Both the position numbers and the translations under genes were made by a program. Positions 1-64,000 of a stretch of DNA of 64,000 nucleotides are shown here, piece after piece. The stretch's first letter is position 1. Every line of letters begins with the position of its first letter. Origin of the DNA: Burkholderia cepacia (lineage in GTDB: Bacteria; Pseudomonadota; Gammaproteobacteria; Burkholderiales; Burkholderiaceae); assembly GCF_029962485.1 (NCBI RefSeq), contig NZ_CP073637.1, forward strand, positions 62,001 through 126,000, given 5' to 3'. The notes under the pieces were generated by a model. It worked only from the letters and a program-made list of their open reading frames with translations. It was not told the DNA's origin and searched no databases.

Positions 1-448
1 CGCCCATCAGCGCGACCCAGCTCCAGCCTTCGACGCTGCTGTCCTTCAGCGTGCTGCGCAGCCGGTTCGCGTCGTCGATCGGCGGTGATGCATAGCGCAC
101 GACGCGCCCGCCGGCGATCCGGTAGCGGACCACCTGCAGCCGCGGCGCGGCGCCCGGCACCTCGAGTTCGCGCACGATCTGCAGCGTATTGCCGGCGACG
201 CCGATCGCCGGCTGGCCGGCTTCATCGTCGGTCGCGGCGAGCCGCGCATCGATGCGCATCTGGTCGAACATCTGCGCGAACACGCGCTCGTCTTCCATCG
301 CGGACGCCACCTTGTCGCGGCCGCGCATGATCTGGTCGAGCCCGCGCCACGCGAGGATCGCGACCACCGCGAGAATCGCGATCGCGATCATCAGCTCGAT
401 CAGTGTGAAGCCGCGGGCGCGGCGGGCGGACGGGCGTCGCATCGGCAT
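1..448 (-). CDS. gspJ: Type II secretion minor pseudopilin GspJ, partial (3' end beyond window edge)
   Basis: Minor pseudopilin of the type II secretion pseudopilus, inserted in the inner membrane and processed by the prepilin peptidase. Translation from the ATG at 448 gives a short basic leader, a prepilin cleavage site (Gly13/Phe14, then TLIEL with Glu at mature position 5), a hydrophobic helix and about 130 residues of globular domain before the window ends. The start lies one base after the gspI stop, so the two are translated in series. Order (H, I, J) and the leader identify it as GspJ; gspK would follow outside the window. Confidence 0.9.
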   Translation of the reverse strand, partial: MPMRRPSARRARGFTLIELMIAIAILAVVAILAWRGLDQIMRGRDKVASAMEDERVFAQMFDQMRIDARLAATDDEAGQPAIGVAGNTLQIVRELEVPGAAPRLQVVRYRIAGGRVVRYASPPIDDANRLRSTLKDSSVEGWSWVALMG

Positions 449-449
449 G

Positions 450-857
450 TCAGAGCGGACGGCTGGTTTCATTCGCGACCACCGTCACCATCTGTGCAAG
501 CACGCCGGAATGGCCGGGCATGCTCACCGAAATCCGGACGCGCCGGAACACCGGGTTCGGCGTCGTGCTTACGCGCTGCGTGCAGACGAGCTGCACGTTG
601 CCCTGCGAGCAGTCGAAGCTCTGCTCGCCGACCTCCGGCCATGCGTGCGTGAGCCGCAACTGCGCGAGCGCGTTGTCGGCGCTCCAGCCGGCCAGCAACC
701 GGCGGTGCAGGTCGGACGCGTTGGTCGCCATCGTGCCGACCGCCCGGATCGACGCGGCGAGCGCGACCGCGATGATCGCGAGTGCGACGAGCACCTCGAT
801 CATCGTGAAACCGCGCGATGAGGAAATGGAAGAGGGCAGGCGACGACGCATCGTCAT
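450..857 (-). CDS. gspI: Type II secretion minor pseudopilin GspI
   Basis: Minor pseudopilin thought to nucleate the pseudopilus tip with GspJ and GspK. The ATG at 857 is chosen because it overlaps the gspH stop (ATGA) and leaves the correct short leader: 16 residues ending in Gly, then FTMIEVLVALAII, a class III prepilin signal with Glu at position 5. The product is 135 aa, normal for GspI. A longer in-frame opening upstream only reads through gspH in another frame. Part of the gspG-H-I-J run. Confidence 0.92.
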   Translation of the reverse strand: MTMRRRLPSSISSSRGFTMIEVLVALAIIAVALAASIRAVGTMATNASDLHRRLLAGWSADNALAQLRLTHAWPEVGEQSFDCSQGNVQLVCTQRVSTTPNPVFRRVRISVSMPGHSGVLAQMVTVVANETSRPL

Positions 858-1327
858 TGCACCTCGTAGCGGCCGTTGCCGGTGCCGACGATCGTCGCGC
901 TGCCGACGGCCGAGTGCAGCGTCACGCGCACCGGCGTGTCGATGCTCTCGGTGCCGAACACGACGCGGCTCGCGTGCGTGTCGGAACCCGGATAGTCGAT
1001 GTCGGCGCCGGTGACGCCGCCGTCCCAGTCGCGCGGGCGCAGCAGGTCGTCGCGCAGCGTGCGCCAGCCGTCGGGCGAGCTCACGTCGAACCGGAAACCG
1101 TGCGCGGTCGGCTGCCATGCGATCGGCCGCGCGCGCACCTGCGCTTCGTCGCCGGCCGTCTCGAACAGCAGCGCGACGCGTTGCGCTTCTTCACGCAGGT
1201 CGGTGCGCGGATTGCGCGTCAGCGACAGCGACGCGAGCGACACGAGCAGCCCGGCGATCATCAGCACGACCAGCATTTCGAGCAGCGTGAAGCCGTGCGC
1301 GCGATGACGCGGCGCGCCGTGCTTCAT
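854..1327 (-). CDS. gspH: Type II secretion minor pseudopilin GspH
   Basis: Minor pseudopilin of the type II secretion system. From the ATG at 1327 it has a 12-residue basic leader, cleavage before FTLLEMLVVLMIAG, a single N-terminal transmembrane helix and a short beta-rich domain, 157 aa in total. An ATG at 1423 would add 32 residues before the leader, which is not usual for a prepilin signal. The gene overlaps gspI by four bases and is separated from gspG by 135 bases that hold no recognisable gene. Confidence 0.9.
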   Translation of the reverse strand: MKHGAPRHRAHGFTLLEMLVVLMIAGLLVSLASLSLTRNPRTDLREEAQRVALLFETAGDEAQVRARPIAWQPTAHGFRFDVSSPDGWRTLRDDLLRPRDWDGGVTGADIDYPGSDTHASRVVFGTESIDTPVRVTLHSAVGSATIVGTGNGRYEVQ

Positions 1328-1462
1328 CGGCCCGCCGTCGGCTCGCGCCGGTATGGACGACACCGCGCCGCGACGCACACGGCGATCGCGACCGCAGCGG
1401 GAGGTCGTGCGAATGGCGGGCATGAAGAACGGGAATGGAACGTCGGGCCGATCAGTGCCGGC

Positions 1463-1915
1463 TTACTGCCACGAACCGATATCGGAATCGTTGCCTTCGC
1501 CGCCTTCCTTGCCGTCGGCGCCGTAGCTGAACACGTCGATCTCGCCGTGCACGCCCGGGTTCAGGTACTTGTACCCGTTGCCCCACGGGTCGTTCGGCAG
1601 GCGTTCAAGATAGCCGCCGTCCTTCCAGTTGTTCGGGATCGGATCGGTGGTCGGCTTCTGGGTCAGCGAATTCAGACCCTGCTCCTGGGTCGGATAGCGG
1701 CCGTTGTCGAGACGGTACAGCTTGAGTGCCTGCATGATCGTGCCGATGTCCTGCTTCGCGGCGATACGGCGCGCCTCGTCCGGGCGGCTCATGATCTTCG
1801 GCACGATCAGCGCCGCCAGGATCCCGAGGATCGCGACCACCACCATGATCTCGATCAGCGTGAAACCGCGCTGACGACGCACGGCCGCGTTGCGGCAAGT
1901 GATCCACGTTTGCAT
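1463..1915 (-). CDS. gspG: Type II secretion major pseudopilin GspG
   Basis: Main structural subunit of the type II pseudopilus. The 150-aa product has a 17-residue basic leader ending in Gly, then [16 protein letters not shown] with Glu at mature position 5, and a C-terminal domain with the family's usual length and features ([12 protein letters not shown], a conserved Pro-Asn-rich calcium-loop region and the terminal GSW-like end). First gene of the minus-strand G-H-I-J run. It faces away from gspC across a 174-base gap that should hold the promoters for both. Confidence 0.95.
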
Positions 1916-2089
1916 GACTGACTACCTCTTCCAAAAAATGTCGTCGATTGAGTGACGCATCCCGCGCACCGGGCGATTGCCTGACAGCAAGCTTCCGGTC
2001 CCGCGGGCGCGGAGCACGCATTGTAAGGCGCGCATCGTCGAGGGCTTTCACCCAACGCAAATTTCATATACATCCGTACAATAGCGCGC

Positions 2090-2500
2090 ATGAACGCGCT
2101 CTCGATCCGGATCCTTTCCCTAGCCCTCTTCGCGGGTTTGTGCGCGACGGCCACCTACTGGGTCGTCACGCTGTCGGCCCGCGAAGCGCCGCTGCCCGCC
2201 GCTGCCGCGCGGCTGCCGATCCGCACCGAGGACGCGGCCGCGCTCTTCGGCGGTCAGCTCGACAAGAATCCCGTCCAGGACATCCACCTGTTCGGCATTC
2301 TCGCGCTCGATCACGGCGGTGCGGCGATCGTCGGCGTCGGCGGCGAACCGCCGCGCGCCGTGTCGCTCGGCGCGGACGTCACGCCCGGCGCGAAGCTCGC
2401 CGAAGTCCGCCCGCGCTCGATCATCGTCGACCGCAACGGCGCCCGCGCCGAAATCCAGCTCCCGGCGAACACGCCGTCCCCCGCGATCTACATGCGTTGA
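2090..2500 (+). CDS. gspC: Type II secretion inner-membrane protein GspC, short form
   Basis: GspC links the inner-membrane platform to the outer-membrane secretin GspD. The 136-aa product has one N-terminal transmembrane helix (about residues 7-27) followed by a homology-region-like periplasmic domain (ALFGGQL, IHLFGILAL, AIVGV). It ends after about 110 periplasmic residues with no PDZ or coiled-coil domain, so it is roughly half the length of the textbook protein. It is the only gsp gene here on the plus strand, divergent from gspG and convergent with gspF. A TACAAT at 2077-2082 lies just before the start. Confidence 0.8.
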   Translation: MNALSIRILSLALFAGLCATATYWVVTLSAREAPLPAAAARLPIRTEDAAALFGGQLDKNPVQDIHLFGILALDHGGAAIVGVGGEPPRAVSLGADVTPGAKLAEVRPRSIIVDRNGARAEIQLPANTPSPAIYMR

Positions 2501-2526
2501 GCGGCGGCGGCCTGACAGTCAGGCCG

Positions 2527-3747
2527 TCACGTCACTGCACCATGTTGTTCAGCTCGATGATCGGCAGCATCACCGCCAGCACGATCACGAGCACGATGCC
2601 GCCCATCGCCAGGATCAGCAGGCTCCAGCAGGCTCGTCAGGAACATCGTGCGGCGTTCGAGCTCGCGCGCTTCGCCTTCGGCCGCGCGATCCAGCATCGT
2701 CGTCACGTCGCCCGTCGCTTCACCCGAACGGATCAGGTGCACGAGCACCGGCGGAAACGTCTTCACGTTGTTCAGCGCGCGCGACAGCGCGGAGCCTTCG
2801 CGCACGCGCACGATCGCGTCGTCGATGTTCGCGCGCATCGCGCGGTTCGACAGCGTCTCGCCGGCCGCCTGCAACGCGCGCAGGATCGGCACGCCGGCCG
2901 CGGTGAGAATGCCAAGCGTGCTCGCGAAGCGCACCGTGTTGTAGCCGCGCACGAGCTTGCCCGCGAGCGGCGCGGTCAGCACCCAGCGATCGAACGCGAG
3001 CCGCGGCCCGTCGCGCGACAGCGTCGCCTTCACGAACCACACGACCAGCACGAACGCGATCAGGATCGCCCACCACCAGTGCCGCACGAAATCCGACAGC
3101 GCCATCATCACGACCGTGAGGACAGGCAGCTGCTGTTTCGTACTCGCGAACACGTTGACGACCTGCGGGACGACGTAACTCAGCAGGAACGTGACGATGC
3201 CGAACGCGATCAGCGTGACGATCCCCGGATAGGTGAACGCCAGCAGGATCTTCTGCTTCAGCGCGTTGCTCTGCTCGATGTAGTCGGCCAGACGCGACAG
3301 CACGATACCGAGCTTGCCGGTGTGTTCGCCGGCCGCGACGAGCGCGCGGTAGATTTCCGGAAAATCGCGCGGATGCTGGCCCAGCGCATTCGCGAGCGAA
3401 TGGCCGCCGAGCACCTCCGCGCGGATCGCGGCCATCAGTTCACGGATGTAGTCGCGCTCGGCCTGCTCGGTCAGCACGCCGAGCGCCTCGTCGAGCGGCA
3501 GCCCGGCGATCAGCAGGCTCGCGAGCTGGCGCGTGAGAATCGCCTGTTCGCGCTGCGACAGCTTGCGGCCGAACGCGAGCCGCTGCGAACGCGCCCCGCG
3601 CGTCGCGCTGGCGGCTGGCTCGACGACGAGCGGCGTGAGTCCCTGCGTGCGCAGCTGGCCGCGTGCGGCGCGCGCGCTGTCGGCGTCGATGACGCCTTTC
3701 TGCGCGCGTCCCGCCGAATCGATTGCTTCGAAACGGAATGCCGGCAT
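2527..3747 (-). CDS. gspF: Type II secretion inner-membrane platform protein GspF, C-terminus frameshifted
   Basis: Polytopic platform protein that couples the GspE ATPase to pseudopilus assembly. Residues 1 to about 370 are a normal GspF: two T2SSF repeats, with transmembrane segments near 170-200 and 220-245. After the residues LLEP the reading frame leaves the family sequence. Two bases appear to be missing near 2620-2623. Restoring them gives a third hydrophobic helix and an ending in NNMVQ with a stop at 2532-2534. As read, the last 28 residues are hydrophilic and the final membrane helix is lost. This is either a real disabling mutation or a sequencing error. It starts four bases after the gspE stop. 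Confidence 0.9.
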   Translation of the reverse strand: MPAFRFEAIDSAGRAQKGVIDADSARAARGQLRTQGLTPLVVEPAASATRGARSQRLAFGRKLSQREQAILTRQLASLLIAGLPLDEALGVLTEQAERDYIRELMAAIRAEVLGGHSLANALGQHPRDFPEIYRALVAAGEHTGKLGIVLSRLADYIEQSNALKQKILLAFTYPGIVTLIAFGIVTFLLSYVVPQVVNVFASTKQQLPVLTVVMMALSDFVRHWWWAILIAFVLVVWFVKATLSRDGPRLAFDRWVLTAPLAGKLVRGYNTVRFASTLGILTAAGVPILRALQAAGETLSNRAMRANIDDAIVRVREGSALSRALNNVKTFPPVLVHLIRSGEATGDVTTMLDRAAEGEARELERRTMFLTSLLEPADPGDGRHRARDRAGGDAADHRAEQHGAVT

Positions 3748-3751
3748 CGCG

Positions 3752-5251
3752 CTATGCGCCTCCCGTCACGCGCAGCACTTCCTCGAGCGACGTCGCGCCG
3801 GACGCGAGCCAGCGCTCGGCGTCGTCGCGCAGCGTGCGCATGCCTTCCGCACGGCCGGCGGCGAGAATCTCGGCATCGGCCGCGTTGCGGTGGATCAGCG
3901 AGCGGATCGAATCGTCGACCAGCAGCAATTCGTAGACACCGCGCCGGCCCGAATAACCCGAATGCCCGCACTTGTCGCAGCCGACCGGATGCCACACGGT
4001 GCGGCCGTCCTCGTGCCGCTCTTCCTTGCAGACGGGGCAGAGCTGGCGCACGAGCCGCTGCGCGAGCACGCCGAGCAGCGACGACGCGAGCAGATACGGC
4101 TCGACGCCCATGTCGGTCAGGCGCGTGACGGCGGAAGCCGCATCGTTCGTGTGCAGCGTCGCGAGCACCAGGTGGCCCGTCAGCGACGCCTGCACCGCGA
4201 TCTGCGCGGTCTCGAGGTCGCGGATTTCACCGATCATGATCACGTCCGGATCCTGGCGCAGGATCGAACGCAACGCACGGGCAAAGGTCATCCCGATCCG
4301 CTCGTTCACCTGCGTCTGGCCGATGCCGCCCAGGTCGTATTCGATCGGGTCCTCGACGGTCATGATGTTGGTCGTCGCGGTTTCGAGCCGCGACATCGAC
4401 GCATACAGCGTCGTCGTCTTGCCCGAACCGGTCGGACCCGTGACGAGCACGATGCCGTGCGGGCGGCCGATCAACTTGTCGAACTGGACAAGCGTGTCGC
4501 GGCCCATCCCGAGCGCTTCGAGGTTCAGGCGCTGCGCATCCTTTTCCAGGAGACGCAGCACCGCGCGCTCGCCGTGCCCGGTCGGCAGCGTCGACACGCG
4601 CACGTCGACCGGCCGGCCGCCGACGCGCAGCGTGATGCGGCCGTCCTGCGGCAGGCGTTTCTCCGCGATGTCGAGCTGCGCCATGATCTTGATCCGCGAG
4701 ATCAGCGCGCCATGCAGCGCCTTCTTCGGACGCACGACGTCGCGCAGCGTGCCGTCGACGCGAAAGCGCACGACCGACGCATTCTCGAACGGCTCGATGT
4801 GGATGTCCGACGCATGTTCTCGCGCCGCTTGCGTGAGCAGCGCGTTGATCATCCGGATGATCGGCGCGTCGTCTTCCGACTCGAGCAGATCCTCGACTTC
4901 GGGGATGTCCTGCATCAGCCGCGACAGGTCGACTTCGCCTTCGACCTCGCCGACTACCTGCGCGGCGCTGCCGTCCTGGCGCGCATATGCCTGGTTGATC
5001 GCCTGCGCGAGTTCGTCGGCCGGCACGTGGTGCACGGCGATCGAGCCGAAGTTGCGCGCGATCTCCGCGAGCGCGGCATCGCTCGTGCGTTCGCTGATCC
5101 ACACCTCGAGCGTGTCGTCGAGCTGGTGCGCGATCAGCACCTGGCCGCTCTTCGCGAAGCCGTACGGCAACAGCCGCGCGGCAAGCGGCGACGGCGGCTG
5201 GCGTTCGCCCGGCGCGCCGTCGTGGGCGGAAGACGCGAGCACGTCGCTCAC
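3752..5251 (-). CDS. gspE: Type II secretion ATPase GspE
   Basis: Cytoplasmic hexameric ATPase that powers pseudopilus assembly. The GTG start at 5251 overlaps the gspD stop (GTGA) and gives 499 aa, the usual length. Visible motifs: Walker A GPTGSGKTT near residue 272, Asp box after 298 (VEDPIEYD), Walker B VIMIGEIRD near 337, His box near 365, and a tetracysteine zinc site (Cys405, 408, 425, 428). The N-terminal domain that binds GspL is present. The operon order is D-E-F. Confidence 0.95.
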   Translation of the reverse strand: MSDVLASSAHDGAPGERQPPSPLAARLLPYGFAKSGQVLIAHQLDDTLEVWISERTSDAALAEIARNFGSIAVHHVPADELAQAINQAYARQDGSAAQVVGEVEGEVDLSRLMQDIPEVEDLLESEDDAPIIRMINALLTQAAREHASDIHIEPFENASVVRFRVDGTLRDVVRPKKALHGALISRIKIMAQLDIAEKRLPQDGRITLRVGGRPVDVRVSTLPTGHGERAVLRLLEKDAQRLNLEALGMGRDTLVQFDKLIGRPHGIVLVTGPTGSGKTTTLYASMSRLETATTNIMTVEDPIEYDLGGIGQTQVNERIGMTFARALRSILRQDPDVIMIGEIRDLETAQIAVQASLTGHLVLATLHTNDAASAVTRLTDMGVEPYLLASSLLGVLAQRLVRQLCPVCKEERHEDGRTVWHPVGCDKCGHSGYSGRRGVYELLLVDDSIRSLIHRNAADAEILAAGRAEGMRTLRDDAERWLASGATSLEEVLRVTGGA

Positions 5252-7581
5252 TGCGAGGCTCCCGGCGTGGCGGTCAGCGGCTGTTGCGGTACCGCTTGCT
5301 GCGGCACGCCCTGCGACTGCACCGGTTCCGGTGCGGGGACCGGCGCCGGCGCGGGCGCGGGTGCCACCTGGCGCTGCAGCTGCTGACGGCGCATCTTGTC
5401 GAGGTCGAACAGGTTGCCGGCCGGCGTGCCGCCCTGGCTCGGACCCAGCGGCATCGGCGGAACGATCGGATCGTCCTTGTCGCGGATCACGTTGTTGTCC
5501 GACTTGTACGCACCTGTCACGCCCTGGATGTAGTCGTAGCGGTTGGCCGTGACCTGCTGCGCGGTGCTGCGATCGGAGATGATCACCGGGCGCAGGAACA
5601 CCATCAGGTTGGTTTTCTGGCGCTGCTTCGATTCCGAACGGAACAGCTGGCCGATCCACGGAATGTCGCCGAGCAGCGGCACCTTGCTGTTCGACACCTG
5701 GTAGTTGTCCTGCATCAAGCCGCCGAGCACGATGATCTCGCCGTTGTCGGCCAGGATCGTCGACTGGATCGAGCGCTTCGTGAAGGTCGGGCCCGTTTGT
5801 GCGGTCGTGGTGCTGCTGACGACTGCCGAATCCTCGGTGTAGAGCTGCAGCTTCAGGATCCCGCCGTCGGTGATCTGCGGCTTCACGTGCAGCGTCAGGC
5901 CGACGTCGCGACGGTCGTACGTATTGAACGCGTTGCTCGTCGTGCCGCTCGTCAGGTTCGAATACGAGCCGGTTGCGATCGGCACGTTCTGGCCGACGAC
6001 GATCTTCGCTTCCTCGTTGTCGAGCGTGATCAGGTTCGGCGTCGACAGCACGTTCGCGTCGCTCACGCCCGCGAAATACTGCAGCAGCGCGCCGAGGCCC
6101 TGCACGCCGAACATGTTGTGCAGCCAGCCGACGTTGAGGCCCTGGTTCAGGTTCGCGAGATTCGCCGCGAGGCCGGCCCCGGTGGTGCCCGCCGTGCCCG
6201 TCGTCAGGTTGATGATGCTGTTGCCCGCGACGGAGCCGGCCGTGGCCGCCAGGTTCGTGCCGCCGAGAAACTGGCCGCTCGCCACCTGCCATTGAATCCC
6301 GAGGTTCCCGGACGTCGTCGAGTTCAGTTCGACGATCAGCGCTTCGATATAGACCTGCGCGCGCCGTGCGTCGAGCTGGTCGATCACCGAGCGCAGGTTG
6401 CGGTAAACCGGATCGGACGCGGTGATGATCAGTGAGTTGGTCGCCGCGTCGGCCTGGATCATCCCGCCTGGCTGGTTGTCGTCGCCCTTGTCCTTGTCGC
6501 CGCCGAGCAGGCCGCCCGTGCCGAGGCCGCCGCTACTGGACGAGCCGCCGTACGACGACGAAGACGACGAGCCGCCGAGGCCGCCCGACGGCAGCGGCGG
6601 GGTGCCGGACGAGCCGGTCGAGAAGTTGCCGCTCGACGACGAGCCGCCATTCTGGTTGAAGCTGTTCGCATCGTTGGACGACGCCGACGAGCCGCTGTCG
6701 TTACCGCCCTTGCCGAGCATGCCGCGCAAGGTCTTCGCGAGCTTCACCGCATCGGCGTTGCGCAGCGGCACGACGTGCATGTTGCCGGGCACGCCGCTCG
6801 GCGCGTCGAGCTGCTGCACGAGGCGCTTCGCGGCCGCGAGGCGCGACGCGCTCGACGCGCGCAGCATCAGCGAGTTGGTTCGCGGGTCGGCCGTGACCGA
6901 CACCTTCAGCGTCGCGTCGCTGTTGCCGATCGCGCCCGGGTCGAGCATTTTCTGCAACTGCGCGGCGAGGTCGATCGCGTTCGCGTTGCGCAGCGTCACG
7001 ACCTGCACCTGCGCGCCGGCGGCGCTGTCGACGCCCGAGATGATCTGCGCGATGCGGCGCACGTTGTCCGCATAGTCGGTCACGACGATCGTGTTGTTCG
7101 CCGGGTAGGCCGTCACCGTGTTGTTCGGCGAGATCAGCGGCCGCAGCACGGGCAGCAGGTTGTTCGCCGATTCGTTGTGCAGCTCGAACACCTGCGTGAT
7201 CACCTGGTCGCCGCGGGCCTGCGGCGCGTTGCCGACGTAGGTCGGCACGCCCTGCAGCTTCGCATCGGCTTCCGGCACGACCTTCAGCACACCGTGATCC
7301 TGCACGAGTGCGAAGCCCTGCATGCGCAGCGCCGACTGCAGCGTCTTCAGCGCCTGGTCTTCCGGCACCGGACGTTCGGCCACGAGGTTGAGCTGCCCCT
7401 TCACGCGGGGGTCGACGATGATGGTCTTGCCGGTTGCGGCGCCGATCGCTTTCGCGACCTGGTCGATATCCGCATTCACGAAGTTGAGCGTGACCTGAGC
7501 GTAGGCGGCCTGCGAGACGATGATGCCGGCGACGAAGAGGGTCGTGGCAATGCGCCGCATAACGAAGCGATTTCTTGTCAT
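5248..7581 (-). CDS. gspD: Type II secretion outer-membrane secretin GspD
   Basis: Forms the multimeric outer-membrane channel of the type II system. The 777-aa product starts with a Sec signal peptide ending near residue 28 (AAYA), then N0 and repeated KH-like N1-N3 domains, a Gly/Ser-rich insertion at about 289-368, the secretin core (about 400-690, with TPNLITLDNEEA and VPLLGDIPWIG motifs) and a Pro/Ala/Gln-rich tail of about 40 residues. First gene of the D-E-F run. Met8 is an alternative start that would still leave a signal peptide. Confidence 0.95.
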   Translation of the reverse strand: MTRNRFVMRRIATTLFVAGIIVSQAAYAQVTLNFVNADIDQVAKAIGAATGKTIIVDPRVKGQLNLVAERPVPEDQALKTLQSALRMQGFALVQDHGVLKVVPEADAKLQGVPTYVGNAPQARGDQVITQVFELHNESANNLLPVLRPLISPNNTVTAYPANNTIVVTDYADNVRRIAQIISGVDSAAGAQVQVVTLRNANAIDLAAQLQKMLDPGAIGNSDATLKVSVTADPRTNSLMLRASSASRLAAAKRLVQQLDAPSGVPGNMHVVPLRNADAVKLAKTLRGMLGKGGNDSGSSASSNDANSFNQNGGSSSSGNFSTGSSGTPPLPSGGLGGSSSSSSYGGSSSSGGLGTGGLLGGDKDKGDDNQPGGMIQADAATNSLIITASDPVYRNLRSVIDQLDARRAQVYIEALIVELNSTTSGNLGIQWQVASGQFLGGTNLAATAGSVAGNSIINLTTGTAGTTGAGLAANLANLNQGLNVGWLHNMFGVQGLGALLQYFAGVSDANVLSTPNLITLDNEEAKIVVGQNVPIATGSYSNLTSGTTSNAFNTYDRRDVGLTLHVKPQITDGGILKLQLYTEDSAVVSSTTTAQTGPTFTKRSIQSTILADNGEIIVLGGLMQDNYQVSNSKVPLLGDIPWIGQLFRSESKQRQKTNLMVFLRPVIISDRSTAQQVTANRYDYIQGVTGAYKSDNNVIRDKDDPIVPPMPLGPSQGGTPAGNLFDLDKMRRQQLQRQVAPAPAPAPVPAPEPVQSQGVPQQAVPQQPLTATPGASQ

Positions 7582-7948
7582 GGATGAATGGGTCGATGCC
7601 GGCTCAGGCCACTTCCGGCGGTAGTGCTGGGATCCAAGTCCGAAAGAGGCGACATTAGCAGTTTTTCATGTCCGAAATATCACATTGATCCGAGGACTGT
7701 CTCACATACGACATGTGTCCGGCGAATCGTATGCAATATGTAAGAATGGGCGCGGCCCTTCGCATGCCGGCCATCGCCCCCGATTCGCGATGAACCGACA
7801 TGGAAATGCGGTATAACCGGGCTGCCGTATTCCTGCATGTCGCAATCTGACGGTCTGCCGGTATGATACGGGCGGCGCGTTTCTCGTCGCACTAATAACA
7901 GGCACGGGTTTTCCCGACCTTCGCGCAATTCCTTTTCGTTTTCGCACG
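7582..7948. other. Divergent intergenic region gspD / transglycosylase
   Basis: No gene is seen in these 367 bases. They must hold the promoter of the minus-strand gspDEF run and of the plus-strand transglycosylase. TATGAT at 7862-7867 is a possible -10 for the plus strand without a good -35. The stretch is less GC-rich than its surroundings. Confidence 0.5.
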
Positions 7949-8401
7949 ATGAACAGACGACGGTACGCTTCGATCGCGTTGATCGCCGCTGGCGCGTGGT
8001 TCGCCAGCGCAAACGCTCGTGCGGATTGTTTCGACGAAGCCGCTAAATATCAGCAGGTCAATCCGCTGATCCTGCGCGCCATCGCGTGGCAGGAATCGCG
8101 CAACCGGCCCGGCGCACTGAACAAGAATACGAACGGCTCGGTCGACTACGGCCTGATGCAGATCAATTCGATTCATCTGCCCGCGCTGTCGCGCTACGGC
8201 ATCGGCCGCGACACGCTGATGGAGCCGTGCAAGAACGTCTACATCGCAGCGTGGCATCTCAAGCAGAAGATGAACCGCTACGGCAACACCTGGCAAGCCG
8301 TCGGCGCCTATCATTCCGAAACGCCGTCGTTGCGCGACAAGTATGCGCGGCAGATCGCCGGCATCCTGTCGCAGTGGAAGCTGCTGCCGCCCGTGCAGTG
8401 A
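7949..8401 (+). CDS. Periplasmic lytic transglycosylase (SLT, IagB/VirB1-like)
   Basis: Small peptidoglycan-cleaving enzyme of 150 aa. A Sec signal peptide covers about residues 1-25 (ends NARA), followed by a single SLT domain: the catalytic glutamate Glu49 in AWQESRNRPGAL, then the NGSVDYGLMQIN signature near 62-73 and the AVGAYHS element. Proteins of this size usually open the wall locally for secretion systems, pili or flagella. Its position beside the gsp cluster suggests it may serve type II secretion, but that is inference. It is not in an operon with its neighbours. Confidence 0.85.
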   Translation: MNRRRYASIALIAAGAWFASANARADCFDEAAKYQQVNPLILRAIAWQESRNRPGALNKNTNGSVDYGLMQINSIHLPALSRYGIGRDTLMEPCKNVYIAAWHLKQKMNRYGNTWQAVGAYHSETPSLRDKYARQIAGILSQWKLLPPVQ

Positions 8402-8560
8402 CGTTGCGCCGCATTGCGGCCTGACGCGGTGCCGGCCGGCCGGCGCGCGTTTGATGCACAATGCGGATCTCACGCCGCAACTTCGCCCGTCCGCGGGCCG
8501 ATCGCGCCCCGGAAGGGCGCCGCGGCCGCTTTTTCATCTTTTCCGTTGGTGCATATCATC

Positions 8561-9874
8561 ATGAATCCGGCAATGAACCAGCCGTTGCCCGTCACCGTGC
8601 TGTCCGGCTTCCTCGGTGCCGGCAAGACCACGCTGCTCAACCACGTCCTCGCGAACCGCGCCGGCCTGAAAGTCGCCGTGATCGTCAACGATCTCGCGGC
8701 GGTCAACATCGACGCGTCGCTCGTGCGCGACGCGCAGGCGCTGTCGCATGTCGAGGAACGCCTCGTCGAAATGTCGAACGGCTGCATCTGTTGCACGCTG
8801 CGCGACGACCTGCTCATCGAGATCCGAAACCTCGCATCCGAAGGTCGCTTCGACGCGATCATGATCGAATCGACCGGTATCGCGGAGCCGATGCCGATCG
8901 CCGAAACGTTCACGTTCGTTGACGACGACGGCGCGTCGCTGTCGACCATCGCGCGGCTCGACACGCTCGTTACCGTGGTCGACGCGTACAACTTCCTGCG
9001 CGACTACGGCTCCGACGACGCGCTCGCGACGCGCGGCATCGCCGCGTCGGAAGACGACGACCGCACGCTCGTCGAGCTGCTGATCGAGCAGATCGAATTC
9101 TGCGATGTGCTGGTGATCAACAAGGCCGATCTCGTCAGCGCCGACGATCTCGCGCGCCTGCAGCACATCCTCGCGCGACTCAATCCGCGCGCGCACCAGG
9201 TCGTGTCGACGTTCGGCAACGTGCCGCTCGACGAAGTGCTGAACACCGGCCGCTTCGATTTCGACGAAGCCGCGAACGCGCCGGGCTGGCTCGCATCGCT
9301 CGATCACGATCACACCCACTGCGACGATCCCGACTGCCATGACGAACATCATGCGCACGTGCACGGCGAAGCCGACGAATTCGGCATCGGCAATTTTGTT
9401 TACCGCGCGCGCCGGCCGTTTCACCCGGCACGACTCTGGGCGCTGCTGCATCAGGAGTGGCCGGGCGTGCTGCGCAGCAAGGGCTTCTTCTGGCTCGCGA
9501 CCCGCAACGACATCGCGGGTTCGCTGTCGCAGGCGGGCGGTGTCTGCCGGCATGGCCCGGCGGGTCTCTGGTGGGCCGCGCAGGATCGCGCGGAATGGCC
9601 GGACGACGACGAGCTGCTCGGTGAAATCCGCGCCGAATGGCTCGGCGATCTCGACGATCGCACGGTCGGCGATCGCCGTCAGGAACTCGTGCTGATCGGC
9701 ATCGCACTCGACGCCGATGCGTGGCGCGCAAAGCTCGATGCATGCCTGCTGACCGATGCGGAATTCGCACTCGGCGCGACGCAGTGGATCGCGTTCGACG
9801 ATCCGTTCCCGGCGTGGGATGTCGATTCGCACGACGACGACGATCACGGCGACACGCAGATCGTGCACGCTTGA
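8561..9874 (+). CDS. zigA: CobW/COG0523-family GTPase, probable zinc metallochaperone (ZigA-like)
   Basis: G3E-family P-loop GTPase of 437 aa. Seen: Walker A GFLGAGKTT near residue 16, the metal-binding CxCC motif (Cys75-Ile-Cys77-Cys78), the INKADL G4 motif and a CobW C-terminal domain. Between the two domains is a His/Asp-rich patch (about 250-270, with HDHDHTH and DEHHAHVH), a likely metal-binding loop, and the C-terminus is also Asp/His-rich. The ATG at 8561 is preferred to an upstream in-frame extension with no family similarity. Relatives supply zinc to apo-enzymes under starvation; no clear Zur operator was found upstream. Confidence 0.85.
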   Translation: MNPAMNQPLPVTVLSGFLGAGKTTLLNHVLANRAGLKVAVIVNDLAAVNIDASLVRDAQALSHVEERLVEMSNGCICCTLRDDLLIEIRNLASEGRFDAIMIESTGIAEPMPIAETFTFVDDDGASLSTIARLDTLVTVVDAYNFLRDYGSDDALATRGIAASEDDDRTLVELLIEQIEFCDVLVINKADLVSADDLARLQHILARLNPRAHQVVSTFGNVPLDEVLNTGRFDFDEAANAPGWLASLDHDHTHCDDPDCHDEHHAHVHGEADEFGIGNFVYRARRPFHPARLWALLHQEWPGVLRSKGFFWLATRNDIAGSLSQAGGVCRHGPAGLWWAAQDRAEWPDDDELLGEIRAEWLGDLDDRTVGDRRQELVLIGIALDADAWRAKLDACLLTDAEFALGATQWIAFDDPFPAWDVDSHDDDDHGDTQIVHA

Positions 9875-9961
9875 GCGCGTCGTAACGGCTTGTAAAAGTA
9901 ACCGTTAACTTTTGCAAGAGCGGCGCGGACTGTGGCAAAAATGCCGCGCGCGCCCAACAAA

Positions 9962-9985
9962 AAACCCGCCGAAAGGCGGGTTTTT
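9962..9985. terminator. Bidirectional intrinsic terminator between zigA-like gene and hup
   Basis: Stem AAACCCGCC / GGCGGGTTT with a GAAA tetraloop and T-runs on both strands. It sits between the convergent zigA-like and hup genes and can serve both. Confidence 0.92.
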
Positions 9986-10003
9986 CTTGGAACAGGCGCT
10001 GGT

Positions 10004-10282
10004 TTAACGCTTGTTGACGGCGTCCTTGAACGCCTTGCCAGCCGTGAACTTGACCGTCTTGGCTGCCGGGATCTTGATGGTTTCGCCGGTCTTCGGGTTG
10101 CGGCCCGTACGTGCTGCGCGCTTGCCCGAACCGAAGCTGCCGAAGCCGATCAGCTGAACCGCATCACCCTTCGACACGGCCTTCTTGATGACTTCGAGCA
10201 GCGTGTCCAGCGTTTCGCCGGTTTGAGCCTTGCTGGCGCCCGTTTGGGCGGCGACGGCGTCGATCAGTTCCTGTTTGTTCAT
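10004..10282 (-). CDS. DNA-binding protein HU
   Basis: Histone-like nucleoid protein, 92 aa. It begins [15 protein letters not shown] and carries the HU signature [18 protein letters not shown] followed by the proline-containing DNA-binding arm ([10 protein letters not shown]). It bends DNA non-specifically and supports replication initiation, recombination and nucleoid structure. It stands alone, with its own terminator downstream, a strong ribosome site (AAAGGAA) and a TATAAT upstream. Which of the two usual Burkholderia HU paralogues this is (hupA or hupB) cannot be told from the sequence. Confidence 0.96.
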
Positions 10283-10331
10283 TAAGGTTCCTTTATCAGG
10301 TTAGGTTGACACGAACAGCGCGAACGCGCCG

Positions 10332-10360
10332 ATTATACGTGCGCGAACCGTGCCGTCGAG
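10332..10360 (-). promoter_or_regulatory. Probable hup promoter
   Basis: A perfect TATAAT -10 reads on the minus strand from 10337 to 10332, about 50 bases before the hup start codon. The -35 (near CTCGAC) is weak. The rest of the 388-base gap to mnmC holds nothing recognisable. Confidence 0.6.
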
Positions 10361-10670
10361 AGTCAGACTCCGACGGCACAGCGCCGAATCCTGGCCCGCG
10401 CGACGTGCCGTCCGGCTTGCCGGCGGCCACCCCGCGGTACGGCGTTGCTATGATAGCGCAGCGCAAACCCAATAACGACAAGGGTTTCAAAGATTTTCAT
10501 CGGTATTTCGCCGAATGAATCGTCGATTGCCCGTTTTTTGACCTGCGCCAACCGGACAGGATACGCAGCGCCGTCCGCCCATGCGCCGCCCCGTTGCCCT
10601 TTTCCAACGGCCGGTCGGACGGCTCCGCGCAATCCCTTGCCAGGCTTGGCTGCCACGTTTTTTGTTTCGC

Positions 10671-12599
10671 ATGCCCGACCGACTTGTACCCGCCACGCTC
10701 GCGCTTCGCGACGACGGCACGCTCGTCTCGCCCGAGTTCGGCGAGCTCCATCGCAGTGCCTCGGGCACGCTCGCGCATCACGCGTTCGTCGCGGAAAACG
10801 GGATGCCGGCGCGCTGGCAGCAGCGTCGCACGTTCACGATCGTCGCGACGGAATTCGGCGCGGGCGCCAGCTTCCTCGCAACCTGGGCCGCGTGGCGCGA
10901 CGATCCCGTGCGCTGCGAGCGACTGCATTTCGTCGCGGTCGAACCGCATCCGTTCTCACGCGAAGACTTGCGTCGCGCGGTTTCCCATATGGTTGCACAC
11001 ACAACCATATCGGCAGACGCCGATGCATTGATCGACGCATGGCCGATGCTCGTGCCGGGCCTGCACCGGCTCGAATTCGACGAAGGGCGCGTGGTACTCA
11101 CGCTCGCGTTCGGCGATGAGGCGCTCGACCTGTTGAAGAAGCTCGTCGTGCGCGCCGATGCGTTCTATCTCGATGGCGCGACGTCATCGACCGACGTGAT
11201 CCGCGCGCTCGCGAAGATGGCCGGCGACGATGCAACGTTTGTCTCGCATGCACGTTCCGACGACATAAAGCACGCATTTGGCGAAACAGGTTTCACGTGT
11301 CGCGAAGTCGACGATCGTCTCGTCGGCGAATATGCGCCGCGCTGGCGTTCGCGCCGGCACGAACCGCCGCGCGCACTGCCCGTTACGACGCGTCGCGCGA
11401 TCGTGATCGGCGCGGGCCTGGCCGGTTGCGCGGTCGTCGAACGCCTGGCCGCGCGCGGCTGGGACGTCACGCTGATCGAGCGGCACGAACGGATCGCGAG
11501 CGAAGCATCCGGCAATCCTGCCGGCGTATTCCATCCGCTGATGACACGCGACGACAACGTCGCGAGCCGGCTTACGCGCAGCGGCTTCCTGCACGCGATT
11601 GCACGCTGGCGCGCACTCGAACGCGCGGGACATGCGTTCGCGCGCAGCACGCACGGGATGATGCATCTCGCCGAATCGGCCGACGACTTCGCGCGGATGC
11701 GTGACGCATTCGATGCGTTCGGCGCACCGTCCGACTATGTGACGCTGCTCGATACCGATGCCGCGCGTGCGCATCTGAACCTGCCGGTCGCGCATGGCGG
11801 CCTGCTGTTTCCGCACGGTGGCGCCGTCTGGCCGGCCGGGCTGTGTGCCGCGCAATACGCGGCGGCCGGCGAGCGCGTACGCCTGCTTGCCTCCACCGGC
11901 GTGGCGCGGCTCGAGCGGCGCGGCGATGCATGGCATGCACTCGACGATGCAGGCGGCACGCTGGCCGAAGCGCCCGTCGTCGTGCTCGCGAACGCGGGCG
12001 ACGCCGCGCGTCTTGCCGGGTTGCAGCATGTCGCGCTGCAACCGGTACGCGGCCAGCTCACGCTGCTGCCGCCGGGCACCACGGCGCCGCTGCCATGCCC
12101 GACGATCGGCGACGGTTACGCGGTGCCGCTCGACGACGGCACGCTGCTGATCGGCGCCACGTTCGAACCCGACGACGTCGATCCCGCGATGCGCACGGCC
12201 GGCCACGTCGAAAACCTCGATCGCGTTCGGCACCTGCTGCCGGGCCTGATCGGCGACCTGCCGGATCCGGCCACGCTGGGCGGCCGCGTCGCGTTCCGCT
12301 GGGTCGTCGGCGACCGCCTGCCGCTCTTCGGCCCGCTCGCCGACGAAGCGCAGGCCCTCGCGAACGCACGCGCGCTGGGCGGTGCGCAGGCGCGCGATTT
12401 GCCACGAACACCCGGCCTCTATGGCGCATTCGGCTTTGGCTCGCGCGGCCTCGTATGGGCCGCACTCGGCGCCGAACTGATCGCGTCGCAACTCGAAGGC
12501 GAGCCGTGGCCGCTCGAGCGCGAACTTGCCGACGCCGTCGACCCCGCACGCTTCCTGATCCGCGCCCTGCGCGCGCGCCGCGTCGGTTCCGCCGGCTGA
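10671..12599 (+). CDS. mnmC: MnmC tRNA wobble-uridine modification protein, methyltransferase domain degenerate
   Basis: MnmC normally has an N-terminal SAM methyltransferase (MnmD activity, nm5U to mnm5U) and a C-terminal FAD oxidase (cmnm5U to nm5U). The 642-aa product from the ATG at 10671 has a good FAD half (residues about 243-630): dinucleotide fold VIGAGLAGCAVVERLAARG, SEASGNPAGVFHP, and YGAFGFGSRGLVWA. The first half is recognisable by position, but its motifs are eroded: FGAGASF near 62 where FGTGxNF is expected, YLDGATSS near 167 where YLDGF(S/A)PxxNPxxW is expected, and the LATYT-like element replaced by VSHARS. About 20 residues are missing there. The oxidase is probably active, the methyltransferase probably not. 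Confidence 0.88.
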   Translation: MPDRLVPATLALRDDGTLVSPEFGELHRSASGTLAHHAFVAENGMPARWQQRRTFTIVATEFGAGASFLATWAAWRDDPVRCERLHFVAVEPHPFSREDLRRAVSHMVAHTTISADADALIDAWPMLVPGLHRLEFDEGRVVLTLAFGDEALDLLKKLVVRADAFYLDGATSSTDVIRALAKMAGDDATFVSHARSDDIKHAFGETGFTCREVDDRLVGEYAPRWRSRRHEPPRALPVTTRRAIVIGAGLAGCAVVERLAARGWDVTLIERHERIASEASGNPAGVFHPLMTRDDNVASRLTRSGFLHAIARWRALERAGHAFARSTHGMMHLAESADDFARMRDAFDAFGAPSDYVTLLDTDAARAHLNLPVAHGGLLFPHGGAVWPAGLCAAQYAAAGERVRLLASTGVARLERRGDAWHALDDAGGTLAEAPVVVLANAGDAARLAGLQHVALQPVRGQLTLLPPGTTAPLPCPTIGDGYAVPLDDGTLLIGATFEPDDVDPAMRTAGHVENLDRVRHLLPGLIGDLPDPATLGGRVAFRWVVGDRLPLFGPLADEAQALANARALGGAQARDLPRTPGLYGAFGFGSRGLVWAALGAELIASQLEGEPWPLERELADAVDPARFLIRALRARRVGSAG

Positions 12600-12642
12600 C
12601 CGGCACGCGAATCGCTCACAGTCTCCCGATTTTTTCGCGCAA

Positions 12643-12910
12643 GGTTATCCACGCCACGCTGTGGATAACCGCGCGGAATCCGCGCGCAGTTCGTGTGCAA
12701 TCACAGTGGACGTAAACTGGGCAACTCGGCACAGCTGTGAAGCGGCCCGAAAGTTGCTCAACTCAAATGTCTGTGCACGAACAGCCTGTGCAACCGGTTA
12801 TGGTTTCGCCAAGGCCTTGATCCGTCAGCGTAAACCGAAGTTATCCACAGAACTGTGCGCCCTTTGTTAACTTCTACTACGTATATATACAAGTAAACCT
12901 TTGAAACCAA
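12643..12910. other. Candidate replication origin region (DnaA boxes plus AT-rich tract)
   Basis: Intergenic stretch after mnmC. DnaA boxes: TTATCCACG at 12645-12653 and TGTGGATAA at 12660-12668, which form an inverted pair with 10-base arms, and a perfect TTATCCACA at 12841-12849. It is followed by an AT-rich tract around 12865-12910 containing GTATATATAC, suitable as an unwinding element. Variants such as TGTGCAAYC occur between them. Most genes to the right are on the plus strand and the gsp cluster to the left on the minus strand, as near an origin. The rest of the gap to 13270 shows nothing clear. Confidence 0.5.
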
Positions 12911-13270
12911 AGACCTGCGGTGCCGCACAGGGCCGCGAGTCGATTCAATCGGTTCCAGAGCGAAAAAGCTGTGGCACAATCGGTTTCCTTCGCGATCGTT
13001 CGGCCAGGCGCCGGACATGCTTCAATGGAACGGTCGGCACGATTTCGAATCTGAATCTTCGAGACTGCGCAGTCCGTTCACACACCAGGCCGACAATCCA
13101 GATCGGCAACCTGTACGACGTTCCGCCCGATGGCGGAACAGGCGGATCCCATGTACCGCCGTCGTCGACCACAACAATCACATTCGGGGCGATTCCCAGC
13201 CGGCGCGCATCCATTTCTGACGCTTGACCCCGTGTCGCTGGCGGTTGCTTCCAAAGGAGAAGTCACCACG

Positions 13271-15615
<2,345 letters not shown>

Positions 15616-15699
15616 AAAAATGTTTTGCAGATTGCAGGCTCGACCGCGTCGCGATTCGCTGAACGCCGGTTGGCGCCATTTCAGGCCGTAATCGTTGCC

Positions 15700-15930
15700 A
15701 GGCGTCCTGAAAATCTGTGGATAACCCGATATTCCGCTGCAAAGTCAACGATCTGTGCGCGGGATAACCCGGTGGATCAAACCCACCGGATCGATGGCCG
15801 ATCCGAACAGGAAAATGCTGGCGCGCCCCGTTCCGCGGGCGCGCGGCATAACAGGCACAACGAAAAATTTCAGTTATCCAGCGATTTTCCACAGAATGCA
15901 GGGGATAACTTAGCTGTGCGATTTTCCGCT
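15700..15930. other. Second intergenic cluster of DnaA-box-like sites
   Basis: Within the 507-base gap after ybdK. Exact box TGTGGATAA at 15716-15724, plus near matches GGGATAA at 15761-15767, TTATCCAGC at 15874-15882, TTTTCCACA at 15885-15893 and GGGGATAA at 15901-15908. This could be part of, or an alternative to, the origin at 12.6-12.9 kb. No gene was found in 15616-16122. Confidence 0.45.
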
Positions 15931-16122
15931 CTCGCTTAGAATATCGGCTTTGCGGACACCGGAACGACGCGTGTCTCTCCGGTCGCCGCGAACGCGACCG
16001 CCGCGTGTGCCTCGCGACGGCCGTGCTGACGCACTCGAGAGAGCGCGTCTGTTTTGAGATAGACATTCGATCTCCACACTACGGCCGCTCGGCAACCCGG
16101 GCGGCGGCAAAGCGAAAAGACT

Positions 16123-16761
16123 ATGAGCGAAGGCGTTTACGGGAACCAGGCTTCGGGACGTGTGACCCACAGCCTGCTGCGGTTGAGTACGGCCATGCGA
16201 AGCCAGGCATGGGATTGGGCGGAGGGCGCTGGCCTCACGCCGACGCAGGGCGAGATTCTCGTGCTGCTGCTGCAGCGCAAGGGCCCGATGCGGCTCGGCG
16301 AGATCGCGCGCGAGACTCAGCTCACCGCGGCAACCACGAGCGATGCGGTCAGCACGCTCGAGACGAAGGGGCTCGTCGAGAAGCGCCGTGCGCTGGACGA
16401 CGGCCGTGCACTGGCCGTGCGTCTGTCGGCGCGTGGCCGGACCGCCGCGAAGAAGGCGCTGCAATGGCCTGAATTCCTGACGAAGGCGGTCGGCAAGCTC
16501 GGCGCGGACGAGCAGGGCGCGCTGTACCGCGCGCTGCTGAAGACGCTGCGCGAGCTGCAGGTGGCCGGTGCGACGCCGCCGCAACGCATGTGCGTGACGT
16601 GCGCCCACTTCCAGCCGGGCAAGCTGTCGAAGAAGACCGTGCATCACTGCGCGGCGCTCGACATCTCGATGTCGGACAGCGATCTGCGTCTCGACTGCTC
16701 GGTGCAGGAAGAAGCCGACGCGGCGACGCAGAAGAAGACCTGGAAGATTTTCGCCGGCTGA
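16123..16761 (+). CDS. MarR-family transcriptional regulator with C-terminal cysteine-rich tail
   Basis: Winged-helix regulator of 212 aa. Residues about 10-140 are a MarR domain (GLTPTQGEILVLLL; recognition helix LTAATTSDAVSTLETKGLVEK; wing with DDGRALAVRLSARGR). Beyond the usual MarR length it adds about 60 residues with four cysteines and two histidines (CVTCAHF, HHCAAL, LRLDCS), a possible metal or redox site. Target genes are unknown. The amidotransferase gene follows after 25 bases and may be co-transcribed. Confidence 0.88.
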   Translation: MSEGVYGNQASGRVTHSLLRLSTAMRSQAWDWAEGAGLTPTQGEILVLLLQRKGPMRLGEIARETQLTAATTSDAVSTLETKGLVEKRRALDDGRALAVRLSARGRTAAKKALQWPEFLTKAVGKLGADEQGALYRALLKTLRELQVAGATPPQRMCVTCAHFQPGKLSKKTVHHCAALDISMSDSDLRLDCSVQEEADAATQKKTWKIFAG

Positions 16762-16786
16762 CGTCCGTCGATCGACCGGGAGGCCG

Positions 16787-17500
16787 ATGATGAACGCTGA
16801 AGTCGTGGCGATCCGCCATGTGCATTTCGAGGATCTCGGGAGCTTCGAGCAGGTGCTCGGCGAACGGGGGAGGCGGGTGCGCTATGTCGACGTCGGATCG
16901 TCGCGGGTCGAGGTGCTCGACGTGCTCGAGCCGTCGCTGTTCGTCGTGCTCGGCGGGCCGATCAGCGTCTACGACGATGCGCAGTATCCGACGATCGCGC
17001 CGCTTCTGACGCTCGTCCGGCAGCGCATCGACGCAGGGCTGCCGATCCTCGGCATTTGCCTCGGCGCGCAGTTCATCGCGCGGGCGCTCGGTGCACGCGT
17101 CTATCCGGCCGCGCAGCACGAACTCGGCTGGGCGCCGCTGGCGCTCACCGATGCAGGCCGCGCGTCGCCGCTGCGTCATCTCGATGGCGCGGCGACGTCG
17201 ATGCTCCACTGGCACGGCGATACGTTCGACCTGCCGGGCGGCGCGATCCATCTCGCGTCGACGCCGGCGTGCCGCCACCAGGCATTCGCTTGGGGGCAGC
17301 ACGTGCTGGCGCTGCAATGCCATCCGGAAATCCGTACCGACCGTTTCGAACCCTGGCTGATCGCGAACGCCGGAGAAATCGCGGCGATGCCCGGTATCGA
17401 TGCACGCCAGTTGCGTGCCGATACCGCGCAGCACGGCCCCGTGCTCGAAACGGCTGCGCGACGCATGTTCGGGGAGTGGCTCGACAGCGTCGGGCTCTGA
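16787..17500 (+). CDS. Class I glutamine amidotransferase (GMP synthase-like domain, stand-alone)
   Basis: A 237-aa class I GATase with the triad motifs: nucleophile Cys91 in GICLGAQ, and His and Glu in LQCHPEI. VVLGGPISVYDD near residue 53 and TSMLHWHGDTFDLP are also typical. It lacks any synthetase domain, so it belongs to the stand-alone group related to gamma-glutamyl hydrolases and GuaA-like proteins. The substrate cannot be named. It probably shares a transcript with the MarR gene. Confidence 0.85.
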   Translation: MMNAEVVAIRHVHFEDLGSFEQVLGERGRRVRYVDVGSSRVEVLDVLEPSLFVVLGGPISVYDDAQYPTIAPLLTLVRQRIDAGLPILGICLGAQFIARALGARVYPAAQHELGWAPLALTDAGRASPLRHLDGAATSMLHWHGDTFDLPGGAIHLASTPACRHQAFAWGQHVLALQCHPEIRTDRFEPWLIANAGEIAAMPGIDARQLRADTAQHGPVLETAARRMFGEWLDSVGL

Positions 17501-17536
17501 CGCCGCGCGCGGCGCTGTTTGCCGCGAAGGTCCAGC

Positions 17537-17561
17537 CCGGCCTGCATCGATTGCAGGCCGG
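17537..17561 (+). terminator. Hairpin after the amidotransferase gene
   Basis: Perfect 10-bp stem CCGGCCTGCA / TGCAGGCCGG with a 5-base loop, without a T-run. Possible terminator or RNA-stabilising hairpin. Confidence 0.4.
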
Positions 17562-17713
17562 CGCCTCGCTGTACGCCGCGCATTTGACGCATCGCCGGCC
17601 CCCCTTCACTTGCCCTGCCTGACCATCCGCTTACTGCCGGTTGCGCCATCTGCAGGCTTTGGGGCTGCGTGCTACGCTCGTCCGCTCATTCCCTTTCCAG
17701 GCGAGCGGCTTCC

Positions 17714-18826
17714 ATGACTGCGCTGTTTTCTCCATTCACGCTGCGCGGCGTGACCCTTCCGAACCGGATCGTGATCTCCCCGATGTGCCAGTACTCGGCC
17801 GAACGCGGTGAAGCGACCGACTGGCACATGATCCACCTCGGCCATCTCGCGCTGTCGGGCGCGGGGCTGCTGTGCATCGAGGCGACGGCAGTGGAACCCG
17901 ACGGGCGCATCACGCACGGCGACCTCGGTCTCTGGGACGACGTGACCGAAGCCGCGCTGAAGCCCGTGCTGGCCGCGATCCGCAAGCATTCGCCAGTCCG
18001 CGTCGCGATGCAGCTGTCGCATGCTGGGCGCAAGGCGTCGAGCGCCGTGCCGTGGGAGGGCGGCCAGCTGATATCGGTTGCCGACGGCGGCTGGCTGCCG
18101 CACGGGCCGTCGGCCGTGCCGCACAAGGACGGCGAGACGCCGCCGCTCGCGCTCGATGCCGCGGGCCTGAATCGCATCCGCGAAGCGTTCGCGGCGTCGG
18201 CGAAGCGTGCGGCACGGCTCGGCATTGACGCGCTCGAAGTACATGCGGCGCACGGCTATCTGCTGCACCAGTTCCTGTCGCCGCTCGCAAACCAGCGTAC
18301 CGACGAATACGGTGGCTCGCGCGAGAACCGGATGCGTTTTCCGCTCGAAATCTACGAGATCGTGCGCGCGGCGTTTCCGGAGGACCGGCCGGTTGGCGTG
18401 CGCGTGTCCGCGACCGACTGGGTCGAAGGCGGCTGGGAGCTCGACGATACGATCGCGTTCGCGCACGAGCTGAAGCGGCGCGGCTGCGACTGGATCGACG
18501 TGTCGTCCGGCGGCGTGTCGCCGCTGCAGAAGATTCCGCTGTCGCCCGGCTACCAGGTGCCGTTCGCGCAGGCGGTGAAACGCGCGGTCGGCATGCCGAC
18601 GATGGCGGTCGGCCTGATCAACGAGCCCGAGCACGCGAACCGGCTGATCGAAGCCGGCGATGTCGACTTTATCGCGATGGCGCGCGCGATGCTGTACGAC
18701 CCGCGCTGGCCGTGGCATGCGGCGGCCGAGCTCGGCGCGCAGGTGACGGCGCCGCCGCAATACTGGCGTTCGCAGCCGCGCGAGCACAAGGCGTTGTTCG
18801 GCGACATCGCATTCGGCCAGCGTTGA
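17714..18826 (+). CDS. NADH:flavin oxidoreductase, Old Yellow Enzyme family (YqjM-like)
   Basis: FMN-dependent ene-reductase of 370 aa. Seen: PNRIVISPMCQYSAERG with the flavin-tuning Cys25 typical of the YqjM/thermophilic subclass, QLSHAGRKAS near 100, the substrate-binding HAAHGYLLHQFLSP, RTDEYGGSRENRMRFP, and a C-terminal GDVDFIAMARAMLYDPRWP. The ATG at 17714 is chosen over one at 17669 because the family begins at LFSPFTLRGVTLPNRI. It reduces activated alkenes such as enones; the natural substrate is not known. Single gene with its own terminator. Confidence 0.92.
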   Translation: MTALFSPFTLRGVTLPNRIVISPMCQYSAERGEATDWHMIHLGHLALSGAGLLCIEATAVEPDGRITHGDLGLWDDVTEAALKPVLAAIRKHSPVRVAMQLSHAGRKASSAVPWEGGQLISVADGGWLPHGPSAVPHKDGETPPLALDAAGLNRIREAFAASAKRAARLGIDALEVHAAHGYLLHQFLSPLANQRTDEYGGSRENRMRFPLEIYEIVRAAFPEDRPVGVRVSATDWVEGGWELDDTIAFAHELKRRGCDWIDVSSGGVSPLQKIPLSPGYQVPFAQAVKRAVGMPTMAVGLINEPEHANRLIEAGDVDFIAMARAMLYDPRWPWHAAAELGAQVTAPPQYWRSQPREHKALFGDIAFGQR

Positions 18827-18910
18827 GCGTCCGGCGTGCAATATTGCGCGCGATGTTGAACGAAGCAATCGTGAACGTGTAGGATGCGGGTGATTCGCCG
18901 CATGCCCCGA

Positions 18911-18936
18911 CGCGGCACCAACCGGTGCCGCGTTTT
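18911..18936 (+). terminator. Intrinsic terminator after the OYE gene
   Basis: Stem CGCGGCACC / GGTGCCGCG with a 4-base loop, followed by TTTTCGTTT. Ends the OYE transcript just upstream of the SET gene. Confidence 0.8.
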
Positions 18937-19005
18937 CGTTTGGCGCGACGCCAGGCCGCGATCGCGGCCGCTTTCATTCAAGTCGTCTTCACAAGGATTC
19001 GTTCG

Positions 19006-19536
19006 ATGAGTTCACGCAGGATCGCGGTGCGCCGCTCGGGAGTACACGGCAAGGGCGTGTTCGCCGTGGCGCCGATCAAGGCCGGCGAGCGCGTAGTGGA
19101 ATACAAGGGCGAGCGAATCTCGTGGAAGGAAGCGCTGCGCCGCCATCCGCACGACCCGAGCGAACCGAACCATACGTTCTACTTCGCACTGGACGAAGGC
19201 GGCGTGATCGACGGCAAGATCGACGGCAACAGCGCGCGCTGGATCAACCATTCGTGCGCGCCGAACTGCGAAGCCGAGGAAGTCAAAGGCCGCGTGTTCA
19301 TCCACGCGCTGCGCGACATCGGGCCGGAAGAGGAGCTGTTCTACGACTACGGCCTCGTGATCGACGCGAAGCTGACGAAGACGCTCAAGCGCGAATACGC
19401 GTGCCATTGCGGTGCGGCGTCGTGCCGCGGCACGCTGCTCGCGACGTCGGATGAAGGCGGGAAGAAGAAAAAGAAGAAGGACAAGAAGGACGGCAAGTCC
19501 GAGTCCAGGTCGAAAGACAAGAAGAGCAAGAAGTAA
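19006..19536 (+). CDS. SET-domain protein-lysine methyltransferase with lysine-rich C-terminal tail
   Basis: A 176-aa protein with a compact SET domain: GVHGKGVFAVAPIKAGERVVEY (residues 12-33), the SAM-pocket motif RWINHSCAPNC (79-88), ELFYDYG with the catalytic Tyr (110-116) and a post-SET CxCxxxxC zinc motif (Cys133, 135, 140). It ends in about 25 mostly Lys, Asp and Ser residues. SET proteins are mainly eukaryotic; bacterial ones include chlamydial, Legionella and Burkholderia proteins reported to methylate histones or histone-like proteins. There is no Sec signal. The start at 19006 follows AAGGA and avoids an unrelated upstream extension. Confidence 0.9.
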   Translation: MSSRRIAVRRSGVHGKGVFAVAPIKAGERVVEYKGERISWKEALRRHPHDPSEPNHTFYFALDEGGVIDGKIDGNSARWINHSCAPNCEAEEVKGRVFIHALRDIGPEEELFYDYGLVIDAKLTKTLKREYACHCGAASCRGTLLATSDEGGKKKKKKDKKDGKSESRSKDKKSKK

Positions 19537-19542
19537 GGCAGG

Positions 19543-19576
19543 CGGCGGCGCACCATGCGCCGCCGTTGTCGTTTTG
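19543..19576 (+). terminator. Intrinsic terminator after the SET gene
   Basis: Perfect 9-bp stem CGGCGGCGC / GCGCCGCCG with a 5-base loop, followed by TTGTCGTTTT. It lies in the short gap between convergent genes. Confidence 0.7.
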
Positions 19577-19679
19577 GCGGGCGGTTGCCGCGCCGTGATC
19601 GTCCTTCCTGCTTCCCGTATCCGGCGGGCGGCCCGGCCAACGGGCCGGCGGTTGCCGCCGCGAATCGTTCAGCTCAAGC

Positions 19680-21176
19680 TCAGTGCGTCGACGCCGCAGC
19701 GGGCGTTTCGCTGGCCGGCTTCTCCGTCTGCAAGGCGAGCGGCACGCGCACCACGAAGCGCGAACCACCCTCCGACGCGTCCTGGTACGACACGGTGCCA
19801 CCGTGCATCGCGATGATGTCATGCACGATCGCCAGGCCAAGCCCGGCACCCGTCTCGACGCCGTTGCCGCTTTGCGCGTCGCCGCGGAAGAAGCGCTTGA
19901 ACAGGTCGGCCTGCTGGTTCGCGGGCACGCCGGGGCCGTTGTCTTCCACGACGATCTCGGCAGCCGGCTGGCCATCCTCGAGCGCGCCGCGCGCGACATT
20001 CACCGTGATCCGCGCACCGTCCGGCCGCGCGAGCGGCACGTATTTCAGCGCATTGTCGAGCAGGTTCGCGATCACCTCGCGCAGCAGCACGGGGTTGCCG
20101 CGCACGGTCAGCTTTTCGTCGTCGTCCGCGCCGTCGGTGCGCTGGAAGCCGAGATCGACATGCGACGCGAGCGCGCGCGGCACCCATTCGGCACCGGTCT
20201 CGAACGCCATCGCCGCGAGGTCGACGTCGACGAAGCGTGCGGCCTGTTCGCCGGGTTCCGCGCGGGCGAGCGACAACAACTGGTTGGACAGGCGCACCGC
20301 ACGGTCGGCGGCCGCGCGCAACTCGCGCACCGCGGCGAAGGTCTGGTGCGGATCGCGCGCGACGGCGGCCTGCTCGGCATGCAGCTTCACGGCCGTGAGC
20401 GGCGTGCGCAGCTGGTGCGCGGCATCGGCGATGAACTTGCGCTGCGCGTCGAGCGCGGTCTTCAGGCGGCCGAGCAGGGCGTTCATCGCGCTCGTCAGCG
20501 GCCGGATTTCCAGCGGCACCTCGGTTTCGTCGACCGGTTCCAGCGACGTGTGGGTCTGCCGGTTCAGCGAATCGGCCAGATGCGTGAGCGGGCCGAGCTG
20601 CTGGTTCACGACGCGCCACACGATGCCCCAGCCCGCGAGCAGCAGCAGCAGCAGCGGCATCATGATCGCGACGAGGAATTCGGCCGCGATCCGGTAGCGG
20701 TGCCGCACCGGCTGCGCGACTTCGACGACCATCGGCTTGCCGCCCTCGACGTCGTCGACGCGCACCTGCGCGACGCGCACCGCGCGGTTGTCGTACTCGG
20801 CCTCGAACACGTACGCGTGATGCATGCGGCGCACGTTGATGCCCTGCAGCGGCAGCTTCGGATCGCCGGCAAGTTCCTGCTCGCCGTCGCTGATCCGGTA
20901 GATCAGCGCTTCGGCGGGATCGGAGAACATCGCCTGCGCGAGCGGCGGCACCGTGAACGGCGCGTCGGGGCCGGCGATCTGGATCTGTTTGGAGATGGCG
21001 GTGGCGAGATCGGCGAGCGAGCGGTCGATCACGTGCTGCGTGTATTGCCACGCGAGCCAGTAGGCGATCAGGCCGCTCATCAGCGCGAGCATCGACAGCG
21101 GGGCGGCGAGGCGCCGGAGCAGCGAGCGGCGCAGGCTGGTGGTCACAGCCGGATCAGGAGACATTTCGACGGGCAA
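19680..21176 (-). CDS. Two-component sensor histidine kinase (TctE/QseC type)
   Basis: Membrane sensor kinase of 498 aa. Two transmembrane helices (about 24-46 and 165-188) enclose a periplasmic sensor region; then HAMP, a HisKA H-box with phospho-acceptor His254 (DAAHQLRTPL), and an HATPase domain (N box NLLDNALKYVP, G1 EDNGPGVP, G2 GAGLGLAIVHD). Its partner regulator is encoded 106 bases upstream on the same strand. The layout resembles TctE, but no tctCBA transport genes are nearby, so the signal is unknown. Confidence 0.93.
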   Translation of the reverse strand: MPVEMSPDPAVTTSLRRSLLRRLAAPLSMLALMSGLIAYWLAWQYTQHVIDRSLADLATAISKQIQIAGPDAPFTVPPLAQAMFSDPAEALIYRISDGEQELAGDPKLPLQGINVRRMHHAYVFEAEYDNRAVRVAQVRVDDVEGGKPMVVEVAQPVRHRYRIAAEFLVAIMMPLLLLLLAGWGIVWRVVNQQLGPLTHLADSLNRQTHTSLEPVDETEVPLEIRPLTSAMNALLGRLKTALDAQRKFIADAAHQLRTPLTAVKLHAEQAAVARDPHQTFAAVRELRAAADRAVRLSNQLLSLARAEPGEQAARFVDVDLAAMAFETGAEWVPRALASHVDLGFQRTDGADDDEKLTVRGNPVLLREVIANLLDNALKYVPLARPDGARITVNVARGALEDGQPAAEIVVEDNGPGVPANQQADLFKRFFRGDAQSGNGVETGAGLGLAIVHDIIAMHGGTVSYQDASEGGSRFVVRVPLALQTEKPASETPAAASTH

Positions 21177-21282
21177 ATGGATAAGCGCCGCTCACGGGGA
21201 GCGGCGCGGTCGTGCGCCGGGCGGCGACGCGGAGCAGGGCGCACACGCCGGCGGCACGCGGCCGGCCGGCGCGCGGCGCCGC

Positions 21283-21975
21283 TCAGACGCTCGCCGTCTG
21301 GCGGATTTCCTGCAGCAGGTAGCCGAAGCCGCGCACCGTGACGATTTCGACACGGCACTGCTCGAGTTTCTTGCGTACGCGGTGCACGTAGACTTCGATC
21401 GCGGTGTCGCCGAGATCGCCGCCGAAGTGCGTGAGGTGATCCTGCAGCTGGGCCTTGCTGACGACGCGGCCGTGGCGCAGCAGCAGCATCTCGAGCACCG
21501 CGAATTCGCGCGGCGACAGCTCAAGCGGCTTGTCGTCGTTGAAGATGCGGCGATCGACGCCCGACAGGCGGACGCCGCCGAGCGACACTTCCGGGCGCGG
21601 CATGTCGCTGTGCGGGCCGCTGCGGCGCATCACCGCGCGGATGCGCGCCTCGAGCTCGGCCGGCTCGAACGGCTTGAGCATGTAGTCGTCGGCGCCCGAG
21701 TTCAGGCCCTGGATCCGGTCGTTCAGCTCGTCGCGTGCGGTCAGCACGATGACGGGCGTGTGGCGGTTGGTCTGGCGGAAACGCGTGAGCAGCGTCATCC
21801 CGTCGATGCCCGGCAGGCCGAGGTCGAGGATCACGAGTTCGTGGCGGTTTTGTGCCAGCGCCTGTTCGGCAAAAATGCCGTCATGCACCATGTCGACGGT
21901 GAAGCCAGCCTGCTCGAGGCTGCTCTGGATACCGCGTGCGATGGGGCGGTCGTCTTCGATCAGAAGGAGTCGCAT
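21283..21975 (-). CDS. OmpR-family response regulator
   Basis: DNA-binding response regulator of 230 aa. The receiver domain has the acidic pocket (LIEDD at 5-9), phospho-acceptor Asp51 in ILDLGLPG, the Thr of VLTAR and a Lys in MLKPF. The OmpR winged helix follows (LELSPREFAVLEMLLLRHGRV and a C-terminal VRGFGYLL). It is the first gene of the pair with the kinase. Burkholderia relatives are named TctD or QseB-like, but the target genes are not evident. Confidence 0.93.
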   Translation of the reverse strand: MRLLLIEDDRPIARGIQSSLEQAGFTVDMVHDGIFAEQALAQNRHELVILDLGLPGIDGMTLLTRFRQTNRHTPVIVLTARDELNDRIQGLNSGADDYMLKPFEPAELEARIRAVMRRSGPHSDMPRPEVSLGGVRLSGVDRRIFNDDKPLELSPREFAVLEMLLLRHGRVVSKAQLQDHLTHFGGDLGDTAIEVYVHRVRKKLEQCRVEIVTVRGFGYLLQEIRQTASV

Positions 21976-22097
21976 GAAGTTCGCTCAAGTACAATGGGTT
22001 GGCGGTTCAGGCACGCGGACAGCACGAAGCCGTTTCCACAGGGGCGCCGCATCGCGTGACATCAAGCATGGCGGCCAGCGAACGATTAAATCCAATC

Positions 22098-22328
22098 ATG
22101 TCCGATATTTCGATCAACGACCTTGAAGCCGCGATCAATTTCTGGCGCGCCCGCTCGCCGTCGAGCGGCGACGAACTCAAACTCTGCGAAGAGGCCAGCG
22201 CGCTCTCCAAGCCGTATGCGCTGCTGATTGTACAGCGCGAAAGCGCGCTGCAACTGGAAGGTTTGGACCCCAAGGCACGGAAAGCATACGAGACTTACGT
22301 GCGCCTTAAGGATGGCTTGGAAAGCTGA
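22098..22328 (+). CDS. Small conserved protein, DUF3717-like
   Basis: A 76-aa soluble, mostly helical protein beginning MSDISINDLEAAINFWR. It has no signal peptide or membrane segment. It resembles the short proteins annotated DUF3717 in Burkholderia; no function is known. It is divergent from the response regulator gene across a 122-base gap, so it is probably expressed on its own. The ATG at 22098 is preferred because the family begins there. Confidence 0.7.
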   Translation: MSDISINDLEAAINFWRARSPSSGDELKLCEEASALSKPYALLIVQRESALQLEGLDPKARKAYETYVRLKDGLES

Positions 22329-22381
22329 AGGCTTTCGCTGACTACATCCTAGAAAACGTTCATCGAAATGAAAAGTTGACG

Positions 22382-22407
22382 CGCCGCGCATCGAAAGACG
22401 CGCGGCG
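22382..22407. terminator. Hairpin between convergent DUF3717-like gene and phhB
   Basis: Stem CGCCGCGC / GCGCGGCG with a 10-base loop, between convergent genes. The T-run on either side is poor, so this is a weak terminator call. Confidence 0.4.
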
Positions 22408-22420
22408 GTAGAGGAAAGCC

Positions 22421-22729
22421 TCAGGCGGCCGGTTTTGCGTGCGCGCCGGCACGATCGATGAACAGGGCCAGTTCGATATCGCGTTCGGTCAGGCCGTCGG
22501 CGTCGTGGGTCGACAGCGTGACGTCGACGCGGTTGTACACGTTGAACCATTCCGGATGGTGGTTCATTTCCTGCGCCTTGATCGCCACGCGCGTCATGAA
22601 GCCGAAGGCTTCGTTGAAATCGGCGAAGCGCAGGCTGCGCTGGATCGCGTCGCGGCCCGGCACGGCCGTCCAGAGCGGCAGGCCCTCGAGCCGTGTCTTG
22701 CGTTCTTCTGATGTGAGCTTGTGGATCAT
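22421..22729 (-). CDS. phhB: Pterin-4a-carbinolamine dehydratase PhhB
   Basis: Recycles the pterin cofactor of phenylalanine hydroxylase by dehydrating 4a-carbinolamine. The 102-aa product has the family signature [22 protein letters not shown], including the catalytic histidine pair, and the usual length. It follows phhA on the same strand by about 120 bases, so the pair probably forms one operon for turning phenylalanine into tyrosine. Confidence 0.95.
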
Positions 22730-22851
22730 CTTGCACCTCTCGTTCGGTAGCGGCGCCCGCGCACGGCTGCGCCGCGCGGCGAAGCCGGCACCGGTCATTG
22801 TTTCATAGTTGCGGGAAGGGTGACGGGCGCCGGCCTCGGCGCCCTGAAGCG

Positions 22852-23778
22852 TCACGCGTCGGCGTCGTCGGGCCAGCCTTCGCCCGTGCCGCGGTGCAGC
22901 ACGCGATCGGTATCGAGCACCGCGCCGGCCGCGAACTCGGGCAGCGCCGCCAGCCGGTCGGCCAGCGCGCGGCCGTCGACGTCGGCGAGCGCGAACAGTT
23001 GCGCGAAATCTTCGATCACGAAGTAGGTCTTCTGGAACGTGTCGATCCGGTACTTCGTGCGCATCACGCGCTCGAGGTCGAAACCGAGCCGGTTCGGCGC
23101 CGCGCTTTCGAGGCTGTACAGGCTTTCGCCCTTGCTCGACACGATCCCGGCGCCGTAGATCGACAGCCCGTTCGTGCCGCGCGGGTCGCGGATCAGCCCG
23201 AATTCCACCGTATACCAGTAGAGCCGCGCGAGCCGCGCCAGCGCCGCTTCGTCGTCGGCGACCGCGAGCGCGGTGCGGCCGTACGCCTGCATGTAGTCGG
23301 CGAACACCGGGTCGATCAGCAGTGGCACGTGGCCGAACAGGTCGTGGAAGCAGTCGGGTTCCTGCAGGTAGTCGAGCTGGTCGGGGCGCCGCATCCACCA
23401 GGTGACCGGGAAGCGCCGGTTCGCGAGGTGCTCGAAGAACACGCGATCGGGCACGAGGCCGGGCACCGCGACGATCTCCCAGCCGGTCGCGGGCTTCAGC
23501 TGGCGGTTCACGTCGGCGAACGACGGCACGCGGTCGGCCGGCAGGTCGATCTTGCCCAGCCCCGCGACGAATGCGTCGCACGCGCGACCGCGCAGCAGCG
23601 CCGACTGGCGTGCATAGAGCTGCTTCCACACCGCGTGGTCGACCTGGCCGTAGCGCTGCAATGGCTGGTCGATGGTGAAATCTGCACGGGTTTCGAGGCC
23701 CGCGTCGAACTGCTCCTGCAGTTTCGCGGTGACGACGGTGGACATGATCAGGCTCTGCACGCTGTGGTGGGTAACCAT
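22852..23778 (-). CDS. phhA: Phenylalanine-4-hydroxylase PhhA
   Basis: Iron- and pterin-dependent monooxygenase that converts phenylalanine to tyrosine, the first step of phenylalanine degradation. The 308-aa product is the single-domain bacterial form without an ACT regulatory domain. The iron ligands are visible: His145 and His150 in [10 protein letters not shown], and Glu192 in YWYTVEFGL. It lies upstream of phhB and divergent from an Lrp-type gene that probably controls it. A start at Met12 is also possible. Confidence 0.96.
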
Positions 23779-23834
23779 GCAAGTGTAGAGCGGGCCGTGC
23801 GCGGAATGGGCGCATAGTTGGCGTTGATTTGCCG

Positions 23835-23859
23835 GTTGATGCGATAATCGCGCATCAAC
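23835..23859. promoter_or_regulatory. Inverted repeat in the phhA / Lrp divergent promoter
   Basis: GTTGATGCG and CGCATCAAC separated by seven bases, with an extra GTTGAT just upstream at 23823-23828. It sits between the two start codons and is a plausible operator for the adjacent Lrp-family protein. Confidence 0.5.
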
Positions 23860-23884
23860 TCACGAATCAATGCGGAGAATGCTC

Positions 23885-24370
23885 ATGCTGGAACTCGATC
23901 ACTTCGATCTCGCGCTGCTGGACGTGCTGCAGCGCTTCGGTCGCGCGACGCATCAGCAGCTCGGCGAGGAGGTGCCGCTGTCGCCGTCGCAGATCGGCCG
24001 GCGGCTACAGCGGCTCGAGGCGGCCGGCGTGATCGAAGGCTATCGCGTGATGCTGCGGCCCGAAAAGCTCGGGCTTGGCGTCACAGCGTTCACCAGCCTG
24101 AAGCTCAAGCACCACGGCGATTCGATCATCGAGCAGTTCCAGCAGCAGATCGACGTGCTGCCCGAAGTGCTCGAATGCCATGCGGTGGTGGGCGATGCCG
24201 ACTACCTGCTGCGGATCGTCGCGCCCGACCTGAACGCGCTGTCGCAGTTCGTGATGAAGAAGCTGATGCGCGTGCCGGGCGTCGACAGCGTGCGCTCGAA
24301 CATCGTGCTGACGACCTTCAAGCGCAACGGCGCGCTGCCGCTCGCGCACTTGGCGCCCGGCGCCGCTTGA
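23885..24370 (+). CDS. Lrp/AsnC-family transcriptional regulator, probable regulator of phhAB
   Basis: A 161-aa feast/famine regulator. The N-terminal helix-turn-helix (FDLALLDVLQRFGRATHQQLGEEV; recognition helix SPSQIGRRLQRLEAAGVI) is followed by an AsnC ligand-binding domain (ECHAVVGDADYLLRIVAPD). The ATG at 23885 is chosen because GGAGA lies at good spacing; ATGs at 23870 and 23879 are alternatives. Its divergent placement from phhA suggests control by an aromatic amino acid, as with other Lrp-type regulators of aromatic catabolism. That role is inferred. Confidence 0.9.
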   Translation: MLELDHFDLALLDVLQRFGRATHQQLGEEVPLSPSQIGRRLQRLEAAGVIEGYRVMLRPEKLGLGVTAFTSLKLKHHGDSIIEQFQQQIDVLPEVLECHAVVGDADYLLRIVAPDLNALSQFVMKKLMRVPGVDSVRSNIVLTTFKRNGALPLAHLAPGAA

Positions 24371-24434
24371 AGCAGTGATGAGGCGGCGGCAGGGCTGAAG
24401 GCGGCCGTGCCGCACCGCCCGTCGTGGGGACGGA

Positions 24435-24968
24435 TCAGGCCGGTTCGTGCTGCGTGTCGGCGTTCAGCAGGTCGACGTATGCAACCGCGACGAGATCGTC
24501 CTGCGCCACGCCGAGCTTCGCGAACACGTCGTGCGCTTCGGCTTCGCCGCCGGCTTCATCGTCGTCCGGGCCGAGCACGACTTCCAGTTCGATGAAATCG
24601 CCGAGACCGTCCACGCGGTCGAGGTGGATGCGCGTGCGGCCCGCGAGGTACACGTGCCGTTCCTTCGTCACGATTCCGCGCGTGGTCAGCGCGGTCGCGA
24701 GCAGCGAATGCATCGCGTCGGGGTTCGTCACGGGGCTGCGCGTGTAGTACGACGCCTTCGGGCCGTCGCGGTCGTCGCGCTGATAGAAGATCAGCTCGGC
24801 CGGCGTGCCGTCCTCGAAGCGGCGCAGCTTCAGCCGGCCGCGCGGCACGTCATAGAAGAAATCCTGCTGGCGGTAGAACAGCGGCGCTTCGGTCGCGAGC
24901 TTGGCAGCCTGTTCGCGCAGCCGGTCGAATTCACGGGCGCGGGCTTTGATCTCGATGTTGCGGGCCAT
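24435..24968 (-). CDS. CYTH-domain protein (class IV adenylate cyclase / thiamine-triphosphatase-like)
   Basis: A 177-aa CYTH fold protein. The start MARNIEIKARARE carries the charged N-terminal strand of the family. Alternating acidic and basic strands (LKLRRFEDG, ELIFYQRDD, THIHLD-like RIHLDRVDGLGDFIELEVVL) form the triphosphate tunnel. The ATG at 24968 follows AAGGAGAC and is clearly better than one at 25010. Members act on triphosphates or as cyclases. The substrate here is unknown. Confidence 0.85.
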   Translation of the reverse strand: MARNIEIKARAREFDRLREQAAKLATEAPLFYRQQDFFYDVPRGRLKLRRFEDGTPAELIFYQRDDRDGPKASYYTRSPVTNPDAMHSLLATALTTRGIVTKERHVYLAGRTRIHLDRVDGLGDFIELEVVLGPDDDEAGGEAEAHDVFAKLGVAQDDLVAVAYVDLLNADTQHEPA

Positions 24969-25098
24969 GCGGGTCTCCTTCAATCGGGGTCTCGCGGTGT
25001 GCGAACGCACAATCTAGCAAAAACGCGGAGACGCTGGCGTGACGGCCGGTGTGGCGCGATGACGCGTCCGCGCGCGGAAGCTGCTTCATCAGCGCCGC

Positions 25099-25998
25099 TC
25101 ATATCGCCCACTGGGCCTCGATCAGCCGCAGCGCGGCCGCGATCGCCGGTTCGTCGCGCCGCTCGGCGAGCGTCACGAACGTTAGCTCGGTGGGCACCGT
25201 CACGCGCTCGACGATCGTCAGTGCGTGCGCGTGCGCTTCGGCCAGCGCGGTCGAGTCGCGCGCGAGCGTCAATCCGATCCCCGATTTGACGAGGTCGAGC
25301 ATCGACTGCTCCTGGTCGACTTCGGCGACCTTCACCGGTTGCGCGCCGGCATCCGCGAAGCGCCGCGACAGCAGCCGGTGGTGCGCGGACGCCGGCGGCG
25401 TCCAGATCCACGGCAGCGTGGCGAGCGCGCGCCAGTCGTGCGCACGCTGCACGCGCTCCTTCCAGCCGGCCGGCGCGAGTACGCGGTACTGGAAATGCGT
25501 GAGCGTGACGGTGTGGAACAGTGTGCCGTCGAGCGAATCGTCCTCGCCCGGACGGCCGATGTAGTAGCCGACGTCGAGCGCGCGTGCGCGCACCTGTTCG
25601 ATCACCCAGCCCGACATCCCGTGCCGCAGCGCCGTCTCGATCTGCGGATGGGTTTCGACCAGCGCGCGCAGGAAGCCGCCGAGCCGCAGGAAGCCCGGAT
25701 CGAGGATCGTGCCGACACGCAGCCGGCCGCGCACCTCATGCCGCAGCGCAGCAGCGGCGCGCTGCACGTCGGCGGCCGCGGCGAGCGCGCGTTCCGCGTG
25801 CGGCAGCAGCGTCTGGCCGTCGCGCGTGAGCGCAAGCCCGCGCGACGTGCGCGTGAACAGCGTGACGCCGAGCAGTTCCTGCAGATGCTTGATCTGCAGG
25901 CTGACGGCCGGCTGCGTCAGGTGCAGCTGCGCGGCGGCGCGCGTCAGGTTGCCTTCGCGCGCGACCGTCGCGAACGCGCGGAGCAGGGTGAGATCCAT
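25099..25998 (-). CDS. LysR-family transcriptional regulator
   Basis: A 299-aa LTTR. The N-terminal helix-turn-helix (LLRAFATVAREGNLTRAAAQLHLTQPAVSLQIKHLQ) is followed by a LysR substrate-binding domain. The start at 25998 gives the normal LTTR beginning MDLTLLRAF; an ATG at 26037 would add 13 unusual residues. It is divergent from the GMC oxidoreductase gene across 184 bases, which suggests it regulates that gene. Confidence 0.92.
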   Translation of the reverse strand: MDLTLLRAFATVAREGNLTRAAAQLHLTQPAVSLQIKHLQELLGVTLFTRTSRGLALTRDGQTLLPHAERALAAAADVQRAAAALRHEVRGRLRVGTILDPGFLRLGGFLRALVETHPQIETALRHGMSGWVIEQVRARALDVGYYIGRPGEDDSLDGTLFHTVTLTHFQYRVLAPAGWKERVQRAHDWRALATLPWIWTPPASAHHRLLSRRFADAGAQPVKVAEVDQEQSMLDLVKSGIGLTLARDSTALAEAHAHALTIVERVTVPTELTFVTLAERRDEPAIAAALRLIEAQWAI

Positions 25999-26182
25999 CG
26001 TCGTGATATGAGCGCAGCTTATAACGCAGTTCAGCATAACTCATTGGATCGGCGGCCGGCGGCGGGAGTACGCTTCCTCGGGTCGCGGCGCGCGGCCGCC
26101 AGCGCGGCCCGCGACGCACTATGCTGAAAATGCGCGCGGCACCGCGCCGCGCGCCGTACAACAAGGAAGAAGGGGACACGCC

Positions 26183-27868
26183 GTGAGTACTCCACGCACG
26201 CTCGAAGGCGAATTCGATTACGTGATCGTCGGCGCGGGCACCGCGGGTTGCGTGCTCGCGAACCGCCTGACCGAGGATCCCGACATCCACGTCCTGCTGC
26301 TCGAGGCAGGCGGCAAGGACGACTATCACTGGATCCATATCCCGGTCGGCTATCTGTATTGCATCGGCAACCCGCGCACCGACTGGCTGTACAAGACGCA
26401 ACCCGAAGCGGCGCTCAACGGCCGCGCGCTGTCGTATCCGCGCGGCCGCGTGCTCGGCGGCTGCTCGTCGATCAACGGAATGATCTACATGCGCGGCCAG
26501 TGCGAGGATTACGACAGCTGGGCGGAGGCCACCGGCGACGCCGGCTGGTCGTGGGACAGCGTGCTGCCGATCTTCAAGCGCAGCGAGGACCACCATGCGG
26601 GCGCGAGCGATGCGCACGGCGCGGGCGGCTACTGGCGCGTCGAGAAACAGCGGCTGCGCTGGGAAATCCTCGAATCGTTCGCGCAGGCCGCGCAGCAGAC
26701 GGGCATCCCCGCCACCGACGATTTCAACCGCGGCGACAATACCGGGGTCGGCTATTTCGAGGTGAACCAGAAACGCGGCGTCCGCTGGAATACGTCGAAG
26801 GCATTCCTGCGTCCCGCAATGGCCAGGCCGAACCTGACCGTGATCACCGGCGCTCAGGCGCAGCGCGTGATCTTCGAGGGGCGGCGCGCGGTCGGCGTCG
26901 AGTATCGCGGCGGCGGCACCGATTACGTCGCGCGGGCGCGCTCGGAAGTGCTGCTGACGTCCGGCGCGGTGAATTCGCCGCAACTGCTCGAACTGTCAGG
27001 GATCGGCGACGGCCGTCGGCTGCAGGCGCTCGGCATCGACGTCGTGCAGGATTTGCCGGGCGTCGGCGAAAACCTGCAGGATCACCTGCAGTTGCGGATG
27101 GCGTTTCGCGTCGAGGGCGTGCGCACGCTCAATACGCTGTCCGCGCACTGGTGGGGCAAGCTGATGATCGGCGCCGAATATGCGTTGCTGCAGCGCGGGC
27201 CGATGTCGATGGCGCCGTCGCAGCTCGGCGCGTTCGCTAAATCCGATCCGGATGATCCTGCGCTCACGCGCCCAGACCTCGAATACCACGTCCAACCGCT
27301 GTCGCTCGAACGCTTCGGTGAGCCGCTGCACAGCTTCAACGCATTTACGGCGTCGGTCTGCCATCTGCGGCCGACATCGCGCGGCAGCGTGCATGTCACG
27401 AGCGCCGATCCGGGCATCGCGCCGGCGATCGCGCCGAACTACCTGTCGACCGACCACGATCGGCAAGTCGCCGCGAACGCGCTGCGCCTGACGCGCCGGA
27501 TCGCATCCGCGCCGGCGCTCGCGCGCTATCGTCCCGCGGAAATCCTGCCGGGCACGCAATACCGGAGCGAAGCCGAGCTGATCGAGGCGGCCGGCGCGGT
27601 CGGCACGACGATCTTCCATCCGGTCGGAACCTGCCGGATGGGGCGTGCCGACGATGAGCGCGCGGTGGTCGACAGCCGGCTGCGCGTGCGCGGCATCGCC
27701 GGGCTGCGAATTGTCGATGCGTCGGTGATGCCGTTCATAACCTCGGGCAACACCAATTCGCCGACGCTGATGATTGCCGAGCGCGCGAGCGACATGATCC
27801 GCGCCGATCGCCGTGCGGCGCGCGATGCGACGACGGTGCGAACCGAGCCGGCGGTGACAGCCGCGTGA
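26183..27868 (+). CDS. GMC-family FAD-dependent oxidoreductase (choline dehydrogenase-like)
   Basis: A 561-aa flavoprotein. It starts with a GTG after AGGAAGAAGGGG. Seen: FAD-binding VGAGTAGCVLANRL near residue 15, GMC signature 1 (RGRVLGGCSSINGMIYMRG), signature 2 (TSGAVNSPQLLELSGIG), and the C-terminal HPVGTCRMG with the active-site His, ending with NTNSPTLMIAERASDMI. It oxidises an alcohol to an aldehyde; choline, polyethylene glycol and aliphatic alcohols are family substrates and none can be chosen here. No betaine-aldehyde dehydrogenase or betI lies nearby, which argues against a bet operon. Confidence 0.92.
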   Translation: MSTPRTLEGEFDYVIVGAGTAGCVLANRLTEDPDIHVLLLEAGGKDDYHWIHIPVGYLYCIGNPRTDWLYKTQPEAALNGRALSYPRGRVLGGCSSINGMIYMRGQCEDYDSWAEATGDAGWSWDSVLPIFKRSEDHHAGASDAHGAGGYWRVEKQRLRWEILESFAQAAQQTGIPATDDFNRGDNTGVGYFEVNQKRGVRWNTSKAFLRPAMARPNLTVITGAQAQRVIFEGRRAVGVEYRGGGTDYVARARSEVLLTSGAVNSPQLLELSGIGDGRRLQALGIDVVQDLPGVGENLQDHLQLRMAFRVEGVRTLNTLSAHWWGKLMIGAEYALLQRGPMSMAPSQLGAFAKSDPDDPALTRPDLEYHVQPLSLERFGEPLHSFNAFTASVCHLRPTSRGSVHVTSADPGIAPAIAPNYLSTDHDRQVAANALRLTRRIASAPALARYRPAEILPGTQYRSEAELIEAAGAVGTTIFHPVGTCRMGRADDERAVVDSRLRVRGIAGLRIVDASVMPFITSGNTNSPTLMIAERASDMIRADRRAARDATTVRTEPAVTAA

Positions 27869-27971
27869 CGGCGCGCTGACACGCGCGACAGCGGGCCGTC
27901 ATGAAAGCGCCCGCTGATTCGCTATGCGAAACAAGCTGCCGTTGCGTTTGTTCGAACGGCACGCACCTTGC

Positions 27972-27997
27972 AAGCCGCGCAATCGCGCGGCTTTTTT
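27972..27997 (+). terminator. Intrinsic terminator after the GMC oxidoreductase gene
   Basis: Stem AAGCCGCG / CGCGGCTT (extended by one C-G pair) with an AATC loop and a run of six Ts. It is about 100 bases after the stop codon. Confidence 0.88.
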
Positions 27998-28110
27998 CAT
28001 CGTTTGCGTGCCGTGCATGTCGGAAGGTCAACGCGCGATGATGCACGTGTCAAAAAAGCATGGCGAAAAATCGCGCACAGCCGCATGCGACAGGGCGGCC
28101 AGCCCTATAA

Positions 28111-28132
28111 GTGCAAATCCCGATGATTGCAC
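28111..28132. promoter_or_regulatory. Possible operator upstream of first LIV operon
   Basis: Inverted repeat GTGCAA ... TTGCAC with a 10-base spacer, about 170 bases before livG. The 433-base gap (27869-28301) otherwise holds only the terminator and no gene. Confidence 0.3.
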
Positions 28133-28301
28133 TGCACCAACGGCGCGACAATGTTGCGCAATGTGCATACGCGTCGGCGCGGGAGACCAACCCTCGAGGC
28201 GTACCACGGCGCCCGGGGGCAGCCCGCTGATCCGCTGACCTGTTCGCGGCCGCTTGCGCCAGGCATCCCGGTGCTTCGCCTGACTTCGTACGGAAGGGAA
28301 C

Positions 28302-29081
28302 ATGATTCTCGGCGACACGATTCTGGAAACACGCGGACTGACAAAAGAATTCAGGGGCTTCACCGCCGTGAACGGCGTCAACCTGCGTGTGCGTCGCGGC
28401 GCGATCCACGCACTGATCGGGCCGAACGGCGCGGGCAAGACCACCTGTTTCAACCTCCTCACCAAGTTCCTGACGCCGACGGCCGGCCAGATCGTCTTCA
28501 ACGGCATCGACATCACCAACGAGCGGCCCGCGCAGGTTGCGCGGCGCGGCATCATCCGCTCGTTCCAGATCTCGGCCGTGTTCCCGCACCTGAGCGCGCT
28601 GCAGAACGTGCGTATCGGCCTGCAGCGCGCACTCGGCACCGAATTCCATTTCTGGCGTAGCGAAAGCACGCTGAAACGGCTCGACGATCGCGCGATGGAT
28701 CTGCTTACGCAGGTCGGTCTCACCGATTTCGCGCATGTGCCGACCGTCGAGCTCGCGTACGGCCGCAAGCGCGCGCTCGAGATCGCGACGACGCTCGCGA
28801 TGGAACCCGAACTGATGCTGCTCGACGAGCCCACGCAGGGGATGGGCCACGAGGACGTCGACCGCGTGACCGCGCTGATCAAGAAGGTCGCGAACGGCCG
28901 CACGATCCTGATGGTGGAGCACAACATGAACGTGATCGCGGGCATCTCCGACACGATCACCGTCCTGCAACGCGGCGAGGTGCTGGCCGAGGGCTCGTAT
29001 GCGGAGGTATCGAAGAATCCGCTCGTCATCGAGGCCTACATGGGCAGTGCCGACGCGGCGCTCGCGGGGGCGCACGCATGA
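28302..29081 (+). CDS. livG: LIV-type ABC transporter ATP-binding protein LivG (first system)
   Basis: ATPase of a hydrophobic amino-acid-type uptake transporter, 259 aa. Walker A GPNGAGKTT near residue 42, signature region AYGRKRALEIATTLAMEP, Walker B LMLLDEPTQGMGHED and the switch His in MVEHNMNV. The insertion FPHLSALQNVRIGLQRALG is typical of LivG. First gene of the set livG-livF-livK-livH-livM and overlaps livF by four bases. Substrate not known; members also carry aromatic acids, urea or amides. Confidence 0.93.
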   Translation: MILGDTILETRGLTKEFRGFTAVNGVNLRVRRGAIHALIGPNGAGKTTCFNLLTKFLTPTAGQIVFNGIDITNERPAQVARRGIIRSFQISAVFPHLSALQNVRIGLQRALGTEFHFWRSESTLKRLDDRAMDLLTQVGLTDFAHVPTVELAYGRKRALEIATTLAMEPELMLLDEPTQGMGHEDVDRVTALIKKVANGRTILMVEHNMNVIAGISDTITVLQRGEVLAEGSYAEVSKNPLVIEAYMGSADAALAGAHA

Positions 29082-29833
29082 AGCACAGCGAACGGGAGGA
29101 ACGCGAATTGAGCGGCGTCGAGAGCGGTACGCCCGCGCTGGAGATCACGGGCCTGGAGGCCTGGTACGGGGAATCCCACATATTGCACGGTGTCGACCTG
29201 ACGGTGCATCGCGGCGAGGTCGTCACGCTGCTCGGCCGCAACGGCGCGGGCCGCACGACGACGCTGCGCGCGATCATGGGCCTCACGGGCCGCCGCAGCG
29301 GGTCGATCAAGGTCGCGGGCAACGAGACGATCGGCCTCGCGACGCACCGCATCGCGCATTTCGGCATCGGTTACTGCCCGGAGGAGCGTGGGATCTTCTC
29401 GAGCCTGTCGTGCGAGGAGAACCTGATGCTGCCGCCGCTGATCGGGCCGCGCGAGCACGCGATGTCGCTCGACGAGATCTACGCGATGTTCCCGAACCTC
29501 GCGTCGCGCCGGCAGAGCCAGGGCACGCGCCTGTCCGGCGGCGAACAGCAGATGCTCGCGGTCGCGCGGATTTTGCGCACCGGTGCGAACCTGCTGCTGC
29601 TCGACGAGATTTCCGAAGGCCTCGCACCGGTGATCGTGCAAGCGCTCGCACGGATGATCGTCGCGCTGAAGGCGCGCGGCTACACGATCGTGATGGTCGA
29701 ACAGAATTTCCGCTTCGCCGCGCCGCTTGCCGACCGTTTCTACGTGATGGAGCACGGCAGCATCGTCGAGCATTTCCAGGCGGCCGAACTGGAAAGCAAG
29801 ATGCCGACCCTGCACGACCTGCTCGGGGTGTGA
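29078..29833 (+). CDS. livF: LIV-type ABC transporter ATP-binding protein LivF (first system), Walker A Lys replaced by Arg
   Basis: Second ATPase of the transporter, 251 aa. Walker A reads GRNGAGRTT (residues 53-61), with Arg59 where the P-loop lysine is expected. The signature LSGGEQQMLAVARIL, Walker B LLLLDEISEGLAP and switch VEQNF are normal. It starts inside livG (ATGA) and is translationally coupled. The Lys-to-Arg change might lower ATP turnover and make this the weaker half of an asymmetric ATPase pair. Confidence 0.92.
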   Translation: MKHSEREERELSGVESGTPALEITGLEAWYGESHILHGVDLTVHRGEVVTLLGRNGAGRTTTLRAIMGLTGRRSGSIKVAGNETIGLATHRIAHFGIGYCPEERGIFSSLSCEENLMLPPLIGPREHAMSLDEIYAMFPNLASRRQSQGTRLSGGEQQMLAVARILRTGANLLLLDEISEGLAPVIVQALARMIVALKARGYTIVMVEQNFRFAAPLADRFYVMEHGSIVEHFQAAELESKMPTLHDLLGV

Positions 29834-29910
29834 CGCCGCCCCGTTTCCCTTGCCGCTAGCCGTGGCGGCCCTCGAATAACCACAACGCATCAGAACAACA
29901 GGAGACGTCA

Positions 29911-31110
29911 ATGAAAATGAAGACCCTCGCACAGGCCTGTCTCGCGCTCGCGACCGCCGCGTTCACCGCCGGCGCCGCACACGCGGCGGATACCGTGAAG
30001 ATCGGCTTCATCACCGACATGTCGGGGCTTTACGCGGATATCGACGGGCAGGGCGGCCTCGAAGCGATCCGCATGGCGGTCGCCGACTTCGGCGGCAAGG
30101 TGCTCGGCAAGCCGATCGAAGTCGTCTACGCCGACCACCAGAACAAGGCCGACATCGCCGCGTCGAAGGCGCGCGAATGGATGGACCGCGGCGGGCTCGA
30201 CCTGCTGGTCGGCGGCACGAACTCGGCCACCGCGCTATCGATGAACCAGGTCGCGGGCGAGAAGAAGAAGGTCTACATCAACATCGGCGCGGGCGCCGAC
30301 ACGCTGACCAACGAGCAGTGCACGCCGTACACGGTCCACTACGCGTACGACACGATGGCGCTCGCGAAGGGCACCGGTTCGGCGGTGGTGAAGCAGGGCG
30401 GCAAGTCGTGGTTCTTCCTGACGGCCGACTACGCGTTCGGCAAGGCGCTCGAGAAGAACACGTCGGATGTCGTGAAGGCGAACGGCGGCCAGGTGCTCGG
30501 CACCGTGCGCCACCCGCTGTCCGCATCGGATTTCTCGTCGTTCCTGCTGCAGGCGCAGGCGTCGAAGGCGCAGATCCTCGGCCTCGCGAACGCGGGCGGC
30601 GACACGATCAACTCGATCAAGGCCGCGAAGGAGTTCGGCATCACGAAGACGATGAAGCTCGCCGCGCTGCTGATGTTCATCGACGACGTGCACAGCCTCG
30701 GCCTCGAGACGACGCAGGGCCTCGTGCTGACCGACAGCTGGTACTGGAACCGCGACGCGGCGTCGCGCCAGTGGGCACAGCGCTACTTCGGCAAGATGAA
30801 GAAGATGCCGTCGAGCCTGCAGGCGGCCGACTATTCGTCGGTGACGACCTACCTGAAGGCGGTCCAGGCCGCCGGCACGACCGACTCCGACAAGGTGATG
30901 GCCGAGCTGAAGAAGATCAAGATCAACGACTTCTACGCGAAGGGCTACATCCGCACGGACGGCAGCATGATCCACGACATGTACCTGATGGAAGTGAAGA
31001 AGCCGTCGGAATCGAAGGAGCCGTGGGACTACTACAAGGTGCTCGCGACGATTCCGGGCGAACAGGCGTTCGGGACCAAGCAGGAAACGCGCTGCGCGTT
31101 GTGGAAGTAA
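29911..31110 (+). CDS. livK: LIV-type ABC transporter periplasmic substrate-binding protein (first system)
   Basis: Periplasmic binding protein of 399 aa, family Peripla_BP_6. Signal peptide about residues 1-25 (ends AHA/A). The mature part starts DTVKIGFITDMSGLYADIDG and shows the two-lobe fold (VGGTNSATALSMNQVAGEKK, TADYAFGKALEKNTSDVVKANGG, YSSVTTYLKAVQAAG). Cys residues near 131 and at the C-terminus (TRCALWK) may form a disulfide. The ligand is unknown. livH follows after a stable hairpin. Confidence 0.9.
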   Translation: MKMKTLAQACLALATAAFTAGAAHAADTVKIGFITDMSGLYADIDGQGGLEAIRMAVADFGGKVLGKPIEVVYADHQNKADIAASKAREWMDRGGLDLLVGGTNSATALSMNQVAGEKKKVYINIGAGADTLTNEQCTPYTVHYAYDTMALAKGTGSAVVKQGGKSWFFLTADYAFGKALEKNTSDVVKANGGQVLGTVRHPLSASDFSSFLLQAQASKAQILGLANAGGDTINSIKAAKEFGITKTMKLAALLMFIDDVHSLGLETTQGLVLTDSWYWNRDAASRQWAQRYFGKMKKMPSSLQAADYSSVTTYLKAVQAAGTTDSDKVMAELKKIKINDFYAKGYIRTDGSMIHDMYLMEVKKPSESKEPWDYYKVLATIPGEQAFGTKQETRCALWK

Positions 31111-31119
31111 GCAGGGCGT

Positions 31120-31143
31120 AGCGGCGCGCACGGGCGCGCCGCT
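31120..31143 (+). other. Intercistronic hairpin between binding protein and permease
   Basis: Perfect 9-bp stem AGCGGCGCG / CGCGCCGCT with a 6-base loop and no T-run. Such hairpins often protect the upstream binding-protein mRNA from 3' decay and give it higher levels than the permease genes. Confidence 0.5.
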
Positions 31144-31238
31144 CGGCGGCGGCCGCAGCGATGTGCCCGCTGCGCCGCCCGCGTGCATGATGCAGAAAGG
31201 TTGCGCACGCAACGAAACTCATTCTGACGGCTAAGTCG

Positions 31239-32123
31239 ATGGAAATCTTTGGCATTCCGTTGCCGGCGATGCTGAGCCAGTTGCTGCTCGGGCTCGTCAA
31301 CGGCTCGTTCTACGCGATCCTGAGCCTCGGGCTCGCGGTGATCTTCGGGCTGCTCAACGTGATCAACTTCGCGCACGGCGCGCTGTTCATGCTGGGTGCG
31401 ATGCTTGCGTGGATGGGCCTGTCGTACTTCGGGCTGCCGTACTGGGCGATGCTCGTGCTCGCGCCGCTGGTGGTCGGCGCGTTCGGGATCGCGATCGAAC
31501 GCTCGATGCTGCGCTGGCTGTACAAGCTCGATCACCTGTACGGGCTGTTGCTCACGTTCGGCCTCACGCTGGTCGTCGAAGGCGTGTTCCGGTCGATCTA
31601 CGGATCGTCGGGCCAGCCGTACGACGTGCCGTCGCAGCTGTCCGGCGCCACCAACCTCGGCTTCATGTTCCTGCCGAACTATCGTGCGTGGGTCGTCGTC
31701 GCGTCGCTCGCGGTGTGTCTCGCGACGTGGTTCGTGATCGAGAAGACGCGTCTCGGTGCGTACCTGCGCGCGGGAACCGAGAACCCGAAGCTCGTCGAGG
31801 CGTTCGGCGTGAACGTGCCGATGATGATCACGCTCACCTACGGCTTCGGCGTCGCGCTCGCCGCATTCGCGGGCGTGCTGGCCGCGCCGGTGATCCAGGT
31901 GTCGCCGCTGATGGGGCAGCCGATGATCATCACCGTGTTCGCGGTGGTCGTGATCGGCGGGATGGGCTCGATCCTCGGCTCGATCGTCACGGGCCTGCTG
32001 CTCGGCGTGATCGAGGGCTTCACGCGCGTGTTCTATCCCGAAGCGTCGGCCACGGTCGTGTTCGTGATCATGGCGATCGTGCTGCTGTTCCGCCCGGCGG
32101 GCCTCTTCGGCAAGGAAAAATGA
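31239..32123 (+). CDS. livH: LIV-type ABC transporter permease LivH (first system)
   Basis: Inner-membrane permease of 294 aa with about eight hydrophobic helices. Family motifs: LVNGSFYAILSLGLAVIFGLLNVINFAHGA near the N-terminus and the EAA-like cytoplasmic loop RAGTENPKLVEAFGVNVP near 180-200. It pairs with LivM; the last codon overlaps the livM start. Confidence 0.93.
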   Translation: MEIFGIPLPAMLSQLLLGLVNGSFYAILSLGLAVIFGLLNVINFAHGALFMLGAMLAWMGLSYFGLPYWAMLVLAPLVVGAFGIAIERSMLRWLYKLDHLYGLLLTFGLTLVVEGVFRSIYGSSGQPYDVPSQLSGATNLGFMFLPNYRAWVVVASLAVCLATWFVIEKTRLGAYLRAGTENPKLVEAFGVNVPMMITLTYGFGVALAAFAGVLAAPVIQVSPLMGQPMIITVFAVVVIGGMGSILGSIVTGLLLGVIEGFTRVFYPEASATVVFVIMAIVLLFRPAGLFGKEK

Positions 32124-33097
32124 TGCAGAGAAAAGTGCTCTACGGCCTGCTGCTCGCCGCACTGCTCGCCGCGCCGTTCATCGGCGCGTACCCGGTGTTC
32201 GTGATGAAGGTGCTCACGTTCGCGCTGTTCGCGGCCGCGTTCAACCTGCTGATCGGCTATACGGGGCTGCTGTCGTTCGGCCATGCGATGTTCCTGGCGA
32301 CAGCCGGCTACGCGACCGGCTATTCGATGCAGACACTCGGTTTCACGCCGGAACTCGGCGTGCTGACCGGCACCGTTGCCGCGACGCTGCTCGGGCTCGT
32401 CGTCGGGCTGTTCGCGATTCGCCGGCAGGGCATCTACTTCGCGATGATCACGCTCGCGTTCGCGCAGATGGTCTACTTCATCTACCTGCAGGCGCCGTTC
32501 ACGCACGGCGAGGACGGCCTGCAGGGCGTGCCGCGCGGCCACCTGTTCGGGCTGCTCGACCTGTCGAACGACGTCGCGCTGTATTACGTGGTGCTCGCGG
32601 TGGTCGTCGCCGCGTGCGCGTTCATCGTGCGGGTCGTCCATTCGCCGTTCGGCCAGGTGCTCGTCGCCATCAAGGAGAACGAAGCGCGCGCGATCTCGCT
32701 CGGCTACGACACCGACCGCTTCAAGCTGCTCGCGTTCATCCTGTCGGCGGGGCTCGCAGGGCTGGCCGGCTCGCTGAAGGTGCTCGTGCTCGGCTTCGAG
32801 ACGCTGTCGGACGCGTACTGGACGATGTCGGGCCTCGTCGTGCTGATGACGCTGGTCGGCGGGATGGGCACGCTGTTCGGGCCGCTGCTGGGCGCGGCGC
32901 TGATCGTCGCGCTGGAGGACCGGCTCGGCGATATCGGCGAATGGCTCGCGTCGACGACGGGCGTCGCGTGGTTCCACTCGCTCGGCGAATCGGCGACGAT
33001 CGTCACGGGGCTGATCTTCATCGCGTGCGTGCTTGCGTTCCGGCGCGGCATCGTCGGCGAGATGGTCGCGCGGATCAAGCCGCTCAGGGCGTCCTGA
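32120..33097 (+). CDS. livM: LIV-type ABC transporter permease LivM (first system)
   Basis: Second permease, 325 aa, with about nine or ten membrane helices. Motifs: FNLLIGYTGLLSFGHAMF near residue 40 and the cytoplasmic loop IKENEARAISLGYDTDRFKLLAF near 190. The start is one of two adjacent ATGs at 32120 and 32123 that overlap the livH stop. Last gene of the first transporter operon; hydrophobic extension at the start serves as the first helix. Confidence 0.93.
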   Translation: MMQRKVLYGLLLAALLAAPFIGAYPVFVMKVLTFALFAAAFNLLIGYTGLLSFGHAMFLATAGYATGYSMQTLGFTPELGVLTGTVAATLLGLVVGLFAIRRQGIYFAMITLAFAQMVYFIYLQAPFTHGEDGLQGVPRGHLFGLLDLSNDVALYYVVLAVVVAACAFIVRVVHSPFGQVLVAIKENEARAISLGYDTDRFKLLAFILSAGLAGLAGSLKVLVLGFETLSDAYWTMSGLVVLMTLVGGMGTLFGPLLGAALIVALEDRLGDIGEWLASTTGVAWFHSLGESATIVTGLIFIACVLAFRRGIVGEMVARIKPLRAS

Positions 33098-33245
33098 ATG
33101 CGTGCGGCGCGCGTCACCGGGGCGTTGATGCGAAGCACCATCCGGCCCGCTCCGGAAGGGCGTTGCAGCGGGCTCGGGCCGGCGCCGCGCGGCCCGCTGA
33201 TGCCCCATTTTCGTGCGGCGATGCACCATAGGGGTAAATGCTAAG

Positions 33246-33274
33246 TTGCCGCGGTGCTTAAGCCTCTTTAAGAT
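33246..33274 (+). promoter_or_regulatory. Sigma-70-type promoter of the candidate small RNA
   Basis: TTGCCG (33246-33251), 17-base spacer, TAAGAT (33269-33274). The expected start is near 33281. Confidence 0.55.
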
Positions 33275-33280
33275 TCACCC

Positions 33281-33391
33281 TAGTTCTGATGCACCGCGAA
33301 ACGAATTTGCAGGTGGAGAACGAGGAGACAATCGAGGCACAAAGTGCCCGGACCCCAAAGCGCTGTTGGACGGAATCCAACAGCGCTTTTT
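33281..33391 (+). ncRNA. Candidate small RNA (about 110 nt)
   Basis: Promoter and a strong terminator enclose about 110 bases between the two LIV systems. No convincing protein is encoded: the ATG at 33289 reads straight through the terminator stem. It could act in trans or be a short independent transcript. No known RNA family was recognised. An alternative is an attenuated leader for the second transporter, but the next gene starts almost 800 bases downstream. Confidence 0.45.
33357..33391 (+). terminator. Strong intrinsic terminator
   Basis: Perfect 14-bp stem AAAGCGCTGTTGGA / TCCAACAGCGCTTT with a 5-base loop and a T-run. It may end the candidate small RNA, the first LIV operon, or both. 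Confidence 0.85.
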
Positions 33392-34165
33392 CATTTGCGT
33401 GCACGGATTTCCCCCGATGGTGCATCGGCCTGCGCGATCATCCTGTCGCGCGCCTGCATTCGCACCGCCTCTCTTCCGCGCTTCGCGTCGTCCCTCCGCT
33501 TTTCCCGTTGCCGTTATTCGTTCGCAGACAGCACGCCATTGCGCACACGCTGTCCGGGCTTACCCGGTTGGCGTGCGCGAAACGCGTCCGTTACACTCAG
33601 CTTTCGCCGACCGAGCGGTCGGGAAAACGGTCGGCAGTTCTCCTACAAGCAGAATGCAGAAGAGGGAGTACGGTTGGATGAGCAGCGCAGGACGATGGTT
33701 CGGGGCAGGAGGGGCGGCTGGCGCCGCTCGTTCGTCGCGGGGTGTGGGACGGGCTATCCCGGGCCGTTCTGCGGCCTGTATGCGCGTTGCGACGCCATCG
33801 CGGGTCGTTGCGCTCGCATCCGTATCCGCATCCTCATGACCGGCCGGTTTTCCGACGTTTCGCCGTTCGCTGGCCCGGCCCCGTCCGGCCGGATCGGCGT
33901 GCCTTCCCGCTATCGTTGCGCCCGCATCGATCTCCCGCACGATCCTGCATTTCTTCGCCTTCTTCATCCTGACGACATTGCTGTTGCGCATCGTGACGGT
34001 CGAACGACCGTTTCGGCCGGCAAGGGGCGCATGGGTGCGGCGTTTCACGGGAAAACGAGCATGGGCGCGGCTGAGCGAGATAATTAAGATATTAAATTGT
34101 TTTGGGGACCGGGAGCCGCCCGAGCGACCCGTGGCTTTTTCGAGCAGCGTTTGGAGACAACGTAA
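33392..34165. other. Long intergenic region upstream of second LIV system
   Basis: No supported gene in these 774 bases. The open frames have poor codon bias and no known motif. An AT-rich patch at 34079-34100 (GATAATTAAGATATTAAATTG) about 70 bases before the next gene probably contains its promoter. Confidence 0.5.
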
Positions 34166-35323
34166 ATGAAGATGAATCGATGGATGGAGGCCGTGCTTGC
34201 CGCGGGCCTCGTGTGCGCGGCGGCAACGGCGTCGGCGCAGGTGAAGATCGGCGTGACGCTGTCGGCCACCGGGCCGGCCGCATCGCTCGGGATTCCGGAA
34301 AAGAACACGATCGCGTTGCTGCCGAAGGAAATCGCGGGCAAGAGCGTGCAGTACATCGTGCTGGATGACGCCTCCGACACGAGCCGCGCGGTGCAGAACG
34401 TGCGCAAGCTGATCGACGAGGATCACGTCGACGCGATCATCGGTTCGTCGGTCACGCCGAACTCGCTCGCGATGCTCGATCCCGTGTCGCAGGGCAAGAC
34501 GCCGACGATCTCGCTCGCGGCGAGCGCGCAGATCATTGCGCCGATGGACGCGAAGCGTGCGTGGATGTTCAAGGTGCCGCAGAACGACCAGCTGATGGCC
34601 GACGCGATCGCCGGCTACATGGCGAAGCACGGCGTGAAGACGGTCGGCTTCATCGGCTTCGCCGATGCGTACGGCGACAGCTGGTACAACACGTTCAACG
34701 CGGCGGCCGCGAAGAACGGCCTGAAGGTCGTGTCGAACGAGCGCTTCAACCGCACCGACGCGTCGGTGATGGGGCAGGTGCTGAAGCTGATGGGCTCGAA
34801 CCCGGATGCGGTGCTGATCGCCGGCTCGGGCACGCCGGCGGCGCTGCCGGCGAAGACGCTGAAGGAGCGCGGCTACAAGGGCAAGGTGTACCAGACGCAC
34901 GGCGTGGCGAACAACGACTTCCTGCGGGTGTGCGGCAAGGATTGCGAAGGCGAGATCCTGCCGGCCGGCCCGGTGCTCGTGACCGACCAGCTGCCCGATT
35001 CGAATCCGGTGAAGAAGCCGGCGCTCGGCTACAAGGCCGCGTATGAGAAGGCCTACGGCGCGGGCTCGCTGGCGACGTTCGGCGGCCATGCATGGGATGC
35101 GGGGCTGCTGCTGCAGCGTGCGATTCCGGAAGCGCTGAAGAAGGGTCAGCCGGGCACCGAGGCATTCCGCGAAGCGCTGCGCGCGTCGCTCGAAAACGTG
35201 AAGGATCTGCCCGTGTCGCACGGCGTGATCAACATGACGGCGACCGATCACAACGGCTTCGACACGCGTGCGCGCGTGATGGTGCAGATCGTCGACGGCA
35301 AGTGGAAGCTGCAGGCCGAGTAA
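34166..35323 (+). CDS. LIV-type ABC transporter periplasmic substrate-binding protein (second system)
   Basis: A 385-aa Peripla_BP_6 protein. Signal peptide about 1-24 (ends ASA). The mature protein starts QVKIGVTLSATGPAASLGIPEKN, and shows DDASDTSRAVQNVRKLIDEDHVDAIIGSS and FADAYGDSWYNTF. Two cysteines (VCGKDCEG) are close together and probably bonded. It differs strongly from the first system's binding protein, so the ligand is probably different. Ligand unknown. Followed by a hairpin and the permease gene. Confidence 0.9.
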   Translation: MKMNRWMEAVLAAGLVCAAATASAQVKIGVTLSATGPAASLGIPEKNTIALLPKEIAGKSVQYIVLDDASDTSRAVQNVRKLIDEDHVDAIIGSSVTPNSLAMLDPVSQGKTPTISLAASAQIIAPMDAKRAWMFKVPQNDQLMADAIAGYMAKHGVKTVGFIGFADAYGDSWYNTFNAAAAKNGLKVVSNERFNRTDASVMGQVLKLMGSNPDAVLIAGSGTPAALPAKTLKERGYKGKVYQTHGVANNDFLRVCGKDCEGEILPAGPVLVTDQLPDSNPVKKPALGYKAAYEKAYGAGSLATFGGHAWDAGLLLQRAIPEALKKGQPGTEAFREALRASLENVKDLPVSHGVINMTATDHNGFDTRARVMVQIVDGKWKLQAE

Positions 35324-35337
35324 GCATCACGTGAAAC
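35324..35337. other. parS-like site, 12 of 14 matches
   Basis: GCATCACGTGAAAC against the parS consensus GTTTCACGTGAAAC, directly after the binding-protein gene. Only one half-site is perfect, so binding by ParB would be weak if it occurs. Confidence 0.35.
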
Positions 35338-35342
35338 CGGCG

Positions 35343-35367
35343 TGCGCGGCGCGAACGGCGCCGCGCA
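35343..35367 (+). other. Intercistronic hairpin after second binding protein
   Basis: Stem TGCGCGGCGC / GCGCCGCGCA with a 5-base loop and no T-run. It occupies the same place as the hairpin in the first LIV operon. Confidence 0.5.
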
Positions 35368-35523
35368 TGCCGTCGGCAGGGCGCCGGGCCGGATGGGCCC
35401 GCACCCGTGCCGCCTGGAACGTCCGGGGCCCGGCACATGGCGCGTGACGCGCCTGTCGTGTCGTCCGCGCCCCGGCCGTATCCGTCTTTCGTTTCTCCGC
35501 AGCATTCTCGATACACGAAACGT

Positions 35524-36579
35524 ATGGATCTCTCGATTGCGGCGATCCTCGCGCAAGACGGCATCACGACCGGCGCCATTTATGCATTGCTGTCTCTGGC
35601 GCTCGTGCTGGTGTTTTCCGTCACGCGGGTGATCTTCATTCCCCAGGGCGAATTCGTCGCCTACGGTGCGCTGACGCTAGCCGCGTTACAGACGCAGAAA
35701 TTCCCCGCCACCTGCTGGCTGCTGTTCGTGATGGGCATCGCGTGCTTCCTGCTCGAAGTCGGCGGCCTGATTCGGCATCGCGAACGCCGCCATCAACTCG
35801 GCCGCACGCTCGCGACGCTCGGTAGCCGCTACATCCTGCTGCCGCTCGCGGTGTTCGCGATCACGCGCAGTTTTGCCGCGCAGCCGATGCCGATGCTTGC
35901 GCAGATTGCACTGACGCTCGCGATCGTCGTGCCGATGGGGCCGTTCGTCTACCGGCTCGTCTACCAGCCGATCGCCGAAGGCACGACGCTGCTGCTGCTG
36001 ATCGTGTCGGTTGCCGTCCACTTCGCGATGGTCGGCCTCGGGCTCGTGATGTTCGGCGCGGAAGGATCACGCACCAACGGGTTCTCGGATGTGTCGCTCG
36101 CGATCGGCAGCATGACGGTGTCGGTGCAGAGCATCTTGGTCGTCGTCACGGCGCTCGTGATGATCGGTGCGCTCTACGTGTACTTCGGCCGCACGATCGC
36201 CGGCAAGGCGCTGCGCGCGACGTCGGTGAACCGGCTCGGCGCGCGGCTCGTCGGCATCGGCACGACCGAAGCGGGGCGGCTCGCGTTCACGTTCGCAGCG
36301 GGGCTTGGCGTGCTGTCCGGGATCCTCGTCGGCCCGCTGACGACGATCTACTACGACTCGGGTTTCCTGATCGGCCTGAAGGGCTTCGTCGGCGCGATCA
36401 TCGGCGGGCTCGTCAGCTATCCGCTCGCGGCCGCCGGCTCGCTGCTCGTCGGCGTGCTCGAATCGTATTCGTCGTTCTGGGCGAGCGCGTACAAGGAGGT
36501 CATCGTGTTCACGCTGATCATTCCGGTGCTGCTGTGGCGGAGCTTCGTGACGCCGCATGCGGAAGAGGAAGAGGAGTGA
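35524..36579 (+). CDS. livH: LIV-type ABC transporter permease LivH (second system)
   Basis: Inner-membrane permease of 351 aa, longer than LivH of the first system (294). It starts MDLSIAAILAQDGITTGAIYALLSLALVLVFSVTRVIFIPQGEF, the normal LivH beginning. There is an extra stretch with LLEVGGLIRHRERRHQLGR near 75-95. The EAA-like loop RATSVNRLGARLVGIGTTEAGR lies near 235. The C-terminus is a run of glutamates. It is followed after four bases by the fused permease-ATPase. Confidence 0.9.
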   Translation: MDLSIAAILAQDGITTGAIYALLSLALVLVFSVTRVIFIPQGEFVAYGALTLAALQTQKFPATCWLLFVMGIACFLLEVGGLIRHRERRHQLGRTLATLGSRYILLPLAVFAITRSFAAQPMPMLAQIALTLAIVVPMGPFVYRLVYQPIAEGTTLLLLIVSVAVHFAMVGLGLVMFGAEGSRTNGFSDVSLAIGSMTVSVQSILVVVTALVMIGALYVYFGRTIAGKALRATSVNRLGARLVGIGTTEAGRLAFTFAAGLGVLSGILVGPLTTIYYDSGFLIGLKGFVGAIIGGLVSYPLAAAGSLLVGVLESYSSFWASAYKEVIVFTLIIPVLLWRSFVTPHAEEEEE

Positions 36580-36583
36580 CGCG

Positions 36584-38368
36584 ATGAAGACCATGGTACG
36601 CAACAAGACCTTCTGGGTGTTTCTCGTGGTGCTGTTCGCGTTGCCGGTGCTGCCTGGCGCGCTGCAGGTGCCCGAGTACTGGATCACGCTGCTGAACTAT
36701 ATCGGCCTCTATGCGATCGTCGCGATCGGGCTCGTGCTGCTGACGGGCGTCGGCGGGATGACGAGCTTCGGTCAGGCTGCGTTCGTCGGCATCGGTGCAT
36801 ATGCGACCGCGTTCCTGACGACGCGCTACGGCGTGTCACCGTGGCTCGCGCTGATCGTCGGCGTCGTATTGACGGCGATTGTCGCGCTCGTGCTGGGCGC
36901 GGTGACAATGCGGCTGTCCGGCCACTTCCTGCCGCTCGGCACGATCGCGTGGGGCCTCGCGCTGTTCTACCTGTTCGGCAACCTCGAACTGCTCGGCAAG
37001 TACGACGGGATCAACGGGATTCCGGCGCTGAACCTGTTCGGCATCACGCTCGAAAGCGGCCGCAGTCTGTACTTCCTGATCTGGGCCGTCGTGCTGGCCG
37101 CGATCGTGTCGGTGCAGAACCTGCTGAACAGCCGCCCGGGACGCGCGATCCGCGCGCTGCGCGGCGGCGGCGTGATGGCCGAGGCGATGGGCGTGAACAC
37201 CGCGTGGATGCGCGTGGTGATCTTCGTCTACGCAGCGGTGCTGGCAGCCGTGTCGGGCTTTCTGTACGCGCATCTGCAGCGTGCGGTGAACCCGACCCCG
37301 TTCGGCCTGAACCACGGGATCGAATTCCTGTTCATGGCCGTGGTCGGCGGTGTGTCGCACGTGTGGGGCGCGGTGCTCGGCGCAGCGATCCTCACCGTGC
37401 TGCAGGACTACCTGCAGACGCTACTGCCGAAGCTGCTCGGCTCGGAGGGCAACTTCGAGATCATCGTGTTCGGCGTGCTGATGGTGCTGCTGTTGCAGTA
37501 CGCGCGCCAGGGCGTCTGGCCGTTCGTTGCGAGGCTGTTCCCGCGCGGGCCGCGCGCGCACGTGCCCGAGCAGGCCGATCCGCTGCCGCAACGTGCGAAG
37601 CCGGTGGCCGGCGAGCCGCTGCTCGTCGTCGACAACGCGCGCAAGCAGTTCGGCGGGCTCGTGGCCGTCAACGACGTCAGCTTCGATGTGAAAGCGGGGC
37701 AGATCATCGGGCTGATCGGCCCGAACGGCGCCGGCAAGTCGACCACGTTCAACCTCGTGACGGGCGTGCTGAAGCCGACGGGCGGCACGATTACGTTCCG
37801 TGGCGAGCGCATCGACGGGCTCACGTCGCGCCAGATCGTCCGCCGCGGCATCGGCCGTACGTTCCAGCACGTAAAGCTGCTGCCGGCGATGACGGTGCTC
37901 GAGAACGTCGCGATCGGTGCGCATCTGCGTGGCCATACGGGCGTCTGGCGCAGCATCGCACGGCTCAACGCACACGAGGAGGCGCAGTTGCTGGCCGAAG
38001 CCGCACGCCAGATCCGCCGCGTAGGGCTTGAAAAGCACATGTACGACGAAGCGGGCAGCCTCGCGCTCGGCCAGCAGCGGATTCTCGAAATCGCACGCGC
38101 GCTGTGCTGCGATCCGACGCTGCTGCTGCTCGACGAGCCGGCTGCGGGGCTGCGTTACCAGGAGAAGCAACAGCTCGCCGACCTGCTGCGACGGCTAAAG
38201 GCCGAAGGCATGAGCGTGTTGCTCGTGGAACATGACATGGACTTCGTGATGAATCTCACCGACAGGCTGGTGGTGATGGAATTCGGCACGCGGATCGCGG
38301 AAGGGCTGCCGCAAGATGTGCAGCAGGATCCGGCCGTGCTCGAAGCGTATCTGGGCGGGGTGGAGTGA
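36584..38368 (+). CDS. Fused LivM permease - LivG ATPase (second system)
   Basis: A 594-aa fusion. Residues 1 to about 315 form a LivM permease ([21 protein letters not shown] near 54; loop [18 protein letters not shown] near 193-210). A Pro/Arg-rich linker (about 320-343) leads to a LivG ATPase: Walker [10 protein letters not shown] at 379-387, [15 protein letters not shown], Walker [12 protein letters not shown] and switch VEHDMDFVM. The ATG at 36584 follows GAAGAGGAAGAGGAG. The fusion fixes a 1:1 ratio of the two subunits. livF overlaps its stop. Confidence 0.93.
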
Positions 38369-39123
38369 TGACGGGCACGACAATGCCGATTCTCGAAGTG
38401 CGCGGGCTCGCGGTCCGGTACGGGAAAGTGGAAGCACTGCACGGCGCGGCGATCAAGGTCGGCGCCGGGCAGATCGTCAGCGTGATCGGCCCGAACGGCG
38501 CCGGCAAGTCGACGCTGCTGAACGCGATCATGGGTGCGTTGCCGGTGACGGGGCACGCGTCGGGTGCGGTCGTGTATCGCGGCAACGATGTCGGCGCGTT
38601 GCCGGTCGAGCAGCGTGTCGCGCGCGGGATGTGCCTCGTACCGGAAAAGCGCGAGCTGTTCAGCACGATGACGGTTGAAGACAACCTCGTGTTGGGTGCG
38701 TATCGGCGCAAGCTGGCTGGCGAATCGAACTTCCTCGACCAGCTCGATCACGTGTTTGCCCTGTTTCCGCGGCTGAAGGAGCGCCGCAAGCAGGCGGCCG
38801 GCACGCTGTCAGGCGGCGAGCGGCAGATGCTCGCGGTCGGCCGCGCGCTGATGGGCAAGCCCGACCTGCTGATGCTCGACGAGCCAAGCCTCGGGCTCGC
38901 GCCGCTGATCGTGAAGGAGATCTTTCATATCATCAGCGCGTTGCGCGGTACAGGCGTCGCGACGCTGCTGATCGAGCAGAACGCGCGGGCTGCGTTGCAG
39001 ATCTCGGACTACGGCTATGTGCTGGAGACTGGTGAGTTTGCACTGGAAGGGCCGGCTGCCGAACTCGCGCAGAATCCGCGCGTGATCGAAACGTACCTTG
39101 GGCTGGCGAAGAAGACGGCTTGA
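38368..39123 (+). CDS. livF: LIV-type ABC transporter ATP-binding protein LivF (second system)
   Basis: ATPase of 251 aa. Walker [10 protein letters not shown] (normal lysine, unlike the first system's LivF), [16 protein letters not shown], Walker [14 protein letters not shown] and switch IEQNAR. The ATG at 38368 overlaps the fusion gene's stop (TGATG); a GTG at 38365 is an alternative. Last gene of the operon. Transcription probably ends at the parS-containing hairpin just downstream. Confidence 0.93.
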
Positions 39124-39149
39124 TGGTTGGGCAGTTGGCGGGAAACGGG

Positions 39150-39182
39150 CGGCGTGTTTCACGTGAAACACGCCGTTTTTGT
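39150..39182. other. Perfect parS site inside a 26-bp palindrome that doubles as a terminator
   Basis: GTTTCACGTGAAAC lies at 39156-39169, the exact consensus for chromosomal ParB. The palindrome extends to 26 bases (39150-39175) and is followed by TTTTTGTTT, the form of an intrinsic terminator for the upstream livF transcript. The site is about 3.7 kb from parA. Confidence 0.9.
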
Positions 39183-39210
39183 TTGTGGGGCGCCGGTACA
39201 CGACGGCTAG

Positions 39211-39898
39211 TGACCGGGGATAAGTGCCAGGGAAACAGTCGAAAGTTCTGTGTAATAGCGCTGGTCGAGGCGCCTACAGCGCGGATGACGGTTCGACGCA
39301 TCGTTCGCGGAGGGCTGCCGCTTGTTCCGCAGGCCGAGGATGTGCCGGGCCACAGGGGACAAGTGTCGGGCGAACCGTCGGAAAATCTGTGAGGAAGAGG
39401 GCGGGCGCGGTCGCACTGGATGTTCCGTCCGGGTTGTCGTGCGGAGCACGGGCATAGTCGTGCCCGGGGGATAAGTGGAGGGAAGCAACCGGAAGTTCTG
39501 TGCAATCGCACTGTTCGAGGCGCCCACAGCGCGGATGACGGCCCGACGCATCGTTCACGGAGGGCTGCCGCTTGTTCCTCGGAACGAGGATGTGCCAGGT
39601 CGCACAGGGTGTTCCGTCCGAGTTGTCGTGCGGGGCACAGGCATAGTAGTGACCGGGGGATAAGTGCGAGGGAAACAGTCGGAAGTTCTGTGCAATCGCA
39701 CCGTTCGAGGCGCCCACAGCGCGGATGACGGCCCGACGCATCGTTCACGGAAGGCTGCCGCTTGTTCCTCGGAACGACGATATGCCAGGTCACAGGGGAT
39801 ATGTGCCGAGCGAACCGTCGGAAAATCTGTGGGGAAGAGGGTGGGCACGGTTGCACAGAATGTTTCGTTGGTGTTGTCGTGCGAGGCCCGGGTATCGA
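39211..39898. repeat. Three imperfect tandem repeats (250, 189 and 249 bp)
   Basis: Copies begin at about 39211, 39461 and 39650, each opening with a form of TGACCGGGGGATAAGTG. Shared blocks include AGTTCTGTGCAATCGCAC, GCGCGGATGACGG, CGACGCATCGTTC and GCTGCCGCTTGTTCC. The middle copy lacks about 61 bases present in the other two. Open frames through the array encode only low-complexity repeats and are not credible genes. It lies between the livF terminator/parS and mnmG. Function unknown. Confidence 0.8.
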
Positions 39899-39908
39899 AT
39901 GGGTGTGT

Positions 39909-39922
39909 GTTCCACGTGGAAT
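39909..39922. other. parS-like site with symmetrical changes
   Basis: GTTCCACGTGGAAT; the core TTCCACGTGGAA is a perfect palindrome and resembles the parS variant of Pseudomonas. It matches the site in the palindrome at 39156 in 11 of 14 positions. Confidence 0.5.
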
Positions 39923-40151
39923 TTCCCGGCAAGCGAATCTTCGCACAGGTGCCACAATGTGCTGATGATGGGCTGGAAGCGTTGCCGGAGCAGGCTCTGC
40001 GCCACAGATTCATCGGCCGATGACCGAAAAATCGACGAAATGCACAGACCCTACCATTCGGACGGCATTCGGGTGAAAAGCGAACCCGCTATAATTCGCC
40101 CCATACATTTCTCTGATAGGTTCGTGCGCAGCTCTGCGTGCGGAATCCACC

Positions 40152-42122
40152 ATGCTTTTTCCCACAGAATTTGACGTCATCGTCGTCGGTGGCGGCCATG
40201 CCGGCACTGAAGCCGCGCTGGCGTCCGCCCGTATGGGCGCGAAGACGTTGCTGCTGACTCACAACATCGAAACGCTCGGGCAGATGAGCTGCAATCCGTC
40301 GATCGGCGGTATTGGCAAGGGCCATCTGGTCAAGGAAGTCGACGCGCTGGGCGGCGCAATGGCCGCGGCGACGGACGAGAGCGGTATTCAGTTCCGGATC
40401 CTCAATTCGTCGAAAGGCCCGGCCGTGCGGGCGACGCGTGCACAGGCCGACCGCATCTTGTACAAGGCGGCAATCCGCCACCGGCTCGAGAACCAGCCGA
40501 ACCTGTGGCTGTTCCAGCAGGCCGTCGACGACCTGATGGTCGAAGGCGACCGTGTGGTGGGCGCCGTCACGCAGATCGGCATCCGCTTCCGCGCCCGTGC
40601 TGTCGTGCTGACCGCCGGCACGTTCCTCGATGGCAAGATCCACGTCGGCCTGAACAACTACACGGGCGGCCGTGCAGGCGATCCGGCGGCCGTGTCGCTG
40701 TCGTCGCGCCTGAAGGAGCTGAAGCTGCCGCAGGGCCGCCTGAAGACCGGTACGCCGCCGCGCATCGACGGCCGGACGATCGACTTTTCGCAGCTCGACG
40801 AGCAGCCGGGCGACCTCGATCCGATCCCCGTGTTCTCGTTCCTGGGCCGCGCGGAGCAGCATCCGCAGCAGTTGCCGTGCTGGGTTACGCACACGAACGA
40901 GCGCACGCACGACATCATTCGCGGCGGCCTCGACCGTTCGCCTATGTATACAGGCGTGATCGAAGGTGTCGGGCCGCGCTATTGTCCGTCGATCGAGGAC
41001 AAGATCCATCGGTTCGCATCGAAGGAATCGCACCAGATCTTCCTCGAACCGGAAGGGCTGACGACCAACGAGTACTACCCGAACGGGATCTCGACGAGCC
41101 TGCCGTTCGACGTCCAGCTCGAGCTTGTGCATTCGATGCGCGGCCTCGAGAACGCGCACATCCTGCGCCCCGGCTACGCGATCGAGTACGACTACTTCGA
41201 CCCGCGCGCGCTGAAGGCGTCGCTCGAGACGAAGGCGATCAACGGGTTGTTCTTTGCGGGCCAGATCAACGGCACGACGGGCTACGAAGAGGCGGCAGCA
41301 CAGGGCCTGCTGGCCGGTCTCAATGCGGGCCGCTACGTGCAGGAGAAGGACGCGTGGTGTCCGCGTCGCGACCAGGCCTACCTGGGCGTGCTGGTCGACG
41401 ATCTCGTGACGCGTGGTGTGGCCGAGCCTTATCGGATGTTCACGAGCCGCGCCGAGTATCGCCTGAGCCTGCGTGAAGACAATGCCGACATGCGCCTGAC
41501 CGAGATTGGCCGCGAACTGGGGCTCGTCGACGACGCGCGCTGGGACGCATTCAGCCGGAAGCGCGACGCTGTTTCACGTGAAACCGAACGCCTGAAGTCG
41601 ACGTGGGTCACGCCGAAGACGCTGCCGCCGGAAGAGGCGACTGCGCTGCTGGGCAAGGCGATCGATCACGAATACAGCCTCGCCGAGCTGCTGCGCCGCC
41701 CGGGCATCAGCTACGACGGTGTGTGCGGCCTGAAGGGTGGTGAGTGCGGCCCTGCGGAGCCGCTGAGCGACGATCCGGTGCTGCTCGAGCAGATCAAGGA
41801 GCAGGTCGAGATCGGCATCAAGTATCAGGGCTATATCGAGCGCCAGGCATCCGAGATCGAGCGCAACGATGCGAACGAGAACACGCGTTTGCCGGACGGC
41901 ATCGATTACCGCGAAGTGCGCGGGCTGTCGTTCGAAGTGAGCCAGAAGCTGAACGAGTTCCGGCCGGAAACGATCGGGCAGGCTTCGCGTATCTCGGGCG
42001 TCACGCCGGCGGCAATCTCGCTGCTGATGGTGCACCTGAAGCGTCGCGGCCTGGGCCGCCGGAATGGCCCTGCCACTGAGGCAACGGAGCAGGGGGACGG
42101 CGCTGTCCCGACGCAACAATGA
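40152..42122 (+). CDS. mnmG: tRNA uridine-5-carboxymethylaminomethyl modification enzyme MnmG (GidA)
   Basis: FAD- and NADH-dependent enzyme that, with MnmE, makes cmnm5U at the wobble position of certain tRNAs. The 656-aa product has FAD motif [19 protein letters not shown] near residue 11, the [22 protein letters not shown] and [15 protein letters not shown] signatures, [12 protein letters not shown], and the C-terminal helical MnmE/tRNA domain. First gene of mnmG-rsmG-parA-parB, a common near-origin order. A perfect parS is embedded in codons 474-478 (VSRET). Confidence 0.97.
41571..41584. other. Perfect parS site inside mnmG
   Basis: GTTTCACGTGAAAC, identical to the intergenic site at 39156. 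It encodes Val-Ser-Arg-Glu-Thr in the mnmG frame. Together with the intergenic site it marks the ParB loading zone about 1.3 kb before parA. Confidence 0.92.
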
Positions 42123-42805
42123 CGGCGCGTCGCGCGCCGGCGGTTAATCGGGACGTACTGGAACAGATGCTTGTCGAAGGCACGACGGCGCTCGGCCTCG
42201 CGCTGACGGATGCACAACGCAACCAGCTGCTCGACTATGTCGCGCTGCTCGGCAAGTGGAACGCGGTCTACAACCTGACCGCGATCCGCGACCCGAAGCA
42301 GATGCTGATTCAGCACATCCTCGATTCGCTTTCAATCGTTCCGCATCTGCGTGGCCGCGCATCGGCACGCGTGCTCGACGTCGGCTCGGGCGGCGGGCTG
42401 CCGGGCATCGTGCTGGCAATCGTCGAGCCCGACTGGCAGGTCACGCTGAACGATATCGTGCAGAAGAAGTCTGCATTCCAGACGCAGATGCGCGCGGAGC
42501 TGAAGCTGGCGAACCTGTCGGTCGTCACCGGCCGGGTCGAATCGCTGCAGCCAGGTGTCGAAGTGCCAGAAAAATTCGACATGATCGTATCCCGCGCTTT
42601 CGCGGATCTATCCGACTTCGTTAAACTTGCTCGACATCTCGTCGCGCCGGGCGGATCGATCTGGGCAATGAAGGGCGTTCACCCGGATGACGAAATTGCG
42701 CGCTTGCCGGAAGGCAGCCGCGTGAAGCAGACGATACGGCTGGCGGTGCCGATGCTCGATGCCGAACGGCATCTGTTCGAAATGGCCGTCGACGACGCGA
42801 ATTGA
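42119..42805 (+). CDS. rsmG: 16S rRNA (guanine527-N7)-methyltransferase RsmG (GidB)
   Basis: SAM-dependent methyltransferase for G527 of 16S rRNA; loss gives low-level streptomycin resistance in other bacteria. The 228-aa product has the family motifs NLTAIRDP (52-59), SAM-binding [16 protein letters not shown] (about 86-101), SRAFADL and the GVHPDDEI end. Its ATG overlaps the mnmG stop (ATGA), so the two are coupled. parA follows after 51 bases. Confidence 0.96.
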
Positions 42806-42856
42806 AGGCGCGCGGTAGCGCGCCGTTTGTTTGAAGGTAAAGGGAACACACCAACG

Positions 42857-43636
42857 ATGGCAAAGATCTTCTGCGTTGCGAACCAGAAGGGGGGCGTCGG
42901 CAAGACGACGACATCGGTCAATCTCGCCGCAAGCCTTGCAGCGCAGGAGCAACGAGTCCTGTTGATCGATCTCGACCCGCAGGGCAACGCGACGATGGGC
43001 AGCGGGATCGACAAGGCCGCCTGCGAATCGACCGTGTACGAAGTGCTGATCGACGGCGTGTCGGTGACCGACGCGCGCATCCGCCCGGACGGCGTCACCT
43101 ACGACGTCCTGCCCGCGAATCGCGAGCTGTCGGGTGCCGAGATCGAACTGATCAGCATCGACAACCGCGAGCGCCGGCTGAAGGCGGCGCTCGAGCACGT
43201 GGCCGACGACTACGATTTCGTGCTGATCGATTGCCCGCCGACGCTGTCGCTGCTGACGCTGAACGGGCTGTGCGCGGCACACGGCGTCGTGATCCCGATG
43301 CAGTGCGAGTACTTCGCGCTGGAGGGGTTGTCGGACCTCGTCAACACGATCAAGCAGGTTCACGCGAACATGAATCGCGACCTGAAGATCATCGGCTTGC
43401 TGCGCGTGATGTTCGACCCGCGTATCACGCTGCAGCAGCAAGTCTCCGATCAACTGAAAGCGCACTTTGGCGACAAGGTGTTCGACGCGGTGATTCCGCG
43501 CAACGTGCGCTTGGCGGAAGCACCGAGTTACGGGTTGCCGGGCGTCGTGTTCGACCGCAACTCGCGTGGTGCGCAAGCGTATCTCCAGTTCGGTGCCGAG
43601 ATGATCGAGCGCGTGCGCGCGTTCGAGGTGTCGTGA
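42857..43636 (+). CDS. parA: Chromosome partitioning ATPase ParA
   Basis: Walker-type ATPase that forms gradients on the nucleoid and moves ParB-parS complexes. The 259-aa product is a chromosomal (type Ib-size) ParA without an N-terminal helix-turn-helix: deviant Walker A NQKGGVGKTTTSVN (residues 9-22), switch I LLIDLDPQGNAT, Walker B FVLIDCPPTLS. The ATG at 42857 follows AAGGTAAAGGGA. Upstream of parB in the standard order. Confidence 0.97.
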   Translation: MAKIFCVANQKGGVGKTTTSVNLAASLAAQEQRVLLIDLDPQGNATMGSGIDKAACESTVYEVLIDGVSVTDARIRPDGVTYDVLPANRELSGAEIELISIDNRERRLKAALEHVADDYDFVLIDCPPTLSLLTLNGLCAAHGVVIPMQCEYFALEGLSDLVNTIKQVHANMNRDLKIIGLLRVMFDPRITLQQQVSDQLKAHFGDKVFDAVIPRNVRLAEAPSYGLPGVVFDRNSRGAQAYLQFGAEMIERVRAFEVS

Positions 43637-43667
43637 TCCGGACATGAGCGAAGCGAGGAAGAAAGAC

Positions 43668-44561
43668 ATGAACGCGGTACCAAAGAAGAAGGGCTTGGGA
43701 CGTGGCCTCGAAGCGCTGCTCGGCGGCAGTGCCGATATCACCGAAGCGGTGAAGATCGAAGGGGCGCCGAACACGCTCGCGCTCGGCAAGCTGCAGGCCG
43801 GCAAGTACCAGCCGCGGACGCGGATGGACGAGGGTAGCCTGCAGGAGCTCGCGGCGAGTATTCGCGCGCAGGGCGTGATGCAGCCGATCCTGGTGCGGCC
43901 CATTTCATCAGACAAATACGAGATCATCGCGGGCGAGCGGCGTTTCCGCGCGGCGCGCCTGGCCGGCCTCGATGAAGTGCCGGTGCTCGTGAAGGACGTA
44001 TCCGATCAGGCCGCCGCCGCGATGGCGCTGATCGAGAACATCCAGCGCGAGGATCTGAACCCGCTTGAAGAAGCGCACGGTATCCAGCGCCTGCTCGACG
44101 AATTCGGTTTCACGCACGAACAGGCGGCCGAATCGGTCGGCCGTTCGCGCAGCGCGGTGTCGAACCTGCTGCGCCTGCTGAACCTCGCGTCGCCGGTGCA
44201 GACGATGCTGCTGGCCGGCGATCTCGACATGGGCCACGCGCGTGCGCTGCTCGCCGTCGATGCGGCGACGCAGATTACGCTCGCGCATCAGGTCGTCAAC
44301 AAGCGCATGTCGGTGCGCGAGACCGAGAAGCTGGTATCGCACACGACGAAGGAAGCGCCGGCCGTGAAGGCACGCGCGAAAGACGACGGCGGCCGCGACA
44401 CGCGCCGTCTCGAGGAGGAGTTGTCTGACCTGCTCGCGTCGACCGTGAAGATCAAGCTCGGCCGCCGCGGGCGCGGGCAGGTATTGATCGACTTCGGCAG
44501 CCTCGACGCGCTCGAGGGCATTCTCGCGCGGCTGCGCGGCAACGTCGCAACCGAAGAGTAA
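43668..44561 (+). CDS. parB: Chromosome partitioning protein ParB
   Basis: CTP-dependent DNA clamp that loads at parS and spreads. From the ATG at 43668 (after GAGGAAGAAAG) the product is 297 aa and starts MNAVPKKKGLGRGLEALLGG, the standard ParB opening; an ATG at 43644 would add eight residues. CTPase motifs GERRFR (89-94) and ENIQRE (123-128), HTH at about 148-170 (THEQAAESVGRSRSAVSNLLRLL), and a C-terminal dimer domain. The N-terminal basic/Arg stretch should stimulate ParA. Confidence 0.97.
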   Translation: MNAVPKKKGLGRGLEALLGGSADITEAVKIEGAPNTLALGKLQAGKYQPRTRMDEGSLQELAASIRAQGVMQPILVRPISSDKYEIIAGERRFRAARLAGLDEVPVLVKDVSDQAAAAMALIENIQREDLNPLEEAHGIQRLLDEFGFTHEQAAESVGRSRSAVSNLLRLLNLASPVQTMLLAGDLDMGHARALLAVDAATQITLAHQVVNKRMSVRETEKLVSHTTKEAPAVKARAKDDGGRDTRRLEEELSDLLASTVKIKLGRRGRGQVLIDFGSLDALEGILARLRGNVATEE

Positions 44562-44565
44562 CGCG

Positions 44566-45702
44566 GTGCCGATGGAGAAGGCCGGCGCACCTGCGCCGCG
44601 CCGGTGGCTCGGCTGGCTTGCGCAGGAACCGGTTCTGTCGGTGCTTGCGCTCGGCCTGATCGTGCTGCAATGGGTGCGCCCGCAACCATTTGCGGTACTC
44701 GCCGGTCGCGTCGACTGGCAAACCGTCGCGACGCTCGCGGGCCTGTTGATGCTGACCAAGGCACTCGAGTTGTCCGGCTGCCTGATGTGGCTCGCACATC
44801 GCATCGTTCATCACGTGCACTCCGAACGCGGACTCGCGATGCTGCTCGTCGGGTTCGCCGCGGTGCTGTCGATGTGGCTCACCAACGACGTCGCACTGTT
44901 CGTCGTCGTGCCGTTGATGGTGTCGCTGCGTGCACTGACACCACTGCCGTTCCGGCGCCTCGTGATCGTCGTCGCGCTGGCCGTCAATGCAGGGTCCGTC
45001 GCGACACCGCTCGGCAATCCCCAGAATCTATTCCTGTGGCAATTGAGTGGCGTGTCGTTTGGCCGTTTCGTGGTCACGCTCGGACCGCTCGCGCTCGCGC
45101 TGATGGGGCTGCTGCTTGTGCTGACCGCATGCGTGTTTCGCGCGAAGCCGCTCGACCTGTCCGGCGACGCCACCGCGTTGCCCGTACAACGCATGCACGC
45201 GCTGATCGCGGCGGCGCTGTTTGCGGCGTTCGTGCTGCTCGCCGATGCGCATCATCCGCTGCCCGGTCTCGTCGGTGTCGCCATCGTGCTGCTCGCCGTC
45301 AAACGCGACGCAGTCCTAAAGATCGACTGGCTGCTGCTGCTGATTTTTGTACTGATGTTCGTCGTGCTGCGTACTGCGGCTGCGCTGCCCGTCGTGCACG
45401 ACACGATTGCGAATGCGCAACTCGATTCGCCGCTGCGTGTCTATGCCGCCGGCGCGCTCCTGTCACAGGTAATCAGCAATGTACCGGCCGCGATCCTGCT
45501 GTCGGAATTCACGCACGACTGGCGCGCGCTCGCATTCGGCGTATCGGTCGGCGGTTTCGGTTTCGCGATCGGCTCGCTCGCGAACCTGATCGCGGTGCGT
45601 CTCGCGAAGGAGCCGCGCATGTGGCTGCCGTTTCATCTGGTGTCGATTCCGTTCGCGCTCGTGAGCGCGATACTCGGTGCGTGGCTGCTCGTTCACGGTT
45701 GA
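44566..45702 (+). CDS. Anion permease, ArsB/SLC13-like membrane protein
   Basis: Membrane protein of 378 aa with about 10-11 hydrophobic segments. It has two related halves: SMWLTNDVALFVVVPLM and SQVISNVPAAILLS near matching positions, and SVATPLGNPQNLFLW, typical of the ion transporter superfamily (ArsB, CitT, NhaD). The probable start is GTG at 44566, with ATG at 44572 as an alternative. It follows parB by four bases and may be co-transcribed. The substrate is unknown. Confidence 0.8.
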   Translation: MPMEKAGAPAPRRWLGWLAQEPVLSVLALGLIVLQWVRPQPFAVLAGRVDWQTVATLAGLLMLTKALELSGCLMWLAHRIVHHVHSERGLAMLLVGFAAVLSMWLTNDVALFVVVPLMVSLRALTPLPFRRLVIVVALAVNAGSVATPLGNPQNLFLWQLSGVSFGRFVVTLGPLALALMGLLLVLTACVFRAKPLDLSGDATALPVQRMHALIAAALFAAFVLLADAHHPLPGLVGVAIVLLAVKRDAVLKIDWLLLLIFVLMFVVLRTAAALPVVHDTIANAQLDSPLRVYAAGALLSQVISNVPAAILLSEFTHDWRALAFGVSVGGFGFAIGSLANLIAVRLAKEPRMWLPFHLVSIPFALVSAILGAWLLVHG

Positions 45703-46161
45703 GCGAGGCGGGTGCGCGCGGCACAGATGTGCGAGTCGGGTGGTTGGGAGGAGGGCACAGCGTTCGCTGTTGCTATAGGTTGTTGATAAGTGCCGCAACC
45801 CACAGTCGAGCATCTGTGGCGGCGCGACAACTGATTGGACTTATCGATGCATGAGCGTCGGATCGAAATTCGCACGTTGCGTGCGGTCGATCGGTCACAG
45901 CCTTTCGTGTGTTCCGGGGCGTCGCGCGGCGTCATTCCGGATCGCTGTTCCACCGCACGTTTCCCGCGGCGATCGCGCCGCTCCGTCCGGGCCCGCATCG
46001 GACGTCGTTTCCCTGTCATTCCCGCCGTCACCGGCTTTTTTCGTGCAAGAAATACCGGTGCAAAAAATTGACCTTACAACTGTCATCGTACGTCGTCGAA
46101 TCGGGCGTTTTTTCACATGATGAGGCGTCGTTTTATGCAGGTTTTTGTCGCTTCTAAAGCC
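45703..46161. other. Intergenic region upstream of the atp promoter
   Basis: No gene can be supported in these 459 bases. A few short open frames lack ribosome sites and similarity. It probably separates the par and atp transcripts, but no clear terminator was seen. Confidence 0.5.
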
Positions 46162-46190
46162 TTGAATCACTTGCAACTATCGCTTACAAT
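46162..46190 (+). promoter_or_regulatory. Promoter of the atp operon
   Basis: TTGAAT (46162-46167), exactly 17 bases, TACAAT (46185-46190). The expected transcript start is near 46197, 75 bases before atpI. Confidence 0.75.
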
Positions 46191-46212
46191 CGCCCGGATT
46201 TGTTAGCTAGGC

Positions 46213-46242
46213 ACCCCTGAAAGCTTTCAGAAAGCTTGGGGT
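46213..46242 (+). promoter_or_regulatory. 5' leader stem-loop of the atp mRNA
   Basis: ACCCC and GGGGT close a stem with an inner AAGCTT/AAGCTT pairing. It contains the palindrome CTGAAAGCTTTCAG at 46217-46230. It lies between the predicted transcript start and atpI. Confidence 0.4.
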
Positions 46243-46271
46243 CGGGTTCAAGGACTTTGCGGAAGATTGCG

Positions 46272-48102
<1,831 letters not shown>

Positions 48103-48159
48103 GGTTCCTCGGAAATATGCGTCCGGCGCAAGCCGGCGCAGGGCGGAACGGAGACTTGG

Positions 48160-48190
48160 GGCGCTGATCGAATGCAACTCGATGAGCGCC
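48160..48190 (+). other. Hairpin between atpE and atpF
   Basis: GGCGCT / AGCGCC with a further ATCGA / TCGAT pairing after one mismatch, loop of seven bases. It may protect the atpE message or modulate atpF expression. Confidence 0.45.
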
Positions 48191-48231
48191 TTACCGTTTC
48201 ATTTTTCCGGAATAGCAGATAAGGAAACACC

Positions 48232-48702
48232 GTGAATCTCAACGCAACTCTGTTTGCGCAAATGGTCGTGTTCCTGGTCCTCGCGTGGTTCACGATGAAA
48301 TTCGTGTGGCCGCCGTTGATCAACGCCCTCGACGAACGTTCGAAGAAGATCGCCGACGGCCTCGCCGCCGCCGAAAAGGGCAAGGCGGAACTCGACGCAG
48401 CGCACAAGCGCGTGGACCAGGAACTCGCGCAGGCCCGCAATGACGGCCAGCAGCGCATCGCCGACGCTGAAAAGCGTGCCCAGGCGGTCGCCGAGGAAAT
48501 CAAGGCCAACGCCCAGGCTGAAGCCGCCCGCATCGTCGCTCAGGCGAAGGCGGAAGCAGAACAGCAAATCGTGAAGGCGCGCGAAACGCTGCGTGGCGAA
48601 GTCGCCTCGCTGGCCGTGAAGGGCGCCGAGCAGATCCTGAAGCGCGAAGTCGATCAAACGGCCCACGCCCAACTGCTGAATCAACTGAAAGCCGAGCTCT
48701 GA
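48232..48702 (+). CDS. atpF: ATP synthase Fo subunit b (AtpF)
   Basis: Peripheral stalk subunit, 156 aa. One N-terminal membrane helix (about 5-25: [22 protein letters not shown]), then a long Ala/Glu/Lys-rich helix that forms the dimeric stalk, and a C-terminal part binding delta. Starts with GTG after AAGGAAA. atpH follows two bases after its stop. Confidence 0.97.
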
Positions 48703-48704
48703 TC

Positions 48705-49244
48705 ATGGCCGAACTTGCAACCATCGCCCGCCCTTACGCAGAAGCGCTGTTCCGCGTGGCCGAGGGCGGTGACATCGCCGCCTGGTCCACGCTCGTGCAA
48801 GAGCTGGCCCAGGTTGCGCGTCTGCCGGAAGTGCTGTCGGTCGCGTCGAGCCCGAAGGTGACGCGCACGCAAGTAGCCGAGTTGCTGCTTGCTGCGGTGA
48901 AGTCGCCGCTCGGGGCTGGCGCCGAAGCGAAGAACTTCGTGCAGATGCTGGTCGACAATCATCGCATCGCGCTGCTGCCGGAAATTGCCGAGCAGTTCGA
49001 GGCGCTTAAGAACGAACGTGAAGGTGCAGCCGACGCCGAGATCGTGAGCGCGTTCCCGCTGAACGGCGCGGATCTCGACAGTCTCGTCTCGGGCCTCGAA
49101 CGCAAGTTCAAGCGCAAGCTGAAACCGACGGTCGAAGTCGATTCGTCGCTGATCGGCGGCGTGCGCGTGACGGTCGGCGACGAAGTGCTCGACACCTCGG
49201 TTCGCGCGCGCCTCGCATCGATGCAGGCTGCCTTGACCGCCTGA
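48705..49244 (+). CDS. atpH: ATP synthase F1 subunit delta (AtpH)
   Basis: Connects the peripheral stalk to the top of F1. The 179-aa product has the helical N-terminal domain ([17 protein letters not shown]) and the C-terminal [20 protein letters not shown] signature. Normal length and position between atpF and atpA. Confidence 0.97.
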
Positions 49245-49288
49245 GCGCCACGCCGGCACGCAACAGAATTGACTATCAGGAGCGAATA

Positions 49289-50830
49289 ATGCAACTCAAT
49301 CCCTCTGAGATCAGCGAGCTGATCAAGAGCCGGATCCAGGGCCTTGAAGCGAGCGCAGACGTTCGCAACCAGGGCACCGTGATCTCCGTGACCGACGGTA
49401 TCGTGCGTATCCACGGCCTGTCGGACGTGATGCAGGGCGAAATGCTCGAGTTTCCGGGCAACACGTTCGGTCTCGCGCTGAACCTCGAGCGCGACTCGGT
49501 CGGCGCGGTGATTCTCGGCGAATACGAACACATTTCGGAAGGCGACATCGTCAAGACGACGGGCCGCATTCTCGAAGTCCCGGTTGGTCCGGAACTCGTC
49601 GGCCGCGTGGTCGACGCGCTCGGCAACCCGATCGACGGCAAGGGCCCGGTCAACGCCAAGCTGACCGACGCGATCGAAAAGATCGCCCCGGGCGTGATCT
49701 GGCGTAAGTCGGTGTCGCAGCCGGTGCAGACGGGCATCAAGTCGATCGACGCGATGGTGCCGATCGGCCGTGGCCAGCGTGAGCTGATCATCGGCGACCG
49801 TCAGTGCGGCAAGACCGCGGTGGCGCTCGACGCGATCATCAACCAGAAGGGCAAGGACCTGATCTGTATCTACGTCGCGATCGGCCAGAAGGCTTCGTCG
49901 ATCATGAACGTGGTTCGCAAGCTCGAAGAAACGGGCGCGATGGAATACACGATCGTCGTCGCCGCTTCGGCTTCGGATTCGGCAGCGATGCAGTACCTCG
50001 CACCGTACGCCGGCTGCACGATGGGCGAATACTTCCGCGACCGTGGCCAAGACGCGCTGATCATCTATGACGACTTGACCAAGCAAGCCTGGGCATACCG
50101 TCAGATCTCGCTGCTGCTGCGCCGCCCGCCGGGCCGTGAAGCATACCCGGGCGACGTGTTCTATCTGCACTCGCGTCTGCTGGAACGTGCGGCTCGCGTG
50201 TCGGAAGAGTACGTCGAGAAGTTCACGAACGGTGAAGTGAAGGGCAAGAGCGGTTCGCTGACGGCACTGCCGGTCATCGAAACGCAGGCTGGCGACGTGA
50301 CCGCGTTCGTTCCGACGAACGTGATCTCGATTACCGACGGCCAGATCTTCCTGGAAACCGACCTGTTCAACGCAGGCATCCGCCCGGCAATCAACGCCGG
50401 CGTGTCGGTGTCGCGAGTCGGTGGCGCCGCTCAGACGAAGGTCGTGAAGAAGCTGTCGGGCGGTATCCGTACCGACCTCGCGCAGTATCGTGAACTGGCC
50501 GCATTCGCGCAGTTCGCATCGGACCTCGACGAAGCGACCCGCAAGCAGCTCGAGCGCGGCCGCCGCGTGACGGAACTGCTGAAGCAGCCGCAGTACCAGC
50601 CGCTGCAGGTCTGGGAACTGGCCGTGTCGCTGTACGCCGCGAACAACGGCTACCTCGACGACCTCGACGTCAAGCAAGTGCTGTCGTTCGAGAAGGGCCT
50701 GCGCGAAAACCTGAAGACCAGCCACGCTGACCTCATCAAGCGCATCGAAGACACCAAGGATCTCTCGAAGGACGACGAAGGCGCACTGCGCTCGGCGATC
50801 GAATCCTTCAAGAAGTCCGGTGCCTATTGA
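49289..50830 (+). CDS. atpA: ATP synthase F1 subunit alpha (AtpA)
   Basis: Non-catalytic nucleotide-binding subunit of F1, 513 aa, normal length. The P-loop reads GDRQCGKTA (residues 169-177), with Cys173 where many alpha subunits have Thr. [17 protein letters not shown] is the alpha/beta signature (about 370), with the [14 protein letters not shown] segment after it. Ribosome site AGGAGCG before the ATG at 49289. Confidence 0.98.
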
Positions 50831-50899
50831 TCCGCGAGTGACACACTGAGGCGGCGCGGGTGCTGAGGCGCCCGCGCCGCTTCGGTCAAGGAGCAAGCT

Positions 50900-51775
50900 A
50901 TGGCTGGAATGAAGGAAATTCGCGGCAAGATCAAGAGCGTGCAGAACACGCGCAAGATCACGAAGGCGATGGAGATGGTGGCCGCATCGAAGATGCGTCG
51001 CGCGCAGGAACGCATGCGCGCCGCTCGTCCGTATGCAGACAAGGTCCGTGCCATCGCCGCGCACATGAGCCGCGCGAACCCGGAGTACCGCCACCCGTTC
51101 ATGGTGGCGAACGAAGGCGTGAACACGGCCGGCATCATTCTCGTCACGACGGACAAGGGTCTGTGCGGCGGTTTGAACACCAACGTGCTGCGTGCGACGG
51201 TTCAGAAGTTCAAGGAGCTGGAAGAGAAGGGCCAGAAGCTCGAAGCCACCGCGATCGGTAGCAAGGGCCTCGGGTTCCTGAACCGCTTCGGCGCGAAGGT
51301 GATGTCGCAGGTCGTGCACCTCGGCGACACCCCGCATCTGGACAAGCTGATCGGCGCCGTGAAGACGCAGCTCGATCTGTACTCGGAAGGCAAGCTGTCG
51401 GCGGTTTATATCGCTTACACGCGCTTCGTCAACACGATGAAGCAGGAAGCTGTGATCGAGCAGCTGCTGCCGCTGTCGTCGGAACACTTCGAAGCCGATG
51501 ACGGTACGCCGGCCACGTCGTGGGACTACATCTACGAGCCGGACGCGCAGGCAGTCGTCGACGAACTGCTCGTGCGTTACGTCGAGGCGCTGGTGTACCA
51601 GGCCGTCGCGGAAAACATGGCGTCCGAGCAATCGGCGCGCATGGTCGCGATGAAGGCCGCGTCCGACAACGCGAAGACGGTGATCAGCGAACTGCAGCTC
51701 GTGTACAACAAGAGCCGTCAGGCCGCGATTACGAAAGAACTGTCGGAGATCGTCGGCGGCGCAGCCGCTGTTTAA
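50900..51775 (+). CDS. atpG: ATP synthase F1 subunit gamma (AtpG)
   Basis: Central rotor shaft of 291 aa. N- and C-terminal helices form the coiled coil: start [20 protein letters not shown] and end [14 protein letters not shown], both family signatures. [12 protein letters not shown] lies near residue 78. It is located between alpha and beta in the usual order. Confidence 0.98.
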
Positions 51776-53236
<1,461 letters not shown>

Positions 53237-53276
53237 GGGACAGGCGTAACGCAGCGGGCGCCGGTCCGTTCGTGAG

Positions 53277-53376
53277 GGATACCCTGACGGTATCCGTTCG
53301 CGAACAGGCGCTCACGTAATACGCTCAACCCGCCGTGCATGGGATCGGAGTAAGCGCTAAAGCGTGCACTCCGATC
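53277..53376 (+). other. Two hairpins in the atpD-atpC spacer
   Basis: Hairpin 1: GGATACC (53277-53283) / GGTATCC (53289-53295), 5-base loop. Hairpin 2: GATCGGAGT (53343-53351) / ACTCCGATC (53368-53376), 16-base loop, ending 13 bases before the atpC start. They could lower epsilon expression or mark an mRNA processing point. Confidence 0.5.
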
Positions 53377-53389
53377 GACAGGAGTCGAT

Positions 53390-53815
53390 ATGGCAACCAT
53401 CAAAGTAGACGTCGTCAGCGCGGAAGAGCAGATCTTCTCGGGCGAGGCGAAATTCGTCGCGCTGCCGGGCGAAACGGGTGAGCTGGGCATTCTGCCGGGT
53501 CACACGCCGCTGATCACGCGGATTCGTCCGGGTGCGGTGCGCATCGAAGTCGAGGGCGGCAACGACGAATTCGTGTTCGTCGCGGGCGGCATTCTCGAAG
53601 TGCAGCCGGGCGCCGTGACGGTGCTCGCCGATACCGCGATCCGCGGCAAGGACCTCGACGCGGCGAAAGCCGAGGAAGCGCGCAAGCGTGCCGAGGAAAC
53701 GCTGCAGAACGCGAAGTCGGATCTCGACCTCGCGAAGGCGCAATCCGAGCTCGCGACCGCAATGGCGCAGCTCGAAGCGATCCAGCGTCTGGCGAAGATC
53801 CGCAGCCGGCACTAA
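53390..53815 (+). CDS. atpC: ATP synthase F1 subunit epsilon (AtpC)
   Basis: Rotor subunit that also inhibits ATP hydrolysis, 141 aa. The N-terminal beta barrel ([39 protein letters not shown]) is followed by two C-terminal helices ([14 protein letters not shown] and the second helix). Full length with both domains. It closes the operon and is followed by a clear terminator. Confidence 0.97.
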
Positions 53816-53840
53816 GCCGCGCCGCGTATCCCGCGAAAGA

Positions 53841-53866
53841 AAGCAGCCTCCGGGCTGCTTTTTTTT
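53841..53866 (+). terminator. Intrinsic terminator of the atp operon
   Basis: Stem AAGCAGCC / GGCTGCTT with a TCCG loop and a run of eight Ts. 26 bases after the atpC stop. Confidence 0.93.
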
Positions 53867-54069
53867 CGCCTGTCGTTTTCGTCTGTTTTTTGCGGGCCGG
53901 ATCATTCCGTCCGGTCGTGCTATTTCACCCGTCTGCCGCGATTCGATGTCAGAGTGTCGTCAGCGGAGCGCGGCATCATCCGCGGTGAGGCTGTCCGTCG
54001 CGATCAGGCGGCGGAGGCGCGCGCAGCAGGCGCGCGCGGGCCGATCAGACAAAAAGGACGGAGACATTC

Positions 54070-55797
54070 ATGGCAGCAGACCTTGGCGTGGGCGCGCTGA
54101 TCGCGCCCGAGAACGGCTTGTCGTACGTGCGTGGCGCGACCGACGTACCGCTATCTGAAGCGACGATCGGCCGGTTCCTGCGCGATACCGCCGGCCGCTT
54201 TCCCGACCGTCCGGCCGTCGTGTTCCGCGAGCAGCAGGTGCGCTGGACCTGGCGCGAGTTCGCGAACGAGGTCGACGTGCTCGCGGCCGGCCTGGCCGCG
54301 CTCGGCATCGTGAAGGGCGACCGCGTCGGCATCTGGTCGCCGAACCGCAGCGAATGGCTGCTCACGCAGTTCGCGACTGCGCGGATCGGCGCGGTGCTCG
54401 TCAACCTGAATCCGGCCTATCGGCTCGCCGAGCTCGAATACGCGCTGAACAAGGTCGGCTGCAAGGCCGTGATCACGGCCGAACGCTTCAAGTCGTCGGC
54501 CTACGTCGAGATGCTGCAGACCATCGCGCCGGAGCTCGCGACCGCGACGCCGGGCGACTTGCACGCGGCACGCGTGCCGAGCCTGCGCACGGTCGTGTCG
54601 ATGGGCGACGTTGCACCGGCCGGCATGTTCCGTTTCTCGGACGTGATGACGCGCGGCCGCCAGGCGGTCGATCCCGCGTTGCTCGATGCGATCGGCGCGA
54701 CGCTCACGGCCAACGAGCCGATCAACATCCAGTTCACGAGCGGCACGACGGGCAGCCCGAAGGGCGCGACGCTCACGCACCGCAACGTCGTCAACAACGG
54801 GCGCTCGATCGCGACCGCGATGCGTTTCACCGAGCAGGACACGCTGTGCATTCCCGTGCCGCTGTACCACTGCTTCGGGATGGTGCTGGCCGTGCTCGCA
54901 TGCGTATCGAAGGGCGCGGCGATGGTGTTCCCGGGCGAAGCGTTCGACCCGGTCGCGACGCTCGCGGCCGTGGCCGGCGAGCGCTGTACCGCGCTGCACG
55001 GCGTGCCGACGATGTTCATCGCGGAACTCGATCATCCGGAGTTTTCGAAGTTCGACCTGTCGACGCTGCGCACCGGGATCATGGCCGGCTCGCCGTGCCC
55101 GATCGAGACGATGAAGCGCGTCGTGTCGCAGATGCACCTGTCGGAGATCACGATCGCGTACGGGATGACGGAGACGAGCCCCGTGTCGTTCCAGAGCTCG
55201 ACCGATGATCCGCTCGAGAAGCGCACGACGACGGTCGGCCGCATCCAGCCGCACCTGGAAGTGAAGATCGTCGATGCGAGCGGCGACATCGTGCCGGTCG
55301 GCGCGACGGGTGAGCTCTGCACGAAGGGCTATTCGGTGATGCTGGGCTACTGGGACGACGACGCGAAGACGCGCGAGGTGCTGGTCGACGGCTGGATGCA
55401 TACGGGCGACCTCGCGACGCTCGATGCGGACGGCTACTGCAACATCGTCGGCCGCCTGAAGGACATGGTGATTCGCGGCGGCGAGAACGTCTATCCGCGC
55501 GAGATCGAGGAGTTCCTGTTTCGGCATCCGAAGATCCAGAGCGCGCAGGTTTTCGGCGTGCCCGATGCGAAGTACGGCGAGGAGCTGTGCGCGTGGATCG
55601 TGCTGCGCGCGGACGAGCAGATGACGGAGGACGACGTGCGTGCGTTCTGCAGCGGGCAGATCGCGCACTACAAGATTCCGCGCTACATCCGCTTCGTCGA
55701 CGAGCTGCCGATGACGGTGACGGGCAAGGTGCAGAAGTTCGTGATGCGCGACCGGATGATCGAGGAACTGAAGCTCGACGTGCAGAAGACCGCTTGA
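54070..55797 (+). CDS. AMP-dependent acyl-CoA synthetase/ligase
   Basis: Adenylate-forming enzyme of 575 aa that activates a carboxylic acid to its CoA thioester. Motifs: [18 protein letters not shown] (P-loop-like, near residue 223), [50 protein letters not shown] and the C-terminal catalytic Lys in [11 protein letters not shown]. The best guess is a fatty acyl or aryl acid ligase of the medium-chain type. Single gene; the substrate is not determined. Confidence 0.9.
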
Positions 55798-55873
55798 AGC
55801 GGTATGGCGGCGGGAAACCTGCGGGAAAAACGTGGCGGCCTGCGGGCCGTTACGCTTTCGATGGACGAAAAAA

Positions 55874-55893
55874 AGCGGGCTTATTAGCCCGCT
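55874..55893 (-). terminator. Hairpin terminator reading on the minus strand
   Basis: Stem AGCGGGCT / AGCCCGCT with a 4-base loop. Seven As precede it and five follow on the plus strand, so the T-run suits a minus-strand transcript better. No minus-strand gene is evident upstream of it. Confidence 0.55.
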
Positions 55894-55977
55894 AAAAACC
55901 ACACGCTACGGGGTTAGCGCGAGGAGACCAAAGATGAAACCGAATCCGGCGGGGGGCCGGAAACGACTCCAACAAGG

Positions 55978-56148
55978 ATGCCCCTCGGAAGGGCTTCGGT
56001 ACGTGACCGACTGGCTCGCAGCGCTTCGCGTCCGCTCACACTTGGCACACGAGACCGCATCCGTGTTGAAACCGTTGAGGCCATTGTGGGCGAATTAATG
56101 ACCCGTCGCGGTAACAAAGTGTTTCAGGTTGTAACGCCCGCCAGATAA
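55978..56148 (+). CDS. Possible small protein (56 aa) within a terminator-bounded element
   Basis: The frame from the ATG at 55978 encodes a basic 56-aa protein (starts MPLGRASVRDRLARS, ends RRGNKVFQVVTPAR) and stops in the loop of the terminator at 56137-56166, as compact genes often do. Its ribosome site is poor. A competing frame from the ATG at 55934 to 56098 (54 aa, start MKPNPAGGRKRLQ) has an excellent GAGGAG site. Both cannot be ordinary genes. A non-coding RNA of about 250 nt is a third reading. No family is recognised. GC content at third positions is below that of neighbours. Confidence 0.3.
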   Translation: MPLGRASVRDRLARSASRPLTLGTRDRIRVETVEAIVGELMTRRGNKVFQVVTPAR

Positions 56149-56166
56149 GGCTTGGCGGGATTTTTT
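56137..56166 (+). terminator. Intrinsic terminator of the small element
   Basis: Stem CCCGCCA / TGGCGGG with a 9-base loop and ATTTTTT. The 365 bases beyond it, up to the next gene, hold no supported gene and have a lower-GC first half. Confidence 0.8.
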
Positions 56167-56530
56167 GCTGTTTTCGGGATCCTGAAAAAGGTCATTTTTA
56201 CCCATATTTTCCGCAGCGTTTTCAGCGCATGCGCACGATGCGTTTTTCATGCGTATCAGGCGCGATGAATTGCCGATTTTCACGCGAGAAAGTGCACGGC
56301 ATGACCGATACCGCGCATGACGATTCATTCGTCAGAAAGATTTTGAAACGTGATTGGAATGCGCGGAAGTCGGACGAATGGCCGATTCGGGTGGTTTCGC
56401 GCCGGTTGCAGGGCGTGGCGGCGCGATGGCGATGTGTAACGGCGGCACGTTTGCCACCGCCGTGCCACGCATTCCGCAGGCGGCGGCCACGGGGTCGATG
56501 CCCGTTATCGGCCGCCGCGGGCGGGCGCGC

Positions 56531-57331
56531 CTACTTCAGCCACTTGTCCGAAATCGCCTGGTATTCGCCGGTCGACAGCGCGAGATGCAGCCACTGGTCG
56601 ACGTACTGCTGGAACACGACATCGCCGCGCGGCACCATGTACGCCTTCTCGCCGAACTGGAACGGCTTGTCCGGATGCACCGAGCACAGCCCCGGATTCA
56701 GCTTTTGCTGCAGCTGCGTCTCGGACGCGTCCGTCACCATCACGTCGGCCTTGCCCGCGAGGATCTGCTTGAAGATCGTCACGTTGTCCGGATAGACGGT
56801 CAGGTTCGCATGCGTGAAGAACTGTTTCGCGAACCGCTCGTTGGTACCGCCCGGGTTCACGATCACGCGCGTCTCGGGCCGGTCGATCTGCGCGACGGTC
56901 TGATACTTGTCGGCGTCCGCGCAGCGCACGACCGGCGTTTTGCCGTCGACGACATACGGCTGCGTGAAGAACACGCGCTTCTGGCGCTCGAGCGTCGTCG
57001 AGACGCCACCGACCGCGATATCGCATTTCGCGACGAAATCGGCGGTCAGGTTCGGCCAGCTCGTCTTGACGAAGTCGGTCTTCACGCCGAGCGATTTCGC
57101 GAGCGATTCGGCCATGTCGATGTCGATGCCCTCGAAGCGGCCGTCCGCGCGGTAGTACGAATACGGCTTGTAGTCGCCCGTCGTGCACACGCGCAGCGTG
57201 CCGCGCGCGAGCACGTCGTCGAGCCGCGAACCGGCGCCCGGCGCGGCGGCGGCGGTGCCCGCGGCGGTCTGCGCGTGCGCGGTGGCGCAGCAGAGCAGCG
57301 CGGCGGCGGCCAGCGTGGCGAATGTCTTCAT
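56531..57331 (-). CDS. pheC: Periplasmic cyclohexadienyl dehydratase, PheC-like (solute-binding-protein fold)
   Basis: A 266-aa protein with a Sec signal peptide (about 1-20) and the SBP family 3 fold. Its sequence follows the periplasmic cyclohexadienyl dehydratase of Pseudomonas closely: TGDYKPYSY, TSWPNLTADF, NPGGTNERF, PDNVTIFKQI and TDASETQLQ, where Glu204 corresponds to the catalytic acid of that enzyme. Such enzymes turn arogenate or prephenate into phenylalanine or phenylpyruvate. No ABC permease or ATPase gene lies beside it, which supports an enzyme rather than a transport role. ATG at 57331 follows GGAGGAG. An amino-acid-binding protein is the alternative. Confidence 0.75.
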   Translation of the reverse strand: MKTFATLAAAALLCCATAHAQTAAGTAAAAPGAGSRLDDVLARGTLRVCTTGDYKPYSYYRADGRFEGIDIDMAESLAKSLGVKTDFVKTSWPNLTADFVAKCDIAVGGVSTTLERQKRVFFTQPYVVDGKTPVVRCADADKYQTVAQIDRPETRVIVNPGGTNERFAKQFFTHANLTVYPDNVTIFKQILAGKADVMVTDASETQLQQKLNPGLCSVHPDKPFQFGEKAYMVPRGDVVFQQYVDQWLHLALSTGEYQAISDKWLK

Positions 57332-57480
57332 CGGTCTCCTCCTTCGTTTCGTTCGATATGAGCGTCCGATCATAACGGAGCCATCGCGCGCGTCATATGG
57401 CCGCCATCGCGTCGGCATACGCAGCCTGAGGGCGGCTGTCCGGTAAAATGCCGCTTTGCCTTCGCATCGTCGCTCCTACC

Positions 57481-58575
<1,095 letters not shown>

Positions 58576-58579
58576 ACGC

Positions 58580-58616
58580 AAGCGCTGTCATGCTGCACTG
58601 CGGGGTGACAGCGTTT
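58580..58616 (+). terminator. Hairpin after hemE
   Basis: AAGCGCTGTCA / TGACAGCGTTT (one G-T pair) with a 15-base loop, starting a few bases after the hemE stop. The T-run is short, so this is a moderate call. Confidence 0.45.
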
Positions 58617-58683
58617 CGCTGCCGGCACTAAACAGGGCGCAACCCCGCACCCGTTGCCGATTCGGTGCTTGTCAAGACTTGAC

Positions 58684-58882
58684 TTATACACATTTTCCAC
58701 GTTGCAGCGCGGTAGAGCCCTGTATCGGTCAATTTGTCTGGCTATGGTTCGGTAATTTGAATAGCAGCCTTATGGAATAAGGCTCCGCGGGGCGGTGCAA
58801 TGCACGGCGAAAAACAGCGGAAAGCACGGCCCCGCGTGCGTTGCGGCCATTGAGCGGCGAGTTCTCAACAAAGTTATCCACA
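58684..58882. promoter_or_regulatory. DnaA boxes upstream of priA
   Basis: TTATACACA at 58684-58692, TTTTCCACG at 58694-58702 and a perfect TTATCCACA at 58874-58882. A palindrome GTCAAGACTTGAC at 58671-58683 adjoins the first. Another exact box (TGTGGATAA, 59611-59619) lies inside priA. They suggest that DnaA controls priA or is titrated here. The 451-base gap holds no other feature. Confidence 0.5.
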
Positions 58883-59026
58883 GGCTGGGCAGGGTATACG
58901 GCGATTCCTAATGCGAATCCAAAACTTAGCGCCGAATCTGAAGTTTTACTTTAAGTGCGCTGTCGCGATGCGGGCGCGGATGCAAGCCGCCTGTATTTCG
59001 CGTATCGCTGCCGCCGGAGCGCCGCA

Positions 59027-61288
<2,262 letters not shown>

Positions 61289-61310
61289 GCGGCGCGCTGC
61301 CGTATTGAAG

Positions 61311-61330
61311 CTGCCCGGCCCGCCGGGCAG
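61311..61330 (+). terminator. Hairpin after priA
   Basis: Perfect 8-bp stem CTGCCCGG / CCGGGCAG with a 4-base loop, 22 bases after the priA stop. No T-run follows. Confidence 0.45.
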
Positions 61331-61390
61331 CACCCAACTGTCTCCCGTCGTGCGCCCGAACCGGGCCCCACCTCCCGTTATCCCACCCAG

Positions 61391-61567
61391 TGCAACCCGT
61401 TTTCGGCCGCATCCGTGCGCACCGAAGGTTGCACACGTGCGTCGAATCGGCCCGATCAGGGAAAACACCGATCCGCCGACCACGGGCAACCCCTAGGTTG
61501 CAACCGCATAAGTGGCTGATTATATTGACTAACTTGTGGGTGCAACCTATCTCGTAATTTGGTTGCA
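61391..61567. promoter_or_regulatory. Five GTTGCA-type sites upstream of putA (probable PutA operators)
   Basis: TGCAAC at 61391-61396 (minus orientation), GTTGCA at 61428-61433, the palindrome GGTTGCAACC at 61496-61505, TGCAAC at 61541-61546 and GTTGCA at 61562-61567. PutA of E. coli binds GTTGCA sites to repress its own gene through an N-terminal ribbon-helix-helix, which this PutA also has. Confidence 0.75.
61525..61553 (+). promoter_or_regulatory. Probable putA promoter
   Basis: TTGACT (61525-61530), 17 bases, TATCTC (61548-61553). One GTTGCA-type site lies in the spacer and another just downstream of the -10, ideal for repression. Confidence 0.5.
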
Positions 61568-61646
61568 CCTTTTTATTGCGTGCCGTAGGATTTCGCGCAT
61601 CCTCTTACACCACATTGCCGGGCTCGCACCGGCGCACGAACCCACC

Positions 61647-64000
61647 ATGGCAAGCACGACTCTCGGCGTCAAAGTCGACGACCTTCTCCGCTCGCGCCTC
61701 AAGGACGCCGCCGCGCGTCTCGAGCGCACTCCCCACTGGCTGATCAAGCAGGCGATCTTCGCGTATCTCGAGCGGATCGAGCACGGCCAGCTGCCGCCCG
61801 AGCTGTCGGGCAACAGCGGCGTGACGGAGCTCGCCGACGGTCAGGTGGCGGATGGCGACGACGACAACTCGCCGCATCCGTTCCTCGAGTTCGCGCAGAA
61901 CGTGCAGCCGCAATCGGTGCTGCGCGCGGCGATCACGGCTGCATACCGTCGACCCGAGCCGGAATGCGTGCCGTTCCTCCTTGGCCAGGCGCGCCTGCCG
62001 GCGAACCTGCAGGCGGACGTGCAGGCGCTCGCGACGAAGCTCGTCGAGGCGCTGCGCGAGAAGAGCTCGGGGGGCGGCGTCGAAGGGCTGATCCACGAGT
62101 TCTCGCTGTCGAGCCAGGAAGGCGTCGCGCTGATGTGCCTCGCCGAAGCGCTGCTGCGCATTCCCGATCGTGCGACGCGCGATGCGCTGATCCGCGACAA
62201 GATCAGCAAGGGTGACTGGCGCTCGCACGTCGGCCACGCGCCGTCGCTGTTCGTGAACGCGGCGACCTGGGGGCTGATGATCACCGGCAAGCTCGTGACG
62301 ACCAACAGCGAAGCGGGCCTGTCGTCGGCGCTCACGCGCCTGATCGGCCGCGGCGGCGAGCCGCTGATCCGCAAGGGCGTCGACATGGCGATGCGCCTGA
62401 TGGGCGAGCAGTTCGTCACCGGCGAAACGATTTCCGAAGCGCTCGCGAACAGCCGCAAGTACGAAGCGCGCGGCTTCCGCTACTCGTACGACATGCTCGG
62501 CGAAGCGGCGACGACCGAAGAGGACGCGCAGCGCTACTACGCGTCGTACGAGCAGGCGATCCACGCGATCGGCAAGGCGGCCGGCGGCCGCGGCATCTAC
62601 GAAGGCCCGGGCATCTCGATCAAGCTGTCGGCGCTGCATGCGCGCTACTCGCGCTCGCAGCAGGACCGCACGATGAGCGAGCTGCTGCCGCGCGTGCGCG
62701 CCCTTGCGCTGCTCGCGCGCCGCTACGACATCGGGCTGAACATCGACGCGGAAGAAGCCGATCGTCTCGAACTGTCGCTCGACCTGCTCGAGGCGCTGTG
62801 CTTCGATCCGGATCTCGCGGGCTGGAACGGCATCGGTTTCGTCGTGCAGGGCTACCAGAAGCGCTGCCCGTTCGTGATCGACTACCTGATCGATCTCGCG
62901 CGCCGCAGCCGTCACCGCTTGATGATCCGCCTCGTGAAGGGCGCGTATTGGGATACCGAGATCAAGCGTGCCCAGGTCGACGGCCTCGAAGGCTACCCGG
63001 TCTACACGCGCAAGATCTACACCGACGTGTCGTACCTCGCGTGCGCGAAGAAGCTGCTTGCGGCGCCGGACGCCGTCTACCCGCAGTTCGCGACGCACAA
63101 CGCGCACACGCTGGCCGCGATCTACCAGCTCGCGGGCCAGAACTACTACCCGGGCCAGTACGAATTCCAGTGCCTGCACGGGATGGGCGAGCCGCTGTAC
63201 GAGGAAGTCACGGGCCGCGACAAGCTGAACCGTCCGTGCCGCGTGTACGCGCCGGTCGGCACGCACGAGACGCTGCTCGCGTACCTGGTGCGCCGCCTGC
63301 TGGAAAACGGCGCGAACACGTCGTTCGTGAACCGCATCGCGGATAAGGCCGTGCCGGTGAAGGAACTGGTCGCCGATCCGGTCGACGAAGCGTCGAAGGT
63401 CGTGCCGCTCGGCGCGCCGCACGCGAAGATCCCGCTGCCGCGCAACCTGTACGGCGACGAGCGCCCCAACTCGATGGGCCTCGACCTGTCGAACGAACAC
63501 CGTCTCGCGTCGCTGTCGTCCGCGCTGCTCGCGAGCGCGCACTTCCCGTGGCGCGCGGCGCCGATGCTCGACGACGACACGCTCGTCGACGCCCCGGCGC
63601 GCGACGTGCGCAACCCGGCCGATCAGCGTGACCTGGTCGGCACGGTCAGCGAAGCGACGGCCGAACACGTGAGCGCGGCGCTCGCGCATGCGGTGGCCGC
63701 CGCGCCGATCTGGCAGGCGACGCCGGTCGACGCACGCGCCGACTGCCTGGTGCGCGCAGCCGACCTGCTCGAAGCGCAGATGCACACGCTGATGGGCCTG
63801 ATCGTGCGCGAAGCCGGCAAATCGCTGCCGAATGCGATCGCCGAGATCCGCGAAGCGGTCGACTTCCTGCGCTACTACGCGGCGCAGATCCGCGACGAAT
63901 TCTCGAACGACACGCACCGTCCGCTCGGGCCCGTGGTCTGTATCAGCCCGTGGAACTTCCCGCTCGCGATCTTCATGGGCCAGGTCGCCGCTGCGCTCGC
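61647..64000 (+). CDS. putA: Bifunctional proline dehydrogenase / P5C dehydrogenase PutA, partial (3' end beyond window)
   Basis: Trifunctional PutA that oxidises proline to glutamate and represses its own gene. About 784 residues are in the window. An N-terminal ribbon-helix-helix (about 1-45: TTLGVKVDDLLRSRLK, PHWLIKQAIFAYLERI) marks the DNA-binding class. The proline dehydrogenase barrel follows (about 190-560: RYSYDMLGEAA, GPGISIKLSALH, RLVKGAYWDTEIK, FATHNAHT, QCLHGMGEPLYEE). The P5C dehydrogenase domain begins near 625 and runs off the edge at VVCISPWNFPLAIF. The ATG at 61647 is the first in frame. Confidence 0.97.
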   Translation, partial: MASTTLGVKVDDLLRSRLKDAAARLERTPHWLIKQAIFAYLERIEHGQLPPELSGNSGVTELADGQVADGDDDNSPHPFLEFAQNVQPQSVLRAAITAAYRRPEPECVPFLLGQARLPANLQADVQALATKLVEALREKSSGGGVEGLIHEFSLSSQEGVALMCLAEALLRIPDRATRDALIRDKISKGDWRSHVGHAPSLFVNAATWGLMITGKLVTTNSEAGLSSALTRLIGRGGEPLIRKGVDMAMRLMGEQFVTGETISEALANSRKYEARGFRYSYDMLGEAATTEEDAQRYYASYEQAIHAIGKAAGGRGIYEGPGISIKLSALHARYSRSQQDRTMSELLPRVRALALLARRYDIGLNIDAEEADRLELSLDLLEALCFDPDLAGWNGIGFVVQGYQKRCPFVIDYLIDLARRSRHRLMIRLVKGAYWDTEIKRAQVDGLEGYPVYTRKIYTDVSYLACAKKLLAAPDAVYPQFATHNAHTLAAIYQLAGQNYYPGQYEFQCLHGMGEPLYEEVTGRDKLNRPCRVYAPVGTHETLLAYLVRRLLENGANTSFVNRIADKAVPVKELVADPVDEASKVVPLGAPHAKIPLPRNLYGDERPNSMGLDLSNEHRLASLSSALLASAHFPWRAAPMLDDDTLVDAPARDVRNPADQRDLVGTVSEATAEHVSAALAHAVAAAPIWQATPVDARADCLVRAADLLEAQMHTLMGLIVREAGKSLPNAIAEIREAVDFLRYYAAQIRDEFSNDTHRPLGPVVCISPWNFPLAIFMGQVAAAL

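Follow-up and report, generated by a model that had tools for sequence, protein, structure and literature searches.

The mnmC gene in the window analysed here, a 64,000-nucleotide stretch of Burkholderia cepacia DNA (62 to 126 kb of contig C1 in a genome of 7.7 Mb), raises the question of whether its product still carries out the methyl step of tRNA wobble modification. The original prediction described an MnmC whose methyltransferase (MT) half is eroded at the SAM motif, the catalytic loop and an ATYT-like element while the FAD half is intact, and it expected the product to be nm5(s2)U, not mnm5(s2)U, unless a further enzyme supplies the methyl group. Measured from the upstream in-frame ATG at 10581, the open frame extends to 12599 and gains 30 residues (672-aa frame); the start at 10671 matches close homologues, which begin with MPDRL or MTDRL (Table 1). 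Among named relatives, the closest is Burkholderia sp. BCC1644, whose MnmC is 97.7% identical and has the same sequence as that of genome G088 (marked as the same species). Judging by the names of its members, we take the clade concerned to be the B. cepacia complex. Elsewhere in the window, positions 46236-48702 have a lower GC content (58.6%); a foreign island was considered there and rejected, as the frames read as ATP synthase subunits, presumably the start of an ATP synthase operon.

Table 1. Position of mnmC, its domains and motifs, and mnmG in the window
Feature	Position	Strand	Remarks
mnmC	10671..12599	+	642 aa; NF002480, 709.9 bits
Eroded MnmC(m)/MnmD-like MT half, residues 1-240	10671..11390	+	NF033855 and PF05430 scores in text
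SAM loop FGAGASF	10854..10874	+	F67, G68, G70 kept; N72 to S
AWPMLVPGLHRLEFDEGR, equivalent of interdomain interface segment (E. coli 130-147)	11037..11090	+	Conserved
YLDGATSS, remnant of catalytic loop YLDGF(A/S)P(A/S)KNxxxW	11166..11189	+	Seven residues shorter
ATFVSHA	11232..11252	+	Intact Burkholderia relatives mostly ATFATY(S/T)
DDRL, site of second six-residue in-frame deletion	11310..11321	+	E. coli Lys236 equivalent removed
MnmC(o) FAD oxidoreductase half, intact	11391..12599	+	TIGR03197, 379-381 bits against 174; omega 0.09-0.10 in eroded clade
mnmG (gidA)	40170..42044	+	TIGR00136, 911 bits; G000:C1:102170-104044

The FAD half is intact, as predicted. A profile search aligned it to positions 2 to 399 of the 400 of TIGR03197 with 379.2 bits (cut-off, 174.2), and from its sequence it is expected still to convert cmnm5(s2)U into nm5(s2)U. 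The whole protein passes the NCBI model for bifunctional MnmC, NF002480 (cut-off, 540 bits), despite the lost catalytic loop. By itself, the MT half fails NF033855, with 83.2 to 86.1 bits against a cut-off of 136 (86.1 in the genome search, 83.2 on the 672-aa frame), and narrowly passes PF05430 (Methyltransf_30; 28.9 bits against the Pfam gathering cut-off of 22). A database record for a 98% relative, P0002, has the same eroded loop yet is named a bifunctional MnmD methyltransferase; this name is probably wrong for the methyl step.

Compared with Escherichia coli MnmC (YfcK), whose numbering we use with residue roles as given in the available part of PMC3648344, the window protein has lost the equivalents of N72, F180, P182, N185, W189 and K236, and its MT half carries two in-frame deletions. 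The predicted FGAGASF sequence is present in the SAM motif, but its two changes differ in value: Asn at position 72 occurs in 29 of the 30 intact sequences and in none of the 34 eroded ones (window included), whereas Ala at position 69 is also found in 8 of the 30 intact sequences. We thus rejected the T-to-A change as evidence of erosion; on the alignment, the replacement of N72 by Ser is the telling change in this motif. In the catalytic loop, D178 and G179 are kept, F180 and P182 are replaced by Ala and Ser, and N185 and W189 are gone with the predicted deletion, so that D178-G-F-x-P and the Asn and Trp of KNPxxW are represented by D and G, with F, P, N and W absent. The ATYT-like element is also changed as described, with His in place of the Tyr of ATFATY (position 210). 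Alignment of the N-terminal region, a check proposed in the original prediction, revealed the second deletion, which the latter had missed and which removes the RNA-binding Lys236; this position is a gap in 24 of the 34 eroded sequences and Lys in all 30 intact ones. Open frames in the aligned eroded set measure 641 to 656 residues, apart from a 553-residue frame truncated at the end of its contig.

Part of the SAM site has been spared. The contact residues F67, G68, G70, E101 and D178 are all present in the window protein, and the first four are retained in 33 or 34 of the 34 eroded sequences. D178, called invariant by Kim and Almo in the part of their paper available (PMC3648344), is retained in 23 of them and lost in 11, namely throughout a nine-member subclade and in two others. 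Its loss argues against conserved catalysis across the clade, not against weak activity of the window protein. Because the latter keeps the SAM-contact residues and the catalytic Asp, we can only infer that methyltransferase activity has been lost.

The erosion is not confined to this strain. We found mnmC in all 65 genomes of the genus, and NF033855 scores are bimodal: 30 genomes score 192 to 232 bits and 35 score 83 to 131 bits, on either side of the cut-off. The latter are 34 cepacia-complex-type genomes, that of the window included, and a separate case, G085 (locus L156). BCC1644 carries the same motifs as the window, and the 33 other clade genomes are likewise eroded and show additional changes not seen in the window; we thus rejected sequencing error or the oddity of a single strain, and the erosion of the MT half is confirmed as real and clade-wide. 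The data set comprised 157 loci representing 125 distinct sequences, with one locus, L078, stopping at a contig end and another, L047 (G060), showing a changed loop though NF033855 is passed.

Under the names given to the genomes, both states occur in B. ambifaria, with an eroded motif in P0047 and a weakened intact loop in L076 (strain RZ2MS16). Two proteins named B. multivorans (P0099 and P0106) have an intact motif, and a B. cenocepacia genome (L009/L061) has an eroded one. In a 2017 comparison, COG4121 (the MnmC methyltransferase) was listed in all nine B. multivorans genomes and as exclusive to them relative to six B. cenocepacia genomes, a listing left without comment in the section concerned (PMC5400248). 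L076, P0058 and P0062, counted as intact or nearly so, have first loop substitutions (FAPAKSPDPW, DGVAPAKNPELW and FAPAKSPDLW), which look like early erosion.

The two types of MT half have been exchanged. In a tree of MT halves, the clade's 34 eroded halves group together with a support of 0.986, and eight intact alleles of the complex are their sister group (0.998; 0.999 for both together). In the FAD-half tree, in contrast, seven of these eight intact alleles, all but L026, fall among the eroded ones, several nodes being weakly supported. Sliding windows showed that intact L140 and eroded L058 share 92 to 99% identity in the flanks and the FAD half and 71 to 85% in the MT half, where L140 matches intact L026 at 87 to 99%; similar dips were seen between L015 and L009 and between L024 and L022. 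Likewise, P0046 (eroded) and P0068 (intact) are 98.7% identical in the FAD half and 69.4% in the MT half. P0019 and L058 are one and the same protein, so that two of the five eroded/intact pairs compared overlap and the set is not independent. In all five, the best breakpoint lay at most two residues from the G(E/D)YAPRWR sequence at the domain junction, with log-likelihood gains of 43 to 75; for a control pair of like state, the gain was 5.6, at another site. Faster evolution of the MT half would alone suffice to place a breakpoint close to the junction; the argument for exchange is therefore based on the trees and sliding windows. Leaving the direction of exchange aside, eroded and intact MT halves are swapped by recombination near the domain junction. 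The predicted erosion thus stands as motif loss, not in one odd gene but in recombining alleles throughout a clade.

Codon models, in which columns gapped in more than one-fifth of a group were omitted so that part of the deleted loop is absent, gave omega values for the MT and FAD halves of 0.253 and 0.098 (n = 9) and 0.268 and 0.092 (n = 25) in eroded groups, against 0.180 and 0.120 (n = 8), 0.127 and 0.145 (n = 12), and 0.155 and 0.174 (n = 10) in intact ones. Constraint on the MT half is relaxed approximately 1.4- to 2.1-fold, but the half is not neutral, omega far below 1 denoting purifying selection. Constraint on the FAD half of the eroded clade is, if anything, tighter. Erosion is only part of the description of this domain: it is relaxed, yet still selected, and it has preserved E101 and the SAM loop, as well as D178 in the case of the window.

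The acceleration is uneven along the domain. By parsimony, we estimated rates of change, expressed as multiples of the FAD-half rate, for the 34 eroded sequences and for the intact sets I1, I1+I2 and I3 (8, 20 and 10 sequences, respectively). Rates were 3.60 at catalytic sites (intact sets, 0.35, 0.21 and 0.00), 5.28 in loop 178-190 (1.19, 1.12 and 0.74), 3.97 in segment 206-216 (1.06, 0.91 and 0.47), 1.90 in the SAM-motif stretch 60-76 (0.68, 0.59 and 0.20) and 0.99 in the core stretch 78-112 (0.33, 0.42 and 0.67). In the interface segment 130-147, defined after the available part of PMC3648344, the rate was 0.81, within the intact range (1.61, 1.07 and 0.68). Column entropies for the 34 eroded and 30 intact sequences were 0.95 and 0.05 at nine catalytic sites, and 0.19 and 0.49 at the interface, the narrower eroded clade having its entropies lowered relative to the broader intact set. 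Fast catalytic sites together with an interface that does not exceed the intact range suggest a pseudoenzyme scaffold, although this segment belongs to the buried core as well, and other core stretches are accelerated.

The MnmE/MnmG pathway, taken as otherwise standard in the original prediction, is represented by MnmE and MnmA, encoded elsewhere on the contig of the window, in addition to mnmG. Our search for a replacement covered the MnmD and MnmM families. The proposed genome search for a stand-alone MnmD detected one further PF05430 match in the same genome, at 14.3 bits, below the cut-off of 22; none of the 65 genus genomes has one over the cut-off, the sole second NF033855 match scoring 20.5 bits (G036). 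For MnmM (PF06962), the best match in the same genome reached 10.5 bits (cut-off, 22.7), and none of the 65 genomes has a match over the cut-off. MnmD (MnmC2), of the Aquifex DUF752 type, is homologous to the eroded half, while MnmM (YtqB), which performs the same methyl step in Gram-positives, is a non-homologous solution according to the available text of PMC9976899. As neither family is represented over the cut-off in the window's own genome or in the genus set, the pathway is expected to end at nm5(s2)U, which by analogy is the likeliest final product, rather than mnm5(s2)U, in the tRNAs of eroded strains.

The closest precedent comes from E. coli, where the two MnmC halves work independently and, in the mnmC(m)-G68D mutant, nm5s2U is the final product (Moukadiri and others; PMC3936742, available part). 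This mutant combines an active FAD half with a disabled MT half and accumulates nm5s2U, as would be expected with the window's MnmC; the mutant grows normally in rich medium and loses competitions, according to the same text. However, G68D is a laboratory point mutation, whereas the erosion in Burkholderia is natural and involves many species and many changes. The same source reports folding and activity of E. coli MnmC(o) on its own, contrary to an earlier report cited there, which weakens the case for a scaffold without refuting it. Single-half orthologues have been described (PMC3936742, PMC3648344), and Kim and Almo mention 11 monofunctional MnmC1 proteins in the available part of the latter; as for eroded MnmC, the oxidase step alone would be expected of MnmC1 or MnmC(o). 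Unlike these, eroded MnmC still encodes an MT half, predicted to be folded and under selection. A search outside which most subscription journals fell yielded no publication on loss of the MnmC MT half in Burkholderia or on its recombination; another Burkholderia paper, in the part available, names mnmC only as the neighbor of an insertion (PMC13101487). The retention of an eroded half under selection thus looks new, as do the repeated appearance of such halves and their allelic exchange.

Similar erosion appears to have taken place in several families of Burkholderiales. Among 250 genomes of this order, 161 have a FAD-half match at an E value of ≤1e-30 (158 above its cut-off), and 127 pass the MT cut-off. 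No MT match over the cut-off was found genome-wide in 37 of the 161 (a weak match in 8, none at an E value of ≤0.001 in 29), some of which may be incomplete assemblies or carry other oxidases. In a tree built from 61 FAD halves, sequences whose MT half is eroded or missing stand beside intact relatives in many families, independent losses being judged by eye; L197 appears there as not intact because it is partial, its genome G243 passing NF033855. In 12 eroded representatives, 36% of 11 catalytic and 80% of 8 interface consensus residues survive; the corresponding figures are 99 and 84% for 31 intact controls, which also helped define the consensus. These representatives exclude L176 and the same-lineage duplicates L009, L022, L120 and L122 and are not all independent (two f8 rows stand together and two f49 rows are weakly placed), and their alignment, anchored on conserved segments, is unsure in the deleted loops. 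Several representatives of other lineages also lack the SAM loop. Almost nothing precedes MnmC(o) in L050 and L180, and FAD-half matches also occur in other Burkholderiales in frames of only 402 to 423 aa (two checked). In family f44, L169, L172, L173 and L174 have 141 to 164 residues before the FAD half, with no similarity to the MT profile. A second, diverged MnmC2-like match of 49 to 61 bits was observed in long frames in G093:C16 (L209), G041:C14 (L210) and G288:C4 (L211); no MnmC FAD half lies in the stretch covered, and a normal MnmC is encoded elsewhere in each genome.

A different outcome was found in three Caballeronia-type genomes, Burkholderia sp. Leaf177, Caballeronia sp. dw_276 and C. 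sordidicola (G314, G315 and G316). Their eroded MnmC (L120, L121 and L122) is accompanied by a stand-alone MnmD in frames of 258 to 261 aa (224 to 225 bits). By these matches, the fused domain is replaced by a separate gene, so that compensation does exist elsewhere.

We consider it moderately probable that the MT half has turned into a pseudoenzyme domain, with little or no catalytic activity and with a scaffold role, attached to a working FAD half, with nm5(s2)U as end product and two recombining allele classes. MnmE/MnmG, with MnmA, would make cmnm5(s2)U34 and nm5(s2)U34, the FAD half would turn cmnm5 into nm5 and, the methyl step being lost, nm5(s2)U would end the pathway in tRNAs served by MnmC(o). 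The MT half would stay folded and pack against the FAD half, probably stabilizing or positioning it, and in the B. cepacia complex its eroded form would be one of two allele classes exchanged near the domain junction. The acceleration of other core stretches of the MT half lowers our confidence in this explanation. The residues F67, G68, G70, E101, D178 and G179 that are kept may allow SAM binding and weak or altered activity, and the existence of MnmC(o)-only genes means that a scaffold is not strictly needed. The retention of the fold in AlphaFold models, whose alignment included intact relatives, is consistent with a folded domain without proving it. That the domain is simply drifting to loss, retained only by virtue of its in-frame position ahead of a needed FAD half, is unlikely in our view: its higher omega and scattered catalytic losses would fit, with the short FAD-half frames of other Burkholderiales resembling an end point, but omega remains far below 1, the interface evolves no faster than in intact groups, and most of its consensus persists in the 12 representatives.

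The same low probability attaches to a dead MT half whose function is taken over by another, unrecognized methyltransferase, so that mnm5(s2)U is still made. The Caballeronia-type genomes compensate in this manner, and MnmM illustrates that non-homologous solutions exist (PMC9976899, available part); against this stand the lack of MnmD and MnmM matches over the cut-off in the genus set and the window's genome, and G222, another eroded genome of the same family, whose single NF033855 match lies in its eroded MnmC. More doubtful still is a re-specialized MT half that binds SAM and uses its short, altered substrate loop on, e.g., another set of tRNAs, or with low activity. The near invariance of the SAM glycine loop and of E101 in the eroded sequences, the D178 majority and the omega of 0.25 to 0.27 speak for it, but loop 178-190 changes at approximately 5 times the FAD-half rate, D178 is lost in the nine-member subclade and two others, and the SAM loop is lost in several eroded representatives of other lineages. 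Finally, an ordinary, functional MnmC in which the motif differences are lineage noise or sequencing error is most improbable: the NF002480 and PF05430 cut-offs are passed, but the state is common to the 33 other clade genomes, with their own further changes, and scores are cleanly bimodal.

Beyond the pseudoenzyme-scaffold reading of this one protein, we put forward tentatively, as somewhat doubtful in its entirety, that the wobble nucleoside of the cepacia complex may be naturally dimorphic between nm5 and mnm5, its state carried between species by a domain-sized recombination cassette, with a selected scaffold and along a path that recurs across Burkholderiales. If so, a large group of well-studied opportunists would use nm5(s2)U, and not mnm5(s2)U, to decode NNA and NNG codons, contrary to public names such as that of P0002, a warning for annotation that an activity already lost may be assigned by whole-protein models. 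With natural pairs whose main difference lies in the MT half, the cost and benefit of a single methyl group could be tested with no need for engineering. An interface spared by repeated erosion would represent a clear case of an enzyme domain turned scaffold.
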